Source: Microbispora hainanensis
GTDB taxonomy: Bacteria > Actinomycetota > Actinomycetes > Streptosporangiales > Streptosporangiaceae
Direction: 5' to 3'
DNA: 64,000 nucleotides
NCBI RefSeq assembly: GCF_036186745.1
Contig: NZ_CP108086.1
Span: 3,968,001 to 4,032,000 of the forward strand
A model generated the notes under the pieces. The model ran no database searches. It had not been told where the DNA came from and saw only the letters and a list, made by a program, of their open reading frames with translations. Shown in pieces: positions 1 to 64,000 of this stretch (position 1 is the first letter of the stretch; each line of letters starts with the position of its first letter). The position numbers and the translations under genes were made by a program.

Positions 1-1213
1 CTACCTGCTCGCCCTGGCGGTCGGCCTTGGCCTGACGTCCTACCTGGCCAGAAGGTTCGGGCTGGTTCCGACGTACATCGGCAGCCTGGTCCTGTTCACG
101 CTCGCGTCCGCCGCGTGCGCGCTGAGCCCCGACGCCGGCACGCTGATCTGCTGCAGGGCACTGCAGGGCCTGGGCGGCGCGCCGCTCGTCCCGCTGGCGA
201 TCGGCCTGCTCATCGGGGAGGGCGGAGCCGCGACGGGCGCGCGCGGCAGGGTGCCGCTCGCCGCGGGTCTCGCGTTCTTCGCGGCGCCCGCCCTCGGCGT
301 CTCCCTGGGCGGCCTGCTGATCGGCGCGTACGGCTGGCGCTCGATCTTCCTGATCAACCTGCCGATCGGGCTGCTCGCCCTGCCCGGCGCGTTCGCGGCC
401 TATCGGGCGGGTCTCGGCGTGCGGGGCGACCGCGCCGTACGGCCGGACCTGCCGGGGCTGGTCCTGCTGGCGACCGGACTCGGGCTGGCGACCTATGGAG
501 TCGAACGGGTGGCGGCCCACGGCTGGGCCACCCCGTCATGGCCGGCCGGTCTGGCGCTCCTGGCCGCCTACGTGCTGTGGGCCCGCCGCCGCCCGCGGGC
601 CGCCCTGGCGCTCGACCTGGTGCGGGACGGGGCGCGGGCGGCGACCCTCGCGCTGTGCGCGGTGTCGAGTGTCGTGCTGTTCGCCGTGCTGTTCCTCGCG
701 CCGCTCTATCTCCAGACGATCCAGCACCACTCCAGCCTCGTCACCGGGCTCGCGCTCCTGCCGCAGGGCCTGGCCATGGGACTGTCCGCCCCGCTCGGCC
801 AGAGGGTGGCCGAGCGGCGGTCGGTGCGGTTCGCGGTGGTGCTCGGGATGGTGCTCCTGACGGTGATGACCGGGCTGATGGCGCTGTTCACGCCGGACAC
901 GCCCGTGTGGCTCACCACGCTCGTCCTGTGCGGACGCGGCCTGGCCATCGGGTTCACGAGCCAGCCGCTGGTGATCTCGCTGCTGGGCGGCCTGGCGCCG
1001 GAACGCGTCCCCGACGCCAACACGCTGTTCAGCGTGGCGCAGCGGCTCGCGGGATCGTTCGGGATCGCCCTGCTCGTCACGTTCTTCACCACCCGCGGCG
1101 CGGCGACGGGCTCGCCGCTCACGGGCTTCCACGAGACCGCCCTGGTCCTGGCCGCGACCGCGCTGCTGGGCACGCTGGGCGCGACCAGGCTCCGCCTGCC
1201 GCAGGTCTCTTGA
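1..1213 (+). CDS. MFS transporter, DHA2-like, 5' truncated by window edge
   Basis: The reading frame is open from base 2 and ends at TGA 1211-1213, so the N-terminus lies outside the window. About 403 residues are visible. They contain repeated hydrophobic helices and the segment GWRSIFLINLPIG, which is characteristic of the 14-TM drug:H+ antiporter (DHA2, EmrB/QacA) branch of the major facilitator superfamily. The family exports drugs or small organic molecules across the cytoplasmic membrane using the proton gradient. No substrate can be inferred, and no regulator is visible because the upstream side is cut off. The next gene, a glucanase, starts 307 bases downstream behind its own operators, so it is probably a separate unit. 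Confidence is high for the superfamily and low for function. Confidence 0.85.
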   Translation, partial: YLLALAVGLGLTSYLARRFGLVPTYIGSLVLFTLASAACALSPDAGTLICCRALQGLGGAPLVPLAIGLLIGEGGAATGARGRVPLAAGLAFFAAPALGVSLGGLLIGAYGWRSIFLINLPIGLLALPGAFAAYRAGLGVRGDRAVRPDLPGLVLLATGLGLATYGVERVAAHGWATPSWPAGLALLAAYVLWARRRPRAALALDLVRDGARAATLALCAVSSVVLFAVLFLAPLYLQTIQHHSSLVTGLALLPQGLAMGLSAPLGQRVAERRSVRFAVVLGMVLLTVMTGLMALFTPDTPVWLTTLVLCGRGLAIGFTSQPLVISLLGGLAPERVPDANTLFSVAQRLAGSFGIALLVTFFTTRGAATGSPLTGFHETALVLAATALLGTLGATRLRLPQVS

Positions 1214-1257
1214 CATCGATGGCGGGGTGCCTCCGGGTCCTCGCAGGAAGTGAATTG

Positions 1258-1312
1258 GAGAGCGCTCTCTCATCGCCGCCTACACCGGGTGTCGTGTGCT
1301 GAGAACGCTCTC
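1258..1312 (+). promoter_or_regulatory. Two LacI-type operator palindromes upstream of the GH16 glucanase
   Basis: GAGAGCGCTCTC (1258-1269) is a perfect 12-bp palindrome. GAGAACGCTCTC (1301-1312) differs by one base. Their centres are 43 bp apart, about four helical turns. They resemble the GAGCGCTC-core operators of LacI-family sugar repressors (CebR/BglR type) that control cellulase and beta-glucanase genes in actinomycetes. The regulator is not in the window. Assigning them to LacI is inference from motif and context. Confidence 0.65.
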
Positions 1313-1331
1313 TTGGATTTCACAGATCCTC

Positions 1332-1361
1332 TTGACGGGCGTGAGATTCAGAGGGGACAGT
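1332..1361 (+). promoter_or_regulatory. Possible promoter of the GH16 gene
   Basis: TTGACG (1332-1337) is followed after 18 bases by GACAGT (1356-1361), a weak -35/-10 pair. It lies just downstream of the two operator palindromes and about 160 bases upstream of the start codon. The -10 match is poor, so this is tentative. Confidence 0.35.
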
Positions 1362-1520
1362 GTCGCTCAAGCGGTCCGCGATCGCGGTGCGCGGGCCCTC
1401 ACGACCCTCTCCGGACACCGCCGTCCGGCCCCGCGGACGTTCGCCGTCTCCGCTGCGTGAGGCCACCCGCAACCCCCCAATCCCCCCGCCGCGACGACCG
1501 GACCGAGGAGAGAGGTACTC

Positions 1521-2915
1521 ATGCGTGTGCTCCACTCCCCATGGCGGCGCTCGGCGCTGGCGCTGCTCGCCGTGGCCGCCGCGGTCCTGGCCCTCGCCGT
1601 ACGGCCCGCCGACGCGTCGGTGCCCGCGACGCCGTCCGGCTGGTCGCTCGTCTGGTCGGATGACTTCAACGGCGCGGCCGGAACGCTTCCGTCGTCCACC
1701 AACTGGATCATCGACACCGGTCACTCGTACCCCGGAGGCCCGGGCAACTGGGGCACCGGCGAGATCCAGAACTACACGGCCGACCCGGCCAACGTCAGCC
1801 TGGACGGCTCCGGCAACCTGCGCATCACGCCGATCGGCAGCGGCCAGAACTGGACCTCCGCCCGGATCGAGACCCGCCGTACGGACTTCAAGCCGGAGGC
1901 CGGGCGGATCCTGCGGATCGAGGGCCGCATCCAGATGCCGAACGTGACGGGCAATGCCGCCCTCGGCTACTGGCCGGCCTTCTGGGCGCTGGGCTCGCCC
2001 TACCGCGGCAACTACCAGAACTGGCCGGCCATCGGCGAGTTCGACATCATGGAGAACGTCAACGGCATCAACTCGGTCTGGGGCGTGCTGCACTGCGGCG
2101 TGAACCCCGGCGGGGCGTGCGGCGAGACCAACGGCATCGGCGCCAGCCGGGCCTGCCCGGGCTCGACCTGCCAGTCGGCCTTCCACACCTACCGCTTCGA
2201 GTGGGACCGCAGCGTCACCCCCAACCAGCTCCGGTGGTACGTGGACGGCCAGCAGTTCCACAGCATCAGCCAGAGCCAGCTCGACGCCACGACGTGGTCG
2301 AACATGACCTCCCACTCCGGCTACTTCCTCCTGCTCAACGTCGCCATGGGCGGCGGCTTCCCCAACGGCGTCGCCGGGTTCTCCACGCCCACGTCCGCCA
2401 CCGTGTCCGGACGGCCGATGGTGGTCGACTACGTGGCCGTGTGGCAGAGCGGCGCGACGAGCAGCCCGCCGCCGAGCTCGCCCCCGCCGACCGGCGGTGG
2501 CGTGGACGCGCGCTCGACCATCCAGGCGGAGAACTACCAGGCGCAGAGCGGCACGCAGCTTGAGGCGACCCAGGACACCGGCGGCGGGCAGAACGTCGCC
2601 TACATCTCCAACGGCGACTGGCTGCGCTTCGACGGAGTGAACTTCGGCTCGACGGCGGCGCGGCAGTTCAAGGCCAGGGTCGCCTCCGGTGCGGCGGCCG
2701 GCGTGAGCGGCCTCGTACAGGTCAGGCTCGACAGCCCGACGGCGACCCCGATCGGCGACTTCGCCGTCGCCAACACCGGCGGCTGGCAGAGCTGGACGAC
2801 CGTGCCGGCCAACATCGCGCCGACGACCGGCACCCACACCGTCTACATCACCTTCAGCAGCGGCCAGCCGGCCGACTTCGTCAACCTCAACTGGTTCACG
2901 TTCGCCACGTCCTGA
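1521..2915 (+). CDS. Secreted GH16 endo-beta-glucanase with C-terminal CBM6
   Basis: This 464-residue secreted enzyme probably hydrolyses beta-1,3 or mixed-linkage beta-glucans outside the cell. Residues 1-33 form a signal peptide (Arg-rich start, Ala/Leu core, cleavage near ADAS). The GH16 domain covers about residues 38-308 and carries the catalytic signature GEFDIMEN, giving nucleophile E173, assisting D175 and acid/base E178. A Ser/Pro/Gly linker (about 311-330) leads to a CBM6-like beta-sandwich (about 331-464, with the segment NGDWLRFDGVNF). The ATG at 1521 follows a GGAGAGAGG ribosome binding site. Two palindromic operators upstream suggest induction by glucan oligosaccharides. A hairpin follows the gene. 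Substrate preference between laminarin and lichenan cannot be read from the sequence. Confidence 0.9.
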   Translation: MRVLHSPWRRSALALLAVAAAVLALAVRPADASVPATPSGWSLVWSDDFNGAAGTLPSSTNWIIDTGHSYPGGPGNWGTGEIQNYTADPANVSLDGSGNLRITPIGSGQNWTSARIETRRTDFKPEAGRILRIEGRIQMPNVTGNAALGYWPAFWALGSPYRGNYQNWPAIGEFDIMENVNGINSVWGVLHCGVNPGGACGETNGIGASRACPGSTCQSAFHTYRFEWDRSVTPNQLRWYVDGQQFHSISQSQLDATTWSNMTSHSGYFLLLNVAMGGGFPNGVAGFSTPTSATVSGRPMVVDYVAVWQSGATSSPPPSSPPPTGGGVDARSTIQAENYQAQSGTQLEATQDTGGGQNVAYISNGDWLRFDGVNFGSTAARQFKARVASGAAAGVSGLVQVRLDSPTATPIGDFAVANTGGWQSWTTVPANIAPTTGTHTVYITFSSGQPADFVNLNWFTFATS

Positions 2916-2936
2916 CCCGTCACGCCGTCACGCCCA

Positions 2937-2964
2937 GGGCGGGGGCCGCTACCGGTCCCCGCCC
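2937..2964. terminator. Bidirectional terminator hairpin
   Basis: GGGCGGGG (2937-2944) pairs perfectly with CCCCGCCC (2957-2964) across a 12-base loop. It sits between the convergent GH16 gene and the gene ending at 2980. There is no T-tract, which is usual for actinomycete terminators. Confidence 0.6.
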
Positions 2965-2979
2965 ACGGCCGGGCGTACG

Positions 2980-3567
2980 TCACTCGGTGGGCTCGACCGT
3001 CTCCGGCGACGGCGACTCCTCAGGCGTGCCGGTCTCGCCCGGCGTGGCGGGCGCCGTCGGCGTCTGCGGGGTCTGCTCCGGGGGCGCGGTGCCTCCGCCG
3101 TGCCCCGGCAGGGCCGGGCGGCTGGCGTCCGCGACGATGATCGCCCGCGGGCTGTCGCCGGTCGTGCCGATGACCCACACCTGGTCGCCCTGCTGGATCC
3201 CCTGCAGGCCCTTTGAGTCCGCGACGACCCTGGTCGACTCGTCGACCGTGTAGGTGCGGCCGTCCACCGTCACGGCGCCGCTCCGCACCGACTCCACCGC
3301 GCCGGTCTGGCTGGTGAAGGTCTGGTAGTCGCCGGCCCGGCTGCGCTGGCCGGCCGGTCCGAGATGGAGCAGCGCGAGCTCGGTCATGCCGAACTGCTCG
3401 GGACCCGACCGGAGCTGTCCCCCCTGGGCGTACGGCGTCTGGTCCTGCCCCGGTGCGCTCGCGGCGGCGAGGCCGGCTCCGGTGGCGACGGTGAGCGCCG
3501 CGGCGATTCCGAGCAGAAGCCGGGGCCGTCTGCGATGAGGTTTCGGCGGCTTGCTGGAGATGGTCAT
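2980..3567 (-). CDS. Secreted or anchored DUF5666-like protein
   Basis: A 195-residue protein with a basic N-terminus (residues 1-17), a hydrophobic segment (about 18-36) that is a signal peptide or anchor, and a small beta-rich domain (about 90-145). The domain pattern SGAVTVDGRTYTVDESTRVV...GDQVWVIG...IIVAD resembles the DUF5666 fold, an OB-like domain of unknown function. The C-terminal 45 residues are Pro/Thr/Glu-rich and disordered. The start at 3567 is chosen because GGAGGGAGCAC lies directly upstream; an open frame extends to 3750 but has no ribosome binding site. The gene converges with GH16 and lies downstream of, and codirectional with, the TetR gene. Function is unknown. Confidence 0.75.
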   Translation of the reverse strand: MTISSKPPKPHRRRPRLLLGIAAALTVATGAGLAAASAPGQDQTPYAQGGQLRSGPEQFGMTELALLHLGPAGQRSRAGDYQTFTSQTGAVESVRSGAVTVDGRTYTVDESTRVVADSKGLQGIQQGDQVWVIGTTGDSPRAIIVADASRPALPGHGGGTAPPEQTPQTPTAPATPGETGTPEESPSPETVEPTE

Positions 3568-3816
3568 CGGTGTGCTCCCTCCACCCCGCGCCGGAGCACG
3601 ACACGACCCGGTGCAATGGCACGGTGCGGCCTGGCGTGGGCGGCGCGGCTGGAATGTGCGCGCATGACGTGAGCGGACGCGACCGTGGCGCGGAACGTCC
3701 GCGGGAAGGACGCGCCGGGCGTACGCGGACGCGCATGGAGCGCGCGGCACCGCGAACCCGTCGCGGAGGGCCCGCCAGTGGCATTCCCGGCCGGGCCGTC
3801 AGGTCGATCCGTCCGG

Positions 3817-4410
3817 TCAGCCGCCGGCCCGCGCCGGTCGGCCCGCCTTCGGATCCCCTGGCCGCCCTACCCCATCGAGTACGGCGTTCACCACCCGCTC
3901 GGTAAAGCCATCGTCCAGAGGCAATTGCCGGAATACCACCCGCAGCCAGACCGCGCCGGCGAGCAAATCCATGATCATCATCGGGTCGGCGGAGTCGCCG
4001 AGCTCGCCGCGTTCCCGTGCCCGTTCGAAGATCGGCTGCTCCCTGGCGAACCGGTCGGCGAAGAAGCCCTTGGCCGCCTCCGCCAGCTCGGGGCTGTTGA
4101 CGGCCGCGCCGAGCGCCGCGACGGCGATGTCCGCCGCCGGGGGAGTGGTCAGCAGCCAGGCCAGGCCGTCCAGCAGCGCCTGCAGGTCGCCCCGCAGGCT
4201 CCCGGTGTCGGGCACGTCGAAGTCGAGCGTCCGCGCCTCGACCAGCGCCGCGCCGAGCAGCGCGGCCTTCGACGGCCACCACCGGTAGATCGTCGTCTTG
4301 TTGACCCCCGACCGTTCGGCCACGCCCTCGATCGTCAGGCCCTCGTAGCCCTTCTCCGCCAGCAGGCTCAGTGCGGCGTTGAGGATGTCGTCCTTCTTGC
4401 GTGGGGCCAT
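3817..4410 (-). CDS. TetR/AcrR-family transcriptional repressor
   Basis: A 197-residue one-component regulator. The N-terminal helix-turn-helix covers roughly residues 5-50 (ILNAALSLLAEKGYEGLTIE... then VNKTTIYRWWPSKAAL, the recognition-helix signature). The C-terminal ligand-binding helices belong to the TetR_C_11-like type often seen in actinomycetes. It is divergent from an alpha/beta hydrolase gene, and the 84-base spacer carries two copies of one palindromic operator, so it most likely represses both itself and the hydrolase. An in-frame codon at 4434 would also open the frame, but it lies inside the upstream operator. I therefore prefer the ATG at 4410 (MAPRKK). The effector is unknown. 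Confidence 0.88.
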   Translation of the reverse strand: MAPRKKDDILNAALSLLAEKGYEGLTIEGVAERSGVNKTTIYRWWPSKAALLGAALVEARTLDFDVPDTGSLRGDLQALLDGLAWLLTTPPAADIAVAALGAAVNSPELAEAAKGFFADRFAREQPIFERARERGELGDSADPMMIMDLLAGAVWLRVVFRQLPLDDGFTERVVNAVLDGVGRPGDPKAGRPARAGG

Positions 4411-4426
4411 GCGGGGGAGCTTACTG

Positions 4427-4474
4427 CAACGCACCGTTGTGTTTTAATGACATATGCAACGCAACGTTGCGTTG
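4427..4474. promoter_or_regulatory. Two TetR operators in the divergent promoter
   Basis: CAACGCAACGTTGCGTTG (4457-4474) is a perfect 18-bp palindrome. A second copy at 4427-4444 matches 15 of 18 positions. Centres are 30 bp apart. They lie between the TetR start and the hydrolase start, the classical arrangement for autoregulated divergent TetR targets. AT-rich TTTTAATGACATAT between them is the likely promoter core. Confidence 0.75.
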
Positions 4475-4493
4475 TGATGGGAGGAGGTGCGTC

Positions 4494-5201
4494 ATGAGCC
4501 TGCCGGTGGTCTTCATTCACGGCATCCGGTTGAGCGGCACGATGTGGTCCCCGGTCAGGGCGCTGCTGCGGGCTCCGTCCGCCGCGCCCGACCTGCCCGG
4601 CCACGGCCGCCGCCGCGGCCTGCCGTACGACACGGAGTCGGCCTGCGACGTCGTCGCGGAGACGATCAACGACCTGGGCGGGCGGGCCCTCGTCGTGGGG
4701 CTGTCCCTCGGCGGCTACGTGGGCATCGCCACCGCGGCCCGGCATCCCGGCCTGGTCGCCGGCCTGGTCGCGATGGGCTGCACGGCCCGGCCGGACGGGC
4801 CCATGGCGGACGTCTACCGGTTCGCCGGGCGCCTGGCCGCCCGCAATCCCAGGCTCGCCGACCGGGTGAGCCGCTTCGCGCTGCGCCGCATGCTGCCCGG
4901 GGCCGCCGGCGAAGCCATGATCGAGGGCGGGCTGAGCAGCGAGGTCGTGGCGTCCGTCGTCGCGGCGGTCACGGCGGAAGACCCCCTCGCCTCGCTGGCC
5001 GCCTACCCCGGCCGGGTCTGGCTGGTGAACGGCGCCCGCGATCACTTCCGGGTCGACGAACTGGCGTTCCTGCGGGCCTGCGCCGACGGCAGCCTCTTCC
5101 ACATCCAGGGCCGAGGCCATCTCACCGTGCTCGCCAACCCCGCCCGGCTGGCCCGCTTCATCGACACGGCGGCCGAGGACGTGTCCGTCCGCGCGGCCTG
5201 A
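4494..5201 (+). CDS. Alpha/beta hydrolase
   Basis: A compact 235-residue cytoplasmic alpha/beta-hydrolase. The oxyanion-hole segment is VVFIHGIRLSG (residues 5-15). The nucleophile elbow is GLSLGG with Ser71. A candidate acid is the Asp in VNGARDHFRVDE, and the catalytic His lies in GRGHLTVLANP near the C-terminus, so the triad looks complete. ATG 4494 follows GGAGGAGG with ideal spacing; the frame is open further upstream, but through the operator region. It is divergent from and presumably repressed by the neighbouring TetR protein, an arrangement typical of esterases or hydrolases that detoxify the repressor's ligand. The substrate is unknown. Confidence 0.88.
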   Translation: MSLPVVFIHGIRLSGTMWSPVRALLRAPSAAPDLPGHGRRRGLPYDTESACDVVAETINDLGGRALVVGLSLGGYVGIATAARHPGLVAGLVAMGCTARPDGPMADVYRFAGRLAARNPRLADRVSRFALRRMLPGAAGEAMIEGGLSSEVVASVVAAVTAEDPLASLAAYPGRVWLVNGARDHFRVDELAFLRACADGSLFHIQGRGHLTVLANPARLARFIDTAAEDVSVRAA

Positions 5202-5230
5202 TCACGCCCGCGCCGTACGCCCGGCCCCGC

Positions 5231-5638
5231 TCAGAGCGCGCCGGGGCTCTTGGCCAGGTCCCGTACGATCTGGATCAGCTCGGCCGGGTCGAACGGCTTG
5301 GTGAGATAGGCGTCGACGCCGATGTCGTAACCCCGCCTGCGGTCGTCCTCCTGGGCACGAGCGGTGATGAGCATGACCTTGATGTGCCGGGTGCTCGGGT
5401 CCTCCCGCAGCCGCGTGGCCGTCTCCCAGCCATCAAGGCGCGGCATCATCACGTCGAGCGTGATCACATCGGGATCCACGTCATGGACGCGGTCCAAGCA
5501 GTCCTGCCCGTCGTACGCGGTCTCGACCTCGAACCCCTCCAGGGTCAGGTTGACCGCTATGAGCTGCCGGATGACCTCGTCGTCATCCACGACCAGCACG
5601 CGTCCCAGAAGCTCGCCCACGGCGGCAAAGCTAGCCAA
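5231..5638 (-). CDS. Stand-alone response regulator receiver (REC) protein
   Basis: A 135-residue single-domain receiver protein with no output domain. It shows the acidic pocket VVDDDE (about 16-21), phosphoacceptor Asp62 in ITLDVMMPRLDGW, the conserved Thr in LITA and the conserved Lys in LTKPFDP. All residues needed for phosphorylation are present. It may act as a CheY-like or phosphorelay protein with partners encoded elsewhere; no histidine kinase is nearby. The frame begins at a TTG (5638). A GTG at 5620 is an equally plausible start, since neither has a clear ribosome binding site. It lies head-to-head with the tRNA-Arg gene. Confidence 0.85.
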   Translation of the reverse strand: MASFAAVGELLGRVLVVDDDEVIRQLIAVNLTLEGFEVETAYDGQDCLDRVHDVDPDVITLDVMMPRLDGWETATRLREDPSTRHIKVMLITARAQEDDRRRGYDIGVDAYLTKPFDPAELIQIVRDLAKSPGAL

Positions 5639-5748
5639 TGAGACGGGGCGGGCGCGCGGTTTTCACTGATCTACATCCCCGCGCTCCCTGCGGGCCGTAA
5701 TGATGTCACGAGGGGCCTTCAAGTCCTGGTAGCCTTATCAGCGGTTGA

Positions 5749-5823
5749 GCCCCCTTAGCTCAGGGGATAGAGCACCGGCCTCCGGAGCCGGGTGCGCAGG
5801 TTCGAATCCTGCAGGGGGCACCA
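5749..5823 (+). tRNA. tRNA-Arg (anticodon CCG)
   Basis: A full cloverleaf can be drawn. The acceptor stem is GCCCCCT (5749-5755) with AGGGGGC (5813-5819), with encoded CCA at 5821-5823. The anticodon stem is CCGGC/GCCGG (5775-5779/5787-5791) with loop CTCCGGA and anticodon CCG at 5782-5784. The T-arm is GCAGG-TTCGAAT-CCTGC. It reads the CGG arginine codon. Its 3' end faces an integrase remnant, so it probably served as an attachment site. Confidence 0.95.
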
Positions 5824-5869
5824 GACCTTGACCAGCGGATCAAGCCGCTGACCAGGGCGAAGAACACAG

Positions 5870-5909
5870 GAACGGGCGGGCCTCCAGTCTCACGGAGTCC
5901 CGCCCGTTC
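5870..5909. terminator. Hairpin between tRNA-Arg and integrase remnant
   Basis: GAACGGGCGGG (5870-5880) and CCCGCCCGTTC (5899-5909) form a perfect 11-bp stem, with a smaller CCTCC/GGAG pairing inside the loop. It follows both the tRNA and the 3' end of the leftward integrase relic. A smaller CAGCGG/CCGCTG hairpin sits at 5833-5850. Confidence 0.6.
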
Positions 5910-5919
5910 TCGTTGGCGC

Positions 5920-6072
5920 TCACTGGTTGTGGATCAGTTGTGGACCGGATTCAAGGGTCAGCGCGGCCTCGATGCGGAGGTTGTTCTGCTCCTGGCGGCC
6001 GTCGAGGCACTTGGCGTAGCGCTTCAGGAGCACCTACACGCTGTTCCCCACGTGAGCGGCCCGCCTCGGACG
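5920..6072 (-). pseudogene. Decayed tyrosine-integrase C-terminus
   Basis: Read leftward, the frame ending at TGA 5920-5922 encodes RAAHVGNSV, then an in-frame TAG (6034-6036), then VLLKRYAKCLDGRQEQNN and about 20 further residues. The series G-[NH]-S-V-x-V-L-L-x-x-Y-A-K-C matches the C-terminal catalytic-tyrosine region of actinomycete phage and ICE site-specific recombinases, with the Tyr in RYAKC. The internal stop and the absence of the R-H-x-x-R core upstream show that it is a non-functional remnant. Its position about 100 bases from a tRNA-Arg 3' end is the normal place for an integrase gene. Family assignment is from motif recognition. Confidence 0.7.
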
Positions 6073-6172
6073 CATCCACTCCGGCGTTGAGCCAGGCCGT
6101 CCCCGCCGTACCTGGCCTGAAGGTTTGCGGACGCGATCATCGCGATGGCCGCCGGAGGTTACGCTTGGCGCT

Positions 6173-6484
6173 GTGGCGGAGTTGAGTGGGGCGCAGTTGG
6201 ATGCGCTGGTCGAGCAGGCCACCGTGGATGCCTATGACGACGATGAGCAGCTCTCCGCGCTCCACGTCATGATCGAGGACAATCTCGTGACGCCGTTCCG
6301 GACGACCGTCCTGGGTGTGGAGGTCACCGTCAAGAAGGTCAGGTTGCGCGAGGGGAGCGGGATCGTCGCGATCTGCGTACGGGGGCGGCACCAGCAGACG
6401 ATCGGCATCCTCGATCTTCCGCTGCCGGATCCGCCGCCCCAGGGTTCTGAGTGGATAGAGGCCTACCGGCACAGGTGCCGCTGA
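6173..6484 (+). CDS. Small acidic protein of the actinobacterial calcium-binding-protein family
   Basis: A 103-residue protein resembling a family commonly annotated as calcium-binding protein in actinobacteria. Recognisable segments are the acidic AYDDDEQ stretch, LVTPFRTTVLGVEVTVKKV and the ending LDLPLPDPPPQGSEWIEAYRHR. The annotation is traditional and no EF-hand loop is evident, so calcium binding should be treated as unproven. The chosen GTG start (6173) sits 7 bases after a TACGCT -10-like box, suggesting a leaderless transcript; the frame is also open upstream to 6125. It is followed after 2 bases by the gene at 6487, with which it seems to form a conserved two-gene cassette. Confidence 0.7.
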   Translation: MAELSGAQLDALVEQATVDAYDDDEQLSALHVMIEDNLVTPFRTTVLGVEVTVKKVRLREGSGIVAICVRGRHQQTIGILDLPLPDPPPQGSEWIEAYRHRCR

Positions 6485-6486
6485 CG

Positions 6487-7668
6487 ATGAGTGAATACCA
6501 GTACTACGAGTTCCTCGCGGTCGACCGCCCGCTGGACGCCCGGCAGCAGGCCGAGGTCCGTGCCCTGTCCACGCGGGCCCGCATCACCGCCACCGGCTTC
6601 ACCAATGAGTACCACTGGGGCGCCTTCCGCGGTGATCCGCGTCGGATGATGGAGCGCTACTACGACGCCCACCTGTACGTGGCCAACTGGGGCACGCATC
6701 GGATGATGCTCCGGTTGCCGCGGGCCGTCCTGGGGTTGGACGCGGTCGAACGGTACTGCGTCGATGGCGGTGTAGAGGCGTGGGTCTTCGGCAAGCACCT
6801 CATCCTCGACTTCACCAGTGAGGACGAGGGAGGTGACTGGATCGACGGGGCCGAGGACTCGCTGCCGGCGATCATCGGGGTCCGGGCCGAGCTCGCCGCC
6901 GGTGACCTGCGCCCCCTCTACCTGGCCTGGCTGTCGGCGTTCGGTGCGTGGGAACGCGATGAGGATGCCTTCGACTACGGGTTCGAAGACGAGCTCGAAC
7001 CGCCGGTGCCGGCAGGTCTGGGCTCGCTCAGCGCACCGCAGCGGGCGCTGGCCGACTTCCTGCGTCTCGATGCCGACCTGCTCGCGGTCGCGGCCGAGGC
7101 GAGCCCATCTCTTGCGACCGATCGTGATGACCCGCGAGAGCTGGCCACCTGGATCGAGAACCTGCCGGTCAAGGAGAAGGACCGCTTGCTGGTGCGGGTC
7201 GTGCGGGACGAGACCGCACAGGTACGGATGGAGCTGCTGCGCCGGTTTCGCGGCGCACCGAAGGCCGGGGCGGAGAGCGGAGACGGTGGCCGCACCGTGG
7301 CCGAACTGCTGGATGGCGCGGCCGAACGGCGCGCGGAGCGAGAGCGGCAGGCCAAGGCACGGCGGGCCGAGGAGGAGGCCCGCCGTGAGCGGGAGCGGGC
7401 CGCGGCCCGGGAGGAGCGGCTGGCGGCGCTGGCCCGTGACGAGGACACGGCCTGGGAACGCGTCGACAAGTTGATCTTCACTCGGAAGCCGGGCGAATAC
7501 GACGCGGCCGTCGACCTTCTGGTGGATCTGCGGACTCTGGCTGAGCGTGTCGCTCGGCTGGAGGAGTTCACGCGGCGGCTCACGTCGCTGCGCCGGGAAC
7601 ACTCGCGTAAGCCCAGCCTCATGGAGCGTCTCGATCGAGCGGGGCTCGTCGACCGGGTCAGGTCCTGA
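6487..7668 (+). CDS. Hypothetical protein with charged coiled coil, partner of the small calcium-binding-type protein
   Basis: A 393-residue cytoplasmic protein with no signal or membrane segment. The N-terminal half begins MSEYQYYEFLAVDRPL and contains ITATGFTNEYHWGAFRGDP, a pattern I recognise from a widespread uncharacterised bacterial family. Residues about 265-325 are extremely rich in Arg, Glu and Ala and should form a long coiled coil. The C-terminal 70 residues are helical and basic. ATG 6487 lies 2 bases after the stop of the preceding gene, so the two are almost certainly co-translated. A terminator hairpin follows. No catalytic motif was found, and I do not assign a function. Confidence 0.7.
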   Translation: MSEYQYYEFLAVDRPLDARQQAEVRALSTRARITATGFTNEYHWGAFRGDPRRMMERYYDAHLYVANWGTHRMMLRLPRAVLGLDAVERYCVDGGVEAWVFGKHLILDFTSEDEGGDWIDGAEDSLPAIIGVRAELAAGDLRPLYLAWLSAFGAWERDEDAFDYGFEDELEPPVPAGLGSLSAPQRALADFLRLDADLLAVAAEASPSLATDRDDPRELATWIENLPVKEKDRLLVRVVRDETAQVRMELLRRFRGAPKAGAESGDGGRTVAELLDGAAERRAERERQAKARRAEEEARRERERAAAREERLAALARDEDTAWERVDKLIFTRKPGEYDAAVDLLVDLRTLAERVARLEEFTRRLTSLRREHSRKPSLMERLDRAGLVDRVRS

Positions 7669-7699
7669 GAGGTTCAGCCCGCACCGGAGACGGAGAGCA

Positions 7700-7732
7700 C
7701 CCTCGGACCTACGGGTTCGGGGGTTTCTTCGT
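7700..7732. terminator. Terminator between convergent genes
   Basis: CCCTCGGACC (7700-7709) pairs with GGTTCGGGGG (7714-7723) across a TACG loop, allowing G-T pairs, and is followed by TTTCTTCGT. It is the only hairpin here with a partial T-tract and separates genes ending at 7668 and 7788. Confidence 0.6.
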
Positions 7733-7787
7733 GTACGGGGGTTGGTAGTCGCGGGTGGAATCGATGGTCGGCTCGCGGAGCGGACGT

Positions 7788-8705
7788 CTAGCCTGGACGG
7801 CCGTCGGTCAGGTGGATGCGACGGAGCCCCGGGCTGAAGGCGGCGACGTGATCGGCGGTGCCGTGGTGCTCTTTCGAGGGCGTGAAGCGGCCTTCGCTGA
7901 CCGCGACGTCGTATGCGCCGCCGAACGGGTACTCGGTCAGGATCCCGGACACCTCGTGCTGGCCTGCCCAGGCGAGTCCGGTGTCCAGCGTCTCGAACAC
8001 GCCGGAGGCGTATCGGGCGTCGTAACCGTGGAAGATCCAGACGACTGGCCTGAGCGGACTGCGCTGGTCGGCGGTGGGCCTGCGGCGCAGGCCCTCGGGC
8101 GTGAACGAGAAGGCGTCGGGGAAGGGGCCCGGCCGATGACGTACGGCGAGCAGCACCGGTTCGGGGTGCACACCCCGCAAACGGGCTGCGAAGGCGTTCC
8201 ACAGGTGCAGGCAGATCAGGTCGTCGTCGTGATCGGCGGTCGTGTAGGCGAGGGTCTTGGGGAAGTACGGGTTTGTACCGCCGATCCACAGCGACGGGGG
8301 CCCGAACGTCTCGATGACCTCCGACAGCGTGCGGTCCTGCGTCACCCACCCGCCGATGTCGCCGCGCAACCGCTGGAACTCCGCCGCCGACAGCGCACGA
8401 TCCAGCTCCAGCCAGCCGAGACGATGAGCGATCTCGGCGTAGACGGAGGCCGTGGCCTCCCGCAGGGCGTCGGCGGGCAGGATGTCGCTGTAAGCGCCCA
8501 TGACGCCCGTCGCGGTGGATGCGTGGCTTTCGTCTAGCCGATCGCACTCCGCCTGCCACCGCTCCAGGCTCCCGTCCACGGCGGCCATCGCCTCCAGCAG
8601 AAGGAGTTCGGGTATCTCATCCCTGCCGAACATGCCGGGGCGGCGAAGCACGTGGTTCACCTGATTCAGGTGATGTCGGCGCGCCTCATCCACAGGGGAA
8701 TCCAT
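7788..8705 (-). CDS. DUF7710-domain protein
   Basis: A 305-residue cytoplasmic protein of unknown function. The C-terminal about 95 residues show VVWIFHGYDARYASGVFETL, then GILTEYPFGGAYDVAVSEG and PSKEHHGTADHVAAFSPGL. I recognise this as the small DUF7710 domain, which also occurs alone. The N-terminal 200 residues are mostly helical and acidic, with a conserved-looking SLWIGGTNPYFPKTLAYTT segment. The start at 8705 gives MDSPVDEARRHH and the upstream gene ends 16 bases away, so the two leftward genes (8722-10554 and this one) form an operon. No catalytic motif is evident. Context is a tRNA-linked accessory region. Confidence 0.7.
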   Translation of the reverse strand: MDSPVDEARRHHLNQVNHVLRRPGMFGRDEIPELLLLEAMAAVDGSLERWQAECDRLDESHASTATGVMGAYSDILPADALREATASVYAEIAHRLGWLELDRALSAAEFQRLRGDIGGWVTQDRTLSEVIETFGPPSLWIGGTNPYFPKTLAYTTADHDDDLICLHLWNAFAARLRGVHPEPVLLAVRHRPGPFPDAFSFTPEGLRRRPTADQRSPLRPVVWIFHGYDARYASGVFETLDTGLAWAGQHEVSGILTEYPFGGAYDVAVSEGRFTPSKEHHGTADHVAAFSPGLRRIHLTDGRPG

Positions 8706-8721
8706 TGCTCATCGCATCCGA

Positions 8722-10554
8722 TCATGACACGCCACCGCGAGGTGCCTCAAAGCGTTCGAGGATCCAGCGGAGCTGATGCACCTGCTGGGCGCCGATCAGC
8801 GGCTCGGCTGCGTCGACCAACCGGCCGAGGAGGAGTGTCATCTCCTTGGTCGGCGCGTTGTAGGCGGTCGCGGCGCCGCGGCGTGCCCAGTCGTTCAGGT
8901 CGGCGTGTGCCCGGTGGCCGAGCTCCACGTCGCGGGTGACCAGTAGGTGGAGGTCGACGTGAACACGGGTCCAGGTGTCCTTTGCCCGGAGCTGCTCATA
9001 GGCCCCCAGCCGAACATGCGGCGGTGATTCGGCGGCCAGCAGTTCCCACAGCCGTACGGCCGGCACGGCGGCGGGCTCGCCGCGCAACGCCTGCTTGACC
9101 GCGCGGACGACCACTGGGGCAGGATCGGCGAGCATTCCGGCGATCCTGACGGGGGATCCGCCCAGGCGGCGGACGGCGCGTACGGCCGCCGCCCGCATCC
9201 GGGGACTCGGGTGCTCCAGGAAAGGCAGGAGTATGTCCACATCCTGACGCGTGCCGCATTCGCCGAGGCCGGCGACCAGCGCACGAGCCCGGCCCGCCGG
9301 CGGGTCGTCAGCCAGGGCGTTCCGGTAGATCGCGGCGGGATCGCGGCCCGCGCGGCGGACCGCCCACTGCGCGGTGGCGCGCGTCATCGCCGATCGATGC
9401 GTCAGATGGGCCTCACCGGCTTCAGGGCGGCCGAGCTTCACCAGGGCGGTGAGCGCCTCGATCCCGACCTTCGCGCTTCCCTCCCTCAGCAACCTTTCCA
9501 GCACGTCGAGGCGCCGATCTCGGACGGCGTCGGCGACGAGCCGTTCCGCGCACAGGAGCCGGCAGACCACATCCTCTTCGTTCAGGGCGGCACGCATGAC
9601 CTCCTCGTGCCGGGAACGGCCGGATTCCAGCCACAACCGGTACGCCAGACGCCGCACCCCGATGTCCTGGTGCGTACGGGCCGACGCCGGCACGCCGTCC
9701 GAGGCCGCCCGCAGCGCCTCCGCGACGGCCTCCACGGCATGCCCACCACGCGCCCACGATCCGATCGCAGTGGCGACACTCGCCGCCGCCAGCAACGCCG
9801 ATGTCTCCGCCGACTTCAAAGCGGCGGTCAGCGACATGCGTGCGCGCTCACGCACCTGCGGCACCCAGTCGGCGGTCCGCAGCACCAGGACGGGCAGCAG
9901 CAACCCGTCCGCAGCCGTGGCCAGGCCCGCGACCGCCGACTCCCTTTGGTGGCCGTCCCACGAACAGCCGGCCACCAGGGACGACAGCCGCTCGTCCTCC
10001 GGCAGCCGGGCCTTCGTCGCATGCCCGCCGTACGTCACCGCCGTCGTACGCAGTGCCCGGTCGAGCCCGATCCAGGTCTTCGCCCCGGCCACCGACAACA
10101 TCGCCAGAACCTCGTCCGCCGGCTCCCGCCCGGCGGCGGCTGCGGCGACCCGCGTCGCCAGCCGGCCATACCCGGGAGCGTGGAACTCCCGGACCACGTG
10201 GATGGTCCCCGCCAGATGAGCGTTGAACTCCTCCAGCTCCTCCGCCGGAACCCACAGCTCCAGGATGGTCCGGCCGCCCGCCTGCCGCACCGGATAGCGG
10301 CGTGCGAAGTCCGCGTCGACCTCGAAACGTGTGACGAAACCGGCCCCCGACGCCGGGACGTTCCAGTCACGAGCGATCTTGATCGCGTACGCCTCGTTCA
10401 GCACGGGATAGAAAATCGGCTGATCGGGCAGCCGAGGCGGCCAGGCCCGCCACCCCGAGGCATGCACCAGCGCCAGCTCCGCGGGTCCCACCGGGCGCCA
10501 CAACCTCAGCGTGGCCCGCCGGCCCGTACGCGGTCCGCTCTGCTTGCCGTTCAC
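8722..10554 (-). CDS. HEAT-repeat protein with an N-terminal domain often annotated ADP-ribosylation/crystallin J1
   Basis: A 610-residue protein. Residues about 15-135 (LWRPVGPAELALVHASGWRA...LPDQPIFYPVLNEAYA...ARDWNVPASGAGFVTRF) match a domain that databases often label ADP-ribosylation/crystallin J1. I see no ADP-ribosylhydrolase active-site motif here, so that name should not be read as function. The rest is a long alpha-solenoid of HEAT-like helical pairs (about 160-600), with repeat-like segments such as SPRMRAAAVRAVRRLGG and ALTALVKLGRPEAGEAHL. Such solenoids usually mediate protein binding. The start is a GTG without a strong ribosome binding site, so the exact N-terminus is uncertain. 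It is co-directional with the DUF7710 gene downstream. Confidence 0.7.
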   Translation of the reverse strand: MNGKQSGPRTGRRATLRLWRPVGPAELALVHASGWRAWPPRLPDQPIFYPVLNEAYAIKIARDWNVPASGAGFVTRFEVDADFARRYPVRQAGGRTILELWVPAEELEEFNAHLAGTIHVVREFHAPGYGRLATRVAAAAAGREPADEVLAMLSVAGAKTWIGLDRALRTTAVTYGGHATKARLPEDERLSSLVAGCSWDGHQRESAVAGLATAADGLLLPVLVLRTADWVPQVRERARMSLTAALKSAETSALLAAASVATAIGSWARGGHAVEAVAEALRAASDGVPASARTHQDIGVRRLAYRLWLESGRSRHEEVMRAALNEEDVVCRLLCAERLVADAVRDRRLDVLERLLREGSAKVGIEALTALVKLGRPEAGEAHLTHRSAMTRATAQWAVRRAGRDPAAIYRNALADDPPAGRARALVAGLGECGTRQDVDILLPFLEHPSPRMRAAAVRAVRRLGGSPVRIAGMLADPAPVVVRAVKQALRGEPAAVPAVRLWELLAAESPPHVRLGAYEQLRAKDTWTRVHVDLHLLVTRDVELGHRAHADLNDWARRGAATAYNAPTKEMTLLLGRLVDAAEPLIGAQQVHQLRWILERFEAPRGGVS

Positions 10555-10659
10555 GAGAACCGAGTCTCACGATCCCGCCGGGCTCTGGCCACTGAATAAC
10601 GAGCGGGCATCGCTGCCGCATACCTTGCGACGTGAGATCGACAATGGCAGCATGCGCCG

Positions 10660-10998
10660 ATGCACCCATTACGGCTGATCGAATCGGTCCCGGGAAAATA
10701 CTCGCTGTTGCTGGACGCGGGAACCACTCAGGTTGACGACGTCATCGAGGAGCTCGGTCACACGCCGAACGGATATTTCTGGGAAGGTGTCGCGCAGCTG
10801 CTCGTCAGCACCGAGGCCCCCGCTTTGGAAGGCCGGTTCTCCTACGACCCCGAAGGCGGCATGTTCTGCGCGGACGGAACGGACCGGAGCGCGCTGGAGG
10901 AATTGGGCACTCGTATGGCGGCCGTCGCGGCGGACGCCGACCGCATGCGGCGGCTCGTCACAGCCGCCGAGGCGGACGGGTTCGAGTTCGACGACTGA
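10660..10998 (+). CDS. Imm51-family immunity protein, orphan
   Basis: A 112-residue acidic protein. The pattern YSLLLDAGTTQVDDVIEELG, NGYFWEGVAQLL, then a DPEGGMFCA segment fits the Imm51 family of polymorphic-toxin immunity proteins, which neutralise nuclease or other toxins delivered by neighbouring or self cells. No toxin gene with a secretion or WXG/LXG leader lies nearby, so this is an orphan, as is common for immunity genes collected in accessory regions. It stands alone between the leftward HEAT gene and a convergent secreted protein gene. The family call is from pattern memory and needs a profile search. Confidence 0.6.
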   Translation: MHPLRLIESVPGKYSLLLDAGTTQVDDVIEELGHTPNGYFWEGVAQLLVSTEAPALEGRFSYDPEGGMFCADGTDRSALEELGTRMAAVAADADRMRRLVTAAEADGFEFDD

Positions 10999-11100
10999 CC
11001 CGCCCCGTCTGCCGGCTGCTCGATTCGGCGTACGACCTACGCCCATGCGCTGGGCCGAGCGGTCAGCGGCAGGGGAGGGAATCGCGGGCGTCGGCGGGGT

Positions 11101-11137
11101 GGGCCGCGGGCGGTGCGTGTACGACCGCCCGCGGCCC
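11101..11137. terminator. Strong perfect hairpin terminator
   Basis: GGGCCGCGGGCGGT (11101-11114) and its exact complement (11124-11137) form a 14-bp stem with a 9-base loop. It sits just after the stop of the leftward gene ending at 11153 and also terminates the convergent immunity gene. Confidence 0.7.
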
Positions 11138-11152
11138 GGTGGGAACCTCACA

Positions 11153-14182
<3,030 letters not shown>

Positions 14183-14211
14183 AACGTATGACGTGTGATG
14201 TCTACGGTCAA
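14183..14211 (-). promoter_or_regulatory. Sigma70-like promoter of the beta-helix gene
   Basis: On the minus strand, TTGACC (14211-14206) is followed by exactly 17 bases and TACGTT (14188-14183). It lies in a locally AT-richer stretch and points at the gene starting at 13849. Confidence 0.6.
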
Positions 14212-14284
14212 GAAACAATCTTCAGCGTGGGGTGGCGTGTGGCCGGTCGGCAGGGGACGGCCGACGACACGAGCGAGTTCTGCC

Positions 14285-14295
14285 TGAAACTTTCA
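14285..14295. promoter_or_regulatory. TGAAACTTTCA operator-like palindrome
   Basis: An 11-bp dyad, TGAAACTTTCA, about 75 bp upstream of the -35 of the beta-helix gene. The same motif recurs at 56421-56450 and 56616-56626. GAAANTTTC-type sites are known upstream of xylanase genes in streptomycetes and are also consistent with RpiR-type regulators. Confidence 0.5.
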
Positions 14296-14398
14296 CCGGC
14301 AGGAAGGGTGGGGCCGGGTGTCCTCGTGCTCCCTGGACGCGACGTGGCCTGCAGGGAGCCATCCCATCTTTAATCGATGTGGAGGGGGTATTGCCCGT

Positions 14399-14812
14399 TC
14401 ACTCAGGGCGGGGGCGGCGGTCGCGTCCCTCCGCCAGGGGACGTCCGAGCAGTCTGTCGATGCTGCGGCGCTCGCGTTTGGTGGGGCGTCCCGCGCCACG
14501 AGCCCGTACGGCCACCATCACGGCCTCCTCACGCGGAGGAGGCGGCGGGCTCCTGTCGACGTAGCATTCGGCGGCCACGGGGGCGCCGACGCGCTTGGTG
14601 ATGATGCGGGAGACGACCACGATGCGTTCGCGTCCCTCGTGCCGCAGCCGGATCTCGTCTCCGACCCGCACGACGTGCGCGGGCTTGACCCGCACCCCGT
14701 TGACCCGGACGTGGCCGCCCCGGCACGCGTCGGACGCGATCGAACGAGTTCTGGTCAGCCGGACCGACCAGATCCAGATGTCCACGCGCGTGCTCGCCTG
14801 CTCACCCGACAC
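14399..14812 (-). CDS. S4-domain RNA-binding protein (Hsp15-like)
   Basis: A 137-residue protein with an N-terminal S4 domain (about residues 8-70: RVDIWIWSVRLTRTRSIASD..., then GHVRVNGVRVKPAHVVRVGD), the alpha-L RNA-binding motif of Hsp15/RluB-type proteins. In the Hsp15 family the protein binds 50S subunits carrying stalled peptidyl-tRNA. The C-terminal 60 residues are Arg/Pro-rich and probably bind RNA non-specifically. The start codon is GTG with a weak GGCGGA upstream. It is monocistronic and leftward. The ribosome-rescue role is transferred from the family and not shown here. Confidence 0.82.
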   Translation of the reverse strand: MSGEQASTRVDIWIWSVRLTRTRSIASDACRGGHVRVNGVRVKPAHVVRVGDEIRLRHEGRERIVVVSRIITKRVGAPVAAECYVDRSPPPPPREEAVMVAVRARGAGRPTKRERRSIDRLLGRPLAEGRDRRPRPE

Positions 14813-14958
14813 TCCGCCACTTTACTGAGAGCGGCGTCCTGCCGGCAGGTCGGCCCGTCCGGTTGTGAACGGCCAAGGGCGACCGGCGAGCCTGCCGCGA
14901 GCAGGTTCGGAGATACACCGGCGCCCGGCCATGCGCGGCTCGTAGTGTCGGAGTCGTC

Positions 14959-15456
14959 ATGAGCGACTCCGCGTCATACCTGGCCTTCGTCGCCTCCGTA
15001 CCGCGCCTTCGTGCCGCGGCGGGCGCACTGCTCCGAGACCGCGAGGGGCGGGTGCTCGTCGTGCACCCGGTCTATAAGGACGAATGGGACATCCCCGGCG
15101 GAATGATCGAGGCGGGGGAGTCCCCCACCGACGCTCTGCTCCGTGAACTGCAGGAGGAGCTGGGCATCGCACCGCCGGTGGGCCGGCTCGCCTGTGTCGA
15201 CTGGGTGCCACCCGCACCGCCCTGGGACGCCGGGCTGATGTTCGTCTTCGACGCAGGGGTGCTCACCGAGTCCCAGATCGCGGCGATCCGCCTGCAGCCC
15301 CAGGAACTCGACGAATACGTGTTCGCCGCTCCCGCGGACCTGGACTCGCTCCTGCCGCCAGGCCAGGCGCGGAGGATGAACGCGGCGATCTCGGCGGCCG
15401 ACACCGGCCAGACCGCTTATCTGGAGGACGGCCGCCACCGGCCGAGTGGTGCTTGA
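14959..15456 (+). CDS. Nudix hydrolase
   Basis: A 165-residue Nudix hydrolase. Residues about 47-70 carry the Nudix box GGMIEAGESPTDALLRELQE followed by ELG, with all catalytic Glu residues of the GX5EX7REUXEEXGU pattern present, so it should bind Mg2+ and cleave nucleoside-diphosphate-linked compounds. The WDIPGG entry and the later WVPPAPPWDAG segment are typical of actinomycete Nudix proteins of unknown substrate. A TAGTGT box lies 10 bases before the ATG, suggesting a leaderless or very short-leader mRNA. It is followed by the kinase gene after 89 bases. Confidence 0.9.
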   Translation: MSDSASYLAFVASVPRLRAAAGALLRDREGRVLVVHPVYKDEWDIPGGMIEAGESPTDALLRELQEELGIAPPVGRLACVDWVPPAPPWDAGLMFVFDAGVLTESQIAAIRLQPQELDEYVFAAPADLDSLLPPGQARRMNAAISAADTGQTAYLEDGRHRPSGA

Positions 15457-15545
15457 CCTGGGGCGGCGCGGGCTCGCCTCGGTGACCGCCGGTCGGCCGC
15501 TGCTGGGCGTACCGCGCCGCGCCCCTCGTCGTTAGGGTTCGGTGC

Positions 15546-17165
15546 ATGGTCACCCCCCTGGAGCCGGACGACCCTCGTGTGCTGGGCGAGTTCACGCTGA
15601 GCGGGCGGCTCGGCGAGGGCGGGCAGGGGGTGGTGTTCCTCGGCCGGTCGCCGCGCGGGGAACCGGTCGCGGTGAAGGTGCTCAAGTCGGGCCTCGACGC
15701 GCCGGTGAAGGAGCGGCTGGTCCGCGAGCTCGACGCGATGCGCGGGGTCGCGCCCTTCTGCACCGCCCGGGTGCTGACCGCGGTGGTCGACGGCCGGATG
15801 CCGTACGTCGTGAGCGAGTTCATCGACGGGCCGTCGCTGCAGCAGCGGGTCGATTCCGGTGGTCCGCTGCGGGGCGGCGAGCTGGAACGCCTCGCGGTCG
15901 GTACGGCCACGGCGCTGACGGCCATTCACGGCGCCGGGATCGTGCACCGGGACTTCAAACCGGCCAACGTGCTGCTGGGGCCGGACGGCCCCCGCGTGGT
16001 GGACTTCGGCATCGCCAGGCACGGCGTGAGTGACACCATCACGGCGGGCCCGGTCGGCACCCCGGCCTACCTGGCTCCGGAGCAGATCGCCGGAGCCCCG
16101 GCCACACCCGCCGCCGACGTGTTCGCCTGGGGAGCCACGATCGTCTTCGCCGCCACGGGCCGTGCGGCCTTCGGCGCCGACAGCGTCCCCGCCGTCATGC
16201 ACCGGATCCTGACCGCCGAGCCCGACGCCTCGGCGCTGCCCCCGCCGCTGCGCTCGGTGGTCGAACGCTGCCTGGCGAAGGATCCCGCGCGCCGGCCGTC
16301 GTCTCGCGACCTGCTGCTGGAACTCGTCGGGTCCGCCGGCGACCCGCTCCAGGCGGGCGCGGCGGCGGCCACCACCAGGCCGGAGGCCGTACGGCAGGGC
16401 GGGACGACCGCGATCCTCCCGGTGCCCGGTCCGGGCGGGACGTCCCCGTCGGGCAATGAGACCACCGGGGCGGGCGGTCACCGGCGGGCGTCCCGTGCGG
16501 GGATCGTCGCCGGGGTGGTGGCCGTCGTGGCCGCGGTGTCGGTCACCGCCGCCCTGCTGGCGCCGCGCCTGCTGTCCGGGGCAGGCACCTCGACGCCCGC
16601 TGCCACGGCGCCCGCCGCCACGACGCCCGCCGCCACGACGCCCGCCGCCACGACGCCCGCCGCCACGACGACCGTCTCGCGCGCGGCCGGCTCGTCGGCG
16701 CCACCCACACCTGGGGAGGACGCCACGGCCTACGGCACGGAGCAGGACGACACCGTGACGACGGAGGAGGCCGTGGAGGACGCTGCCGACGACACCGCAG
16801 AGGACGCCGGGCCGACACCGACAGCGGCTGCCGTGCCGTCGACCACGCCGGGCGGTACGGTTCCGGCCGCGTTCGCCGGCACCTGGGGCGGCCATCTCGA
16901 ACCCGACCAGCTCGTGGGCACCAGCGAGACCGACGTACAGGTCGTGCTGGAGCAGGGCGGGCGCGCCGGAAGCTGGAAGGACACCAACAGTTCATGCCGG
17001 GGGAGCCTCACGCTGACGCGCAGCTCCAGCACGGCGCTCGTCTTCCGGCTGGACACGTGCGCCCCGGGCACGATCACCCTGATCCGGACCGGCGAAGGGC
17101 TCGCCTACCGATGGGCCGGCGACGAGGACGAAGCCATCTACCACGGCCTCCTGATCAAGGACTGA
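15546..17165 (+). CDS. Membrane-anchored Ser/Thr protein kinase (PknB-like)
   Basis: A 539-residue Hanks-type kinase. The kinase domain covers about residues 14-275: Gly-rich loop GEGGQGVV, ATP-anchoring Lys44 in VAVKVL, catalytic HRDFKPAN with Asp136, and DFG at 153-155, so it looks active. A juxtamembrane Gly/Pro region leads to one transmembrane helix (about 318-340). The extracellular part begins with five Pro-Ala-Ala-Thr repeats, continues with an acidic linker and ends in a small beta-rich domain (about 440-539) of unknown ligand with one Cys pair. No PASTA repeats are present. The start ATG lies 7 bases after a TAGGGT box, so the transcript is probably leaderless. Confidence 0.9.
   Translation: MVTPLEPDDPRVLGEFTLSGRLGEGGQGVVFLGRSPRGEPVAVKVLKSGLDAPVKERLVRELDAMRGVAPFCTARVLTAVVDGRMPYVVSEFIDGPSLQQRVDSGGPLRGGELERLAVGTATALTAIHGAGIVHRDFKPANVLLGPDGPRVVDFGIARHGVSDTITAGPVGTPAYLAPEQIAGAPATPAADVFAWGATIVFAATGRAAFGADSVPAVMHRILTAEPDASALPPPLRSVVERCLAKDPARRPSSRDLLLELVGSAGDPLQAGAAAATTRPEAVRQGGTTAILPVPGPGGTSPSGNETTGAGGHRRASRAGIVAGVVAVVAAVSVTAALLAPRLLSGAGTSTPAATAPAATTPAATTPAATTPAATTTVSRAAGSSAPPTPGEDATAYGTEQDDTVTTEEAVEDAADDTAEDAGPTPTAAAVPSTTPGGTVPAAFAGTWGGHLEPDQLVGTSETDVQVVLEQGGRAGSWKDTNSSCRGSLTLTRSSSTALVFRLDTCAPGTITLIRTGEGLAYRWAGDEDEAIYHGLLIKD
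16592..16666 (+). repeat. Five 15-bp tandem repeats inside the kinase gene
   Basis: Five copies of GACGCCCGCCGCCAC (the first two with one substitution each) encode a Thr-Pro-Ala-Ala-Thr stalk just outside the membrane. Copy number is likely to vary by slippage, which would change stalk length without shifting the frame. Confidence 0.85.
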
Positions 17166-17181
17166 CCGTAGGGTGGGCGGC

Positions 17182-17922
17182 ATGCCGCTGCGACTTGGCC
17201 TGCTGAACTTCAAGGCTCGGGACAACTCGGCGCTCGGCCGGTTCTGGGCGGACGCGCTCGGCTGGGATGTCTTCAGTGACGGACCCGCTGTGACGGGCGT
17301 CGGGCCCGTGGGCTTCGTCTGGCCGGACCCCATGGGCTTCTGCGTCTGTGTCGTCGCCGTGCCGGACCCTGAGGCGGTGAGATATCGCGTGCACCTGGAT
17401 CTGGCCACCACCTCCGCGGCCCATCAGGCGGAGCTGGTCGCGCGGTTGCAGGATCTCGGGGCGACGCCCGCCGACGTGGGGCAGGGCGACGTGCCGTGGA
17501 CGGTGCTGGCCGACCCCGGAGGCAACGTGTTCTGCGTGCTGGAGCCCCGCGAGATCTACCGGGACACCGGGCCGATCGCCGCGGTGGTGGTCCACTGCGA
17601 TGACCCCCGGGCCATGGCCCGCTTCTGGGACGCGGCCGTCGACTGGACCCTCCACGAGGTGAGCGACGACCACGCGCGGCTGCGCTCGGCCACGGGCGTC
17701 GGGCCCTACCTGGAGTTCATCCGGACCACACCCGATGCGGCGCCCGTGTGGACCCGCGTCCACCTCGACCTGCTGCCCTACCCCGGTGACGACCAGGCGG
17801 CGGAGGTCGCCCGCCTGAAGACCCTCGGCGCCACCCCCGCCGACGTGGGGCAGGGCGATGTCTCCTGGGTCGTCCTCGCCGACCCGCAGGGCCACGAGTT
17901 CTGCGTCCTCGCCCCGGCCTGA
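17182..17922 (+). CDS. VOC-family protein with two glyoxalase-like domains
   Basis: A 246-residue protein made of two vicinal-oxygen-chelate modules (about 1-120 and 128-246). Each ends with a near-identical block, DLGATPADVGQGDVPWTVLADP and LGATPADVGQGDVSWVVLADP, followed by FCVL. The family includes glyoxalases, resistance proteins and dioxygenases, and this actinomycete subgroup has no assigned reaction. The metal-ligand pattern (H in RVHLDL, E in EFCVL) is partly present. ATG 17182 lies exactly 7 bases after TAGGGT, implying a leaderless transcript separate from the kinase gene 16 bases upstream. Confidence 0.85.
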   Translation: MPLRLGLLNFKARDNSALGRFWADALGWDVFSDGPAVTGVGPVGFVWPDPMGFCVCVVAVPDPEAVRYRVHLDLATTSAAHQAELVARLQDLGATPADVGQGDVPWTVLADPGGNVFCVLEPREIYRDTGPIAAVVVHCDDPRAMARFWDAAVDWTLHEVSDDHARLRSATGVGPYLEFIRTTPDAAPVWTRVHLDLLPYPGDDQAAEVARLKTLGATPADVGQGDVSWVVLADPQGHEFCVLAPA

Positions 17923-17949
17923 CGCGGATCCCACGCCTTCATGACTCCG

Positions 17950-17966
17950 CTGACAGTAGGTGTCAG
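17950..17966. promoter_or_regulatory. CTGACA-N5-TGTCAG operator-like dyad
   Basis: CTGACA (17950-17955) and TGTCAG (17961-17966) form a perfect inverted repeat with a 5-base spacer in the 117-base gap upstream of the DUF1579-like gene. It may be the binding site of a MerR-, WYL- or TetR-type regulator encoded elsewhere. Confidence 0.4.
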
Positions 17967-18039
17967 TGGAGGAGCCGTACGGTCCCGGCATGGCGTTCAG
18001 CGAGAAGGCCATTCGTAAGTTGGCCGAAAGGGCGGGACT

Positions 18040-18492
18040 GTGTACGACTTCGATTTCTTCATAGGCACGTGGGACGTGACCAACCGGAGGCTGCTGAAGC
18101 GAGGTGTCGGCAGCGACGAGTGGGAGGAGTTCCCCGGCCACTGCGTCGCGTACGGCCTCTTCGGCGGCGCGGGCAGCTTCGACACGCTCATATTGCCCAC
18201 CAAGGACTTCGACGGCGCGACGATCCGGACGTACGACGCCGAGCGGGACGAGTGGTCCATCCACTGGGTCAACAGCAGGCGCGGCCTGGATCCGGTCCCG
18301 GTCGTGGGCCGTTTCGTCGACGGAGTCGGCACCTTCTACGCCGACGACACCGACGACGGCCGTCCGATCCGCATCCGGTTCATCTGGTCGGGGATCACAC
18401 CCGGCTCGTGCCGCTGGGAGCAGGCGTTCTCCTACGACGGCGGCCAGACCTGGGAGACCAACTGGACGATGGACTTCACCCGCGTCGGGTGA
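18040..18492 (+). CDS. DUF1579-like protein
   Basis: A 150-residue protein starting at GTG with YDFDFFIGTWDVTNRRL, the opening typical of DUF1579 and related lipocalin-like small proteins. It continues through SFDTLILPTKDFDGATIRTYD to FSYDGGQTWETNWTMDFTR. These form beta-barrels of unknown ligand. No signal peptide is present. The preferred start at 18040 lacks a clear ribosome binding site. An alternative ATG at 17990 opens only a 24-codon frame out of phase. A dyad operator lies 75 bases upstream, and a 12-bp-stem terminator follows. Function is unknown. Confidence 0.7.
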   Translation: MYDFDFFIGTWDVTNRRLLKRGVGSDEWEEFPGHCVAYGLFGGAGSFDTLILPTKDFDGATIRTYDAERDEWSIHWVNSRRGLDPVPVVGRFVDGVGTFYADDTDDGRPIRIRFIWSGITPGSCRWEQAFSYDGGQTWETNWTMDFTRVG

Positions 18493-18617
18493 CGCACGGC
18501 CGCGCGCGGTTCAGTTCAGCTCAGTTCAGGTCCAGGGAGACGAGCGCCCTACGATCACTGAATCGCCGGCCGCGGCCGGCGGGCCTGAGACGGAATCCGT
18601 CCGCGACGGGCGGGCGA

Positions 18618-18651
18618 ACCCGGCCCGGCGAGCGTCTCGGCCGGGCCGGGT
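18618..18651. terminator. Strong bidirectional terminator hairpin
   Basis: ACCCGGCCCGGC (18618-18629) and GCCGGGCCGGGT (18640-18651) pair perfectly over 12 bp with a 10-base loop. It ends both the rightward DUF1579-like gene and the long leftward sulfur operon. Confidence 0.7.
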
Positions 18652-18661
18652 CCCGAGGGGG

Positions 18662-19498
18662 TCAGCCCGGTTGGTCGCCCGTGGCGACGGGGCGGGCCGG
18701 GTCGGAGCTCCAGGCCGACCAAGAGCCGGGGTACAGCGCCGCGGTGACACCGAGCTTGGCGAGGGCGAGGATGTCGAGCGTGGCGCCCACGCCGCCGCCG
18801 CAGTAGACGCCGACGGCGCGCTCGCCGCCCACACCGAGGGCGGCGTAATCGGCGCGTAGGTCTTCGTCGCTCTTCAGGAGGCCGTCGGCGCCCAGGTTGC
18901 CGGCGCTCGGTCTGCTCAGCGCGCCGGGGATGTGGCCGCCACCGTTCAGGCCGGTGTAGGCGGCCTCGGGACGTGCGTCGAGAAGCACGCCGGAGCGGGC
19001 GAGTGCGGCGGCCTGGCCGGCGTCGAGCGTCGGCAGGGAGCCGGTTTTGACGGTGAGGTCGCCTTCGCGTTCCGGAGGGGCTTGTGTGACGAGTTCGCCG
19101 CCCGCCGCCTGCCACGCGTCGACGCCGCCGTCCAGGTAGCGCACGTCGGGGACCCCGGCCCACGTCAGCGTCCACCAGGCGCGTGCGGCGATGGCCGGGT
19201 TCTCCCGTGTGTACACGACGACGATCGAGTTCTCGTTGACGCCCCAGCGGCGTACCGACTCCTGGATCTGCCGCTCGCCCGGCAGCGGGTTGTTGCCGGA
19301 ACCAGGGTGGCGCGGGCCCGCGAGCTGTGAGATCAGTTCGACGACGTGTGCGCCTGGCAGCCGTCCCTGCTCGCCCTGCGCCGGGTCCAGCTTGCGCCGG
19401 ATCTCCAGCAGGACGACGTCCCTGCCCTTGGCCAGTTTGCGCCGCAGCTTTTCTGCGGAGATCACCGGGGACTTGACCTCGACGGGTGTCGCAGTCAT
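18662..19498 (-). CDS. Thiosulfate/3-mercaptopyruvate sulfurtransferase (rhodanese)
   Basis: A 278-residue two-domain rhodanese. The N-terminal domain (about 10-135) lacks a catalytic Cys, having VVVYTREN in its place, as normal for the structural half. The C-terminal domain (about 150-265) has the persulfide-forming Cys233 in VYCGGGVGA. The enzyme moves sulfane sulfur between donors and acceptors such as thiosulfate, mercaptopyruvate or cyanide. It is the last gene of the leftward operon of flavin monooxygenases and an ABC importer, so it probably handles sulfur released from an organosulfur substrate. The loop CGGGVGA does not match the CRKGVT or CG[ST]GVT types exactly, so donor preference is uncertain. 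Confidence 0.88.
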   Translation of the reverse strand: MTATPVEVKSPVISAEKLRRKLAKGRDVVLLEIRRKLDPAQGEQGRLPGAHVVELISQLAGPRHPGSGNNPLPGERQIQESVRRWGVNENSIVVVYTRENPAIAARAWWTLTWAGVPDVRYLDGGVDAWQAAGGELVTQAPPEREGDLTVKTGSLPTLDAGQAAALARSGVLLDARPEAAYTGLNGGGHIPGALSRPSAGNLGADGLLKSDEDLRADYAALGVGGERAVGVYCGGGVGATLDILALAKLGVTAALYPGSWSAWSSDPARPVATGDQPG

Positions 19499-19543
19499 AC
19501 GGGGTGCCTCGTACTTTCTCTGGAAAGGTGGGGGACGGTGAGC

Positions 19544-20497
19544 TCAGACGGCGGCGACGCTCTTCGCAGCGCGCAGTTCGAAGAGCCGGCGGGCATTGCC
19601 GGCCCGGATCCGCTCCTGTGCGGCCGCGTCGAGTCCGGCGGCGTCGAGGGCGTCGCCGACCAGTTCGGCGGAGATCGGGCGGCCCGGCCAGTCGCTGCCG
19701 ACGATGATCCGATCGACGCCGATGACTTCGGCGTAGTAGCGGATGAGCCACGGGTTCAACCGTGTGGTGTCGAAATAGATGTTCGCGGGGGCGCCGTCCG
19801 CGGACTTCCGCCGATACGCCGCCAGCTCATCGGTGGCGAAGTACAGCGCGCCGCTGCCGAGAGCGGTGAACACCAGGTGCAGGTCTGGCAGCCGGGCCGG
19901 CAGGTCGGCGTGGAGCGCCGACAGGAAACTGGCGCCGTTCTGCAGTCCGCGCCCGATCGAGTTGCCGGGGCGCCCGGCGGCCTTCACGAGTGCCTCCGCC
20001 TGCGGCGCGGCCACAGGGTGAACGAAGACCGGGACGCCGAGAGCGGCGGCCAGCTCCAGGGTTGGGAACGCCTCGGAGGAGCTGAGGAACCGGTCGTCGC
20101 GTGAGGAGTCGAGCACGATGCCGTGCAGGCCGAGCTCTTCGATCGCGTAGCGGGTCTGTTCCGCCCCGGCCTCGCCGGAGAACGCGTCGACCGTGGCGAG
20201 ACCGAGGAACACGTCGGGCCGTTCCCGGACGGCCTCGGCCAGGTACTCGTTCACCGTGTTGACCGCGGCCGTCTCGACCGGGCCGTTCAGGCCGAACAGC
20301 TGCTCGACGGGTGCGCTGAGGGCGCGCAGGTCGACGCCGCCGTCTATGCTCTCCCGGGCCAGCCCCGGGAGGTCCTCCAGGAGCTTTTTGGGGAACCCGG
20401 CGACCGGGCGCGGACGCTCGCCGCCGGGCACCCGCCAGCCCGGCGGGCGGTAGTGCGTGTGAATGTCGATGAGCCCGGCATCGGCAAGGGTGGTCAT
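19544..20497 (-). CDS. Amidohydrolase-family metal-dependent hydrolase (ACMSD-like)
   Basis: A 317-residue TIM-barrel amidohydrolase. The N-terminal metal motif is LIDIHTHYRPPGW (H-x-H), a later His lies in VPVFVHPVAAP, and the C-terminal Asp is in RIIVGSDWPGRP. This pattern fits amidohydrolase_2 (ACMSD and related decarboxylases or hydrolases). It lies between the rhodanese (45 bases) and an LLM monooxygenase (22 bases) in the same operon. A plausible role is hydrolysis or decarboxylation of the carbon skeleton left after oxidative desulfurisation. No substrate can be assigned from sequence. Confidence 0.85.
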   Translation of the reverse strand: MTTLADAGLIDIHTHYRPPGWRVPGGERPRPVAGFPKKLLEDLPGLARESIDGGVDLRALSAPVEQLFGLNGPVETAAVNTVNEYLAEAVRERPDVFLGLATVDAFSGEAGAEQTRYAIEELGLHGIVLDSSRDDRFLSSSEAFPTLELAAALGVPVFVHPVAAPQAEALVKAAGRPGNSIGRGLQNGASFLSALHADLPARLPDLHLVFTALGSGALYFATDELAAYRRKSADGAPANIYFDTTRLNPWLIRYYAEVIGVDRIIVGSDWPGRPISAELVGDALDAAGLDAAAQERIRAGNARRLFELRAAKSVAAV

Positions 20498-20519
20498 GTC
20501 ATCGCTCCGATCTCGCCGG

Positions 20520-21836
20520 TCAGCGCGGCGTGGGCAGACCGTAATGGCCGCGCAGAGTCGTCTCGGTGTATTCCTTGCGGTAGATCCCCTTCGCCTGCAG
20601 CAGGGGGACGACGTGGTCGACGAAGATCTCCAGGCCGTCGGGGAACGTGGGCGCCTTGTAGTTGAACCCGTCGGCGGCGCCGGTCGTGAACCACAGTTCG
20701 ATGTCGTCGGCGACCTGCTCCGGCGTCCCGACGAACACGTAGTGGCCGTGCGCCGCGATGTCCCACTCGATCACCTGCCTGGCGGTGAGGCGCGCCTCGA
20801 CCGCCTTGGTGCGCAGTGCCTCGACCCGGCTCCTGAACGTGCTGGTCGCGATCGAGTGCTCCCACAACGAGTCCGGGATCGGCTTGTCGAGATCGACGCC
20901 CGACACGTCCAGCCCGTCGCCGCGCGCGACCTCCTCGATCGCTCCCTCGATGTCGATCAGCTGGTTCAGTTCGTCGAACGTGGCCTGCGCCTCCGCCTCG
21001 GTGCTGCCGACGACGGCGAGATAACCGGGCAGGACGTGCGCGTGCCCGGGGTCGCGTCCCGCTTCGGAGACCCGGCGCTTGAAGTCGCGGTAGAACTCGC
21101 GTGCCGCCTCGATTGTCGGCTGGGCGGTGAAGATGGCGTCCGCGTGGCGGGCGCCCTGCGAGCGGCCGAAGTCGGAGTCGCCGGCATGGAAGATGAGCGG
21201 ACGCCCCTGCGGTGAGCGGGGCACGTTGAACACCGCGTCGATCTGGAAGTGCTTGCCCTGGAAGGGCACGCGGTGGACCTTGCCCGGGTCCAGGAACACC
21301 CCGGTCTCCTGATCGGCGATCACCGCGTCCGGCTCCCAGCTCTCCCAGAGCGCCTTGACGATCTGGATGAACTCCTCCGACCGCTCGTAGCGCAGGGCGT
21401 GCTCGGGGTGGGCGGACGGGCCGAAGTTGGCAGCGGTCGCGGCGTTGGACCCGGTCACGGCGTTCCATCCGGCGCGGCCACGGGTGAGCAGGTCGAGCGA
21501 GGCGATCTGCCGTGCCGTGTTGTACGGCTCGGAGTACGTCGTCGAGACCGTCGAGGCGAGCCCGAGGTGGGTGGTGACGGCGGCGAGCACTCCCAGCAGC
21601 GTTATCGGCTCGGGCTTCGTCTGGCCCCCGGACGGCTGCACGGGGCCGAGGTTCGGTCCGTCGGCGAAGAACACCGCGTCGAACAGGCCGCGCTCGGCGG
21701 TCTTTGCCGTACGGATGTTGAAGTCGATGTCCCAGAGCTGGTGGGGATCGACGCCGGGGTGCCGCCATGCGGCCCGGTGGTTGCCGTACCAGTTGCCGAA
21801 CAGGTTCAGATGAAGTTCGCGGGTGTGGTCGGTCAT
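20520..21836 (-). CDS. LLM-class flavin-dependent monooxygenase (NtaA/SnaA/DszA family)
   Basis: A 438-residue FMNH2-dependent monooxygenase of the NtaA/SnaA/DszA branch of bacterial luciferase-like enzymes. Family landmarks are LHLNLFGNWYGNHRAAWRHP at the start, ERGLFDAVFFADGPN, SLDLLTRGRAGWNAVTGSN and GRPLIFHAGDSDFGR. These enzymes use reduced FMN from a separate reductase to cleave C-S or C-N bonds. The ATG at 21836 begins MTDHTREL; the frame is open much further upstream, but only through antisense of the neighbouring flavoprotein. It is in the sulfur operon, 52 bases after the FMO-like gene. Confidence 0.9.
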   Translation of the reverse strand: MTDHTRELHLNLFGNWYGNHRAAWRHPGVDPHQLWDIDFNIRTAKTAERGLFDAVFFADGPNLGPVQPSGGQTKPEPITLLGVLAAVTTHLGLASTVSTTYSEPYNTARQIASLDLLTRGRAGWNAVTGSNAATAANFGPSAHPEHALRYERSEEFIQIVKALWESWEPDAVIADQETGVFLDPGKVHRVPFQGKHFQIDAVFNVPRSPQGRPLIFHAGDSDFGRSQGARHADAIFTAQPTIEAAREFYRDFKRRVSEAGRDPGHAHVLPGYLAVVGSTEAEAQATFDELNQLIDIEGAIEEVARGDGLDVSGVDLDKPIPDSLWEHSIATSTFRSRVEALRTKAVEARLTARQVIEWDIAAHGHYVFVGTPEQVADDIELWFTTGAADGFNYKAPTFPDGLEIFVDHVVPLLQAKGIYRKEYTETTLRGHYGLPTPR

Positions 21837-21888
21837 GGTCGTGTCGCAGTCTCCTCGATGGGTCGTTGTCCGTTCGCCGGCCGGCCGC

Positions 21889-23328
21889 TCAGCCGATCGC
21901 CGCCTTCGCGTCGACGTCGGGACGCCAGACGGCGTGGGCGTAGTGCGCGGTGAAGGACTCCTCCGGGGCTGCGGCGGCGGGCGGCTTCGGCCGCTGCCAG
22001 TCGGCGAGGAAGAGGTCACGGCTGATCGCCTCGACCAGGCGCGGCACGCCGGTGCGCAGGCTGGGGATGTCGCCGACGGGACGGCCGAAGCTCTGCGCCG
22101 CGGCGACGTTGAACACGTGGACGTCACGCAGCCACGGAGCCGAGCCGGGCACGCGCTCGGTGAGCTCGTAGCCGTCACCGAGATAGGGGTACGCGCCGAG
22201 GCTCTCGGAGCGGAGTGCGGCCGGGGGCTCGTACACGTCCCGCCACAGTGCGATGTCCTCGGCCAGACGCCGCAGCTCCGGCCGGGTGCGCGGGTCGTAC
22301 TGGTAGCCGGTCCCGGCGATGACGAAGTCGTAGGCGTGTGTGCCGTCGGCCGCCTCGACGACGACCCTGCCGTCCTCTTCACGCAGCGCCGTCCACGGCG
22401 CGTTGAAGTGCAGGCGCAGGTTCGGGAAGGCGACCGCGCGCAGCACGGTGTCCAGCGGGCTGGTCGACCCCTTGTTCGCCTGGTTCCACCGGTTCTGCCA
22501 GCGCGCCGCGTCGGGCAGCCGGTGGAAGTTCTCCTGCGCGCCGGGGTTCGGCACGTTGCCTCCGGTGGGCTGGATGACCAGTTCGGCGCGGTAGGAGAAC
22601 ACGTGCACCTCGCGGGCGCCGGACTCCAGCGCGACCGCGGCGGCGTCGAGCGCGGAGGTGGCGGCACCGAGGATGCCGACATCCTTGCCGTCCAGCCCGG
22701 CGAAGTCGATCTCGTGGCCGGTATGGGCGCGGAGATGTTCCGGCAGCCCTTCGAAGATCGCGGGGATGTACGGGCCGCCGGTCCCCTCGACGCCTGTCGC
22801 GAGGACGATCTTGCGCACCACCTCGGTCTGCCGCTGCCCGTCGACGTCCAGGTGCAGCCGCAGCAGTCCGTCGACCGGCTCGATGTCCGCGACCCTGGTC
22901 CGGTAGCGGACCTCCACGCCGACCTGCCGCTGGAACCATTCGATGTAGTCGGCCCAGTCGGTGCGGGCGATACGTCCGATGGCCCGGAACGCCTCCTCGC
23001 CGTGCAGTCCCTCGTACCAGGCCTGGAATCCGATCGCCGGGTTGCCGAGCTCAGGGCCGGAACGGGTCTTCGGCGTACGCAGGGTGTTCATCCGCGCCCG
23101 GGTCCGCCACACGCCGGTTTTCGCCTGGTCGGCCGCCTCTATGACGGTGACTCTGGAGATGCCGGCGCGGCGCAGGGCGTACGCGATGGTCACGCCGCTC
23201 TGCCCTCCGCCGATGATCGCGACGTCGTGGTCCACGCCGGGAACCGGGGCGACCCAGTTGCCGGGGTCGGCGCCGAGCAGCCGCAGCGACTCCTGCGCCG
23301 CGCGGTCGACATCGTGGTGCTTGCTCAT
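21889..23328 (-). CDS. FMO-like NAD(P)-binding flavoprotein monooxygenase
   Basis: A 479-residue class B-type flavoprotein. The FAD-binding Rossmann motif is HDVAIIGGGQSGVTIAYAL (about 35-53). The second nucleotide-binding region is GKDVGILGAATSALDAAAVA (about 215-234). The later FVIAGTGYQYD segment is typical of N-hydroxylating or Baeyer-Villiger enzymes. Unlike LLM enzymes it reduces its own FAD with NAD(P)H. In this operon it could oxidise a sulfide, thiol or amine intermediate. ATG 23328 gives MSKHHDVDRAAQESL. Both Gly-rich motifs look intact. Substrate unknown. Confidence 0.85.
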   Translation of the reverse strand: MSKHHDVDRAAQESLRLLGADPGNWVAPVPGVDHDVAIIGGGQSGVTIAYALRRAGISRVTVIEAADQAKTGVWRTRARMNTLRTPKTRSGPELGNPAIGFQAWYEGLHGEEAFRAIGRIARTDWADYIEWFQRQVGVEVRYRTRVADIEPVDGLLRLHLDVDGQRQTEVVRKIVLATGVEGTGGPYIPAIFEGLPEHLRAHTGHEIDFAGLDGKDVGILGAATSALDAAAVALESGAREVHVFSYRAELVIQPTGGNVPNPGAQENFHRLPDAARWQNRWNQANKGSTSPLDTVLRAVAFPNLRLHFNAPWTALREEDGRVVVEAADGTHAYDFVIAGTGYQYDPRTRPELRRLAEDIALWRDVYEPPAALRSESLGAYPYLGDGYELTERVPGSAPWLRDVHVFNVAAAQSFGRPVGDIPSLRTGVPRLVEAISRDLFLADWQRPKPPAAAAPEESFTAHYAHAVWRPDVDAKAAIG

Positions 23329-23358
23329 CGTGTCCTGCCTTCTACACGGGGGTGGGGG

Positions 23359-23859
23359 TCAGGCGTGCGCGTAGGCCGCACGCAGCGCGGGGAGGATGTG
23401 CTCCCTGAGAAGGTCGATCTGTTCGAGCATCTGGTCGAAGGCGCCGCCGGGCTGGTCGATGGAGAACATCTGCCGCTGGTAGCCGCCGTACTGCTCCTGG
23501 AAGTGGGCGATCTTGTCGAGGACCTGGGCCGGGCTGCCCACGGTCAGCGCGCTATGCCGGATCGCCTCCTCAAGGGTGTCGTAGGGCCACTTGGACAGGT
23601 CGGGACGCTGCGCCTCGAACTCGCGCAGCGCGTCCTGGGAGCGGAGACCGACGTGCACCTTCGCGCCCGATCCGACCGGCGCGGACTCCGCGGTGCCGTG
23701 TCCGTGGGCGGCGTAGCGCTCGCGGAAGTACCGGACGTGCGGCGCCGCCTGCTCCGCGCGCTGCGCGAGCTTCACCAGACCCCGCAGACGCTCGGTGGCG
23801 GTCGCGCCCACGGACGGGTCGCCGGCGAGGTTGCCGGTGCTGAAGATCCCGATTTCCAT
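23359..23859 (-). pseudogene. LLM-class oxidoreductase collapsed by in-frame internal deletion
   Basis: The frame encodes only 166 residues but contains both ends of a roughly 350-residue LLM flavoprotein of the CE1758 type. The true N-terminus is MEIGIFSTGNLAGDP...GLVKLAQRAEQA (1-38). It is followed at once by what is normally residue about 230 onward, HVRYFRERYAAHGHG...LTVGSPAQVLDKI...YQRQMFSID...LEQIDLLREHILPALR. About 190 residues of the TIM barrel, including the flavin and substrate pocket, are missing with no frameshift, so it should be inactive. It is still translated in the operon, 5 bases after the preceding gene. A cropped but stable protein with another role cannot be excluded. Confidence 0.7.
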
Positions 23860-23864
23860 GGCCG

Positions 23865-25262
23865 TCAGGCGGTCCTCGCGATGGCCGGCCGGTCGAAGTG
23901 CTCCCGGAACGTCGTGCTGGTGTAGGCCTTGCGGAACAGGCCGCGACGCTGGAGCTCCGGCACCACCAGGTCGACGAACGCGTCCAGCGAGCCCGGCTGG
24001 TATGGCGGGAAGACGACGACGCCGTCGAGCTTGCGGTCCTCGAAGTTCTCCTCGATCCAGTCGGCCACCTCCTGCCCGGAACCGACGACCGGCACCTGGT
24101 TGGCGGGGCCGTTGGCGATGAAGTGGTCGAGGTCGGCGAGAGTGATGTCCTCGTCGCCGAAGCCGAGGAAGGCGTCCTTCACGATCCATGCCGAAGCGGG
24201 GTTCGCGGTGACGTCCACGACGTCCTTGACCTTGTCCTTCGACCCGGCGTTGCCGAGGTCCACGCCAAGTACGCGCCCGAGTTCGCGCGCGTCGAACGGC
24301 ACGACCGAGAGGTCCTGGATCTCGCGGAACCTGGCGTGAGCGGCCGACGAGGTCTCGTCGACGTAGAACGTGATGCCGGGCAGCAGATAGTAGGCGTCCG
24401 GGTCGCGTCCGTAGCTCGCGGCCAGCGCCTTCTGCGTCTGGTAATACTCGGCCTGCTTGTCGGCGAAGGGGATGAAGCGGACGTCCGCGTACTTGGCGCC
24501 GAACTCGAACGACCGCTGGGAAGTGCCCGCCACGATCAGCGGCGGGCGGCGCTGCGGGGACGGCGGGATGTTCAGCGGCCCCTCGACACTGAAATGCCTG
24601 CCGCGGAAGGAAGTCGGCTGGATCTTGCTGAGATCGAGGAACCGTCCGCCCTCCCGGTCGCCGACGTACCAGCCGTCCTGCCAGCCGTCCCACAGCGACC
24701 AGAGGATCTGGATGAACTCCTCCGCGCGATCCCATCGGGCGTCGCCGTCGGGCTGCTCGTCGAATCCGTAGTTGCGCGCCGCGTCGTCGCTGCGCCCGGT
24801 GACGATGTTGATCGCGGCGCGGCCCCGGCTGAGGTGGTCGAGGGTCGCGGTCTGGCGGGCGACGTTGAACGGGTGCTGGTAGGTCGTGTTGAACGTCGAT
24901 ACGAGCCCGATGCGCGTGGTCAGCGCGGCGACGTAGGCGTTCGCGGTGAAGCTGTCGAGCTTGAACAGCCCGTTGGGAGTCCAGTAGTGCTCGCCGTCGA
25001 CCAGGTTCACGACGCCGTTGGCGGCGGTGTCGGCCGACCAGTTCTGCTTGCGGCCCCCCGGCTTGCCGGGAAGCCGGGAGGACTCGCCGTTGCCGAGGAA
25101 CAAGTAGTCGAACAGCCCTCGTTCGGCGGTCTGCGCGGTCGCCCGGTAGAAGTCCGGGTCGCCCTCAAGGACCTTGTAGTGGCGCCGGCGCCGCCAGCCC
25201 GTGCCGTGGCGCCCCTCGGGCCAGATGGAGTGCCCCAGCTTCACATGCCGTCTCTCACTCAT
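23865..25262 (-). CDS. LLM-class flavin-dependent monooxygenase (NtaA/DmoA family)
   Basis: A 465-residue FMNH2-dependent monooxygenase related to NtaA, SnaA and DmoA (dimethylsulfide monooxygenase). Recognisable segments are KLGHSIWPEGRHGTGWR, ERGLFDYLFLGNG, DHLSRGRAAINIVTGRSDDA and PPLIVAGTSQRSFEFG. The partner reductase is probably encoded at 31339-31845. The start at 25262 overlaps the MFS stop by 4 bases (ATGA), showing translational coupling. Together with the LLM genes at 20520 and 26776 it suggests stepwise oxidation of one substrate or parallel use of several organosulfur compounds. Confidence 0.9.
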   Translation of the reverse strand: MSERRHVKLGHSIWPEGRHGTGWRRRRHYKVLEGDPDFYRATAQTAERGLFDYLFLGNGESSRLPGKPGGRKQNWSADTAANGVVNLVDGEHYWTPNGLFKLDSFTANAYVAALTTRIGLVSTFNTTYQHPFNVARQTATLDHLSRGRAAINIVTGRSDDAARNYGFDEQPDGDARWDRAEEFIQILWSLWDGWQDGWYVGDREGGRFLDLSKIQPTSFRGRHFSVEGPLNIPPSPQRRPPLIVAGTSQRSFEFGAKYADVRFIPFADKQAEYYQTQKALAASYGRDPDAYYLLPGITFYVDETSSAAHARFREIQDLSVVPFDARELGRVLGVDLGNAGSKDKVKDVVDVTANPASAWIVKDAFLGFGDEDITLADLDHFIANGPANQVPVVGSGQEVADWIEENFEDRKLDGVVVFPPYQPGSLDAFVDLVVPELQRRGLFRKAYTSTTFREHFDRPAIARTA

Positions 25263-26779
25263 GTCCGTGCTCCTGCTTTCGTAGTCCTGTCGATCGGTTC
25301 ACTTGGTGTCCGGTAGAGCCGCGTCCGGACGAGGTCTGTCACCGTCGCCCACACGGCGAGCGCGAAGAAGAGCCCGGCCGCGACCACGCCGGCGACGAGC
25401 GCGCTGTCGTAGGTGGACCGCCCGGCGTTCGTCAGCTCCCCCGCGTGCCCGTAGACCACGGCATAGAAAGCCGCCGAGGTGGCCGCGATGCCGAGCGAGT
25501 TGCCGATGCGCTGAGTAAGGTGGCCGATCGAGGCGGCGAGGCTGCCCTTCTCGGCCGGTACGTCGCTCAGCAGCAGCACATGGTTGGGGGAGATCACCAT
25601 GCCGCTGCCGAGCCCGTTGAGGATCTGCGCCACGGTGACCACCGCGATCGCGGGGCGTTGCGCGAGGAGGTTCACGGCCAGGACGGAGACGAGGATCCCC
25701 GCGGCCGACGTGAACAGGCCGGTCAGAGTGATGACGCGGCCCCATCGCAGCACCCGCCGCGCCGCCCAGCGCGCTCCGAAGGCGGAGGCCGCCGAAGACG
25801 GCAGCAGCACGAGAGCGGCGAGGAACGGCGAGAGCCCGAGCGCGAGCTGCAGGTACAGCATCATCACGAGCCCCACGCCGGGTCCGGCGGCCAGCCACGA
25901 CGCGGCGACGAGCAGCGCGTTCCGGTACGAGCGGGTGCGCAGCAGCTCCCCGTCCAGCAGCGGGAGCAGGCCACGTCCGAGGTAGCGGCGTTCCCATCGC
26001 AGGAACAGCACGGCGAAGACGGCGGCGGGGACGAGCGCCGACCACCGGGCCGCGCTGTCGCCCGGCAGGCCGGTGGTCAGCACGAGCGGGAACAGCACCA
26101 GCAGCACGGTGACACCGAGAAGCACGGCGCCGATGGGGTCGAAGCTGCGGGTGATCGTCGTCATGACCGGCTGCGTCCGGGGCAGGTGGCGAGCACCGGC
26201 GGCGAACAGTGCGACCCCGACGGGGACGTTCATCAGGAAGATCCACCGCCAGCCCTGGTCCGCACCGCCCACGGTCATGAGCAGGCCAGCGATGCCGGGC
26301 CCGGACGCGGTCGCGACGGCGGTCATCACGCCGTAGGCGCCGAACGCCCGGCCCCGGTCGGCCCCGCCGAACAGCTGCTGGATCACCCCGATCGTCTGCG
26401 GCATCAGGATCCCGGCCGCGACACCGAGCAGGACGCGTCCCGCGATCAGCGTCCGCAGGTCCGCCGCGAGGCCGCAGGCGAGGCTGGAGGCGATGTACAG
26501 CAGCAGCCCGACGCGGATCAGCTGGTGTCTGCGGCCCTGGTCGCCGAGGCGTCCGAAGGGCACGAGCGTGAGGCCGAACGCCACGACGTATCCCGCGGAA
26601 ATGAGCTGCAGGCTCGTCGGGCCGACGTGCAGCGAGCGGGCGATCGCGGGTAGCGCCACGTTCGCGTCGCTGATGCCGACCAGCAGGACCCCCGACAGGA
26701 TCGACGCGACGTACAGGGCGCGCCACCGCGATCTGTCGTCCATGTGCGTGGTGCCGGCCGGCACTGTCCCCGGACTCAT
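25259..26779 (-). CDS. MFS transporter, DHA2-like
   Basis: A polytopic membrane protein of about 506 residues with the DHA2 signatures GWRWIFLMNVPVGVALF and RGRAFGAYGVM in a 14-helix pattern. It is embedded in the sulfur operon with ATGA overlaps at both ends (start 26777-26779 on the stop of the gene upstream; stop on the start of the LLM gene downstream). I chose ATG 26779, which has GGAG five bases upstream; a further in-frame ATG at 26794 would overlap the previous gene more. Likely jobs are export of a desulfurised product or of a toxic analogue such as excess sulfite. This is inference from context. Confidence 0.85.
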   Translation of the reverse strand: MSPGTVPAGTTHMDDRSRWRALYVASILSGVLLVGISDANVALPAIARSLHVGPTSLQLISAGYVVAFGLTLVPFGRLGDQGRRHQLIRVGLLLYIASSLACGLAADLRTLIAGRVLLGVAAGILMPQTIGVIQQLFGGADRGRAFGAYGVMTAVATASGPGIAGLLMTVGGADQGWRWIFLMNVPVGVALFAAGARHLPRTQPVMTTITRSFDPIGAVLLGVTVLLVLFPLVLTTGLPGDSAARWSALVPAAVFAVLFLRWERRYLGRGLLPLLDGELLRTRSYRNALLVAASWLAAGPGVGLVMMLYLQLALGLSPFLAALVLLPSSAASAFGARWAARRVLRWGRVITLTGLFTSAAGILVSVLAVNLLAQRPAIAVVTVAQILNGLGSGMVISPNHVLLLSDVPAEKGSLAASIGHLTQRIGNSLGIAATSAAFYAVVYGHAGELTNAGRSTYDSALVAGVVAAGLFFALAVWATVTDLVRTRLYRTPSEPIDRTTKAGART

Positions 26780-27846
26780 CGCTCCGGCGTCCATCCGAGC
26801 CTCGGTGCCACCTCGGCCGCGATCCGCTCCAGGCCCTCCAGCGCGACGTCCACCGTGCGTTTGCGGCCGAGCCCGGCAGCCGCGTCCTCGATGATGTTGG
26901 TGACGGCGATGAGATGGTCCACCTCGGGCAGCAGCGCGGCGTCGTCCCGGAGGGCCTGCGCCGTCTGGGACGGCGAGCCGGTCGCGACGTTCATCGACGC
27001 GAGCACCTGGTCGTCGGTCAGGTCACGGGAGTCGATCCCGTTGACCTTCGCGAGACGGGCCCGGCCGGCCTTCAGGAACGGGCCCAGCGCCGCCAGCGCC
27101 GACTCACGTGAGTCGGCGGGGTAGATCATCCGGATGCCGCCGAGCCGCGGCCGCAGGCTGCCCGCCACCTCGGCCGGGGCCTCGACGGGACCCGTCTCCG
27201 CCCACTGGGCCAGGTACGCGTCGATGATCGGCCGCTGCTGGGTCCGGGCGTCCAGGGTCGCGGTGCCGAACAGCAGGCCGAGGCCGGTGAGCGCGGCACG
27301 GCGGGCCGACGCGGCACTGCCCGCGGTGCGCCAGAGCCGGCGCGACAACGGCGTGCCGTCCACCGGCAGGGTCAGGTCGGTGCCCCGCAGTGGGTGGCCC
27401 GCGAGGGCGCCCTGCAACACGGCGAGGTTCTCGTCGAACAGCGCCGTCGCCCGTGCCTTGTCACGGCCGAAGGCGGCGTACTTGTCGATGTTGGCGTTGC
27501 CGGTCCCGAGGCCGAGCTGCAGACGCCCCCGGGAGATCCCGTCCAGCGTGAGCGCGTCTTCGGCGAGCTGGACGGGGTCGGTGATCGGCAACGTCACCAC
27601 CGCGACGCCGAGCCCGATGCGCCCGGTCGCCACGGCGACCGGCGCAAGAGAGATCAGCGGTGACGGAGCCGATCCCTCCTCTCCGCCGGCCAGCAGGTGC
27701 TGCGCCACGAATCCGACGTCGTACCCGAGTGCCTCGGCTCCCACGAAGAGGCGGACGAGCTCCTCATGCGCCTCCCCTCGTCCGGAGGCGGAGCGCACGT
27801 GGGTGAAGAAGCCCAGCTTGAATGGCTTGCGCGCGGGCGGACTCAC
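26776..27846 (-). CDS. LLM-class flavin-dependent oxidoreductase
   Basis: A 356-residue luciferase-like protein of a smaller subgroup than the NtaA types. Landmarks are FKLGFFTHVRSASG, GYDVGFVAQHLLAGGEEG, ATGRIGLGVAVVTLPITDP and DGISRGRLQLGLGTGNAN. It should bind reduced FMN or F420; which one cannot be decided here, although the operon supplies an FMN reductase-type partner. ATG 27846 overlaps the permease stop by 4 bases. It directly follows the importer genes, so it may act first on the imported compound. Confidence 0.88.
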   Translation of the reverse strand: MSPPARKPFKLGFFTHVRSASGRGEAHEELVRLFVGAEALGYDVGFVAQHLLAGGEEGSAPSPLISLAPVAVATGRIGLGVAVVTLPITDPVQLAEDALTLDGISRGRLQLGLGTGNANIDKYAAFGRDKARATALFDENLAVLQGALAGHPLRGTDLTLPVDGTPLSRRLWRTAGSAASARRAALTGLGLLFGTATLDARTQQRPIIDAYLAQWAETGPVEAPAEVAGSLRPRLGGIRMIYPADSRESALAALGPFLKAGRARLAKVNGIDSRDLTDDQVLASMNVATGSPSQTAQALRDDAALLPEVDHLIAVTNIIEDAAAGLGRKRTVDVALEGLERIAAEVAPRLGWTPER

Positions 27847-28775
27847 GCCTCACCCGCCTGGGTGCCGCGCCGCCACCGGGTGACGCGCTTCTCGAGCAGC
27901 AGGAAGATCGCGTTGAACAGGTAGCCGATGACGGCGACCGTGAGCACGCCGGCCAGCAGTTGCCGCAGGTTGAAGTTCTGCTGGGCGAACATCAGGTAGT
28001 AGCCGATGCCGTCGTTTCCAGAGAGCATGCCGATGACGACCGCGAGCACCAGCGACATGCCCAGCGACTGCCGCATGCCGACGAGGATGTACGGCGTCGC
28101 GAACGGCAGGGCGATCTCTTTCTGGGTCTGCAGCCACGACAAGCGGTACGTCTGCGCGGTCTCGGCGAGGATCTTCGACACGCCGCGGGCGCCGGCGTAA
28201 GAGTTGATGATCATCGGGAAGATGCCTCCGGTGAGGAACACGGCGATCTTCATCTGGTCGCCGAGCCCGAGGAACAGGATGTAGATCGGCAGGATCGCGG
28301 TGGCCGGAGTGAGCCGCAGGATCTCGACGAGCGGCTCGGACAGCCCCCAGATCACCCGTGATCGGCCCATCAGGAAACCGATTCCGACGCCGAGCGGCAC
28401 CGCGAGCGCCAGCGCCTCGGCCATCGTGCGCAGGGTGATCGACAGTTGCCGCAGCAGATCGCCCTCGGTCGCCTCTCGCCACCACGTCTCGACGATGCGG
28501 TCCGGCGAGGAGATGGTCGGGTCGTAGTGGACGCCCGAGTAGGCCTGCCAGAAAACGACGATCAAGGCGACGAGCGTCCAGCCGGACGCTCGGCTGCGGA
28601 GGTAGCGGCGCACCGTCCGGCGTACGGGGCCGACGGGCCTGAGCCCGTTCTCCACGGGGGCCGCGCCGTCCGGCCCGGTGACGGTCGCGGGGGTGGCCCC
28701 CGGAGTGGTCTCGGTGACGGCCATGGCGTCGGCCCGCGGGCTGGGCTTGAGTGGTGTTCCGGCGATGTCGGTCAT
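27843..28775 (-). CDS. ABC transporter permease, SsuC/TauC-like
   Basis: A 310-residue BPD_transp_1 permease for sulfonate, taurine or nitrate-type importers. About six membrane helices begin near residue 65 (WTLVALIVVFWQAYSG). The cytoplasmic EAA loop is the segment ETAQTYRLSWLQTQKEIALP, which contacts the ATPase. The first 60 residues are a Pro/Ala/Thr-rich cytosolic extension, longer than usual for SsuC. ATG 28775 is preceded by AAGGAC and lies 10 bases after the ATPase stop. The frame extends upstream without a ribosome binding site and is ignored. Confidence 0.9.
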   Translation of the reverse strand: MTDIAGTPLKPSPRADAMAVTETTPGATPATVTGPDGAAPVENGLRPVGPVRRTVRRYLRSRASGWTLVALIVVFWQAYSGVHYDPTISSPDRIVETWWREATEGDLLRQLSITLRTMAEALALAVPLGVGIGFLMGRSRVIWGLSEPLVEILRLTPATAILPIYILFLGLGDQMKIAVFLTGGIFPMIINSYAGARGVSKILAETAQTYRLSWLQTQKEIALPFATPYILVGMRQSLGMSLVLAVVIGMLSGNDGIGYYLMFAQQNFNLRQLLAGVLTVAVIGYLFNAIFLLLEKRVTRWRRGTQAGEA

Positions 28776-28785
28776 GGCTGGTCCT

Positions 28786-29616
28786 TCACTCGGCACCGAC
28801 GACGAGGCTGAGCACCTCGCGACGGAGGCGGAGATAGCGGGGGTCCTCGCGGAAGTCGACCTGCGTGCGCGGGTACGGGATGTCGACGGTGACGTCGCGT
28901 TCGATCCCACCGCCCTTCTCGCGAAGCACGATCACCCGCTGCGACAGGTAGAGGGCCTCTTCGATGTCATGCGTGACGAACAGGACGGTGAGGCCGTGCT
29001 CCTTCCAGATCCGGAGCACGAGGTCCTGAAGTGTGCCGCGGCTGAGCGCGTCGACCGCGCTGAACGGCTCGTCGAGCAGCAGCAGTTCGGGACGCGCGGC
29101 GAGGGCCCGCGCGATCGCGACCCGCTGCTGCATGCCGCCGGACAGTTCACTGGGGTAGCGGTTGAAGGTCCCCCCGAGCCCCACCTCTTCGAGGTGCTCC
29201 CGGATCAGCTCGTCCTCCTGTGCCTTGGACACACGGGAGGCGCCGTGCCCGTGCCGCAGCCCGAAGCGGACGTTGTCGCCGACCGTGCGCCACGGCAGCA
29301 GCGACTCGTTGTAGTTCTGGAAGACGTAGCGGGCGCTGTCGGGCGGCCCGTCCACCCGTTCGGCGCCGACGCGGATGGTGCCGGAGGTCGGCTTCTCCAG
29401 CCCCGCGACGAGGCGGAGGAGGGTGGACTTGCCGCAGCCGGAACGCCCGACGACGGAGACGAAGGCGCCCCGCTCGATCGTCAGGCTCACCGGAGAGAGC
29501 CCGCGTACGACGTTCCCGTCGAGCGCGAGGTAGTCCTTGCCGGCGCCGTCGATGGTGATGACGCCATGACGGACGCCATCGGTCAGGGCGGTTTCGGCCT
29601 CGAGTGCGTGTGTCAT
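28786..29616 (-). CDS. ABC transporter ATP-binding protein, SsuB/TauB-like
   Basis: A 276-residue nucleotide-binding subunit. Walker A is GRSGCGKST (about 57-65), the Q-loop region is RYVFQNYNESLLPW, the signature is LSGGMQQRVAIARAL, Walker B is LLLLDEPFSAVD and the switch His is in FVTHDIEEAL. All catalytic elements are intact. The LLPW after the Q-loop is characteristic of the nitrate/sulfonate/taurine importer subfamily. It sits between the substrate-binding protein and the permease, which is the expected order. Confidence 0.93.
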   Translation of the reverse strand: MTHALEAETALTDGVRHGVITIDGAGKDYLALDGNVVRGLSPVSLTIERGAFVSVVGRSGCGKSTLLRLVAGLEKPTSGTIRVGAERVDGPPDSARYVFQNYNESLLPWRTVGDNVRFGLRHGHGASRVSKAQEDELIREHLEEVGLGGTFNRYPSELSGGMQQRVAIARALAARPELLLLDEPFSAVDALSRGTLQDLVLRIWKEHGLTVLFVTHDIEEALYLSQRVIVLREKGGGIERDVTVDIPYPRTQVDFREDPRYLRLRREVLSLVVGAE

Positions 29617-29666
29617 GTGAAGGCCTCACGAGAATGGGTTGCCGCTGGGCATCGCTTGTGGTGTCC

Positions 29667-29699
29667 GGTGGCGGCGGGTGCGTTTCCGGGCCCGCCACC
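29667..29699. other. Intercistronic hairpin between binding protein and ATPase genes
   Basis: GGTGGCGG (29667-29674) can pair with CCGCCACC (29692-29699) in the 90-base gap. Such hairpins often stabilise the upstream binding-protein mRNA or attenuate downstream expression, giving excess binding protein. The structure is read by eye only. Confidence 0.4.
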
Positions 29700-29706
29700 A
29701 CCGCGG

Positions 29707-30810
29707 TCATCCCGCGTTCACGGGCGGCTGGATCAGCTCCGGTTCCGGTTGCAGCGCCGAAGGGAAGACCAGGTCGTGCAGGTCGACGCCCTTCTGGATC
29801 TTGTCCGGCGCGTACTGCAGGCCGAGCTCATACCAGGACTGCGTGGCGTCGAAGTCGAACGGCCCAGGCTGCGTGTTCGTCAGCAGGTTGTCGACCTTCT
29901 GCGGGTCGCCGCCGGTGAGCTTCGACAGGTCGATCTGCTGGTACTTGAGCAGGATCGGCTGCAGTTTCTCCGGCGTCAGCGTCTTGAACCAGACATAGGA
30001 CGCGTGCAGTGCTTTGTCGAAGGCGTGGGCCACAGCCTGGTGCTCGGGGTTTTCCAGCCACTCGCCTGTGGCCCAGAACGCGGCCGTTGTCGCCTTCAGG
30101 TTCGACCACTGCGACGAGTCGGGGTTGCCCAGGACCCGGAAGTTGTACGCGCCCGGCTGCCCCTCGTTGGTGTAGGCCTGGTTCCACTGGCCGAAGAAGG
30201 CGTCGACGGAGTTGCTCGCCAGCGCCTGCGGCGCGGCCGCCTGAGCCTGGACGATCGAATACTTGACCTGGTTCGGGTCGACCCCGTTGGCCTTGAGGAA
30301 ACCCCGCAGGTTGACCGTGTGCTGCGGAACCGGCGGCAGGGCGATGGTCTTCCCGGCGAGGTCGGCGGGCGTCTTGATGGGCCCGTCCGCCTGGACGAGG
30401 ATCGGGAACTGCTTGGCGTTGGTGTTGTTGTTGGCGACCAGCTTGAGGTTGAAGCCCTGCGCCTTGGCGTTTATGCCGGCGTAGAGATCCGCGTAGCCGA
30501 TCTCGCCGCTGCCCCCCTGCAGCGCCGCGAGCACCTGGGTGCCGTTGGCGAGCTGGCTCTCCTCGACGGACAGGCCGTACTTGGCGAAGAAGCCGTAGTC
30601 CCTGGCGAGTGCGATGTTGAAGGCACCCGATGTGTTGATCACTTTGAGTTCGACCGGATGCGCGGGGTCCAGCGCGTGCACGGCGGAGGCGTTGCCGGCG
30701 GCGGCCGGTGCGGAGGAGCCGCTGCCGCCGCAGCTGGAGAGCACGGTGGAGGCGGCGAGCGCGGCGATGCCGGAGGCGAGCCATCTGTGGCGCCGGCGAT
30801 TCGTCGACAC
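29707..30810 (-). CDS. ABC transporter substrate-binding lipoprotein, SsuA/NMT1-like
   Basis: A 367-residue extracytoplasmic binding protein. The signal region ends in lipobox LSSC with lipidated Cys27. The mature part has the SsuA/NMT1 pattern: IALARDYGFFAKYGLSVEE, VLAALQGGSGEIGYAD, PADLAGKTIALPP and LASNSVDAFFGQWNQAYTNEG. It should capture an organosulfur anion or a related small molecule and feed the SsuB/SsuC-like pair downstream. GTG 30810 has AAAGGAA six bases upstream and is preferred over the longer frame to 30921, which would put the signal peptide internally. Confidence 0.9.
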   Translation of the reverse strand: MSTNRRRHRWLASGIAALAASTVLSSCGGSGSSAPAAAGNASAVHALDPAHPVELKVINTSGAFNIALARDYGFFAKYGLSVEESQLANGTQVLAALQGGSGEIGYADLYAGINAKAQGFNLKLVANNNTNAKQFPILVQADGPIKTPADLAGKTIALPPVPQHTVNLRGFLKANGVDPNQVKYSIVQAQAAAPQALASNSVDAFFGQWNQAYTNEGQPGAYNFRVLGNPDSSQWSNLKATTAAFWATGEWLENPEHQAVAHAFDKALHASYVWFKTLTPEKLQPILLKYQQIDLSKLTGGDPQKVDNLLTNTQPGPFDFDATQSWYELGLQYAPDKIQKGVDLHDLVFPSALQPEPELIQPPVNAG

Positions 30811-31338
30811 GGGATTTCCTTTCAGGGGGGGTGGTTGCGGGGAGAGATGTGGTGGGGCGGAGGACGTCGGTTCTCGAGAGCCGGCGGGATGGCCTTCGGG
30901 CATGCGCGGGGACCCCCGCACGCACGGCAGTGCGGCGGCGGGGGCACGCCGACGAGGGAAGTGGCAGGCCGGAGGCGAAGGCCGCCGACGCGCGTCAACC
31001 GGGGATCAGGACGTCCGGGCGGACCAGGCCGCCCGTGGGGATGCGCCCGGGGTTTCGTTCAGAGTCCGAGGAGATCGCGTACGGATCCGGGCGCACAGGA
31101 TCGGTCGGCGTCGCCATGTTCACGACGTCGCCATGTTCACGACGCCGCCATGTGATGGGGCCGCCATGTGATGGGGCCGCCGTGTGAAGGGCAGGCCGGG
31201 GTCGTCGCCGGTGGGGTGAGCGGCGACAGGGGCGGCGCGGACACCGGACGCCGGATGGTTCTGGGGAGGGACGAGGAAGCCGGCGCCGGTCATGCCTTCG
31301 ACAGGGCGGAGATCGGGTGGAAGGGGGTAGACAGGCAG
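30811..31338. other. 528-base gap upstream of the importer operon
   Basis: No credible gene. It holds a cluster of degenerate 15-18-bp tandem repeats (31109-31190) and a GTCGCCG/CGGCGAC hairpin (31204-31210/31221-31227) that may end the flavin reductase transcript. I could not find a convincing -35/-10 pair for the importer operon. Confidence 0.5.
31109..31190 (+). repeat. Degenerate short tandem repeats
   Basis: Two exact 17-bp copies of CGTCGCCATGTTCACGA (31109-31125, 31126-31142) are followed by three shorter variants containing CCGCCATGTGATGGGG. They lie just downstream of the flavin reductase gene and upstream of the importer operon. There is no spacer of unique sequence, so this is not a CRISPR array. 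Confidence 0.8.
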
Positions 31339-31845
31339 TCAGGAGTGGGGGATGAATCGGCCGAAACGGCCCTGATGGTATAGCAGCGGGCGGCTGGTGC
31401 CGTGCACCGTGGCCTCGCAGACCAGGCCCACGACGAGCACGTGGTCGCCCACTTCGGCCGTCGTGTGCGGCAGGCAGACCAGGTGCACCGACGCGTCGCT
31501 CAGCAGCGGAGCCCCGAAGGGGCCGCGATGCCAGCGAGTCGGCTCGGCGAAACGGTCGATGCCCTTGCGTGCGAATCTGACCGCGAGCTCATCCTGGTCG
31601 CTGGTGAGCATGTTGACGGCGAAGTGGCCGGCTGAGCGCAACCGGGGCCAGGTGCTCGAGGATTGGTTCACATAGAAGGAGACCAGCGGCGGCTCCAGGC
31701 TCACCGAGGAGAACGACGTCGCGGTCAGGCCGATGGGGGTTTCGTCGTCCTGAGCGGTGATCACTACGACACCGGCGGCGTGCGCCGCCAGCGCTCTGCG
31801 GAACCGCTCGCCGTCCACGGCCCGCCCTGACAGGGTCTCGGTCAC
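31339..31845 (-). CDS. Flavin reductase (HpaC/SsuE-like, DIM6/NTAB family)
   Basis: A 168-residue flavin reductase-like protein with the split-barrel signatures ALAAHAAGVVVITA, GLTATSFSSVSLEPPLVSFYV and GHFAVNMLTSDQ, ending in YHQGRFGRF. It supplies reduced FMN to two-component monooxygenases, here most likely the LLM enzymes of the adjacent operon. GTG 31845 follows GGAAGGAGCGGGAAG. The start codon overlaps the stop of a 21-codon upstream ORF (GTGA), so translation is probably coupled. A promoter is recognisable about 370 bases upstream. The frame is open to 32031 but without support. Confidence 0.9.
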   Translation of the reverse strand: MTETLSGRAVDGERFRRALAAHAAGVVVITAQDDETPIGLTATSFSSVSLEPPLVSFYVNQSSSTWPRLRSAGHFAVNMLTSDQDELAVRFARKGIDRFAEPTRWHRGPFGAPLLSDASVHLVCLPHTTAEVGDHVLVVGLVCEATVHGTSRPLLYHQGRFGRFIPHS

Positions 31846-31907
31846 CTTCCCGCTCCTTCCCTGCGGGGAGCCGTGCGTTGTCTGCCCTCTGATGTCACGA
31901 TGCACAT
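31842..31907 (-). CDS. Upstream leader ORF (21 aa) coupled to flavin reductase
   Basis: ATG 31907-31905 is preceded by GAGAGGGGAAAT with good spacing and opens a 21-codon frame, MCIVTSEGRQRTAPRREGAG plus one Arg. Its TGA (31844-31842) overlaps the GTG of the flavin reductase gene by the GTGA arrangement. Sulfur-metabolism genes in actinobacteria often carry short Cys-containing leader peptides; this one has a Cys at codon 2 and several Arg codons. Role as a sensor of Cys supply is a hypothesis. Short length makes chance occurrence possible, but the strong ribosome binding site and exact overlap argue for translation. Confidence 0.5.
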   Translation of the reverse strand: MCIVTSEGRQRTAPRREGAGR

Positions 31908-32191
31908 CGGATTTCCCCTCTCGCGGCCATGCCGCGGACGCCGCCATGTCACGTCGCGCGGGCCCCTGGGGGAACCGCGTGGCGGTAGGCGGCACACGGG
32001 TGTTCACATTGGTGGTCGTGAAGGCGACCACGGCCTTGGATCTGTCGCTACGGGAGAGGTGGAAGGACTCGGGTACCAGCAGCGATCTCGCCGAGTCGGA
32101 CGGGCGGGATCAGCGACACTGCGCGCTGGCGACGTGCCCGAAGTCAACGTGAGGGCGCCGGATCAAAGGTAAATCCTGGCTCATAACACTC

Positions 32192-32220
32192 AATGTAGAT
32201 CTACGAGCCCTATAAGTCAA
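32192..32220 (-). promoter_or_regulatory. Sigma70-like promoter for the flavin reductase transcript
   Basis: On the minus strand TTGACT (32220-32215) is followed by a 17-base spacer and TACATT (32197-32192). The spacer end and -10 contain the palindrome GTAGATCTAC (32195-32204), a possible operator. The region is the most AT-rich stretch nearby. The leader to the GTG at 31845 would be about 340 bases. Confidence 0.6.
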
Positions 32221-32432
32221 CATTTCCTACTCGCTTTATCGGGAAATCTGTCGGACGGGGTCGCCAGCGGCGTTCCCCCGCCTCACGTCGAGCATCGAGG
32301 GCATGGATCGGAGTCGTGCGGCCCAACCACTAGACGCACGTGGTGGCCGAGCAGCGGCGTCCTGGCCGGGCTCTACCCGGGCCCGGTGGAACCTCGAACT
32401 CAACCTGGGGTGTTCGTTGCGGGTCCGCGGCC
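32221..32432. other. Intergenic stretch without recognised features
   Basis: Between the flavin reductase promoter and the stop of the leftward lipoprotein gene. I see no gene, RNA or strong hairpin here. Confidence 0.5.
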
Positions 32433-33176
32433 TTACCCGGTGGCGGTGTAGCGGTTGGCGAGGTTCCTGCACATGACGTTCAATGAGCCGATCCACAGGA
32501 TCGTGAAGCGATAGCCCTGGCTCGTCCTGGTGACGGCGTCGGCACAGAAGCCGGGACGGAAACCGTCATCTCTGAGGACGTCTCCCCTGGGGACGTCGAA
32601 CGGCAGCCTTCTCAGCAGCCAGCAGACCCCGGTGTCGACCAGCGCGTCCAGGTCTCCGCGGACGACCGCGACCATGCCGATCGACCACGCGGCCCTGTCG
32701 TGGTGATACACCCCGAGCGCCAGGTGGTCGGTCTCATAGGCGCACTCCGCCGCGTCGTTGACGGCGTTCACCCTGCCGACGAAGCGCTCGAGCCCGCCGC
32801 GGAACTCCCTGAACTCCTCGGAGCGCCCTTCGGGGATGAAACCGAGGACGTCCTCGGCCAGGCCCGCGATGCTGATGCAGGGGTTCTGCATGACCACACT
32901 GACCCCCTCCGCCGGTGAAAAGCTCGGGAGCTGGGACCTCGTGATGGGTCCCGGGGCAGGGCAGACCGGGCCCTTGGGTTTCTCCGGCTCCTTCGGCTGC
33001 TTCGCCTTCTTCGGCTCCTGCACCTGCCCCTTCTCGGTCTCCGAGGCACTCGAGCCGCCCCCGGACTCCACGTCCAGACACGACGTGGTGGAAAGGGAGA
33101 CCGACAGGAGGACGGCGAGCAACCTGTACGCCATCGAACGACGGGCGGCGAACGCTGAAGCAAGAGATCGGCGCAT
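32433..33176 (-). CDS. Putative lipoprotein of unknown function
   Basis: A 247-residue exported protein. The basic N-terminus and hydrophobic stretch AYRLLAVLLSVSLSTTSC end in a lipobox with Cys33, so it should be membrane-anchored. A low-complexity Lys/Pro/Glu segment (about 48-70) is a flexible tether. The remaining 175 residues carry six further Cys residues, suggesting disulfides, and no family I recognise. It has its own transcription direction with the downstream DMFase-like gene on the same strand, but 162 bases apart. Four 15-bp repeats lie directly upstream of the start. Confidence 0.65.
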   Translation of the reverse strand: MRRSLASAFAARRSMAYRLLAVLLSVSLSTTSCLDVESGGGSSASETEKGQVQEPKKAKQPKEPEKPKGPVCPAPGPITRSQLPSFSPAEGVSVVMQNPCISIAGLAEDVLGFIPEGRSEEFREFRGGLERFVGRVNAVNDAAECAYETDHLALGVYHHDRAAWSIGMVAVVRGDLDALVDTGVCWLLRRLPFDVPRGDVLRDDGFRPGFCADAVTRTSQGYRFTILWIGSLNVMCRNLANRYTATG

Positions 33177-33189
33177 CCGGCTTGTCCCC

Positions 33190-33249
33190 CCATCTCGCCC
33201 CGGCCCATCTCGCCCCGGCCCATGTCACCCCGGCCCATGTCACCCCGGC
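33190..33249 (+). repeat. Four 15-bp tandem repeats upstream of the lipoprotein gene
   Basis: Two copies of CCATCTCGCCCCGGC (33190-33204, 33205-33219) are followed by two copies of CCATGTCACCCCGGC (33220-33234, 33235-33249). They begin 13 bases before the start codon, in the expected 5' untranslated region. Confidence 0.85.
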
Positions 33250-33299
33250 CAGTAACCGCCGTCACATCCTGATCCGGGGCGGCCGGCGAAGCGACGTCC

Positions 33300-33318
33300 C
33301 GGTCCGCTCAGCGGACCG
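33300..33318. terminator. Hairpin after the NRPS left operon
   Basis: CGGTCCG (33300-33306) and CGGACCG (33312-33318) pair perfectly across CTCAG. It lies 20 bases after the stop of the DMFase-like gene, consistent with the end of the leftward NRPS operon. Confidence 0.45.
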
Positions 33319-33338
33319 TTGGGGGCGCAATCTTCCGA

Positions 33339-35180
33339 TCAGACGTGTCGCCAGCGCAGGGGAGTGCCGGGTCCGGCGGCGACGACGAGCCCGGCGTGGG
33401 TGGTGAACATGGTGCCCGGCACCGCCTCCGCGTGGCACTCCCAGTCGCTCGCGGAAGGCGGGGGAAGCCGGGTCAGCAGACGGCCCTCGGAGTCGAGGGC
33501 GAAGAGCCTGCCGTTCATCCCGCCGAGGGCGACGGCGCCTCCCGACGAGCCCACGTGCTCCCAGCCGTCGCCGCCGAACGGCCGCCGCCACAACCCGCCG
33601 CAGGACGTGGCGACCCAGAAGGTGCAGTCGGCCACGGCCAGGCCCACGGCGGACCCGGGCGCGGGGCCGGCCTCCTGCCATCCCGGCTCGTCGTGGCGCA
33701 GCAGCCGCCCGTCGTGCGTGACGCCGTACAGGCCGACGGCGACGCCGCCCGCGGCCTCGCGCGGGACGGCGAGGGCGCGTACGTCGTCGGCGGGGCCGAC
33801 GGGCCGCCAGGGCAGGTTCTGGCCGCACAACTCCCGGGCCAGCAGCGTGCCGTCCGCGCTCACCGCGTGCAGCGTGCGGCCGAGCACCGCGAGCGCCCGC
33901 AGGTCGGCCGGCGGGCCGATGACGTCCCAGCGCTCCTCGCCGGGAGCGGCCGACAGCCGGTCGACCACGTTGCGGGTGATCCGGTCGACGACGGGATCGT
34001 GCAGGCCGTTGCCCCAGTTCACCGTGGCCGCGGTGAAGACCGTGCCGAGACCGCTGGTGAACACGCCCATGGTCGCCATGCCGCCCTGGCCGTACGCGCT
34101 CCAGTGCCGCAGGTCGGCGGTGGCGAGGACGACGAACGACGAGGGCGTGCCGTCCCTGCCGGTCGCCCGGGGCACCCCGCCGACCTCCTCGAACTCCGCG
34201 GCGTCGGTCTCGTAGCCCAGGCAGCCCTCGCCGAACTTGTCGCCGTCGGTCAGCCCCGTCCCCTCGAACACCCAGTGCGCCGCGAAACGCGTGGTGTACG
34301 ACTCTTCCAGCATGCGCGGCATGTGCGGCCCCCAGGCTCCGGCGCCCGCGCGGAAGCTCACCCCGGTCAGCGTGTTCTCCGGCCGGTTCACCGGCGCGGC
34401 CGACCACTCGACGGTCGTCTGCCGGGGATCGGTGGCGGCGATGGGGTCGGTCACCGGGTCGCGGTGGCACACCATGGTGCGGCCGCCGTCTTCGAGCCTG
34501 ATCTGCCACCAGCACGTGTTGCCGGAAAAGAAGGCAACGTTGCCGCCGCGCCTCACGAACTCCTCGACGGCGTCGCGCATCCCGAGCGACCAATACTCGT
34601 CGTGCCCGTTGACGATCAGCAGCCGATGGCGGGACAGAAGATCGAGGCCGTCATGGAGGTCCAGGTTGGAGCAGTAGGCGACGTCGTAGCCGCCGCGGCG
34701 CAGCCACCGCATCAGCCCCTCCTCCCAGCGTTCGGGAGGAGGCCCGCCGCCGGGCCGGTCGAAGGTCACCCGCGCGGCCCGCGTGGGCGACTCGGTCCAG
34801 TAGATGCTCTGCCCCGGTTCCCCCGCCCTGTTGTACGCCTGCCAGGTGGTGAAGGGGACGCTCAGCAGCACCGGCGAGCCGGGCACGGCCTGCCGCACCA
34901 CGAAGTAGACCTCGTTGTCCGGGCACGGCGTGGTCCCCGGCAGCCCGAACGGCCACGGCTGCTCGGGGCCGAAGCGGGCCCGATAGAGCGAGCTGCGCCA
35001 GCCGGAGGGGATGTCGAGCTCCCAGTGGGGCGCGGAGGCGGTTCCCTCGAAGACCACCCGGTCGTCGGTGGCGTCGGTCACCACCACGGGCGCCGGGTGG
35101 TCGAGGACGAAGCCGAGCGATGTCCCCTGCACGCAGGACGTCGACATGGCATAGGCGCGTACGGTCATCGGACTGGTCAT
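33339..35180 (-). CDS. N,N-dimethylformamidase large-subunit-like protein
   Basis: A 613-residue protein. Residues about 20-430 match the C-terminal region of N,N-dimethylformamidase beta subunits: SLYRARFGPEQPWPFGLPG, VPFTTWQAYNRAGEPGQSIY, then LLIVNGHDEYWSLGMRDAVE and GGNVAFFSGNTCWWQIR. Known members hydrolyse formamides or occur in natural-product clusters with unproven roles. The C-terminal 170 residues look like a beta-propeller of tectonin type (repeated W-x-x-VGPADDVRALAV-like strands). ATG 35180 overlaps the stop of the condensation gene (ATGA), so it belongs to the NRPS operon. It may deformylate, form or break an amide in the product. No signal peptide is seen. Confidence 0.8.
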   Translation of the reverse strand: MTSPMTVRAYAMSTSCVQGTSLGFVLDHPAPVVVTDATDDRVVFEGTASAPHWELDIPSGWRSSLYRARFGPEQPWPFGLPGTTPCPDNEVYFVVRQAVPGSPVLLSVPFTTWQAYNRAGEPGQSIYWTESPTRAARVTFDRPGGGPPPERWEEGLMRWLRRGGYDVAYCSNLDLHDGLDLLSRHRLLIVNGHDEYWSLGMRDAVEEFVRRGGNVAFFSGNTCWWQIRLEDGGRTMVCHRDPVTDPIAATDPRQTTVEWSAAPVNRPENTLTGVSFRAGAGAWGPHMPRMLEESYTTRFAAHWVFEGTGLTDGDKFGEGCLGYETDAAEFEEVGGVPRATGRDGTPSSFVVLATADLRHWSAYGQGGMATMGVFTSGLGTVFTAATVNWGNGLHDPVVDRITRNVVDRLSAAPGEERWDVIGPPADLRALAVLGRTLHAVSADGTLLARELCGQNLPWRPVGPADDVRALAVPREAAGGVAVGLYGVTHDGRLLRHDEPGWQEAGPAPGSAVGLAVADCTFWVATSCGGLWRRPFGGDGWEHVGSSGGAVALGGMNGRLFALDSEGRLLTRLPPPSASDWECHAEAVPGTMFTTHAGLVVAAGPGTPLRWRHV

Positions 35181-36523
35181 CGCAGGGCCGCTTCGACGAC
35201 GAGGGCTTCGAGTTCCAGGAGACAACGCTCCATATCGGGCCGGGACAGATAGCGGGTGTCGGCGGTGAGCGAGACGCCCTCGGTCGTGAGGTGGACGCAG
35301 AACCGGCAGTTGAGCTTGTCCTGGCTCATCGGCCAGGTCACCGACGTCCGGGCCAGCGCGGCCGTGATCTCGGCCGGGTCGCACCGGGCGGGTCCCGGGT
35401 CGGCGAAGCGCATGTCGTTGAAGCAGCAGTAGGGGTGGATCGGCTCACCACGCTCGGCGCTCACGGAGGCGGTGATCCGGTTGCGGTCGGCCGGGTCGTG
35501 GTAGGCGCTGCGGTAGGCGCGCAGCGCGGCCGGCCCGGCGGCCCGCAGCAGGCCGGTGAAGGACGCCTCCCGGCGGTCGAGCGTGAACAGCCCCTCCTGC
35601 GACATCGTGGCGACGATGTCCGTGGTGTCGCGGCGGAACCGGTTGGCCGAGATCGGCAGCACCGCGCACGTCTCGTGGCCGGTGAACCTGCCGACCAGCT
35701 CGGTCACGGCCGTCAGCAGCACGGTCGAGGTCGAGGCGGCGTGCTCGGCGGCGACCGAGCGGACGGCGAGCTCAAGGGCGGGGGAGCGCAGCAGCGCACG
35801 CCAGATGGGCGGCTCGGCCGGAGATCCGCTCGGGGAGGAAAACATCGTCGGTGGAATACGCCGATATTCGCGCTCCCAGTGCGCCGCCGCCGTCTCCGCC
35901 GCCCGCCGTCCCTCGGGACCGGCCTGCCAGTGCGCGAGGTCGAGCGGCTGCGAAGCCGCGGGCCGTCGTACGCCGGGGCCTCGGAGCAGGAACATGCGCA
36001 GGTCGCGCAGTGCGACCTCCGCGCCGAGCCCGTCGGCGGCCAGATGGCAGAAGACCAGCACCACGTGGGCGACCCGATCGCCGTCGAGCACCAGCGCCAC
36101 CCGCACCGGCCATTCGCCGAAATAGTCGAACGGCCGCGCCGCCAGCTCGTCCAGCACCCGGTCGGGATCTTCGGTGGTGACCACGACCGGCAGCCGGCCC
36201 TTCTCCGCCAGCCGCTGGTAGGGCTCCGCGGGTGTTGCCCGGAACGCGTCGCTCATCGTCGTGCGAAGTGCGCCGCTCATCCGGGTACGCAGAGCACCGT
36301 GCCGCGCCATCAGGGCGGCCAGCGCCGCGCACACCTCGGCCACGGTGCGGGAGCCCGGCACCTTCAGCACGCGGCCGAAGTTGAAGTAGCGGTCGTCGGG
36401 GGCCGTCCGCACGATCGCCTCCCAGATGGCCCGCTGGCCCCAGGTCAACGGCGCCGTCGGCGGTCCGGTCAAAGGTCCCGGTCCGGCGAACTCGACGTAC
36501 GGCGTCGGGCCGGTGACGTTCAT
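35177..36523 (-). CDS. Stand-alone NRPS condensation-domain protein
   Basis: A 448-residue free condensation domain. The opening LTWGQRAIWEAI matches core C1, RHGALRTRM matches C2, and the active-site core reads CHLAADG (residues 159-165). The second, catalytic His160 and Asp164/Gly165 are kept while the first His is Cys. The enzyme should join two carrier-bound intermediates or attack by a free amine or alcohol. It overlaps the carrier-protein gene upstream and the DMFase-like gene downstream by ATGA junctions. With no thioesterase in the cluster, it is a candidate release or trans-acylation catalyst. Confidence 0.85.
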   Translation of the reverse strand: MNVTGPTPYVEFAGPGPLTGPPTAPLTWGQRAIWEAIVRTAPDDRYFNFGRVLKVPGSRTVAEVCAALAALMARHGALRTRMSGALRTTMSDAFRATPAEPYQRLAEKGRLPVVVTTEDPDRVLDELAARPFDYFGEWPVRVALVLDGDRVAHVVLVFCHLAADGLGAEVALRDLRMFLLRGPGVRRPAASQPLDLAHWQAGPEGRRAAETAAAHWEREYRRIPPTMFSSPSGSPAEPPIWRALLRSPALELAVRSVAAEHAASTSTVLLTAVTELVGRFTGHETCAVLPISANRFRRDTTDIVATMSQEGLFTLDRREASFTGLLRAAGPAALRAYRSAYHDPADRNRITASVSAERGEPIHPYCCFNDMRFADPGPARCDPAEITAALARTSVTWPMSQDKLNCRFCVHLTTEGVSLTADTRYLSRPDMERCLLELEALVVEAALR

Positions 36524-36765
36524 CGGGATGCCGTGGACGCCAGGTGCGCGGACAGCCGGTCGAAATCGTCCAGCAGGCCCATGCCGTCGTCGCTCAGGTC
36601 GAACTCCACGCCGAACTCCGACTCGATCGCGTCGATCAGCCGCAGCATCGAGATCGACGTGACGCCCAGGGCCGACAGCGGCACGGTCGCGGCCAGCACC
36701 TCATCGGCGGTGACGGCGCCGTCGGACGACTCCGCGACGAGTTCCGCGAGCCTTTCCTTGATCAT
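36520..36765 (-). CDS. Acyl/peptidyl carrier protein
   Basis: An 81-residue free carrier protein. The phosphopantetheine site is Ser37 in LGVTSISMLRLID; the usual G-x-D-S is replaced by G-V-T-S, which still keeps the modifiable serine. The sequence is acidic and four-helical as expected. Its start overlaps the NRPS stop by 4 bases, and its stop overlaps the condensation gene start, so expression is stoichiometrically coupled. It could hold the acyl unit made by the E1/E2 set or the AMP ligase, for use by the free condensation domain. Confidence 0.9.
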   Translation of the reverse strand: MIKERLAELVAESSDGAVTADEVLAATVPLSALGVTSISMLRLIDAIESEFGVEFDLSDDGMGLLDDFDRLSAHLASTASR

Positions 36766-39700
36766 TCCAGCTCCTTGGCGAGGCGTTCCGCCTCCTCGTC
36801 CGACATCTCGTCGAGCTCGGCGATCAGGAGGTCCTCGATCGCCCGGGCCAGCCCACCGACCGTGGGATGGGTGAACAGCGTGCGGATCGGCAGCTCAAGG
36901 CCGGTCGTGCCGCGCAGCCGCGAGACGATCCGTACGGCGAGCAGCGAGTGGCCGCCGAGCGCGAAGAAGTCGTCGTGCACCCCGGCCTTCTCGACCCCGA
37001 GCACGTCGCCGAAGACCTCGGCCACCAGTTCCTCGGCGTCGGTGCCGGGCGCGACGTACGCCTCCCGGTGGGCCTGCGGGGCGGGCAGCGCGGCCCGGTC
37101 CACCTTGCCGCCCGGCGTCAGCGGCAGCCGGTCGAGCCGCACCCAGGAGGTCGGCACCATGTGCGGCGGCAGCGCCGCGCCGGTGAACTCCGCCAGCTCG
37201 GTGAAGCCGGCGGATCCGGTGACGTAGCCGACCAGCGTGTCGCCGATCGCGACGACCGCGGCCTCGCCCACCTCGGGATGGGCCAGCAGGCGCGCCTCGA
37301 TCTCGGCCGGCTCGATGCGGAACCCGCGCACCTTCACCTGGTCGTCCAACCGGCCCAGGAACTCGAGCTGCCCGTCGGGCCGCCACCGCACCCGATCTCC
37401 GGTGCGGTAGACGCGCTCGCCGTGCAGGTCGGTGAACCGCTCGGTGGTCGGCTCGGGACGGCCCAGGTAGCCCCGGGCCACGCCCGCCCCGCCGATGCAC
37501 AGCTCACCGGCGGCGCCGGGGGGAGCGAGCCGCCCGTCGGGGTCGATCACGTACACATGAGTGTCCCCGATGGGCCTGCCGATCGGCGGACGCCCGGGGG
37601 AGCCGTCCAGCTCGGCGAGCGTGGCGATGATCGTCGCCTCTGTCGGGCCGTAGGTGTTGACCAGCCGCACCCGGTCGCCGAACCGCTCACGCCAACGGGT
37701 CACCGCGGCCTCGTGCACCTGCTCCCCGCCCAGGATGACCAGCCGCAGCCCCGGCGGCCAGGCGATCGACTCGATCTGGTCGACCAGGTGGTGCCAGTAG
37801 GCGGTCGGCAGGTCCAGCACGGTGACGCCGTCGAGATGATCGGGGAGCGTCACCGCGCCGTCCGGCAGGAGCGCCAGGCGGGCGCCCGAGGCCAGCGCCG
37901 GATAGATCTCCTCGGCGTGCGTGTCGAAGGCGAGCGAGGCGAACTGCACGACCGTGTCATCCGGCCCCAGGCCATACTCCCCGGCCATCCAGGCGACCCT
38001 GGCCGCGAGGTTGCGGTGCTCCACGACCACGCCCTTCGGCGTCCCGGTCGATCCGGACGTGTAGATCACGTACGCCGCGGCGTCGCCCGTGACCGGCACG
38101 GGCAGCGGCGTGCTCCCGGCGACCGCGTCCGACGCGTACGCCACCGGGACGCCCGGCGGCAGCCCCCCAGCCACGTCGGCGGCCAGGTCGGCGGAGGTCA
38201 GGACGAGCGCGGCGGCGCTGTCGCCGAGCATGAACGCCAGCCGCTCGCCCGGAAGGGCGGGGTCGAGCGGAAGGTAGGCCGCCCCGGCCCGCCACACCGC
38301 GAGCAGCGCGGCGACGGAGTCGGGCGTACGGCCGAGGAGGACGCCCACGACGTCACCCGGGCCGACGCCGCGCGCCTGCAGCAGCGCGGCCAGCTCTGCG
38401 GCGCGCGCGTCCAGCTCGCCGTAGGTCAGGTCGCCCACCGCGCACGAGTCCCGGTGGGCGCGTACGGCCGCGGCCACCAGCTCGGGGACGTACGGCTCAG
38501 GGATGACCTCGGGCCCGCGGCCGATCTCCAGCAGGCGGGACTCCTCGGCCGGGGTGACCAGCTCCGGGGGCGCGGCGAAGTCCTGCCGCAGCACCCGCTC
38601 AAGCCGGGCCGCCATCGCCTCGATGGTGCCGGGGTCGAACAGCGCGGCGTCGTAGGAGAGCACGACGAGCAGCTCGCGCTCGTCCTGCCACGCCTCCAGC
38701 ATCAGGTCGAACTTGACCTGTTCGAAGCCGTGCGCGAACGGCTCGGTCACCAGCCCGGAGAAGGCGGCCGGTGCGGCGCCGGTGTCCTGGTTGTGCAGGA
38801 TCGCCATCGTCTGGAAGGCGGGCACGCGCAGCCGTTCGAACGGGACGCCCTGATGCTCGAACGCCGACAGGGCCGCGTCGCGGGTGCGCTCCAGCGACTC
38901 CCCGAAACTCGAAGGCCGGTCCGTGTGATCTGGCGAGGTGCGGATCAGCAGGACGTCGGCGAAGTAGCCGACCACGCGCTCGAACTCGACCCGGTCTCTG
39001 CCGGAGGCGACGGTGGCGATCGTGACGTCGCGCTGCCCGCTCTGCGCGGCGAGCACCGCCCGGTAGGCGGTCAGCAGGGTCATGAACAGCGTCGCGCCGT
39101 GTTCCCTGCCCTGCTCGGCCAGCCGCGCCACGTCCTCGGCCGGCAGCCGGAACGTGTGGAAGCCGCCCTTCCTCATCGGCGGTGAGCTGCGCGGCCGGTC
39201 GGCCGGCAGGTCGAGCGGGGCCGCGCCGGCCAGCCGCTCGCCCCAGTAGGCGGCGAGTTCCTCCTGGTCGCGCTCGCGCTGCCATCGGGCGACGTCGCCG
39301 AACTGAAGGGGCAGCGGATCGAGCCGTTCGCCCGAGTAGAGCCGGGCCAGTTCGTCCAGCATGACGTTCAGCGACCAGCCGTCGCCCAGCATGTGGTGGA
39401 GCACCACGCACAAGACGTGGTCGTCGGGCGAGAGGCGGATCAGCGTCGCGCGCAGCGGCGGCCGGGAGGCGAGGTCGAACGGCGCGTTCGTGCGCTCGGC
39501 GACCAGCGCCTCCGCGTGCGCGACGTCGGTGGCCGAGATCGCCTCGACGGGCACCGGCCCCGGCGGCTCGACCACCGCGACCGGGGCGCCGTCGACCTCG
39601 GGAAACCGCGTACGCAGGCTCTCGTGCCTGGCGACCAGCGCGGCCAGGGCCCGTTCGAGTGCCGCCACGTCGAGCGGGCCGCGCAGCCGCCGCACGATCC

Positions 39701-42700
39701 ACATGGCGTACGACGCGTCGTCCGGGTCGAGCCGGTGCAGGAACCAGAGCCGTTCCTGGCCGGGGGAGAGCGGCGCGGGCTCTCCGGCCGGGCGGGGGCG
39801 CGGGCCGTCGCCGCAATCCTGGTCGCGTGAGAGGGCCTCGTCGAGCAGCTCGGCCAGCGCCGCGACGGTCGGGCGGGTGAACAGCTCGCGCACCGGGATG
39901 CGCACCGGCAGCCTGGCGGTGACCATGGTGGCCAGCAGCGAGTGACCGCCGAGCGCGAAGAAGTCGTCGTCCGCGCCGACGTTCTCGACGCCGAGCACCT
40001 CGGCGAAGACCCCGGCCACGAGCCGCTCGGCGTCCGTGCGCGGCGGCATCCCGGCCGGCTTGGCGGCCTGTGGGTGTGGCAGGGCCTTCCTGTCGACCTT
40101 GCCGTTCGGGGTGAGCGGCAGCGCGTCGAGCGTCACGAATGTCGCCGGGACCATGTAGCCGGGGAGCTGCCCCGCGACGTGCCGCCGAAGGTCATCAAGT
40201 GGCCCAGCACCGCCGGGGACGATGAAGGCCACGAGCAGGTCGTCGCGTACGGCGGCCACCGCCTGGCGGACGGCCGGATGCGCTTCGAGCACGGCCTCGA
40301 TCTCGCCCAGCTCGACGCGGTGCCCGCGCAGCTTGACCTGGTTGTCCGTGCGGCCGAGGAACTCCAGCGTGCCGTCCGCCAGCCACTTGACGACGTCGCC
40401 GGTGCGGTAGACGCGCTCCGAGCCGTGCCGTACGAACCGCTCCGCCGTGAGCTCCGGACGGCCGAGATAGCCGGTCGCGACGCCTGCGCCGCCGATCAGC
40501 AGCTCACCGGGCACGCCGATGGGCACCTGAGCACCTTCGGCGTCGACCACATGGACGGTGGTGTTCGCGATCGGCCGGCCGATGGTCACCCGTCCGGGCC
40601 GCTCGGGCACCTCCCAGGCGGTCGACCAGATGGTGGTCTCGGTCGGGCCGTACATGTTGACGAGCCTGCTCACGCGTGCCCGCAGCTCGGCGGCGAGCGC
40701 GAGCGGGAGCGGCTCGCCCCCGGCGAGGGCGACCACCGGCGGGAGGCCGCCCGCGAGCAGCACCCGCCAGCCCGATGGCGTGGCCTGCACGTGGGTCACG
40801 CCCGCGTCCGCGATCAGCCGGGCGAGCGCCGCGCCGTCGCGTGCGGTCTCCGCACCGGCGACGACCACCCGGCCGCCGGTGACCAGCGGCAGGTAGAGCT
40901 CCAGCGCGGAGATGTCGAACGACAGCGAGGTGAGCGCGAGCCAGACGTCCGAGGGCGTCGATCCGACCAGGTCGCGCATGGCGAGCAGGAAGTTGGTGAG
41001 CGCGCGGTGGGGCACCACCACGCCCTTCGGCCGTCCCGTCGAGCCGGAGGTGTAGAGCACGTAGGCGGTGTCGTCCGGCGAGGGTCTGCCGGGAACGTCG
41101 GCAGGCGCTTCGTCTGAGAAGAGGTCGGCGTCGGTGAGGACGAGAGCCGCGCCCGAGTCCTCGATCATGTACGCCACGCGGGACGCCGGATAGTCGGGAT
41201 CGACCGGCAGGTAGGCCGCACCCGACATGGCGACGCCGAGCAGCGCCACGATCATGTCCGGGCCGCGCGACATGCGCACCGCGACCACGCTGCCGCGCCC
41301 GACGCCCCGGCCGCGCAGTCGCGCCGCCAGCCCCGCCGCCCGTACGGCCAGCTCGCGATAGGTGAGCTCCCGGTCTTCGGCGACCACCGCGACCGCGTCG
41401 GGTGCGGCGGCCACCCGGTCGAGCACCAGGTCGACCAGCGTGAGCGCGGGCAGCTCGGCGGTGGTGTCGTTCCACGCGGCGAGCCTGGCCCGCTCCCGTC
41501 CGGTGAGCAGGCCGAGCCGTCCCACGGGCAGTGTGGGGTCCGCGACCGCGGCGGCGAGCAGCACGAGATAGCGCTCGGTCATCAGCTCGACCGTCTCGTG
41601 GTCGAAGAGCTCCTCGCTGTAGATGGCGACGCCGAGCACGCCGCCGTCGTCCTCCGCGAACAGGTCGAGCGACAGGTCGACCCTCGCGGGGTGCCAGCCG
41701 AGCGGGAACGGCTCGGCGGCCACGCCCGGCACCGGATCGGCCACGTCGCCGTGGGTGTGCAGCGCGAACATGGTCTGGAACAGCGGTGTCCTGCTCGGGT
41801 CGCGCTCCACGCCGAGCACGCCGATCAGCCGCTCGAACGACACGTCCCGATGGGCGAGCCTGTCGAGGACGGCCCGGCGGGTGCGGCGGAGCAGGTCGCC
41901 GAAGCTCGGCGCCCCGGACAGGTCGCAGCGGAGCACCATGGTGGTCGACAGATAGCCGATCATCTGCTCCAGCTCGGTGCTGTCGCGGCCTGCCGAGGGG
42001 GTGCCCACACAGAAGTCCGTCTGGCCGCTGTGCCGGGAGAGCAGCACCTGGTAGGCCGCGAGCAGCAGCATGTAGGGCGTGCAGCGCGCCTGCCTGGCCG
42101 CCTCCGCCACTCGTGCCGCCAGCTCGGGCGGGATGCGGAAACGGACCTCCCCACCCGCCGTGCTCCGCGTCGCCGGGCGCGGCCGGTCGGCGGGCAGCTC
42201 CAGGACGGGCGCCCCGGCCAGCCGCGACACCCACCAGTCCAGATCGGCAGAGTCGTCGAGGCCCGGCACGTGGTCGCCGTACTGGGGCGGGAGGGCCTCG
42301 GGAAGCGGCCGTCCCGCGTAGTGGTCTGCCACCTCGTTCCGCAGCACGTTGAGCGACCAGCCGTCGCCGTTGATGTGGTGCAACACGACGCAGAGCACGT
42401 GGTCGGCCGGGCCGAGGCGCACCAGCGTGACCCGGAACGGCGGCCGCGCGGCGAGGTCGAACGCGGCGTTGGTGCGGGCGCGGACGATCCGCGCGGCCTC
42501 GTCCTCCGATCCCGCCGCGACCTGCTCGATCGTCACCGGGCCGGGCGGCTCCACGACGGCCGTCGGCCGCCCGCCGGCCTGCACGAAGCGCGTGCGCAGC
42601 GCGTCGTGCCTGGCGGCGACCGCGGTGAAGGCGGCTTCGAGTGCCGGGATGTCGAGCTCCCCGCGCAGCCGGTAGGCGTAGGCGGTGTTGTACGAGGGAT

Positions 42701-42767
42701 CGTCGGGATCGAGCTGGTTCAGAAACCAGAGTCGTTCCTGACCACGGGACAGCGGACCTGTCTTCAC
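36762..42767 (-). CDS. Dimodular nonribosomal peptide synthetase, C-A-T-C-A-T
   Basis: A 2001-residue synthetase. C1 about 3-430 (HHINGDG at 130-136); A1 about 440-900; T1 with Ser943; C2 about 1000-1400 (HHMLGDG at 1124-1130); A2 about 1430-1893; T2 with Ser1941. No epimerase or thioesterase follows. Using the PheA frame, A1 pocket residues are D618 I619 L622 Q661 L681 G683 M705 I713 W714 K890, one change from the standard glycine code. A2 gives D1615 T1616 E1619 D1652 I1678 G1680 T1705 I1713 I1714 K1888, an acidic pocket that suggests a basic amino acid, and it resembles the beta-lysine code as I remember it. The N-terminal C1 implies a donor supplied in trans. The GTG start (42767) is preceded by GGGGGTAGG. 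Followed by three overlapping genes. Confidence 0.93.
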   Translation of the reverse strand: MKTGPLSRGQERLWFLNQLDPDDPSYNTAYAYRLRGELDIPALEAAFTAVAARHDALRTRFVQAGGRPTAVVEPPGPVTIEQVAAGSEDEAARIVRARTNAAFDLAARPPFRVTLVRLGPADHVLCVVLHHINGDGWSLNVLRNEVADHYAGRPLPEALPPQYGDHVPGLDDSADLDWWVSRLAGAPVLELPADRPRPATRSTAGGEVRFRIPPELAARVAEAARQARCTPYMLLLAAYQVLLSRHSGQTDFCVGTPSAGRDSTELEQMIGYLSTTMVLRCDLSGAPSFGDLLRRTRRAVLDRLAHRDVSFERLIGVLGVERDPSRTPLFQTMFALHTHGDVADPVPGVAAEPFPLGWHPARVDLSLDLFAEDDGGVLGVAIYSEELFDHETVELMTERYLVLLAAAVADPTLPVGRLGLLTGRERARLAAWNDTTAELPALTLVDLVLDRVAAAPDAVAVVAEDRELTYRELAVRAAGLAARLRGRGVGRGSVVAVRMSRGPDMIVALLGVAMSGAAYLPVDPDYPASRVAYMIEDSGAALVLTDADLFSDEAPADVPGRPSPDDTAYVLYTSGSTGRPKGVVVPHRALTNFLLAMRDLVGSTPSDVWLALTSLSFDISALELYLPLVTGGRVVVAGAETARDGAALARLIADAGVTHVQATPSGWRVLLAGGLPPVVALAGGEPLPLALAAELRARVSRLVNMYGPTETTIWSTAWEVPERPGRVTIGRPIANTTVHVVDAEGAQVPIGVPGELLIGGAGVATGYLGRPELTAERFVRHGSERVYRTGDVVKWLADGTLEFLGRTDNQVKLRGHRVELGEIEAVLEAHPAVRQAVAAVRDDLLVAFIVPGGAGPLDDLRRHVAGQLPGYMVPATFVTLDALPLTPNGKVDRKALPHPQAAKPAGMPPRTDAERLVAGVFAEVLGVENVGADDDFFALGGHSLLATMVTARLPVRIPVRELFTRPTVAALAELLDEALSRDQDCGDGPRPRPAGEPAPLSPGQERLWFLHRLDPDDASYAMWIVRRLRGPLDVAALERALAALVARHESLRTRFPEVDGAPVAVVEPPGPVPVEAISATDVAHAEALVAERTNAPFDLASRPPLRATLIRLSPDDHVLCVVLHHMLGDGWSLNVMLDELARLYSGERLDPLPLQFGDVARWQRERDQEELAAYWGERLAGAAPLDLPADRPRSSPPMRKGGFHTFRLPAEDVARLAEQGREHGATLFMTLLTAYRAVLAAQSGQRDVTIATVASGRDRVEFERVVGYFADVLLIRTSPDHTDRPSSFGESLERTRDAALSAFEHQGVPFERLRVPAFQTMAILHNQDTGAAPAAFSGLVTEPFAHGFEQVKFDLMLEAWQDERELLVVLSYDAALFDPGTIEAMAARLERVLRQDFAAPPELVTPAEESRLLEIGRGPEVIPEPYVPELVAAAVRAHRDSCAVGDLTYGELDARAAELAALLQARGVGPGDVVGVLLGRTPDSVAALLAVWRAGAAYLPLDPALPGERLAFMLGDSAAALVLTSADLAADVAGGLPPGVPVAYASDAVAGSTPLPVPVTGDAAAYVIYTSGSTGTPKGVVVEHRNLAARVAWMAGEYGLGPDDTVVQFASLAFDTHAEEIYPALASGARLALLPDGAVTLPDHLDGVTVLDLPTAYWHHLVDQIESIAWPPGLRLVILGGEQVHEAAVTRWRERFGDRVRLVNTYGPTEATIIATLAELDGSPGRPPIGRPIGDTHVYVIDPDGRLAPPGAAGELCIGGAGVARGYLGRPEPTTERFTDLHGERVYRTGDRVRWRPDGQLEFLGRLDDQVKVRGFRIEPAEIEARLLAHPEVGEAAVVAIGDTLVGYVTGSAGFTELAEFTGAALPPHMVPTSWVRLDRLPLTPGGKVDRAALPAPQAHREAYVAPGTDAEELVAEVFGDVLGVEKAGVHDDFFALGGHSLLAVRIVSRLRGTTGLELPIRTLFTHPTVGGLARAIEDLLIAELDEMSDEEAERLAKELE

Positions 42768-43018
42768 GTGCCTACCCCCGGGCAGGTGGCCTTCTGGAAA
42801 GCTTCTTAACAGTTTGCGGGTTGGCCGCAGTGTTCCACGGATCTTCGGCCACCCGCAAGGCTTCTCCGGCGGCGTCTCGAACTCGGGGGGTTGCCCCTTT
42901 CGGCGGGCTCATGTCAGACTGGCGCAAGAGTTTAATTAGTAAACTTTCTTATTAGAAGTCGGATAGATCACGGCCTCTGATCCGGCGATTCTCGACCTGG
43001 CGACTCCGGGAGCCGATC
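42768..43018. promoter_or_regulatory. Divergent NRPS promoter with AGTTTA-N5-TAAACT operator
   Basis: AGTTTAATTAGTAAACT (42929-42945) is a perfect inverted repeat with 6-bp arms in a conspicuously AT-rich island (about 42928-42960) inside very GC-rich DNA. It lies between the two operons, so one regulator could control both. The shape suits a MarR-, GntR- or PadR-type protein, but no regulator gene lies inside the cluster. Confidence 0.6.
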
Positions 43019-44443
43019 GTGAGCAAGACTCTTCCCGGCCTGCTCCGGGAGCGGGCCGCCGCCGATCCCGGCCGGGTGGCGATGACCGTGCACGGCGCGG
43101 GCTCGCTGACCTTCGGCGAATGGGAGCACCGGGCCCGCGGCGTGGCCCGGGCGCTGCGCGGCCGGGGGATCGGGCGCGGCGACCGGGTCGGCCTCGTGTT
43201 CGGCAACGGCGACTGGCTGGACTACGCGGTCGCCTTCTTCGGCGTCCTCGACGCGGGGGCGGTCGCCGTGCCGCTCTCGGACCGCCTGGCCGCCGCCGAC
43301 GTCGACGCGATGCTCGCGCACTGCGGCGCGACGGCGGTGCTGCGGCCGGGCGAGGTGCCGTACGCCGAAGGAGCCGAGAGCGGCGGAGACGGCGGATGCG
43401 GGGACCTCGAACCGGTGGGGCCCGGCGACCCGGCGCAGATCCTCTACACATCCGGCACCACGGGACGGCCCAAGGGGGTCGCCGCCACCCACGCGAACCT
43501 GGCCCACGGTTGCGGGGGCCGCCGCAGGCCGTTCACCCACTCACGGCATCTCGCGCACGCGTTCCCCATCGGCACCAACGCCGGCCAGTGGATGCTGGTC
43601 AACGCCGTGGACGCGCATCCCGAGGTGGTGACGCTGCCGCGGTTCACGCCCGGCAGGTTCGCCGCGCTGATCGAGCACTACCGGGCGGGCACGGTCTTCG
43701 TGGTGCCCGCCATGGCGATCGAGATGCTCGCCGCCGGGGTGCAGGCCAGGCACGACCTGTCGAGCGTGCTGCTGCTCGGCTCGGCGGCGGCGCCGCTGCC
43801 CGCGCGGGTCGCGGGCGATCTCTGCGCCGCCTTCCCCAACGCGACGATCACGAACTACTACACCTCGACCGAGGCCGCGCCCGCGCAGACCGTGATGATC
43901 TACGATCCCGAGCGGCCGTCGAGCGTGGGCCGCCCGGTCTCCGGCGGGGCCGTGCGGATCGCCGCGGCGGACGGCGGGGCGCTGCCGCCCGGCACGACCG
44001 GCGAGGTCTGGATGCGGTCGCCGGCCGCCACCCGCGCCTACTACGGCGACGAGGCCGCCACCGGCGAGGTCTTCCGCGGCGGCTGGGTGCGCATGGGAGA
44101 CCTCGGCTACCTCGACGACGACGGCTACCTCTACCTGGTCGACCGCGAGAGCGACGTGATCAAGTCGGGGGCCTACAAGGTGTCCACCATCCACGTAGAG
44201 GAGGCCGTGCACCGCCATCCCGGCGTGGTCGAGGCGGCCGCCTTCGGGGTGCCGCACCCCACCCTCGGCAAGGCCGTCGCGGTCGCCGTCGTCGGGACCG
44301 TAGCTCACGAGGAGCTGCGGATCTTCCTGAAGGACCTGCTGGCCCCGCACGAGCTTCCCGTACGGCTCATCACCCTCGACGCCCTGCCCCGCAACAACGG
44401 CGGCAAGGTCGACAAGCGCTCACTCCGAGAGGTCGCACCATGA
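43019..44443 (+). CDS. Acyl-AMP ligase (AMP-binding/ANL family)
   Basis: A 474-residue adenylating enzyme with core A3 LYTSGTTGRPKG (about 142-153), TSTEAAPAQ, GWVRMGDLGYLDDDGYLY, VDRESDVIKSGAYKVS and the adenylation Lys in NNGGKVDK near the C-terminus. It is closer to fatty acyl-CoA/acyl-ACP ligases than to amino-acid A domains, since the FDxS pocket core is absent. It should activate a carboxylic acid as acyl-AMP and load it on CoA or a carrier protein, giving a starter for the peptide. GTG 43019 follows GGGAG. Its stop overlaps the C-PCP start (ATGA). Confidence 0.9.
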   Translation: MSKTLPGLLRERAAADPGRVAMTVHGAGSLTFGEWEHRARGVARALRGRGIGRGDRVGLVFGNGDWLDYAVAFFGVLDAGAVAVPLSDRLAAADVDAMLAHCGATAVLRPGEVPYAEGAESGGDGGCGDLEPVGPGDPAQILYTSGTTGRPKGVAATHANLAHGCGGRRRPFTHSRHLAHAFPIGTNAGQWMLVNAVDAHPEVVTLPRFTPGRFAALIEHYRAGTVFVVPAMAIEMLAAGVQARHDLSSVLLLGSAAAPLPARVAGDLCAAFPNATITNYYTSTEAAPAQTVMIYDPERPSSVGRPVSGGAVRIAAADGGALPPGTTGEVWMRSPAATRAYYGDEAATGEVFRGGWVRMGDLGYLDDDGYLYLVDRESDVIKSGAYKVSTIHVEEAVHRHPGVVEAAAFGVPHPTLGKAVAVAVVGTVAHEELRIFLKDLLAPHELPVRLITLDALPRNNGGKVDKRSLREVAP

Positions 44444-45927
44444 CGCAGGTCTCGTTCGCCCAGCATGGGATGTGGGTCACCGAGCGGATGGGGGCGGGGT
44501 CGGCCTACCACATGCCGATCGTGATCCGCTTCGACGGCTCGTCGGCTCCCGATCCCGCCGTGCTGGCCGCGGCGTGCGCGCGGGTGGTCGAGCGGCATCC
44601 GCTGCTGGGCCGGGCCGTGCGCGAGCACGACGGCGTGCCCCACCTGGTGCCCGCCGCCCGGCTTCCGTCGCTGGAGACGGGCGAGTCGGTGGAGGAGGCC
44701 GTCGTGCGGCCCTTCGACCTGGAGAACGGCCCGCTCGTCCGCTTCACGCTCGTCGGCGACACCCTCGTGGTCGTCGCCCACCACCTGGTCTTCGACGGCG
44801 GGTCCAAGGACGTCCTGGTGGCCGATCTCGCCGCCTTCGCGACCGGCGCCGTGCCGCCGCCGCTCGCTCCCTTGGATTATGCGGAGGGGCAGCGGGAGCG
44901 GGTGGCGGCCCTGCTCGGCGAGGCACGCGCGTTCTGGGCGGACAGATGGCGCGACCCGGGCGAGGTGGTCGTGCCGGGAGGGGCGCTGCGCTCCCGCCGG
45001 GGCGGTCCGGGACGCCTGCTGGAGTTCCCGCTCGACGTTCCCGCCCTGCCCGGTCTGACCAGGTTCGAGGTGCTGCTCGCGGCGCTGCACGCGCTCCTCA
45101 TGTCGTACGGCAACGCCGACGTCGTCACCGCGGTCGACCTGTCGACCCGCACCGCCGAGGCGGAGGGACACATCGGCCCCTTCGTCAACGAGCTGCCGGT
45201 CTTCTCCAGCCCGCCGGCCGACGCGCCGTTCGTGACGTTCGCCGCCGCGCTGCGCGCCGAGCTCAGGAGCCTGTACGCCTATCGCGAGGTCCCGCTGGCC
45301 AGGGTGGTCGCCGGGCTCAAGCCGCACGCGGCGCTGGCTCCCGTGTCGGTCAGCTACCGCCGAGGCCCGTTGACCACAGGTGCGACCGCAGGGTTCGGCG
45401 AGGTCGACTGGCTGGCGTTCAACCACGCGGTGCGCGGGGCCCTGCAACTCCAGGTCCTCGACCCCGCAGTCCGTACGGGCGACGACCCGGCGACGGGAAT
45501 GAGCGCGAGTCTGCGTTACGACCCCGGCGAGCTGACCGACCCGGCCGGATTCGCCGACGACCTGCGGGCGGTGCTGGCGGCGATCGCCCAGGACCCCGCC
45601 CGGCCCCTGGAGATGCTGCCGACCCGGGGGCCCGTGGTCGCCTGGCCCGTCCCCAGCTCCTCGACAGCGGAGGCGGCGCCGGAGGACGGCGGCGCCGACG
45701 TGGATCTCGACGACCCGCTGGCGGCCGAGATCCGCGCCATCTGGGAGGAGGTGCTCAAGCTCGCTCCGATCGAGCCGCACGACGACATCTTCGAGCTCGG
45801 CGGCCACTCGCTGACCATCACGCAGATCATCGCCCGCATGCGCAAGCGGCTGGGTGTGGAGGTCGACCTGGACGACTTCTTCGACAACCCGACGATCGCC
45901 GGTGTGCTCCAGGTGATCCGCGGATGA
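44440..45927 (+). CDS. NRPS condensation-PCP didomain protein lacking an A domain
   Basis: A 495-residue protein: condensation domain about 1-400 with HHLVFDG (114-120) and a peptidyl carrier domain about 415-495 with Ser457 in FELGGHSLTITQII. The opening VSFAQHGMWVTERMG is a normal C1 core. No adenylation domain is present, so its carrier must be charged in trans, most simply by the preceding AMP ligase. It could form the bond between a starter acyl group and an amino acyl group. ATGA overlaps link it to the ligase upstream and to E1-alpha downstream. The carrier Ser is in a fully canonical GGHS context. Confidence 0.9.
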   Translation: MTQVSFAQHGMWVTERMGAGSAYHMPIVIRFDGSSAPDPAVLAAACARVVERHPLLGRAVREHDGVPHLVPAARLPSLETGESVEEAVVRPFDLENGPLVRFTLVGDTLVVVAHHLVFDGGSKDVLVADLAAFATGAVPPPLAPLDYAEGQRERVAALLGEARAFWADRWRDPGEVVVPGGALRSRRGGPGRLLEFPLDVPALPGLTRFEVLLAALHALLMSYGNADVVTAVDLSTRTAEAEGHIGPFVNELPVFSSPPADAPFVTFAAALRAELRSLYAYREVPLARVVAGLKPHAALAPVSVSYRRGPLTTGATAGFGEVDWLAFNHAVRGALQLQVLDPAVRTGDDPATGMSASLRYDPGELTDPAGFADDLRAVLAAIAQDPARPLEMLPTRGPVVAWPVPSSSTAEAAPEDGGADVDLDDPLAAEIRAIWEEVLKLAPIEPHDDIFELGGHSLTITQIIARMRKRLGVEVDLDDFFDNPTIAGVLQVIRG

Positions 45928-46871
45928 CGCGGCCCGCCACGGCCGATCCGGACGCCTCGCCCGCGCGAGCGCCGGACGACGCCGATCTCTCGCTCATGCT
46001 GATGATCCGGGCGTTCGAGCTGAAGCTGCTCGACCTCTACGGCAGGGGCCTGCTCAACGGCACGACCCACACCTGCCTCGGGCAGGAGTACATCCCGGTC
46101 GCCATCGAGGCGCTGCTCGACCCGCGTGACCACGTGTTCAGCAACCACCGCGGGCACGGACACTACCTGGCACGCTTCCGCGACCCCGCCGGGCTGCTCG
46201 CGGAGATCATGGGCAGGGAGGGGGCCGTCTGCGCCGGGGTCGGCGGCAGCCAGCACATCCGCAGAGACCGGTTCCTGTCCACAGGTGTGCAGGGCGAGAG
46301 CCTGCCCGTCGCCACGGGCGTCGCGCTGCACCTCAAGCGGGCCGAGCCCGGCCGTCTCGCCTGCGTGTACGTCGGCGACGGCACGTTCGGCGAGGGCGCG
46401 GTCTACGAGGCGCTGAACATCGCGTCCCTGTGGGCGCTGCCGCTGCTCGTCGTGGTCGAGAACAACGGCATCGCCCAGTCGACGCCCACGTCGCGGCACC
46501 TGGCGGGGAGCATCGCGGGCCGGGCGGCGGCGTTCGGCATCGACCACCACCTGGTCGGCACCTCAGACGTCGCCGAGATCCGCCGCACGCTCGAACCTCT
46601 CGTTGCGCGGGTCCGCTCCCGCTCGACACCGCTCGTGGTCGAGTTCGTCACCCGGCGCCTCGGGCCGCACAGCAAGGGCGACGACACCCGGCCCGCCCAG
46701 GCCGTACAGGCATTGCGCGAGCAGGACTGGTACGCGCGGTGCGCGGCGGCCTGCCCCGGCCGCTTCCGGAGGCTCGACGCGGAGGCCCGCGCGCACATCG
46801 ACGCGGTCGCCGCCGAGGTCACGGCGCGGGGGCAGTCCCAGTGGGAGGCGGCGCGATGGGAGCGGTCGTGA
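45924..46871 (+). CDS. 2-oxoacid dehydrogenase E1 component, alpha subunit
   Basis: A 315-residue thiamine-diphosphate-dependent subunit. The ThDP/Mg motif runs from GDGTFGEG (151-158) to ENNG (about 179-182). HRGHGHYL and GGSQHI match the acetoin/pyruvate dehydrogenase AcoA-like branch more than branched-chain enzymes. With E1-beta it should decarboxylate a 2-oxo acid, or cleave a ketose-type donor, and reductively acylate the lipoyl group of E2. Its start overlaps the stop of the C-PCP gene (ATGA), so it is a cluster member and not a housekeeping gene placed nearby by chance. The donor substrate is unknown. Confidence 0.9.
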   Translation: MTRPATADPDASPARAPDDADLSLMLMIRAFELKLLDLYGRGLLNGTTHTCLGQEYIPVAIEALLDPRDHVFSNHRGHGHYLARFRDPAGLLAEIMGREGAVCAGVGGSQHIRRDRFLSTGVQGESLPVATGVALHLKRAEPGRLACVYVGDGTFGEGAVYEALNIASLWALPLLVVVENNGIAQSTPTSRHLAGSIAGRAAAFGIDHHLVGTSDVAEIRRTLEPLVARVRSRSTPLVVEFVTRRLGPHSKGDDTRPAQAVQALREQDWYARCAAACPGRFRRLDAEARAHIDAVAAEVTARGQSQWEAARWERS

Positions 46872-47851
46872 GGGTCGCGGAGAACCTGAACGCGGCGCTG
46901 GCCGCCCTGCTCGCCCGGGAGCCGGACCTCTACGTGCTGGGAGAGGACGTCGCCGATCCGTACGGCGGCGCCTTCAAGATCACCCGAGGGCTGTCCACCG
47001 GCTTCCCCGACCGCGTCCTGTCGACCCCGATCAGCGAGAACGCCGTCACCGGCATCGCCGCCGGGCTCGCGCTGTCGGGAGACCTGGCGATCGTGGAGAT
47101 CATGTTCGGCGACTTCGCCGCGCTCGCCTTCGACCAGTTGCTCAACTTCGCGTCGAAATCGGTCTCCATGTACGGCTCGCGCCTGCCGATGCGCATGGTC
47201 GTGCGCTGCCCGGTCGGCGGCGGGCGTGGTTATGGGCCCACCCACAGCCAGAGCCTGCAGAAACACTTCGTGGGCATCCCCAACCTGGCCGTCTATGAGC
47301 TGTCGCCGTTCCACGACAACCTGGCCGTGTTCGAGGAGATGTTCGCCCGGGCGGAGCCGTGCGTGTTCTTCGAGGACAAGGTGCTCTACACGCGCCCGAT
47401 GGGTGTCGTGGAGCCGCCGTTCTCGGTGGCGGTCTCCGGCGGCGTGGCCAGGGTGTCCATCGACGGCCCGCCCGACTGCGTGGTCATCGCCCCCGGCGGG
47501 GTGGCGCACCGGACGCTGGCCGCGATGCGCTCGCTGCTGGTCGGGGACGAGATCGCCTGCACGCTGCTGGTGCCGTCCAGGCTCTATCCGTTCGACCTGC
47601 CGGATGACGCCGACGCGGACATCCGGGCGGCGCGCCGGGTGTTCGTCGTCGAGGAGAGCACCGCAGGGGGGACATGGGGCGCCGAGGTGGCCCACGTCGT
47701 CCACCGGAGGCACTGGGGGCGGCTGGCCCAGCCGGTCACGCTGATTCACTCCGCCGGCGGGGTCATCCCCACGGCCGCGCACCTCGAACGGGCGGCCCTC
47801 GTGAACGAGTCCACGATCCACAGCGCGATCAGGGAGGCCCTGCGTGGCTGA
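46856..47851 (+). CDS. 2-oxoacid dehydrogenase E1 component, beta subunit
   Basis: A 331-residue transketolase-fold beta subunit. Family landmarks are VLGEDVADPYGGAFKITRGL, TPISENAVTGIAAGLAL, IMFGDFAALAFDQLLNFASK and the C-terminal VFVVEESTAGGTWGAEVAH. It completes the ThDP site formed with E1-alpha. ATG 46856 follows GGGAGG and overlaps E1-alpha by 16 bases; a GTG at 46868 is an alternative. The gene ends inside the start of E2 (8-base overlap), so all three are translated together. Confidence 0.9.
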   Translation: MGAVVRVAENLNAALAALLAREPDLYVLGEDVADPYGGAFKITRGLSTGFPDRVLSTPISENAVTGIAAGLALSGDLAIVEIMFGDFAALAFDQLLNFASKSVSMYGSRLPMRMVVRCPVGGGRGYGPTHSQSLQKHFVGIPNLAVYELSPFHDNLAVFEEMFARAEPCVFFEDKVLYTRPMGVVEPPFSVAVSGGVARVSIDGPPDCVVIAPGGVAHRTLAAMRSLLVGDEIACTLLVPSRLYPFDLPDDADADIRAARRVFVVEESTAGGTWGAEVAHVVHRRHWGRLAQPVTLIHSAGGVIPTAAHLERAALVNESTIHSAIREALRG

Positions 47852-48938
47852 GCTCCGCGTGCCGAAGCTGAACAACAACGACACCGAATATCTCCTGGTC
47901 GAGTGGCTCGCCCCCGACGGCGCGCAGGTCGCGGAGGACGACGCGGTCGCGCTGGTGGAGACGTCCAAGGCCGCCGAGGAGCTCACCGCGGGCGCCGCCG
48001 GGGTGTTGCGGCATCGGCTGCGGCCGGGAGTCTGGTGCCGCCCGGACGACGTGATCGCCGCGATCGGCGACGCTCCGGGCCCGCCCGAGCGCGACGCTCC
48101 GGCCCCGGCCGCGCAGGCCGCGGAACAGCAGGCCGCGGCCGACGAGCCGGCGCCGCTCATCACGGCTCCCGCGCAGGCGCTCATCGACGAGCTCGGCATC
48201 GGCCTCGACCGGGTCAGGGCGCTCGGCGTCGCCGTCGTGCGGCGGGCCGACGTCGAACGCCTGGCCGCCGCACCCTCCGGCGGCGAGACCCGTGGCGAGC
48301 ACCGGCTTTCGCGGGTGCAGCGGGCCGTGGCCAGGTCCGTCGAGCTGTCCCGCCGGACCATCCCCGCCGCGTACGCCGTGGTGCGCATGGATCTCGGTCC
48401 GGCGCTGGAGTACGCGCGGGCCACGACGAGGGAGATCCGCCGCCCGGTGGGGCTCGCGGAGGTGTTCGTCCAGGCCGTCGCGGGCCTGCACGAGCGGTTC
48501 CCGTTGTTCTTCGCCACTGTGGACGAGGCCACTGGGAACGGCGCCGACCGGGCGCTGCTGTCCGAGGTCCCCCACATCGGCGTCACCGTCGACGTCGGCG
48601 AGGGGCTGTACGTCCCCGTCGTCCACGACGCGGCGAGCCGTACGACGAAGGACATCGCGACCATCCTCATGAAGCACCGGCTGGCCGCCACCACCGGCGA
48701 GTTCACGGAAGGCGACCTGTCCGGCGCCAACTTCGTCGTCACCCTGCACACCGAGCACGGGGTCGTGCTGGCGATCCCGTTCGTCTATCCCGGCACCGTC
48801 TGCGCGCTCGCCGTCCCCGGGCCGCGCGACGGAACCCTCGCCGACGTCGGCCTGGCCTACGATCACCGCCTGATCAACGGCAGGGACGCCGCCCTCTTCC
48901 TGAACGCGCTCAAGACCATGGTCGAAGCGCTCGCCTGA
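47844..48938 (+). CDS. Lipoyl-bearing E2 acyltransferase of the dedicated 2-oxoacid dehydrogenase set
   Basis: A 364-residue E2. The lipoyl domain (1-75) has ETSKAAEEL with lipoyl Lys42. An Ala/Pro/Glu linker is followed by a short E3/E1-binding-like region (about 108-140, ITAPAQALIDELGIGLDRV) and the acyltransferase core (about 150-364) with DHRLINGRDA (catalytic His341). All functional elements seem intact. E2 normally passes the acyl group from dihydrolipoyl to CoA; here a carrier protein is a possible acceptor, by analogy with E1/E2-like pairs known from naphthyridinomycin-type and tetronate clusters. No E3 gene follows, so a housekeeping E3 would be needed for reoxidation. Confidence 0.9.
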   Translation: MAELRVPKLNNNDTEYLLVEWLAPDGAQVAEDDAVALVETSKAAEELTAGAAGVLRHRLRPGVWCRPDDVIAAIGDAPGPPERDAPAPAAQAAEQQAAADEPAPLITAPAQALIDELGIGLDRVRALGVAVVRRADVERLAAAPSGGETRGEHRLSRVQRAVARSVELSRRTIPAAYAVVRMDLGPALEYARATTREIRRPVGLAEVFVQAVAGLHERFPLFFATVDEATGNGADRALLSEVPHIGVTVDVGEGLYVPVVHDAASRTTKDIATILMKHRLAATTGEFTEGDLSGANFVVTLHTEHGVVLAIPFVYPGTVCALAVPGPRDGTLADVGLAYDHRLINGRDAALFLNALKTMVEALA

Positions 48939-49238
48939 TCTTAAACGATCAAGACCGGAAGTTTGATCTTCAACGATTTCGATCGGCGGGATCGGCGTTA
49001 TTCCGGCATTCCCGAGGCCTGATAGAGGGAGTGAACTGCGAAGTGACCGGTAATGGATCGTTCCAGTCGCCGTGGATTGGCGGCGAGAGCTCGGAGCATT
49101 CGTTCGAGAGATGCGAATCGCCTGGTCAGAGAGTATCTCGGCGGGGGTGTGGCGCGTTGAGGGAAGCGCCGATGCCCGCTTCTTGGCCACTGATACGCTT
49201 TATGCCTTTCGATAACTCTGAGCATTTACGGGGCAAGA
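48939..49238. other. 300-base gap after the NRPS right operon
   Basis: AT-richer than its surroundings. It contains an imperfect direct repeat, GATCTTAAACGATC (48938-48951) and GATCTTCAACGATTTCGATC nearby, and a TGATC/GATCA mini-hairpin at 48936-48951. It may hold the terminator of the E2 gene and the promoter of the next gene. No gene was found. Confidence 0.5.
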
Positions 49239-50807
49239 GTGACGACGGGGCCTGGTTATCAGCAGTATCCGCCTCAGCCGCCGCCGCAGTGGCAGTCGCA
49301 ATCTCCACCACCACCTCCACCACCTCCACCATCCGCGCCGCCGCAGTGGCAGTACGGGCCTCCGCCACAGCAGCAGCAGTGGCAGGCTCCGCCACAGCAG
49401 TGGAGGCCTCCGCCTCCGCCGCCTCCCGGACCCCGGAGCAAGACCGGGCTGTGGGTGACGCTCGGCATCCTGGCCCTCGTCCTCGTCGTCGCGGTGGGCG
49501 CGGGGGTGGGCTTCGTCCTGCGAGGCGGCTCCGGCGGCGACGCCACGGGCGATGCCACCGGTGATCCCGCCGCCGACCCGAACACGGTCGTGGTGAAGGA
49601 CGACGAGATCCGCGACCTGGTCCAGGCGCACACCAAGGCGCTGGCCTCGGGCGATGCCAAGGCGTTCACCTCGATCTTCGACCAGAAGAACGCCGCGCTC
49701 ATCCGCGACCAGACGAGAGTCTTCGCCAACCTGAGCAAGATGCCGCTGGCAGAGAAGTCCTACGAGGTGCTGCGCCGCCAGGGCCGGGCTCAGGACAGTT
49801 TCGGGCGGGGCGTGAAGTTCACGCAGGACGTCGCGTTCGTCCACCGGTTCGCCGGGATCGATCTGCGTCCGGTGTCCGAGTGGTATCGCTGGACCATCGA
49901 GAAGGCGTCGCCGAACGCGCCCCTGGTCGTGACGAAGGTGGAGGGCGCACCGCCGACGATCAGCGGCGAGGCGTCGAAGACCATGTACTTCCCCGGGCCA
50001 TGGGACATCTGGCCCGACATCGTGGTGGAGAAGGCGGGCTCAAGCCTCGTCCTCGCCAGGCCGGAGGACGCCGCCATGGCCCGGCGCGTCGCGCCGACCG
50101 TCTCCGCCGCCACCACGAGCGACCTCGCCTTCTGGCAGAAGAACGGCGATCCGAACGCGGCCGTGCCGAGCGGCTTCGTGGTGGCGCTGGTCAAGGGGAA
50201 GACCCAGCTCGGCAAGCTGTTCCGTACGGCCAAGGCGAACGAGGACGGCGTCTCGATCCCGATGCCGCGCTGGGGGCTCGCGAACGACACCGTGAAGATC
50301 GGCGGCACCCGCGTCGTCATGGACACGACGTCCGCGTTCTTCGAGGACGAGCAGGGGATCACGGAGATCTCCGAGCACGAGCTCGCGCACTCGCTCGTCG
50401 CCGGGCTCGACAGCGCGCAGTTCGCCCTGTTCGGCCGGGCGAACTGGATCACCGAGGGCTTCGCCGAGTATGTGGCAGGCCGCGACCAGCCGATCACGCA
50501 GAACCGGCGGTACGCGGAGGGCCGTGCCTACCTGGCAGGACGGCTCGCCATGCCGTTCGACGGGAAGCTGCCGACCAATCCCCTCTGGGACTTCAAGCAG
50601 ATGACCAGCGTCAACTACCTCATGGGGCATCTGGCCATGCGGTTCATCGCCCAGAAGTACGGCGAGCGGAAGCTGGTCGAGGGCGTGGTCGCGGCTTACC
50701 GGGCACCGGGCGACGACAGCGAAGCCGCACTCTTCCAGGTGCTCGGCGTCTCGAAGGCGGATTTCGAGCGGCAGTGGGCGGGCTACGTCCGCGCCCAGCT
50801 CGCGTGA
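49239..50807 (+). CDS. Membrane-anchored HExxH zinc peptidase (peptidase MA-like)
   Basis: A 522-residue protein. The first 65 residues are an extreme Pro/Gln-rich cytosolic tail. One transmembrane helix (about 70-93) follows, then an extracellular part. A helical/beta SnoaL-like segment (about 115-240) precedes a gluzincin domain with HELAH (His380, Glu381, His384) and the third ligand Glu406 in WITEGFAEYVAG. The peptidase MA fold is thus complete and probably active outside the membrane. GTG 49239 starts MTTGPGYQQYPPQ. It forms a two-gene operon with the propeller protein 13 bases downstream. The substrate is unknown. Confidence 0.85.
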   Translation: MTTGPGYQQYPPQPPPQWQSQSPPPPPPPPPSAPPQWQYGPPPQQQQWQAPPQQWRPPPPPPPGPRSKTGLWVTLGILALVLVVAVGAGVGFVLRGGSGGDATGDATGDPAADPNTVVVKDDEIRDLVQAHTKALASGDAKAFTSIFDQKNAALIRDQTRVFANLSKMPLAEKSYEVLRRQGRAQDSFGRGVKFTQDVAFVHRFAGIDLRPVSEWYRWTIEKASPNAPLVVTKVEGAPPTISGEASKTMYFPGPWDIWPDIVVEKAGSSLVLARPEDAAMARRVAPTVSAATTSDLAFWQKNGDPNAAVPSGFVVALVKGKTQLGKLFRTAKANEDGVSIPMPRWGLANDTVKIGGTRVVMDTTSAFFEDEQGITEISEHELAHSLVAGLDSAQFALFGRANWITEGFAEYVAGRDQPITQNRRYAEGRAYLAGRLAMPFDGKLPTNPLWDFKQMTSVNYLMGHLAMRFIAQKYGERKLVEGVVAAYRAPGDDSEAALFQVLGVSKADFERQWAGYVRAQLA

Positions 50808-50820
50808 TCGGGGGACAGGC

Positions 50821-52635
50821 ATGACGGACCAGCACGACGAGAACCCGTACGGCGGGCCCACTCCGCCTCCGCTCCCCACTCCGCCGCCCACTCCGCCGCA
50901 GTATCCCCACGGTCCCGGCCAGCCGGCGTACGGCCAGCCGGCATACGGGCAGCCGGCATACGGGCAACCGGCTCATGGGCAACAGGGTGGCCAGGGGCAA
51001 TGGGGTCAGCCCGCGCCGTCGGGGCAGACCGGGCCCGGCCCGCAGGCCCCGGCCCCTCCGGCGTACGGACCGCCCGGCCAGAGCACGTCCTGGGGTCCGG
51101 GCTACCCGGGCGCGCCGTACCCGCAGCAATCCTGGCCGCAGCAGCAGGGCTACCCCGGTCAGCAGGCGTATCCGGGCGGGCAGGGCTACCCCGGTCAGCA
51201 GGGTTACACGGGTCAGCAGGGTTACACAGGTCAGCAGGGGGGCTATCCCGGCCAGGGCTATGGCGCTCCGGGACAGCCGGCCCAGGGGTTTGCGCCCCAG
51301 CTCCCGTCGCAGCCACAAGCACAGCCGCAGGCACCCGGCGGCAAGGGCAAGACGACGCTGTTCGTCGCGCTCGGGCTGGTGGTGCTGCTGGCGGTGGGCG
51401 CGGGGACCGCCTGGTTCGTCGCGCGCGGCGGCTCGGGCAGCGGTTCCGGCGGGGGCGTGGGGGAGTGGTCCGTCCCGCTCGCGAGCGCCGAGAGCATGGA
51501 CTTCACCCAGGGGCTCGCGTTCGCGGGCTGGCTGACCGACAAGACGGTGATCCGGGTGCAGCGAGACGGGGTGCTCGCCTACGACCTGGCCTCGGGCAAG
51601 CGCGCCTGGGGCGCCCCGTCGCCCGGTGACCAGCTCTGCGGTGCCACCGCCGACCTGGCGAACGGCAAGGGCGCCGTGGCGTACGGCAGCGACCAGTTGT
51701 GCGACCACCTGGCCGGCGTCGACACCGCGGCAGGAAAGATCACCTGGAAGACCAAGATCCCGGCCGAGAAGTCCCGGATCGCCAACTCGCTCATCGTGCC
51801 CCGGATCATGAGCGCGGGCGACGTCGCCGTGGTGTACGCGAACGACGTCCTGTCCGGCTACAACCTGTCGAACGGCGCGAAGCAGTGGACGGCGCGGCTG
51901 CCCGAGGGCTGCCACGTCAAGGACGTGAACGCGGCGGCGGCCCGGGTGGCCCTGCTCCTCGACTGCACCTTCGAGGGGTCGGGCAACTTCGTGCAGGCGC
52001 TCGACCCGAAGAGTGGCGCGCCCCTGTGGCGCTACAAGACGGCCGAGTTCAGGCTCATGGCCAGGGTGCTGTCGGCCGATCCGGTGATCGTCAGCCAGGA
52101 GGAGGGCGACAAGAACACCTTCACGGCCTTCGACGACCGAGGCGGCAAGCTCAGCGAGTTCACGACCGGCAAGGTGGACATGCTCGCCATGAACACGGTC
52201 GCGTTCGTGGACGGGCTGTTCGAGCAGCGCCGCTATGCCGTGCACGGCGACCGCCTCTATCTCATGACCTTCCCGGAGAACGTGCCGGACAAGGCGCGAT
52301 CGGGTGACAAGGCGCTCGCCTTCGACCTCAAGACCGGCAAGCAGGTGTGGGAGTCGTCCGGCACCAAGCCCACGATGCTGAACCCCGTCCGGGCCGACGA
52401 CCACGGCCTGCTCGCCCTGGAGGCCGGCGACTGGCGTGACCTGCCTCCCCGGCTCGTCCGCCTGGACGCGGCGACCGGCAAGGCGACGCAGGTGGCGGAG
52501 CTGCCGCAGAAGTACGGCACCGAGGGAGACGGCGCACGGGTCTTCGAGCGCGACGGCGCCGTCATCATCGTGCCGTGGACTTCGGTCGGCGCCGTGAAGC
52601 ACGCGGTCGTCTACCTCCAGACCAAGGAGAGCTGA
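50821..52635 (+). CDS. Membrane-anchored PQQ-type beta-propeller protein
   Basis: A 604-residue protein. The N-terminal 175 residues are low-complexity Gly/Pro/Gln/Tyr with repeats of GQPAY and GYPGQQ. A membrane helix (about 180-203) and Gly/Ser spacer follow. The extracellular part (about 215-604) is a PQQ-binding-like beta-propeller with blades such as VLAYDLASGKRAWGAPS, VDTAAGKITWKTKIP, LDPKSGAPLWRYKT and FDLKTGKQVWESSG. Such propellers act as scaffolds; BamB-type function does not apply to this single-membrane context. It is co-transcribed with the peptidase upstream, suggesting a surface complex. Confidence 0.85.
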   Translation: MTDQHDENPYGGPTPPPLPTPPPTPPQYPHGPGQPAYGQPAYGQPAYGQPAHGQQGGQGQWGQPAPSGQTGPGPQAPAPPAYGPPGQSTSWGPGYPGAPYPQQSWPQQQGYPGQQAYPGGQGYPGQQGYTGQQGYTGQQGGYPGQGYGAPGQPAQGFAPQLPSQPQAQPQAPGGKGKTTLFVALGLVVLLAVGAGTAWFVARGGSGSGSGGGVGEWSVPLASAESMDFTQGLAFAGWLTDKTVIRVQRDGVLAYDLASGKRAWGAPSPGDQLCGATADLANGKGAVAYGSDQLCDHLAGVDTAAGKITWKTKIPAEKSRIANSLIVPRIMSAGDVAVVYANDVLSGYNLSNGAKQWTARLPEGCHVKDVNAAAARVALLLDCTFEGSGNFVQALDPKSGAPLWRYKTAEFRLMARVLSADPVIVSQEEGDKNTFTAFDDRGGKLSEFTTGKVDMLAMNTVAFVDGLFEQRRYAVHGDRLYLMTFPENVPDKARSGDKALAFDLKTGKQVWESSGTKPTMLNPVRADDHGLLALEAGDWRDLPPRLVRLDAATGKATQVAELPQKYGTEGDGARVFERDGAVIIVPWTSVGAVKHAVVYLQTKES

Positions 52636-52775
52636 CCGGGGCCGGTGCCGGATGGCTGCGGCCGGGAACCCGCATAGCGGGCTGATCGCGCGGCAGGGCG
52701 GTATGTCCGGGTGAACTCCGTCCTGTGCGGTCTCGCCGGCAATCCGGCCCTGTCGCCTGCGGTGCTGCCGGTGCG

Positions 52776-52810
52776 CGGCGGGGTCCCGTCCGGTGGACGG
52801 GACCCCGCCG
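52776..52810. terminator. 15-bp perfect-stem terminator
   Basis: CGGCGGGGTCCCGTC (52776-52790) and its exact complement (52796-52810) flank a 5-base CGGTG loop, between the convergent propeller and CotH-like genes. It is one of the longest perfect stems in the window. Confidence 0.75.
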
Positions 52811-52822
52811 GATGCCATCAGG

Positions 52823-54976
52823 TCATGGGCTGGTGCAGGTGGCCGTCGGTGCGACGGCCGAACCGTTGCCGAGGAAACCGAAGGTCGTGGTCGTGTTGGC
52901 CGCGAGCGAGCCGTTCCACGACTCGTTGCGCACCGTCACGGCCGAGCCGGAGCCGGAGTTCAGGCCTCCCCACAGCTGGGTGATGGTCTGTCCGCCGGGC
53001 CAGGTCCACTTCACGGTCCAGCCGTTGATCGCCGCGTTGCCCGCGCTCACCGTGACCTCACCCTGGAAGCCGCCGGGCCAGGAGCTCACCACCCGGACCG
53101 TCGCCGAGCAGGCGCCGGACGCCCCGCCGGACGGCGAGGGGCTGGGCGACGGGCTCGGCGAGACGCTGGGCGACGGGCTGGGAGAGGCGCTCGGTGAGAC
53201 GCTGGGCGACGGGCTGGGAGAGGCGCTCGGCGAGACGCTGGGGGAGGGGCTCGGGCTCGGCGAGGCGACCGGACCGCCCCATGCCGCCGTCGAGTCCAGC
53301 CAGGCCGCGCGGCGCAGCGTCCAGTCGCGCAGGTACTGCACCTGCCCCTGCCAGGTGGACGCGGTCGGGGTGATGAAGAAGCCGATCGTGCGCGTCGTGA
53401 GGTTCGGCCAGCGCTGGAAGTTGCGCTGCGCGGCGTTGGTCAGCGGCTGGGCGAGAGCGTCGATCCTGCTCTGCAGCGCGGCGTCGGACAGCACGCCGCG
53501 GCGCAGCTCCTGCCAGCGCGCCTTGACCTGGTCGACGAAGGCCGGATCCCGCAGGAGCTGGGTGAACCAGTCGAAGGCGATCGGCTGCCGGGGCTGCTGA
53601 TACTGCCAGCCCGAGGTCTGGTCGTTCTGGAAGAACCCGCCCACGCCGAACGTGAGGTCGTAGTCCCACAGCGGCCCGGCGAAGATCTTGGTGTTCCGGT
53701 CCTTGTAGAAGTAGGCGCTGCGGTAGTACGCGTCCATGTTCCGGCTCAGCTCATAGATGATCATCTGGTCGATGAAGGAGCCCACGTCGATGTACGCCCG
53801 ATAGCCGGTGTCCGGGTCGGCGAAGTTCTGCGAGTGCAGCACGTTGTGGAATTCCTGGATGTAGCCCCGCAGCCAGTCCTTCTGCTGCGGCTGCAGCGGC
53901 GAGGGGTCGACGACTTCGAGGTAGCTCCAGCAGGTGGACGACGACCCGCTGCACGGCAGCGTCGGCTCCTCCGCGGCCATCCACTCGAACTTCCAGATGT
54001 ACCCGCCCGTGATCTTGGGAAGGGTCGTGTCGTCCTCGTCGAGCTGCTTGAGGTCGAGGCGGTTCTTCGAGTCCTTGATCGTCTCCTCGAGCATGTAGAC
54101 GCCCATGTAGTCGTCGGCGCCCACCGGATTGGAGTCGGTGTTGAGGTAGAGCTCCACGAACCGATACCGGGGGACCTGCAGCCCCATCTCCTTGCCGAGG
54201 TCGTAGACCAGGGCCTCGCGGATCAGCGACTTGTCGGGGAACGGCCCGCGCAGCACCCAGTCGGAGTCGGCGGGCATCCCCAGCACCGGATAGTCGGCGT
54301 CGTCGTTGTCGTTGTCCCAGAACTCCAGGCGATAGGGCGCCTTCTCGAACGAGGCCGACGACTGCCCTCGCAGGTGGAAGCCGGCGCGGGTGGCGACCGC
54401 CGGAGCCGCGTTCAGCGACGTCGTCGCGCCGCTGCCCGGGGCGAAGATCATGGTCGCGGCGTCGAGGTAGTCCCGGCCGGGCTTGCCCTTGCCGTACGAG
54501 TCGATCAGGACCAGCGGCAGGTCGTGGGCCGTGGTGACGGAGGTGGCGACGTACATGGCCGTTCCGGGCTTCCCGGACGCCGTGCCGCCGACGAACGCCT
54601 GTGCGCGCAGCTGGGTGGTGCGGGTGAACTGCAGCGGCTGGCCACCGTAGAGCGCCGACTGCGCGGTGGGCGGCTTTCCGTCGGTGGTGTAGCGGATCTG
54701 CGCGCCGCTGATCGCGGTGCTCAGCGACACCGAGATCTGTCCCTGGAAGGTGCGGCTCGGCACGGAGAATGCGATGTCGCCGGTCAGGTCGTCCGCCGCT
54801 GCGGCCGCTGCGGCCGCGGCGGCTGAGGTCGCAGCCGTGCTGGTGGCCGATCCGGCCGACGACGGGTACGCGTTGAGGGGGCCGGCGAGGAGCCCGGTGA
54901 GGAGCACGGCGGCGACCGCGGTCCTTGTGACGCGGCGAGCCGCCGTGACGCCGGTATTGCGGAGCGTCAGACGCAC
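52823..54976 (-). CDS. Secreted CotH-like kinase protein with CBM2
   Basis: A 717-residue secreted protein. A signal peptide covers about residues 1-36. A chitobiase/FN3-like domain (about 65-130, IRYTTDGKPPTAQSALYGG) follows, then the CotH domain (about 140-540) with RGQSSASFEKAPYRLEF, DKSLIREALVYDLG and GPLWDYDLTFG, the Asp-rich ATP/metal-binding end of this atypical kinase fold. A Ser-Pro-Ser repeat linker leads to a CBM2 cellulose/chitin-binding domain (last about 100 residues). CotH kinases phosphorylate secreted proteins in spores. GTG 54976 follows AGGAGG and overlaps the polymerase-like gene by 10 bases. A much longer open frame upstream is antisense noise. Confidence 0.88.
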   Translation of the reverse strand: MRLTLRNTGVTAARRVTRTAVAAVLLTGLLAGPLNAYPSSAGSATSTAATSAAAAAAAAAADDLTGDIAFSVPSRTFQGQISVSLSTAISGAQIRYTTDGKPPTAQSALYGGQPLQFTRTTQLRAQAFVGGTASGKPGTAMYVATSVTTAHDLPLVLIDSYGKGKPGRDYLDAATMIFAPGSGATTSLNAAPAVATRAGFHLRGQSSASFEKAPYRLEFWDNDNDDADYPVLGMPADSDWVLRGPFPDKSLIREALVYDLGKEMGLQVPRYRFVELYLNTDSNPVGADDYMGVYMLEETIKDSKNRLDLKQLDEDDTTLPKITGGYIWKFEWMAAEEPTLPCSGSSSTCWSYLEVVDPSPLQPQQKDWLRGYIQEFHNVLHSQNFADPDTGYRAYIDVGSFIDQMIIYELSRNMDAYYRSAYFYKDRNTKIFAGPLWDYDLTFGVGGFFQNDQTSGWQYQQPRQPIAFDWFTQLLRDPAFVDQVKARWQELRRGVLSDAALQSRIDALAQPLTNAAQRNFQRWPNLTTRTIGFFITPTASTWQGQVQYLRDWTLRRAAWLDSTAAWGGPVASPSPSPSPSVSPSASPSPSPSVSPSASPSPSPSVSPSPSPSPSPSGGASGACSATVRVVSSWPGGFQGEVTVSAGNAAINGWTVKWTWPGGQTITQLWGGLNSGSGSAVTVRNESWNGSLAANTTTTFGFLGNGSAVAPTATCTSP
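53138..53268 (-). repeat. 36-bp tandem repeats encoding the Ser-Pro linker
   Basis: A 36-bp unit beginning AGACGCTGGGCGACGGGCTG occurs twice in full (53161-53196 and 53197-53232, one mismatch) with partial copies on both sides. It encodes the Ser-Pro-Ser-Val linker between CotH and CBM2 domains and is expected to vary in length. Confidence 0.8.
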
Positions 54977-55797
54977 GATGCCTCCTGTTCGGGGCGGTGG
55001 GAGATGTCCGGCGCCGGGTCCGTCGGCGACACGGTGCCGTGGAAGTGGCGGCGCAGCGTCCGCCGCCATGGGGCGTCGGGCAGGTCGGGGCGGAGCGCGG
55101 CCAGACCGGTGGCGTACTTGGAGATGCGGGCGGGTCGCAACCCGGCCCGCCACAGCAGGCGGTCGACCGGCGTGGCGGCCGAGGCGCTCTTGGTCTCGAC
55201 CACGGCGAGGCCGGGCAGCCGCAGCGCGTGGCCGTCGTGCCGCCAGGCGAGCCGGGTGTCGAGGGTGACGCGGCTCGCCGTGTCCGGCAGCAACAGGGTG
55301 GCGCGCTGATATTCGGTCACCAGGACCGGGTCGAGGGAGCTCTGGGCGGCGGCGCTCATCGACTCGCGGGCGAGCGCCTCGTTCACGAAGTCGCGTCCGG
55401 GGTCCACCGTGTCGCGGTCCCGGGGGTCGTAGGGCAACCGGTGCTTGGTGACGCTGCCCCGCGCGCCGTTGATCTTTACTTCCAGCCAGCATTGGGCGGA
55501 GTCGAGATAGGTGCGGGTGCGCACCTTGAAACGCCGTCGCCTGCGATAGGCCGTGCTGTGGTAGCTGGTCAGCTGCGGGGTGTCGAAATACACCGACTGA
55601 TAGCGGAAGGTGCGCTCGCCGTCGATGTCCAGCGCCCGGGCGTACGGCACGAGCCGTTCCAGCAGGTGGGGCAGCGCCTCTGCCGGGACCAGATATTTGC
55701 GGTCCACCCTGGTCTGCAACGCGGCCCGGTCGACCAGCTCGTCGAGCCCGACGGGCGTCAGTCGTGCCAGGGACGGTCCGATGGACGTCGTGGTCAT
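54967..55797 (-). CDS. VTC-domain polyphosphate polymerase-like protein
   Basis: A 276-residue protein of the VTC/CYTH-like tunnel fold. The pattern LQTRVDRKYLVPAEALPHLL, TFRYQSVYFDTPQLTSYH, RRRRRFKVRTRTYLDS, CWLEVKINGARGSVTKHR and VVETKSAS supplies the basic residues and acidic metal ligands that line the tunnel in yeast VTC4. Bacterial relatives are annotated as polyphosphate polymerase domain proteins, with activity mostly untested. ATG 55797 overlaps the DUF4956 stop (ATGA) and its own stop overlaps the CotH start, so the trio is one translational unit. Confidence 0.85.
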   Translation of the reverse strand: MTTTSIGPSLARLTPVGLDELVDRAALQTRVDRKYLVPAEALPHLLERLVPYARALDIDGERTFRYQSVYFDTPQLTSYHSTAYRRRRRFKVRTRTYLDSAQCWLEVKINGARGSVTKHRLPYDPRDRDTVDPGRDFVNEALARESMSAAAQSSLDPVLVTEYQRATLLLPDTASRVTLDTRLAWRHDGHALRLPGLAVVETKSASAATPVDRLLWRAGLRPARISKYATGLAALRPDLPDAPWRRTLRRHFHGTVSPTDPAPDISHRPEQEASCV

Positions 55798-56399
55798 CGG
55801 TGCGCTCCGGCGGGCGCGGGCGCCTCGGGTTCTGTGGCCGGCGCCCGGTCGGCCAGCGCGTACCGGACGTCGACCACGGTGGTCTCGTTGACCAGGTCGA
55901 GCCGCTGGACGGTGACGGCGTGCACCCGGGCATTGAGGAGCCGCTCCAGGTGCGCGACGAGCGCGACATGATCGGTGAAGGCCGATTCGAGCACCAGGAT
56001 CTGATGCCGGTAGTTCCGGAACAGCCGCCGATGGTCGCCGAGGAACATCACCGCGACGATGAGCGCCATCATGCCGCCGCCGAGCCACACCGAGGAGGTG
56101 CTCACCGCGCCGAGGATGCCCAGGGCGAGGGCCGAGAAATAGTAGGCGACCTCGTGCTGGTCGAGCTCGGTCGAGCGCAGCCGGATGATGGACAGCACGC
56201 CGAACAGCGCCATTCCCAGCCCGAGCCCGGCGCCGACGTCGCTGGAGCTGAGCGCGCTCGCGACGGCGAGGACACCGATGTTGACCCCAAGGTAGGAGAC
56301 GACCAGATCCCGCCGGCGGTGCCGTGGGAAATAGAGCCCGAAGACGAGCAACACCACCGCGCAGATGTCGATCGCGAACAGGACGAGCTGCGCCACCAT
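55794..56399 (-). CDS. DUF4956 membrane protein
   Basis: A 201-residue membrane protein with four or five hydrophobic helices in the first 125 residues (VLFAIDICAVVLLVFGLYF, YYFSALALGILGAV and others). The LSIIRLRSTELDQHEVAYYF segment is the DUF4956 hallmark. A cytosolic C-terminal domain of about 75 residues follows. ATG 56399 has GGAGGA at the right distance. DUF4956 genes regularly accompany VTC-domain and CotH genes, so the protein probably anchors or feeds the polymer-forming partner. Two GAAASTTTC sites lie 20-50 bases upstream of the start. Confidence 0.88.
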   Translation of the reverse strand: MVAQLVLFAIDICAVVLLVFGLYFPRHRRRDLVVSYLGVNIGVLAVASALSSSDVGAGLGLGMALFGVLSIIRLRSTELDQHEVAYYFSALALGILGAVSTSSVWLGGGMMALIVAVMFLGDHRRLFRNYRHQILVLESAFTDHVALVAHLERLLNARVHAVTVQRLDLVNETTVVDVRYALADRAPATEPEAPAPAGAHR

Positions 56400-56420
56400 G
56401 TTCGTTCCTCCAGGCATGGC

Positions 56421-56451
56421 TGAAACTTTCGGACAAAGAGAGAAAGTTTCG
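56421..56451. promoter_or_regulatory. Paired GAAACTTTC/GAAAGTTTC operators upstream of the DUF4956 operon
   Basis: GAAACTTTC (56422-56430) and GAAAGTTTC (56442-56450), each followed by GG, have centres exactly 20 bp apart, so they lie on the same helix face. They sit directly upstream of the DUF4956 ribosome binding site and probably control the DUF4956-VTC-CotH operon. Confidence 0.6.
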
Positions 56452-56615
56452 GGATCCCGAGCGGAACAATAGGTGAATCCCGGGTGACCAGTCAATGAAC
56501 ATCTGATACGCCATCTTGTCAGAATCGCCGGAAGCTCCCGGGTTGACCTTGACAAAGGCATGTACGCCGTCGTTTGTCGCGAGTGAAGGGCGCTTCGAAG
56601 CGGGACATATGCCGC

Positions 56616-56626
56616 TGAAACTTTCA
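56616..56626. promoter_or_regulatory. TGAAACTTTCA operator-like dyad
   Basis: A perfect copy of the TGAAACTTTCA dyad, midway in the divergent spacer between the DUF4956 operon and the M14 carboxypeptidase gene. Confidence 0.55.
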
Positions 56627-56813
56627 CCCTGACGGGTCGGAAAATCGAGATCCTCAGACCGGCCGGCACCGATCATCGCCCCCGCCCGGCCGTCTGTGCC
56701 GCCGTGTCCGCGGCCCCGCCCGCGCGCGGAACGCGCACACAGCGCGTCACATATCGGTGCGGAAAATCACCGGCGCCCTTTCGGTGTGTGCGGAGAAGGC
56801 TTTCGAGCAGTGG

Positions 56814-56856
56814 TTGACATGATCCCATTCACCCCGCAGACTTACTGAAACTTTGC
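56814..56856 (+). promoter_or_regulatory. Promoter and overlapping degenerate operator of the M14 gene
   Basis: TTGACA (56814-56819) is followed by a 17-base spacer and CAGACT (56837-56842). CTGAAACTTTG, a one-base variant of the GAAACTTTC motif (56847-56855), lies where transcription should start, a position suited to repression. The -10 is weak but the -35 is consensus. Confidence 0.5.
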
Positions 56857-56958
56857 AGCCGGCGACGGTTCGGGGGGCGTCGCGAGCTGCCGAAAGACGG
56901 CCCGGAGAAAAGGACGCGTTTTCGTTTCCCGCTCGTCCGCGGCCGAGAAAGGTTCAGC

Positions 56959-58437
56959 ATGTCTTCAGGAGGCACGTCCCCCTCCACTGCCTCTGTCCCC
57001 GGAAAGCGTTCCGCCCTCGGGAAACGCGTTCTCACGCTGGCGCTTGGCGTCGGTTTTCTGGGCGGTCTCGGAATTCCGGCCGCCGGTGCCGATGTCGCCG
57101 CCACCGCGGATTCCCAGGCGGTCGTCCAGCAGCAGGCGCCGAGCCTGCCGAGCGGACGGACGACCTACCGGACGATCGACGACTACAACAACGAGATGCT
57201 GGCGCTGAGCGCCCGGCACCCCGGCCTCGTCAAGCACATCACGCTGCCGCACAAGACCCGCCAGGGCCGGGAGGTGTACGGCATCGAGGTCACCCACGAC
57301 GTCGAGGCCGCCGACGGCAAGCCGGTCCTGCTGATGATGGGCGTCCACCACGGCAACGAATGGCCGTCCGGCGAGCACACGCTGGAGTTCGCCTACGACC
57401 TCATCGGCAACGACGGCAAGGACCCCCGGATCACCCGCCTGCTCGACACGGCGCGGGTCATCTTCGTCCCGGTCGTCAACGTCGACGGGTTCGTCATCAA
57501 CCGGCGTACGAGCTGCGGGGTGTCCCCGACGTGCGCGAGCAACGCCGGGGTCGACATCAACCGCAACTACCCGTTCGGCTGGGGCAGCAACGCCGGGTCC
57601 AACAACACCAACCGCGGCCCCGGGCCCGGCTCCGAGCCCGAAGTGCAGAACATCATGGACCTGACCACGAGCAACCAGGTCACGGTCCTGATCACGAATC
57701 ACACCTCCGGTCACACCGTCCTCCGTCCGCCGCTGGAGAAGCGCGCGGGCGACGCCCCGGACGAGGCCGTCTACGCCGCGCTCACCGACGCGATCACGGC
57801 CGAGAACGGCTACACGGGCATGAAGTCGGGCTTCGACTACGAGACGACCGGTGAGACCCCCGACTGGTCCTACTACGCGACCCGCGGCCTCGGGTTCACC
57901 TTCGAGATCATGAAGACCCAGTCGACCAACAACACCTACTCCGAGGTGATCGAGGACTACACGGGCACCGGCCGCTACGAGGGCAAGTCGAACCGCGAGG
58001 CGTTCATGGTGGCCCTGGAGTACGCGGCCGACCCGGCCGGGCACTCGGTCATCACCGGCAAGGCGCCGAAGGGTGCGGTCCTGAAGATCACCAAGGACTT
58101 CGACCTGTGGACCGCCCCGATCGTCCAGGCGAACAACGTCCTCGACGCGCCCCAGAGGGTGCCCACCCACCTGGAGTCGACGCTGGTCGCCCCCACCAAC
58201 GGCAAGTTCGCCTGGCACGTCAACCCGTCCGTACGGCCGGCTCCGGCCTACACCGAGTCGGGCGTCGTCGCCACCGGGCCGGGCAGGTTCATCAAGGAGA
58301 GCTGGACGCTCACCTGCGCCCGTCCGTCGGGCGAGATCCTCGAGACGGTGCACGTGACCGTCGACCGGGGCGAGCAGGCCGACGTACGGCTGCAGGAGTG
58401 CAAGAAGAGGTTCAACGGCAACGGCCCGAAGAACTGA
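56959..58437 (+). CDS. Secreted M14-family zinc carboxypeptidase
   Basis: A 492-residue secreted metallocarboxypeptidase. A twin-Arg-free but basic N-terminus and hydrophobic core (about 20-45, ending AAGA) form the signal peptide. The catalytic domain shows zinc ligands His131 and Glu134 in VHHGNEWPSGEH, substrate-binding GVDINRNYPFGWG, a third His in LITNHTSGHTV (His248) and the general-base Glu in GFTFEIMKTQ. The C-terminal 110 residues form a beta-sandwich-like accessory domain. M14 enzymes remove C-terminal amino acids or act on gamma-D-glutamyl peptides. The gene is preceded by GAAACTTTC sites and followed by a strong terminator. An RpiR gene is next. Confidence 0.9.
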   Translation: MSSGGTSPSTASVPGKRSALGKRVLTLALGVGFLGGLGIPAAGADVAATADSQAVVQQQAPSLPSGRTTYRTIDDYNNEMLALSARHPGLVKHITLPHKTRQGREVYGIEVTHDVEAADGKPVLLMMGVHHGNEWPSGEHTLEFAYDLIGNDGKDPRITRLLDTARVIFVPVVNVDGFVINRRTSCGVSPTCASNAGVDINRNYPFGWGSNAGSNNTNRGPGPGSEPEVQNIMDLTTSNQVTVLITNHTSGHTVLRPPLEKRAGDAPDEAVYAALTDAITAENGYTGMKSGFDYETTGETPDWSYYATRGLGFTFEIMKTQSTNNTYSEVIEDYTGTGRYEGKSNREAFMVALEYAADPAGHSVITGKAPKGAVLKITKDFDLWTAPIVQANNVLDAPQRVPTHLESTLVAPTNGKFAWHVNPSVRPAPAYTESGVVATGPGRFIKESWTLTCARPSGEILETVHVTVDRGEQADVRLQECKKRFNGNGPKN

Positions 58438-58459
58438 CCGACAGCACGACGTGACCTAA

Positions 58460-58490
58460 GCCGGGCGGTCCCCAGCGGGGGCCGCCCGGC
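58460..58490 (+). terminator. Terminator after the M14 gene
   Basis: GCCGGGCGG-TCCCC (58460-58473) and GGGGG-CCGCCCGGC (58477-58490) form a 14-bp stem with one T-G pair and an AGC loop, 23 bases after the M14 stop. Confidence 0.75.
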
Positions 58491-58552
58491 GGCGTTGCGT
58501 CCGGCGGGCGCTTCGCGATTCACGAGTGAGGCGACCGGCCGGCGGGAGCTGT

Positions 58553-58600
58553 GTCCGTCACCGGGTCCGTCACCGGGTCCGTCACCGGGTCCGTCACTTC
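58553..58600 (+). repeat. Four 12-bp tandem repeats in the RpiR leader
   Basis: GTCCGTCACCGG occurs three times in a row (58553-58588), and a fourth copy diverges at its last two bases (58589-58600). It ends 24 bases before the RpiR start codon, just upstream of the ribosome binding site. Confidence 0.85.
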
Positions 58601-58623
58601 ACGAAGAAGGGGAGTGGTCCAGG

Positions 58624-59514
58624 ATGAGGCACGCTCCGGAGCCCGGCCGGTCGCTCGCCGTGCTGGACGCCGCCCGGATCGTCGCGAACCTGCGCGCGCT
58701 CTTCGACGGCCACCGCCTTTCGCCGTCCCAACGCCGGATCGCCCGCTATCTGCTGGACAACGCGCAGGAGGCCGTCTTCTTCACCAGCGCGGACCTCGCC
58801 GAGCGCGCCGGCGTCAGCCAGCCGTCGGTCACCCGCTTCGCCGCCGCGCTCGGGTTCCGCGGGTTCCCGGAGTTCCGGGAGGCGCTGCGTACGTCCGTGT
58901 TCGGCGACCGGCAGCCGGCCGCGACGGACGACCGCCACAACGAGATCCAGGAGCTGGTCACCTCCGAGATCCGCGACCTCGAACGGCTGCGCGACGGCCT
59001 GGCCGACCCCGGGCAGCTCCGGCGGGTGGCGGGTCAACTGGCCGGGTCGAGCCCGCTTCTGGTCATGGGCCTGCGGATCTCCGCGCCGCTGGCGCACCTG
59101 TTCGGCTACCTCGCCGAGAAGGTGCTCCCGGACGTACGCGTGCTGGACGTGCCGGGCTCGATCATGGAAGACCGGCTGAGCAGGGCGGCGGAGTCGGGCG
59201 CCGCCTGGGTGCTCGCCATCGGCCTGCCCCGCTATCCGCGTGAGCTGGAGCAGGGACTCGTCTGGGCGCGGCGGGTGCGGCTGAAGATCGCCCTCGTCAC
59301 CGACCAGCCGGTGGGCCGGCTCACCGACCTCGCGGACGAGGTCCTGCTCGCCCCGGTGAGCTCGGGCTTCGCGTTCGACTCCCACGCCGCCGCGACGGTC
59401 CTGTGCACCGCCCTGCTGCACACCATGCTGGACACCCTCGATGCCGAGGGGCAGGCCCGGCTGGAGGCGTTCGACGACCGGGCCGCCGAGCGTCAGGTCT
59501 TCCTGACCGGCTGA
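58624..59514 (+). CDS. MurR/RpiR-family transcriptional regulator
   Basis: A 296-residue regulator. The N-terminal HTH_6 domain (about 15-95) has LSPSQRRIARYLLDN, ADLAERAGVSQPSVTRFAAA and GFRGFPEFREAL. The C-terminal SIS sugar-isomerase domain (about 130-280) has GLRISAPLAHLFGYLAEKV and WVLAIGLPRYPRELEQG. SIS domains bind phosphosugars or related ligands. It follows the M14 carboxypeptidase gene, a linkage that suggests control of cell-wall peptide or muropeptide salvage, and it is a candidate binder of the nearby GAAACTTTC sites. ATG 58624 is preceded by GGGGAGTGG. Its 3' end overlaps the convergent ArsR gene by 22 bases. Confidence 0.9.
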   Translation: MRHAPEPGRSLAVLDAARIVANLRALFDGHRLSPSQRRIARYLLDNAQEAVFFTSADLAERAGVSQPSVTRFAAALGFRGFPEFREALRTSVFGDRQPAATDDRHNEIQELVTSEIRDLERLRDGLADPGQLRRVAGQLAGSSPLLVMGLRISAPLAHLFGYLAEKVLPDVRVLDVPGSIMEDRLSRAAESGAAWVLAIGLPRYPRELEQGLVWARRVRLKIALVTDQPVGRLTDLADEVLLAPVSSGFAFDSHAAATVLCTALLHTMLDTLDAEGQARLEAFDDRAAERQVFLTG

Positions 59515-59819
59515 CGCGTCAGGGCGTCGAGCAGGCCGGGGAACATCTCGTCCATCTCGGCGCGGCGCAGGGAGTTCATCCGCGACGTCCCGACGTAGTA
59601 CTGCCGGATCAGGCCCGCCTCACGCAGCACGTTGAAGTGGTGGGTGGCGGTGGACTTGCTGACCGGGATGTCGAAGCCCCCACACGGGATGTCCACGCCG
59701 GAGGCGTCGAGCTGCGCGACGATGCTCCGGCGCACCGGATCAACGAGGGCCTCCAGCACCTGCTGGAAGTCGAACTGTGACACCTCTGGATGCGGTGGCG
59801 TACGTCCCATGGCTGCCAT
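59493..59819 (-). CDS. ArsR-family (winged HTH) transcriptional regulator
   Basis: A 108-residue winged-helix repressor. The HTH is in VLEALVDPVRRSIVAQLDAS and VSKSTATHHFNVLREAGLI (recognition helix), followed by the beta-wing IRQYYVGTSRMNSLRR. No metal-binding Cys pair of the ArsR/SmtB type is evident (one Cys in IPCGG), so it probably senses an organic or redox signal. Start assigned to ATG 59819 (MAAMGRT); ATG 59810 is equally possible. It is divergent from an oxidoreductase gene across a spacer with a large nested dyad, indicating autoregulation and control of that gene. Confidence 0.85.
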   Translation of the reverse strand: MAAMGRTPPHPEVSQFDFQQVLEALVDPVRRSIVAQLDASGVDIPCGGFDIPVSKSTATHHFNVLREAGLIRQYYVGTSRMNSLRRAEMDEMFPGLLDALTRQPVRKT

Positions 59820-59856
59820 AGTACGACGTCCATCAAAGTTTGACATCGATCGTACT
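59820..59856. promoter_or_regulatory. Nested 37-bp dyad operator between ArsR and oxidoreductase genes
   Basis: Outer arms AGTACGA (59820-59826) and TCGTACT (59850-59856) are perfect complements. Exactly at their centre lies the inner dyad TCAAAGTTTGA (59833-59843). Both share the same centre, 59838. The site abuts the ArsR start and is about 60 bases upstream of the oxidoreductase start. Confidence 0.7.
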
Positions 59857-59915
59857 TTCGCCGCAGAGTGAACCGACACAGCGGACCGCGATCACGACGA
59901 GCGGAGGACGACGAC

Positions 59916-60917
59916 ATGTCGAAGACGGTGCGGTTCCACGAGATCGGCGGGCCCGAGGTGCTGCGGCTGGACGACCTGGAGCCGGGGGAGCCGGGGCCGG
60001 GCGAGGTGCGGATCCGGGTGGAGGCGATCGGCGTCAACAGGGCCGAGATCCTGTTCCGCCGCGACCGGTACATCGAGCCGGTGAAGCATCTGCCCGCCAC
60101 GCTCGGCACCGAGGCGGCCGGTGTGGTGGAGGCGCTCGGCCCGGAGGTGGCCGGGTTCGCGGAGGGCCACGCGGTCAGCGTCCTGCCGGGCTTCTTCTCC
60201 CAGAACGACTACGGCGTCTACGCCGAGCAGGCGATCGTGCCGGCGTCCGCGCTCCTGTCCCGTCCCGACGGGGTGGACGCGGTCACCGGTGCGGCCGTGT
60301 GGATGCCCTACCTCACGGCCTACGGCGCCATGGCGGAGGTGGCTGGGATGCGGGCGGGCGACGTGGCGGTGATCACCGCGGCGTCCAGCAGCATCGGCCT
60401 GGCCGCGATCCACACGGCCAACCGCGTCGGGGCCACGCCGATAGCCGTCACCCGCACCCGTGCCAAGAGCCGGCGGCTGATCGAGGAGGGCGCGGCCGAG
60501 GTCGTCATCTCCGAGGAGGAGGACGTCGCAGGGCGGGTGCTTGAGCTGACCGACGGCAGGGGCGCCGCGTACGTCTTCGACGCCGTCGCCGGACCGGGCG
60601 TGACGGAACTGGCGAGGGCCGTCGTCCCCGGCGGGACGTTGGTGCTGTGGGGTGCGCAGAGCGGGCAGCCGACGCCCTATCCGGGCTTCGACCTGGGCAT
60701 GCCCGCGCTGAACATGCGTACGTACACGGTGCTGGAGATCACCAAGGATCCCGAGCGGATGCGCCGCGCCGTCGCCTTCGTGGCCTCGGGCCTGCGCACG
60801 GGCGCCTTCCGCCCGGTGGTGGACCGCCTGTTCCCGCTGGAGGAGGTCGCGCAGGCACACCGGCACATGGAGACCGGCACCCAGATCGGCAAGATCGTGC
60901 TCACCGTGCGTCAGTGA
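59916..60917 (+). CDS. Zinc-type alcohol dehydrogenase-like / quinone oxidoreductase (MDR family)
   Basis: A 333-residue medium-chain dehydrogenase/reductase. GEVRIRVEAIGVNRAEILFR and LGTEAAGVVEALGPEV are the N-terminal GroES-like landmarks, and GDVAVITAASSSIGLAAIHTA is the NADP-binding Rossmann motif (AASSSIG in place of GxGxxG). The Cys/His/Glu ligands for catalytic zinc are absent, so it belongs to the zinc-free quinone-reductase or enoyl-reductase side. ATG 59916 follows GGAGG and gives MSKTVRFHEIGGPEV; the frame is open 48 bases upstream. It is divergent from and presumably repressed by the ArsR-type protein, consistent with response to electrophiles or quinones. Confidence 0.88.
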   Translation: MSKTVRFHEIGGPEVLRLDDLEPGEPGPGEVRIRVEAIGVNRAEILFRRDRYIEPVKHLPATLGTEAAGVVEALGPEVAGFAEGHAVSVLPGFFSQNDYGVYAEQAIVPASALLSRPDGVDAVTGAAVWMPYLTAYGAMAEVAGMRAGDVAVITAASSSIGLAAIHTANRVGATPIAVTRTRAKSRRLIEEGAAEVVISEEEDVAGRVLELTDGRGAAYVFDAVAGPGVTELARAVVPGGTLVLWGAQSGQPTPYPGFDLGMPALNMRTYTVLEITKDPERMRRAVAFVASGLRTGAFRPVVDRLFPLEEVAQAHRHMETGTQIGKIVLTVRQ

Positions 60918-61055
60918 GCCTTGGTGGCGTGGTGCGACTGCCGGCTCTGTACGGCCGGAGCTGATCGCCGCCTCGCTGACCGGCCATCCCCCGAGCGGTG
61001 ACGGGGGCCTCCGTCGATAGGGTCCCCCCTGGACAGGACGTCGACGAGAGGAATC

Positions 61056-62006
61056 GTGAGCGTGGTGGAGCGGGCCGGCGGGGCGGGGCTGCACGAGGTT
61101 GGGCTGCATGAGATGGCACCAGGGATCTTCGCCTGGGTGCAGCCGGACGGCACGTGGTGGGTGAACAACGCCGGGGCCGTGGCGGGCGACGACGGCGTCC
61201 TGATCGTCGACACCTGCGCGACCGAGGCGCGCACCCGGCGGTTCCTCGGCGCGGTCGCCGAGGCGACCGGCGGCGCCCCGGTCAGGATGGCGGTGAACAC
61301 CCACCAGCACGGGGACCACTGCTACGGAAACAGCCTGCTCCCGGACGACACGGTCGTCTTCGGGCACGCGGCGATGAGAGAGGCGTTGCTCGTCGATCCG
61401 ATCATCGACGGCTGCCCGCCGGTGTGGGCGCCGGTGCCCGACTGGGGACAGGTGACGCGCCGCCCGCCGACGGTGGTCTTCGGCTCCGAGCTGACCGTGC
61501 ATGTGGGGACGCACCGCGTCGAGCTGCGGCACCCCGGCCACGCCGCCCACACCCCCGGCGACGTGGTGGCGTGGCTTCCCGGCGAACGCGTGCTGTTCGC
61601 GGGAGACCTGCTGTTCAACGGGCTGACCCCGATGGTGCTGATGGGGTCGGTCGAGGGGGCGCTGCGGTCGCTCGACTGGCTGGCGGCCTTCGAGCCGGAG
61701 CACATCGTGCCGGGCCACGGCCCGCTCGCCACCGCCGCCGAGCTGCCCGAGGTGCTGGCCGCGCACGAGCGCTACTACCGCTTCGTCCTCGACACCGCCC
61801 GGACGGGACGGGAAAGCGGGCTCACCCCGCTCGCCGCCGCGCAGGCCGCCGACCTGGGCGAGTTCGCCGGATGGGCGGACGCCGAGCGCCTGGTGCTCAA
61901 CCTGCACCGCGCCTACGCCGATGCCGAAGGCGGCGAGGTGGATCTCCTCGCCGCCTTCGGTGACGCGATGGCCTGGCACGGCGGGCCGCTGCCGACCTCG
62001 GTCTGA
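61056..62006 (+). CDS. MBL-fold metallo-hydrolase
   Basis: A 316-residue metallo-beta-lactamase-fold protein. The metal motif is NTHQHGDHCYGN (His83, His85, Asp87, His88). Further ligands follow in HPGHAAHTPGDVV and RVLFAGDLLFNG, and the late His is in EHIVPGHGPL, so a binuclear site looks complete. The subgroup resembles quinoprotein relay or cyclase-like MBL hydrolases. GTG 61056 follows a GAGAGG sequence; a TAGGGT box lies about 40 bases upstream. It runs in the same direction as the oxidoreductase gene 138 bases earlier and converges on the GH3 gene. Substrate unknown. Confidence 0.88.
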   Translation: MSVVERAGGAGLHEVGLHEMAPGIFAWVQPDGTWWVNNAGAVAGDDGVLIVDTCATEARTRRFLGAVAEATGGAPVRMAVNTHQHGDHCYGNSLLPDDTVVFGHAAMREALLVDPIIDGCPPVWAPVPDWGQVTRRPPTVVFGSELTVHVGTHRVELRHPGHAAHTPGDVVAWLPGERVLFAGDLLFNGLTPMVLMGSVEGALRSLDWLAAFEPEHIVPGHGPLATAAELPEVLAAHERYYRFVLDTARTGRESGLTPLAAAQAADLGEFAGWADAERLVLNLHRAYADAEGGEVDLLAAFGDAMAWHGGPLPTSV

Positions 62007-62036
62007 GATCAGTCCGAGATCAGTCTGGGATCGGCG

Positions 62037-64000
62037 TCACGACCAGCCCTGCAGGCCGGCTCCGTACGGATAGAGGGGGTCGCCGTAGGTGGTGGGGACG
62101 GTCTGGCCCGCGTCGATGCGGGCCCGGATCTCCGCACGCTGGGCGGCGGTCGCGCCCAGGTCGTAGGGGAGGTTCCAGTCTTCGACCGCGTCTTCGAGCA
62201 CGTCGCCGCCGCCCGGCTTGAGGATCTGGTCGAGGCTGCGCGGGAGCTGCCACGGCAGGCGCCCGCGCGGGGTGTAGTCGCCGAACAGGAGGCTCGCCGT
62301 GGCCGGGCCGACCTCCTCACCACCCCGGTACGTCACCACGATGGCGTCGGCCAGGCCGTTCCACTCGCTGATGACGATGGGCCGGGGAAGGGTCAGCACA
62401 ACGACGACCGGAATGCCCTGGTTCTTGAAGTTCTGGATGACGGCAAGCTGGTCGGCGGGCAACTGGGGTCGCTCCTTCACCCAGGCGGTGGCGTGCGTGT
62501 AGGTCGGCTCGCCGACGGCCACGATCGCCAGCTTGGGTGAGGGCCCGGTGTCCTGATAGACGTTGACGCCCTCGGTGGCCGCCCGCGCCCTGACCGCGTC
62601 CAGCAGGGTCTTCGAGCCGTACTCCTCGTGGAAGTAGCTCGTCCAGATGCAGCAGGCCGTGCCGTCGGTGGCCCGCGGACCGGCGACCACGATGTTGTCG
62701 CCCGCCTTGAGCTTCAGCGGCAGCACGCCGTTGTTCTTGAGCAGCGTGTCGGACTCCCGGGCGGCCTGGTTGGCGAGCGCGACGTACGACGGCTGGTGGA
62801 ACCGGTAGGGCCCGTTCACCGGGTCGCCGTACGGGCGCTCGAACACGCCGAGCGTGAACTTCAGGCGCAGGATCCGGGTCACCGCGTCGTTGATCCGCGC
62901 CATGGGCACGTTGGCGAGGAAGGTCGCCATCGTGAACCCCTCTGCGCCGGGGTCGGCCCCGCCCATCACGTCCGAGCCGGCGTTCGCGGCCTTGACCCAG
63001 ACCGTGGACGGCAGCCAGTCGGTCGTGATGAGACCGGTGTAGCCGAGGTTGTCACGCAGGTAGTCGAGGATCGGCTTGCTGTCGCCCGCGCCCGACCCGC
63101 CCGGGTCGAGGTAGGAGCTCCCGGCGTAGCCCGGCATGATGTTGACCGCACCGGCCTCCATCGCGGCCCTGAACGGGATCATGTGATATTTGATCGTCAC
63201 CGCGTCGTAGGTGATGCCGGCCTCGCCGCCCGCGCCCTCACCCGGCCAGTGCTTGACGGTCGCCAGCACCGAGCCGGGGTTGAGCTCGGGGCCGCCCTGC
63301 AGCCCGGCCACCAGCGCGCGGACCTGCGCCGCCGCGACGTCGGCGTTCTCGCCGTTGCCCTCCTGGATGCGGGGGTAGAGGACCTTGGTGCCGACCTCGG
63401 CCAGCGGGCCGAGCACGCCGCGCGCCCCGACCTCCAGCTCCTCGCGGCGCTGCATGTCGCCCAGCTTGTAGTCGAGCGCGTAGTCCTTGCCCGCCGCGAG
63501 CGTGCTCTGCAGCGGATAGGTGGTCTGATATCCGGCGATGGTGTCGCCCGCCGAGACGGGCGGGATGCCCAGCCGGGTCCCCGACGCGGCCAGCAGCACG
63601 GCGTGCAGGTCGTTCGGCAGCGCCGGGCCGAAGTGCCACCCCGACAGCGGGTAGGTCTGGGCGTTGTAGAACATCTGGTACGCCTTCTCCTCGGGGGTCA
63701 TCCTGCCGAGAAGGTCGTTGACGCGGGTCTCGATCGGCAGCCGCCAGTTCTCGTACGGCTCGATCGTGCCGTTCTTGTTGAGGTCACGGGCGCCCTGGAC
63801 GATCGGGACGCCGTCGGCGACCTGCTCGATGTCGGGCAGATAGAGGCTGAAGGTGCGGATGTTCGAGGTCGTCCTGGCGCCCGAGCCGCTCACCGCGACG
63901 ACGTACCACTTGTACGTCCACCGGTCGGGGATGTCCCAGGTGGGCGTGTAGGTGGTGCCGGTCGGCTCGGCGACCTTGGTGTAGAGGTCGATGAGGTTGC
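62037..64000 (-). CDS. Secreted GH3-type beta-glucosidase-like enzyme, truncated at window edge
   Basis: At least 653 residues are visible and the frame stays open through base 64000, so the N-terminus (probably signal peptide and part of an FN3-like domain with WTYKWYVVAVSGSGA) is missing. The GH3 N-domain has LGRMTPEEKAYQMFYNAQ, ATVKHWPGEGAGGEAG and the nucleophile Asp in YTGLITTDWLPSTVW. The C-domain has ESDTLLKNNGVLPLKLK, ERPQLPADQLAVIQNF and the ending LYPYGAGLQGW. GH3 enzymes release terminal beta-linked sugars. A codon for Val-start at 63893 is possible but unlikely, since coding sequence continues upstream. The GH3 gene converges on the MBL gene with 30 bases between them. Confidence 0.85.
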   Translation of the reverse strand, partial: NLIDLYTKVAEPTGTTYTPTWDIPDRWTYKWYVVAVSGSGARTTSNIRTFSLYLPDIEQVADGVPIVQGARDLNKNGTIEPYENWRLPIETRVNDLLGRMTPEEKAYQMFYNAQTYPLSGWHFGPALPNDLHAVLLAASGTRLGIPPVSAGDTIAGYQTTYPLQSTLAAGKDYALDYKLGDMQRREELEVGARGVLGPLAEVGTKVLYPRIQEGNGENADVAAAQVRALVAGLQGGPELNPGSVLATVKHWPGEGAGGEAGITYDAVTIKYHMIPFRAAMEAGAVNIMPGYAGSSYLDPGGSGAGDSKPILDYLRDNLGYTGLITTDWLPSTVWVKAANAGSDVMGGADPGAEGFTMATFLANVPMARINDAVTRILRLKFTLGVFERPYGDPVNGPYRFHQPSYVALANQAARESDTLLKNNGVLPLKLKAGDNIVVAGPRATDGTACCIWTSYFHEEYGSKTLLDAVRARAATEGVNVYQDTGPSPKLAIVAVGEPTYTHATAWVKERPQLPADQLAVIQNFKNQGIPVVVVLTLPRPIVISEWNGLADAIVVTYRGGEEVGPATASLLFGDYTPRGRLPWQLPRSLDQILKPGGGDVLEDAVEDWNLPYDLGATAAQRAEIRARIDAGQTVPTTYGDPLYPYGAGLQGWS

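Follow-up and report, generated by a model that had tools for sequence, protein, structure and literature searches.

A palindromic motif before a DUF4956-VTC-CotH operon of Microbispora hainanensis: candidate operators of a LacI-type plant-cell-wall regulon

The operon and its upstream palindromes

The window, i.e. the whole 64,000-nt stretch of the M. hainanensis chromosome analysed here, carries a three-gene operon on the minus strand, divergent M14 peptidase and RpiR-family genes next to it and, elsewhere, a beta-helix gene. The features that matter are the following (palindromic sites are given without strand).

11153-13801, minus strand: beta-helix protein with a GH141-type insertion and a ricin-B lectin domain, pectinase/GH141-like (domain scan)
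14285-14295, no strand: operator candidate TGAAACTTTCA, 484 bp 5' of the called start of the beta-helix/lectin gene
52823-54976, minus strand: CotH-kinase-domain protein, presumably secreted, with a Pro/Ser linker and a C-terminal cellulose-binding CBM2 (domain scan)
54967-55797, minus strand: VTC-domain protein of the polyphosphate-polymerase fold family (domain scan, family alignment)
55794-56399, minus strand: DUF4956 protein, presumed membrane protein, first gene of the operon (domain scan)
56421-56431, no strand: O1, TGAAACTTTCG, with core GAAACTTTC at 56422-56430, 22 nt 5' of the DUF4956 start
56441-56451, no strand: O2, AGAAAGTTTCG, with core GAAAGTTTC at 56442-56450
56466-56495, minus strand: predicted sigma-70-type promoter, TTGACT-N18-TATTGT
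56616-56626, no strand: O3, TGAAACTTTCA, a perfect 11-bp dyad 175 bp from O2
56846-56855, no strand: degenerate copy TGAAACTTTG near the M14 start, with one mismatch at the last half-site base
56959-58437, plus strand: M14 zinc carboxypeptidase, divergent neighbour
58624-59514, plus strand: RpiR-family regulator

The initial annotation had pointed to a GAAACTTTC-type pair spaced 20 bp from 56421 onward, to a perfect dyad between that pair and the M14 gene, to a degenerate copy beside the M14 start and to a further perfect copy at 14285-14295; all were recovered, with O1 and O2 exactly 20 bp apart from start to start. The GAAANTTTC pattern occurs four times in the window against 0.10 expected from dinucleotide shuffles, none of 100 shuffles reaching four. 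When flanking bases are considered, the sites at 14285, 56421 and 56616 belong to the YGAAANTTTCR class (hereafter YR), and that at 56441 has one such flank only. If 78 sites are scattered at random over the intergenic DNA, a cluster of three within 204 bp is seen somewhere in about 0.8% of cases.

The predicted promoter was found once against 0.1 expected in shuffled sequence, and both of its hexamer regions fall in blocks with many invariant columns in a 10-genome alignment. It would set the transcription start of the operon near 56459 and O2 at about +9 to +19; the O1/O2 pair would then span about +9 to +39 of a 60-nt leader, which is a classic repressor position.

The arrangement is conserved (numbers prefixed G and L are our identifiers of genomes and loci). 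A DUF4956 match was obtained in 21 of the 80 genomes searched, our own included, and nine besides our own are at least 81% identical, giving 10 close operons. All three sites are present in seven of these 10 (window included), always with the pair at exactly 20 bp; the remaining three keep one or two perfect sites, so that every close operon has at least one. Two of the three-site genomes, G013 and G014, have no adjoining M14 and RpiR genes, which indicates that the cluster serves the DUF4956 operon. The O2-O3 spacing is 174-176 bp in six of the seven and 210 bp in the other (G013). Fixed helical phasing between O2 and O3 was discarded, since 174-176 and about 210 bp share no phase at 10.5 bp per turn; looping is thus a guess.

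A second sample consisted of named loci, namely the best 80 of at least 549 confirmed stretches, a DUF4956 gene being called in 78 of them; it overlaps the close relatives in two genomes (G080 = G012, L156, M. hainanensis; G086 = G010, L163, M. triticiradicis). The closest of these best 80 is from M. hainanensis, with a DUF4956 protein 95% identical. All 15 top loci (two Microbispora, five Saccharothrix, one Actinosynnema and seven Micromonospora) have a perfect GAAANTTTC no more than 500 bp upstream of DUF4956, as do three of the 63 others, and a site accompanies 17 of the 30 CotH proteins with a CBM2 versus 1 of the 48 without, counts which are descriptive because the loci are related. By genus, at least one site was found in 5/5 Saccharothrix loci, in the one Actinosynnema locus and in 7/17 Micromonospora loci among these best 80, the other 10 Micromonospora loci having no perfect site before DUF4956. 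A TGGGAGCGCTCCCA-like site, with up to two mismatches allowed, precedes DUF4956 in only 1 of the 78 loci (from the best 80), and CelR/CebR-type control of this gene was therefore dropped. Within Microbispora the operon is patchy and the motif is not: no DUF4956 match at E <= 0.001 was seen in G001-G003, G005, G006 and G011, and only a weak one in G007.

The operon looks intact, as conserved residues are kept in two of its products. Thirteen basic or acidic residues of the VTC protein are invariant over 11 sequences (R30, K34, R89, K91, R93, R95, E106, K108, R120, R165, E201, K203 and K227); we take these to be the tunnel residues, by analogy with yeast VTC4. The protein has the VTC domain and the conserved basic residues expected of VTC polyphosphate polymerases, whose activity it may share. 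The CotH domain match is significant, and D438, D440, K212 and E218 are near-invariant over 40 sequences. Searches among solved structures returned no relative of the VTC protein at E up to 1, and only CBM2 and low-complexity matches for the CotH protein. NCBIfam gave no above-cut-off name to the DUF4956, VTC or CotH proteins, nor to the LacI candidate described below.

The motif had been presented initially as common to this operon, the M14 gene and the beta-helix gene. For the operon this stands, given its conserved sites. The M14 gene is a weaker regulon candidate: it occupies the same place in 5 of the 10 close operons (window included), and an imperfect site, TGAAA(C/A)TTT(G/A), precedes it in all five aligned genomes that have it (window, G012, G008, G009 and G004). 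There, the first half-site is kept and the second is never complete, the centre and last base varying (TGAAACTTTA in G012, TGAAAATTTG in G009 and G004). The beta-helix gene, judged by its domains, would fit a plant-polymer regulon by content, but its site is 484 bp away from the called start.

The motif across the genome and the genes behind it

A genome-wide scan, for which chance-level counts had been named beforehand as the outcome speaking against the motif, placed it far above chance: 81 copies of GAAANTTTC versus 4 of the reversed pattern in the 8,801,664 bp of the single contig. For GAAACTTTC the counts were 72 and 3, and YGAAANTTTCR occurs 49 times. Seventy-eight of the 81 sites were inspected in their context, with gene calls from an in-house simple codon-usage caller whose starts are approximate. 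Seventy-four sites are intergenic and four lie inside called genes, though 88% of the window is coding (binomial p ~6e-64). For 65 of the 74, a called start follows at most 400 nt downstream, and the median distance for all 74 is about 175 nt.

The 78 sites fall into three flank classes. Forty-six are YGAAANTTTCR, 25 have one flank or neither, and seven are G..C-flanked (AGGAAACTTTCCT, consensus TAGGAAACTTTCCTA) and ROK/chitin-like. Position 5 is T/A in 77% and C/G in 23%, and little is conserved further out. The seven TAGGAAACTTTCCTA-type sites of the genome are L051, L060, L070, L071, L075, L086:10561 and L091; scanned neighbours, available for six, comprise three GH18 proteins, one GH3 protein and two ROK regulators. 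A related site, AAGAAAGTTTCCT (L053), is found upstream of a gene for an AA10-CBM5 LPMO. Of the YR sites, two fall within coding sequence, L066:3503 in secY and L072:3535 in an ABC permease gene, probably by chance.

To describe the neighbours, 74 of the 88 genes listed downstream of sites, plus eight further genes, were scanned with Pfam. A gene was counted as a target when it encodes a plant-polysaccharide enzyme, a polysaccharide deacetylase or a CBM2/ricin-lectin protein and lies at most 600 bp downstream of a site. On this definition, 28 of the 46 YR sites precede a target: GH5, two GH6, GH9, GH10, GH11, GH12, GH27, GH43, GH48, GH54, GH95 and GH127 proteins, a pectate lyase, a rhamnogalacturonan lyase and a glucuronoyl esterase are among them. 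Two more are those 5' of the CotH operon. The other 16 have neither; six of these adjoin sugar-binding proteins, a LacI-transporter pair, a ROK protein or an aldose epimerase, two are the sites inside genes, and the others have as neighbour a methyltransferase, an NRPS, a PIG-V-like protein, a sugar-nucleotide transferase or no recognisable gene. The 25 sites with one flank or neither are associated with target-class genes in nine cases (GH3, GH10, GH62 and others), one is O2 and 15 have neither kind of neighbour. By BLAST, 35 of 87 downstream neighbours resemble target enzymes, a partly circular figure since the queries were drawn from the neighbours; the background, over the other genes of the same stretches, is 15 of 307. 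Tandem genes for glucose/sorbosone dehydrogenase-type proteins (L097:3653-5524 and 5850-7001) each have a one-flank GAAANTTTC site upstream.

In another genus (G041), where 22 of 38 sites were inspected and 20 of 27 listed neighbours scanned, the neighbours again include GH5, GH6, GH11 and GH30 proteins, a pectate lyase and CBM2 proteins, together with an amylase-type protein and sugar-binding proteins. A CBM2-bearing relative of the L097 dehydrogenases also has a site there (L284). The neighbours in G041 also comprise three NRPS-domain proteins, an acyl-CoA dehydrogenase, a BTAD regulator, a multicopper oxidase, an alpha/beta hydrolase and a glycosyltransferase-like protein. The YR sites upstream of NRPS-domain genes (L096:3522, genome position 7947821, in M. 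hainanensis; L274, L277 and L278 in G041) hint at a possible response of some secondary metabolism to plant polymer.

As far as sequence can tell, the regulon exists. It was first outlined as one of cell-surface and polymer functions; the regulon itself holds, and its scope is better put, from its target content, as plant cell-wall polysaccharide breakdown.

Candidate readers of the motif

The genome has 37 LacI-type helix-turn-helix matches, among which one protein follows the motif from genome to genome:

8,454,838-8,455,845 (L243:8839-9849), own chromosome: LacI-family candidate repressor

Its gene adjoins a GH5 gene and xylanase-like and arabinanase-like genes (the latter two named by NCBIfam below cut-off). 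Over 49 genomes of the family, our own included, YGAAANTTTCR varies from 0 to 55 copies, the 15 Microbispora having 36-55 against 0-2 for the reversed control. An orthologue of the candidate (78-100% identity) is found in 27 of the 49, all of which have 6-55 copies; 20 of the 22 genomes without it have 0-5, the exceptions being G016 (13) and G027 (36). These orthologue calls rest on an identity gap (78% versus 61% for the best match elsewhere in the family) rather than on a tree. Outside Microbispora, at least six copies are found in 12/12 genomes with the orthologue versus 2/22 without (Mann-Whitney p 7.5e-6), a comparison in which the cut at six was chosen after seeing the counts and the related genomes are not independent. 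High identity does not always go with many copies: G036 and G048 have orthologues at 91-93% and only 8 and 6 copies.

The motif is also present where an autoregulated repressor would have it. GAAANTTTC lies in the promoters of all 27 orthologues, our own included, and in neither of the two promoters of the nearest homologues in the exceptional genomes G016 and G027. Eleven of the 14 other Microbispora have the candidate at 99-100% identity, a higher conservation than that of the other LacI paralogues searched. Two features expected of a LacI operator system are seen, a candidate repressor that tracks the motif and an operator in its own promoter; exceptions to the tracking are G016 and G027, as well as two Streptomyces as far as the DUF4956 operon is concerned. 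The two Streptomyces (L182 and L200) have an orthologue at 83-84% and no perfect site before DUF4956. A xylanase-type LacI regulator, earlier mentioned only as the alternative reader, therefore fits well, on co-occurrence as well as on the motif at its own gene.

The most serious competitors of this protein are its own relatives. Other subfamily members (such as those at 7,825,867, 3,154,085, 3,131,608 or 6,765,365), singly or in competition, may be the main readers, which we regard as unlikely but worth keeping in view. TVSK-type recognition helices occur in several LacI paralogues. A GH3 gene adjoins one paralogue and a transporter permease gene another, both with GAAANTTTC sites nearby, and a third lies beside an apparent GH10 C-terminus, recognised by eye. 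In the motif-rich genomes that have no near orthologue of the candidate (G027, with 36 sites, and G016, with 13), its role may have passed to a paralogue. The motif-bearing Saccharothrix, Actinosynnema and Micromonospora (L157 excluded), which bring the operator into other orders, have a best LacI match only 55-60% identical, so that use of this site by paralogues has to be assumed; the operator is probably shared by a LacI subfamily. Against a paralogue as main reader stands the distribution of the three that were compared, those at 3,131,608, 3,154,085 and 6,765,365, out of a subfamily that also has members at 7,825,867, 8,484,871 and 1,980,215. The 3,131,608 orthologue is absent from G005 and G014 (next best 61-62%), both motif-rich, and the 3,154,085 orthologue from G001, G002, G010 and G011 (58-61%), with 36-47 sites across both sets. 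The 6,765,365 orthologue is present in 15/15 Microbispora and in G026 and is absent from motif-rich genera such as G045, G041 and G017. All three were set aside as main readers on these grounds. Conversely, the 8,454,838 orthologue is the only subfamily member reported at E<1e-60, among the top candidates scored, in G019, G023, G029, G034 and G048, five genera which still have 23, 16, 12, 11 and 6 copies.

That one ROK-family (CsnR/NagC-like) regulator reads all GAAACTTTC sites is very improbable. The idea draws on the six TAGGAAACTTTCCTA-type sites with scanned neighbours, which precede GH18, GH3 and ROK genes, and on one ROK gene with a TGAAAGTTTCA site 262 bp upstream; S. lividans CsnR binds TAGGAAACTTTCCTA-type DNA at a site given in PMC4856308, and the csnN106 construct of PMC3048496 matches the G..C-flanked class. 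However, the window sites are without AGG/CCT flanks (G..C flanks being seen at the seven other genomic sites), and cellulases, xylanases and pectinases are absent among the scanned neighbours of the seven; a ROK reader was thus rejected for the window. The RpiR protein beside the M14 gene, proposed in the initial annotation as the local candidate regulator, has proximity in its favour and next to no chance of being the reader: an orthologue at least 85% identical exists in only 8 of the 15 motif-rich Microbispora, the seven without it have 36-53 copies versus 38-55 in the eight with it, the operators are kept where it is not a neighbour (G013 and G014), and no GAAANTTTC separates the M14 and RpiR genes.

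The palindromes are probably the sites of a sugar-sensing repressor controlling dozens of plant-cell-wall-digesting enzymes. We think it likely, if well short of certain, that they are operators of a plant-cell-wall regulon read by LacI 8,454,838, or by it together with close paralogues, and that the same protein or proteins repress the CotH operon.

Proposed mechanism and related systems

On the LacI reading, a dimer would, without plant polymer, occupy O1/O2 just downstream of the -10 box of the operon, and the distal O3 would help it block transcription of DUF4956-VTC-CotH; repression rather than activation, like the binding itself, is presumed. On binding a short xylo- or cello-oligosaccharide set free from plant cell wall, the repressor would leave the promoter, a release modelled on the xylobiose-responsive BxlR (see below). 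The same would happen at about 30 genes for cellulases, xylanases, arabinofuranosidases, pectinases and related functions, and at the repressor gene itself, so that the cellulose-binding CotH protein and its DUF4956 and VTC companions would be made together with the secreted cellulases.

A more specific role for the operon, as an extracellular phosphorylation module of the cellulose response, is a speculative and rather improbable proposal when all its steps are taken jointly. The cytoplasmic VTC protein would make polyphosphate; DUF4956 would help to pass the polyphosphate (or a signal) through the membrane; and the secreted CotH kinase, tethered to cellulose by its CBM2, would use a phosphoryl donor on co-secreted cellulases, xylanases or adhesins. 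If true, the module would be to a system of soluble enzymes what CotH proteins are to the cellulosome.

The kind of system described is already known; two points appear to be new, the LacI protein proposed as its regulator and the inclusion of the CotH operon. That operon, widespread in named actinobacterial loci, would gain a physiological setting, with expression predicted on contact with plant cell wall. The reader of the cellulase site, for its part, becomes testable: a single, extremely conserved LacI protein tracks the motif and carries it at its own gene.

The closest precedent for the sites is the prediction by Anderson et al. (2012; PMC3377646) of such a palindrome before about half of the cellulases of two species, TGAAANTTTCA for Actinospica robiniae and GAAA(G/C)TTTC for Catenulispora acidiphila. 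That palindrome is likewise enriched upstream of genes here, and it precedes the same targets (cellulases, GH10/GH11 xylanases and GH54 arabinofuranosidases), in a different bacterial order from theirs. In its passages on the site, that paper names no regulator, CotH/VTC operon or M14 gene.

For the regulator, the nearest relative is BxlR of Streptomyces, a xylobiose-responsive LacI repressor with site CGAAACTTTCG (PMC4743123); in Streptomyces sp. SirexAA-E, CGAANNTTTCG is present at xylanase promoters and a BxlR homologue was pulled down (PMC12772271). The candidate shares with it the LacI family, the core operator, xylanase targets and a motif before its own gene. Unlike BxlR as described there, it lies beside GH5, xylanase-like and arabinanase-like genes, its target set includes cellulases and pectinases, and T/A is preferred over C/G at position 5 of its motif. 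No bxlEFGA cluster accompanies it in its own genome, the bxlEFG/bxlA neighbourhood being missing from the scanned part of 16 kb, and it is not classed as BxlR proper. In G041, a gene for a sugar-binding protein is found about 1.9 kb from the orthologue. The CelR/CebR cellobiose regulon (TGGGAGCGCTCCCA) plays the same physiological role in other actinobacteria with a different operator.

For the operon, two comparisons can be made; searches of open-licence PMC papers gave no link of DUF4956/VTC/CotH to a LacI-type plant-polymer regulon. In Clostridium thermocellum, the CotH-dockerin protein CseP belongs to the biomass-sensing sigma-I6 regulon (PMC4711584). There too CotH is tied to plant polymer, CseP being co-regulated with cellulosomal enzymes, whereas here the attachment is through CBM2, the enzymes are free, the control is predicted to be of LacI type and DUF4956 and VTC are companions. 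In some Gram-positive Pel clusters, genes of the same three families (cotH, a polyphosphate polymerase gene and DUF4956) are accessory to exopolysaccharide biosynthesis (PMC7112168); in M. hainanensis, by contrast, they form a separate operon, and a CBM2 is borne by the CotH protein.
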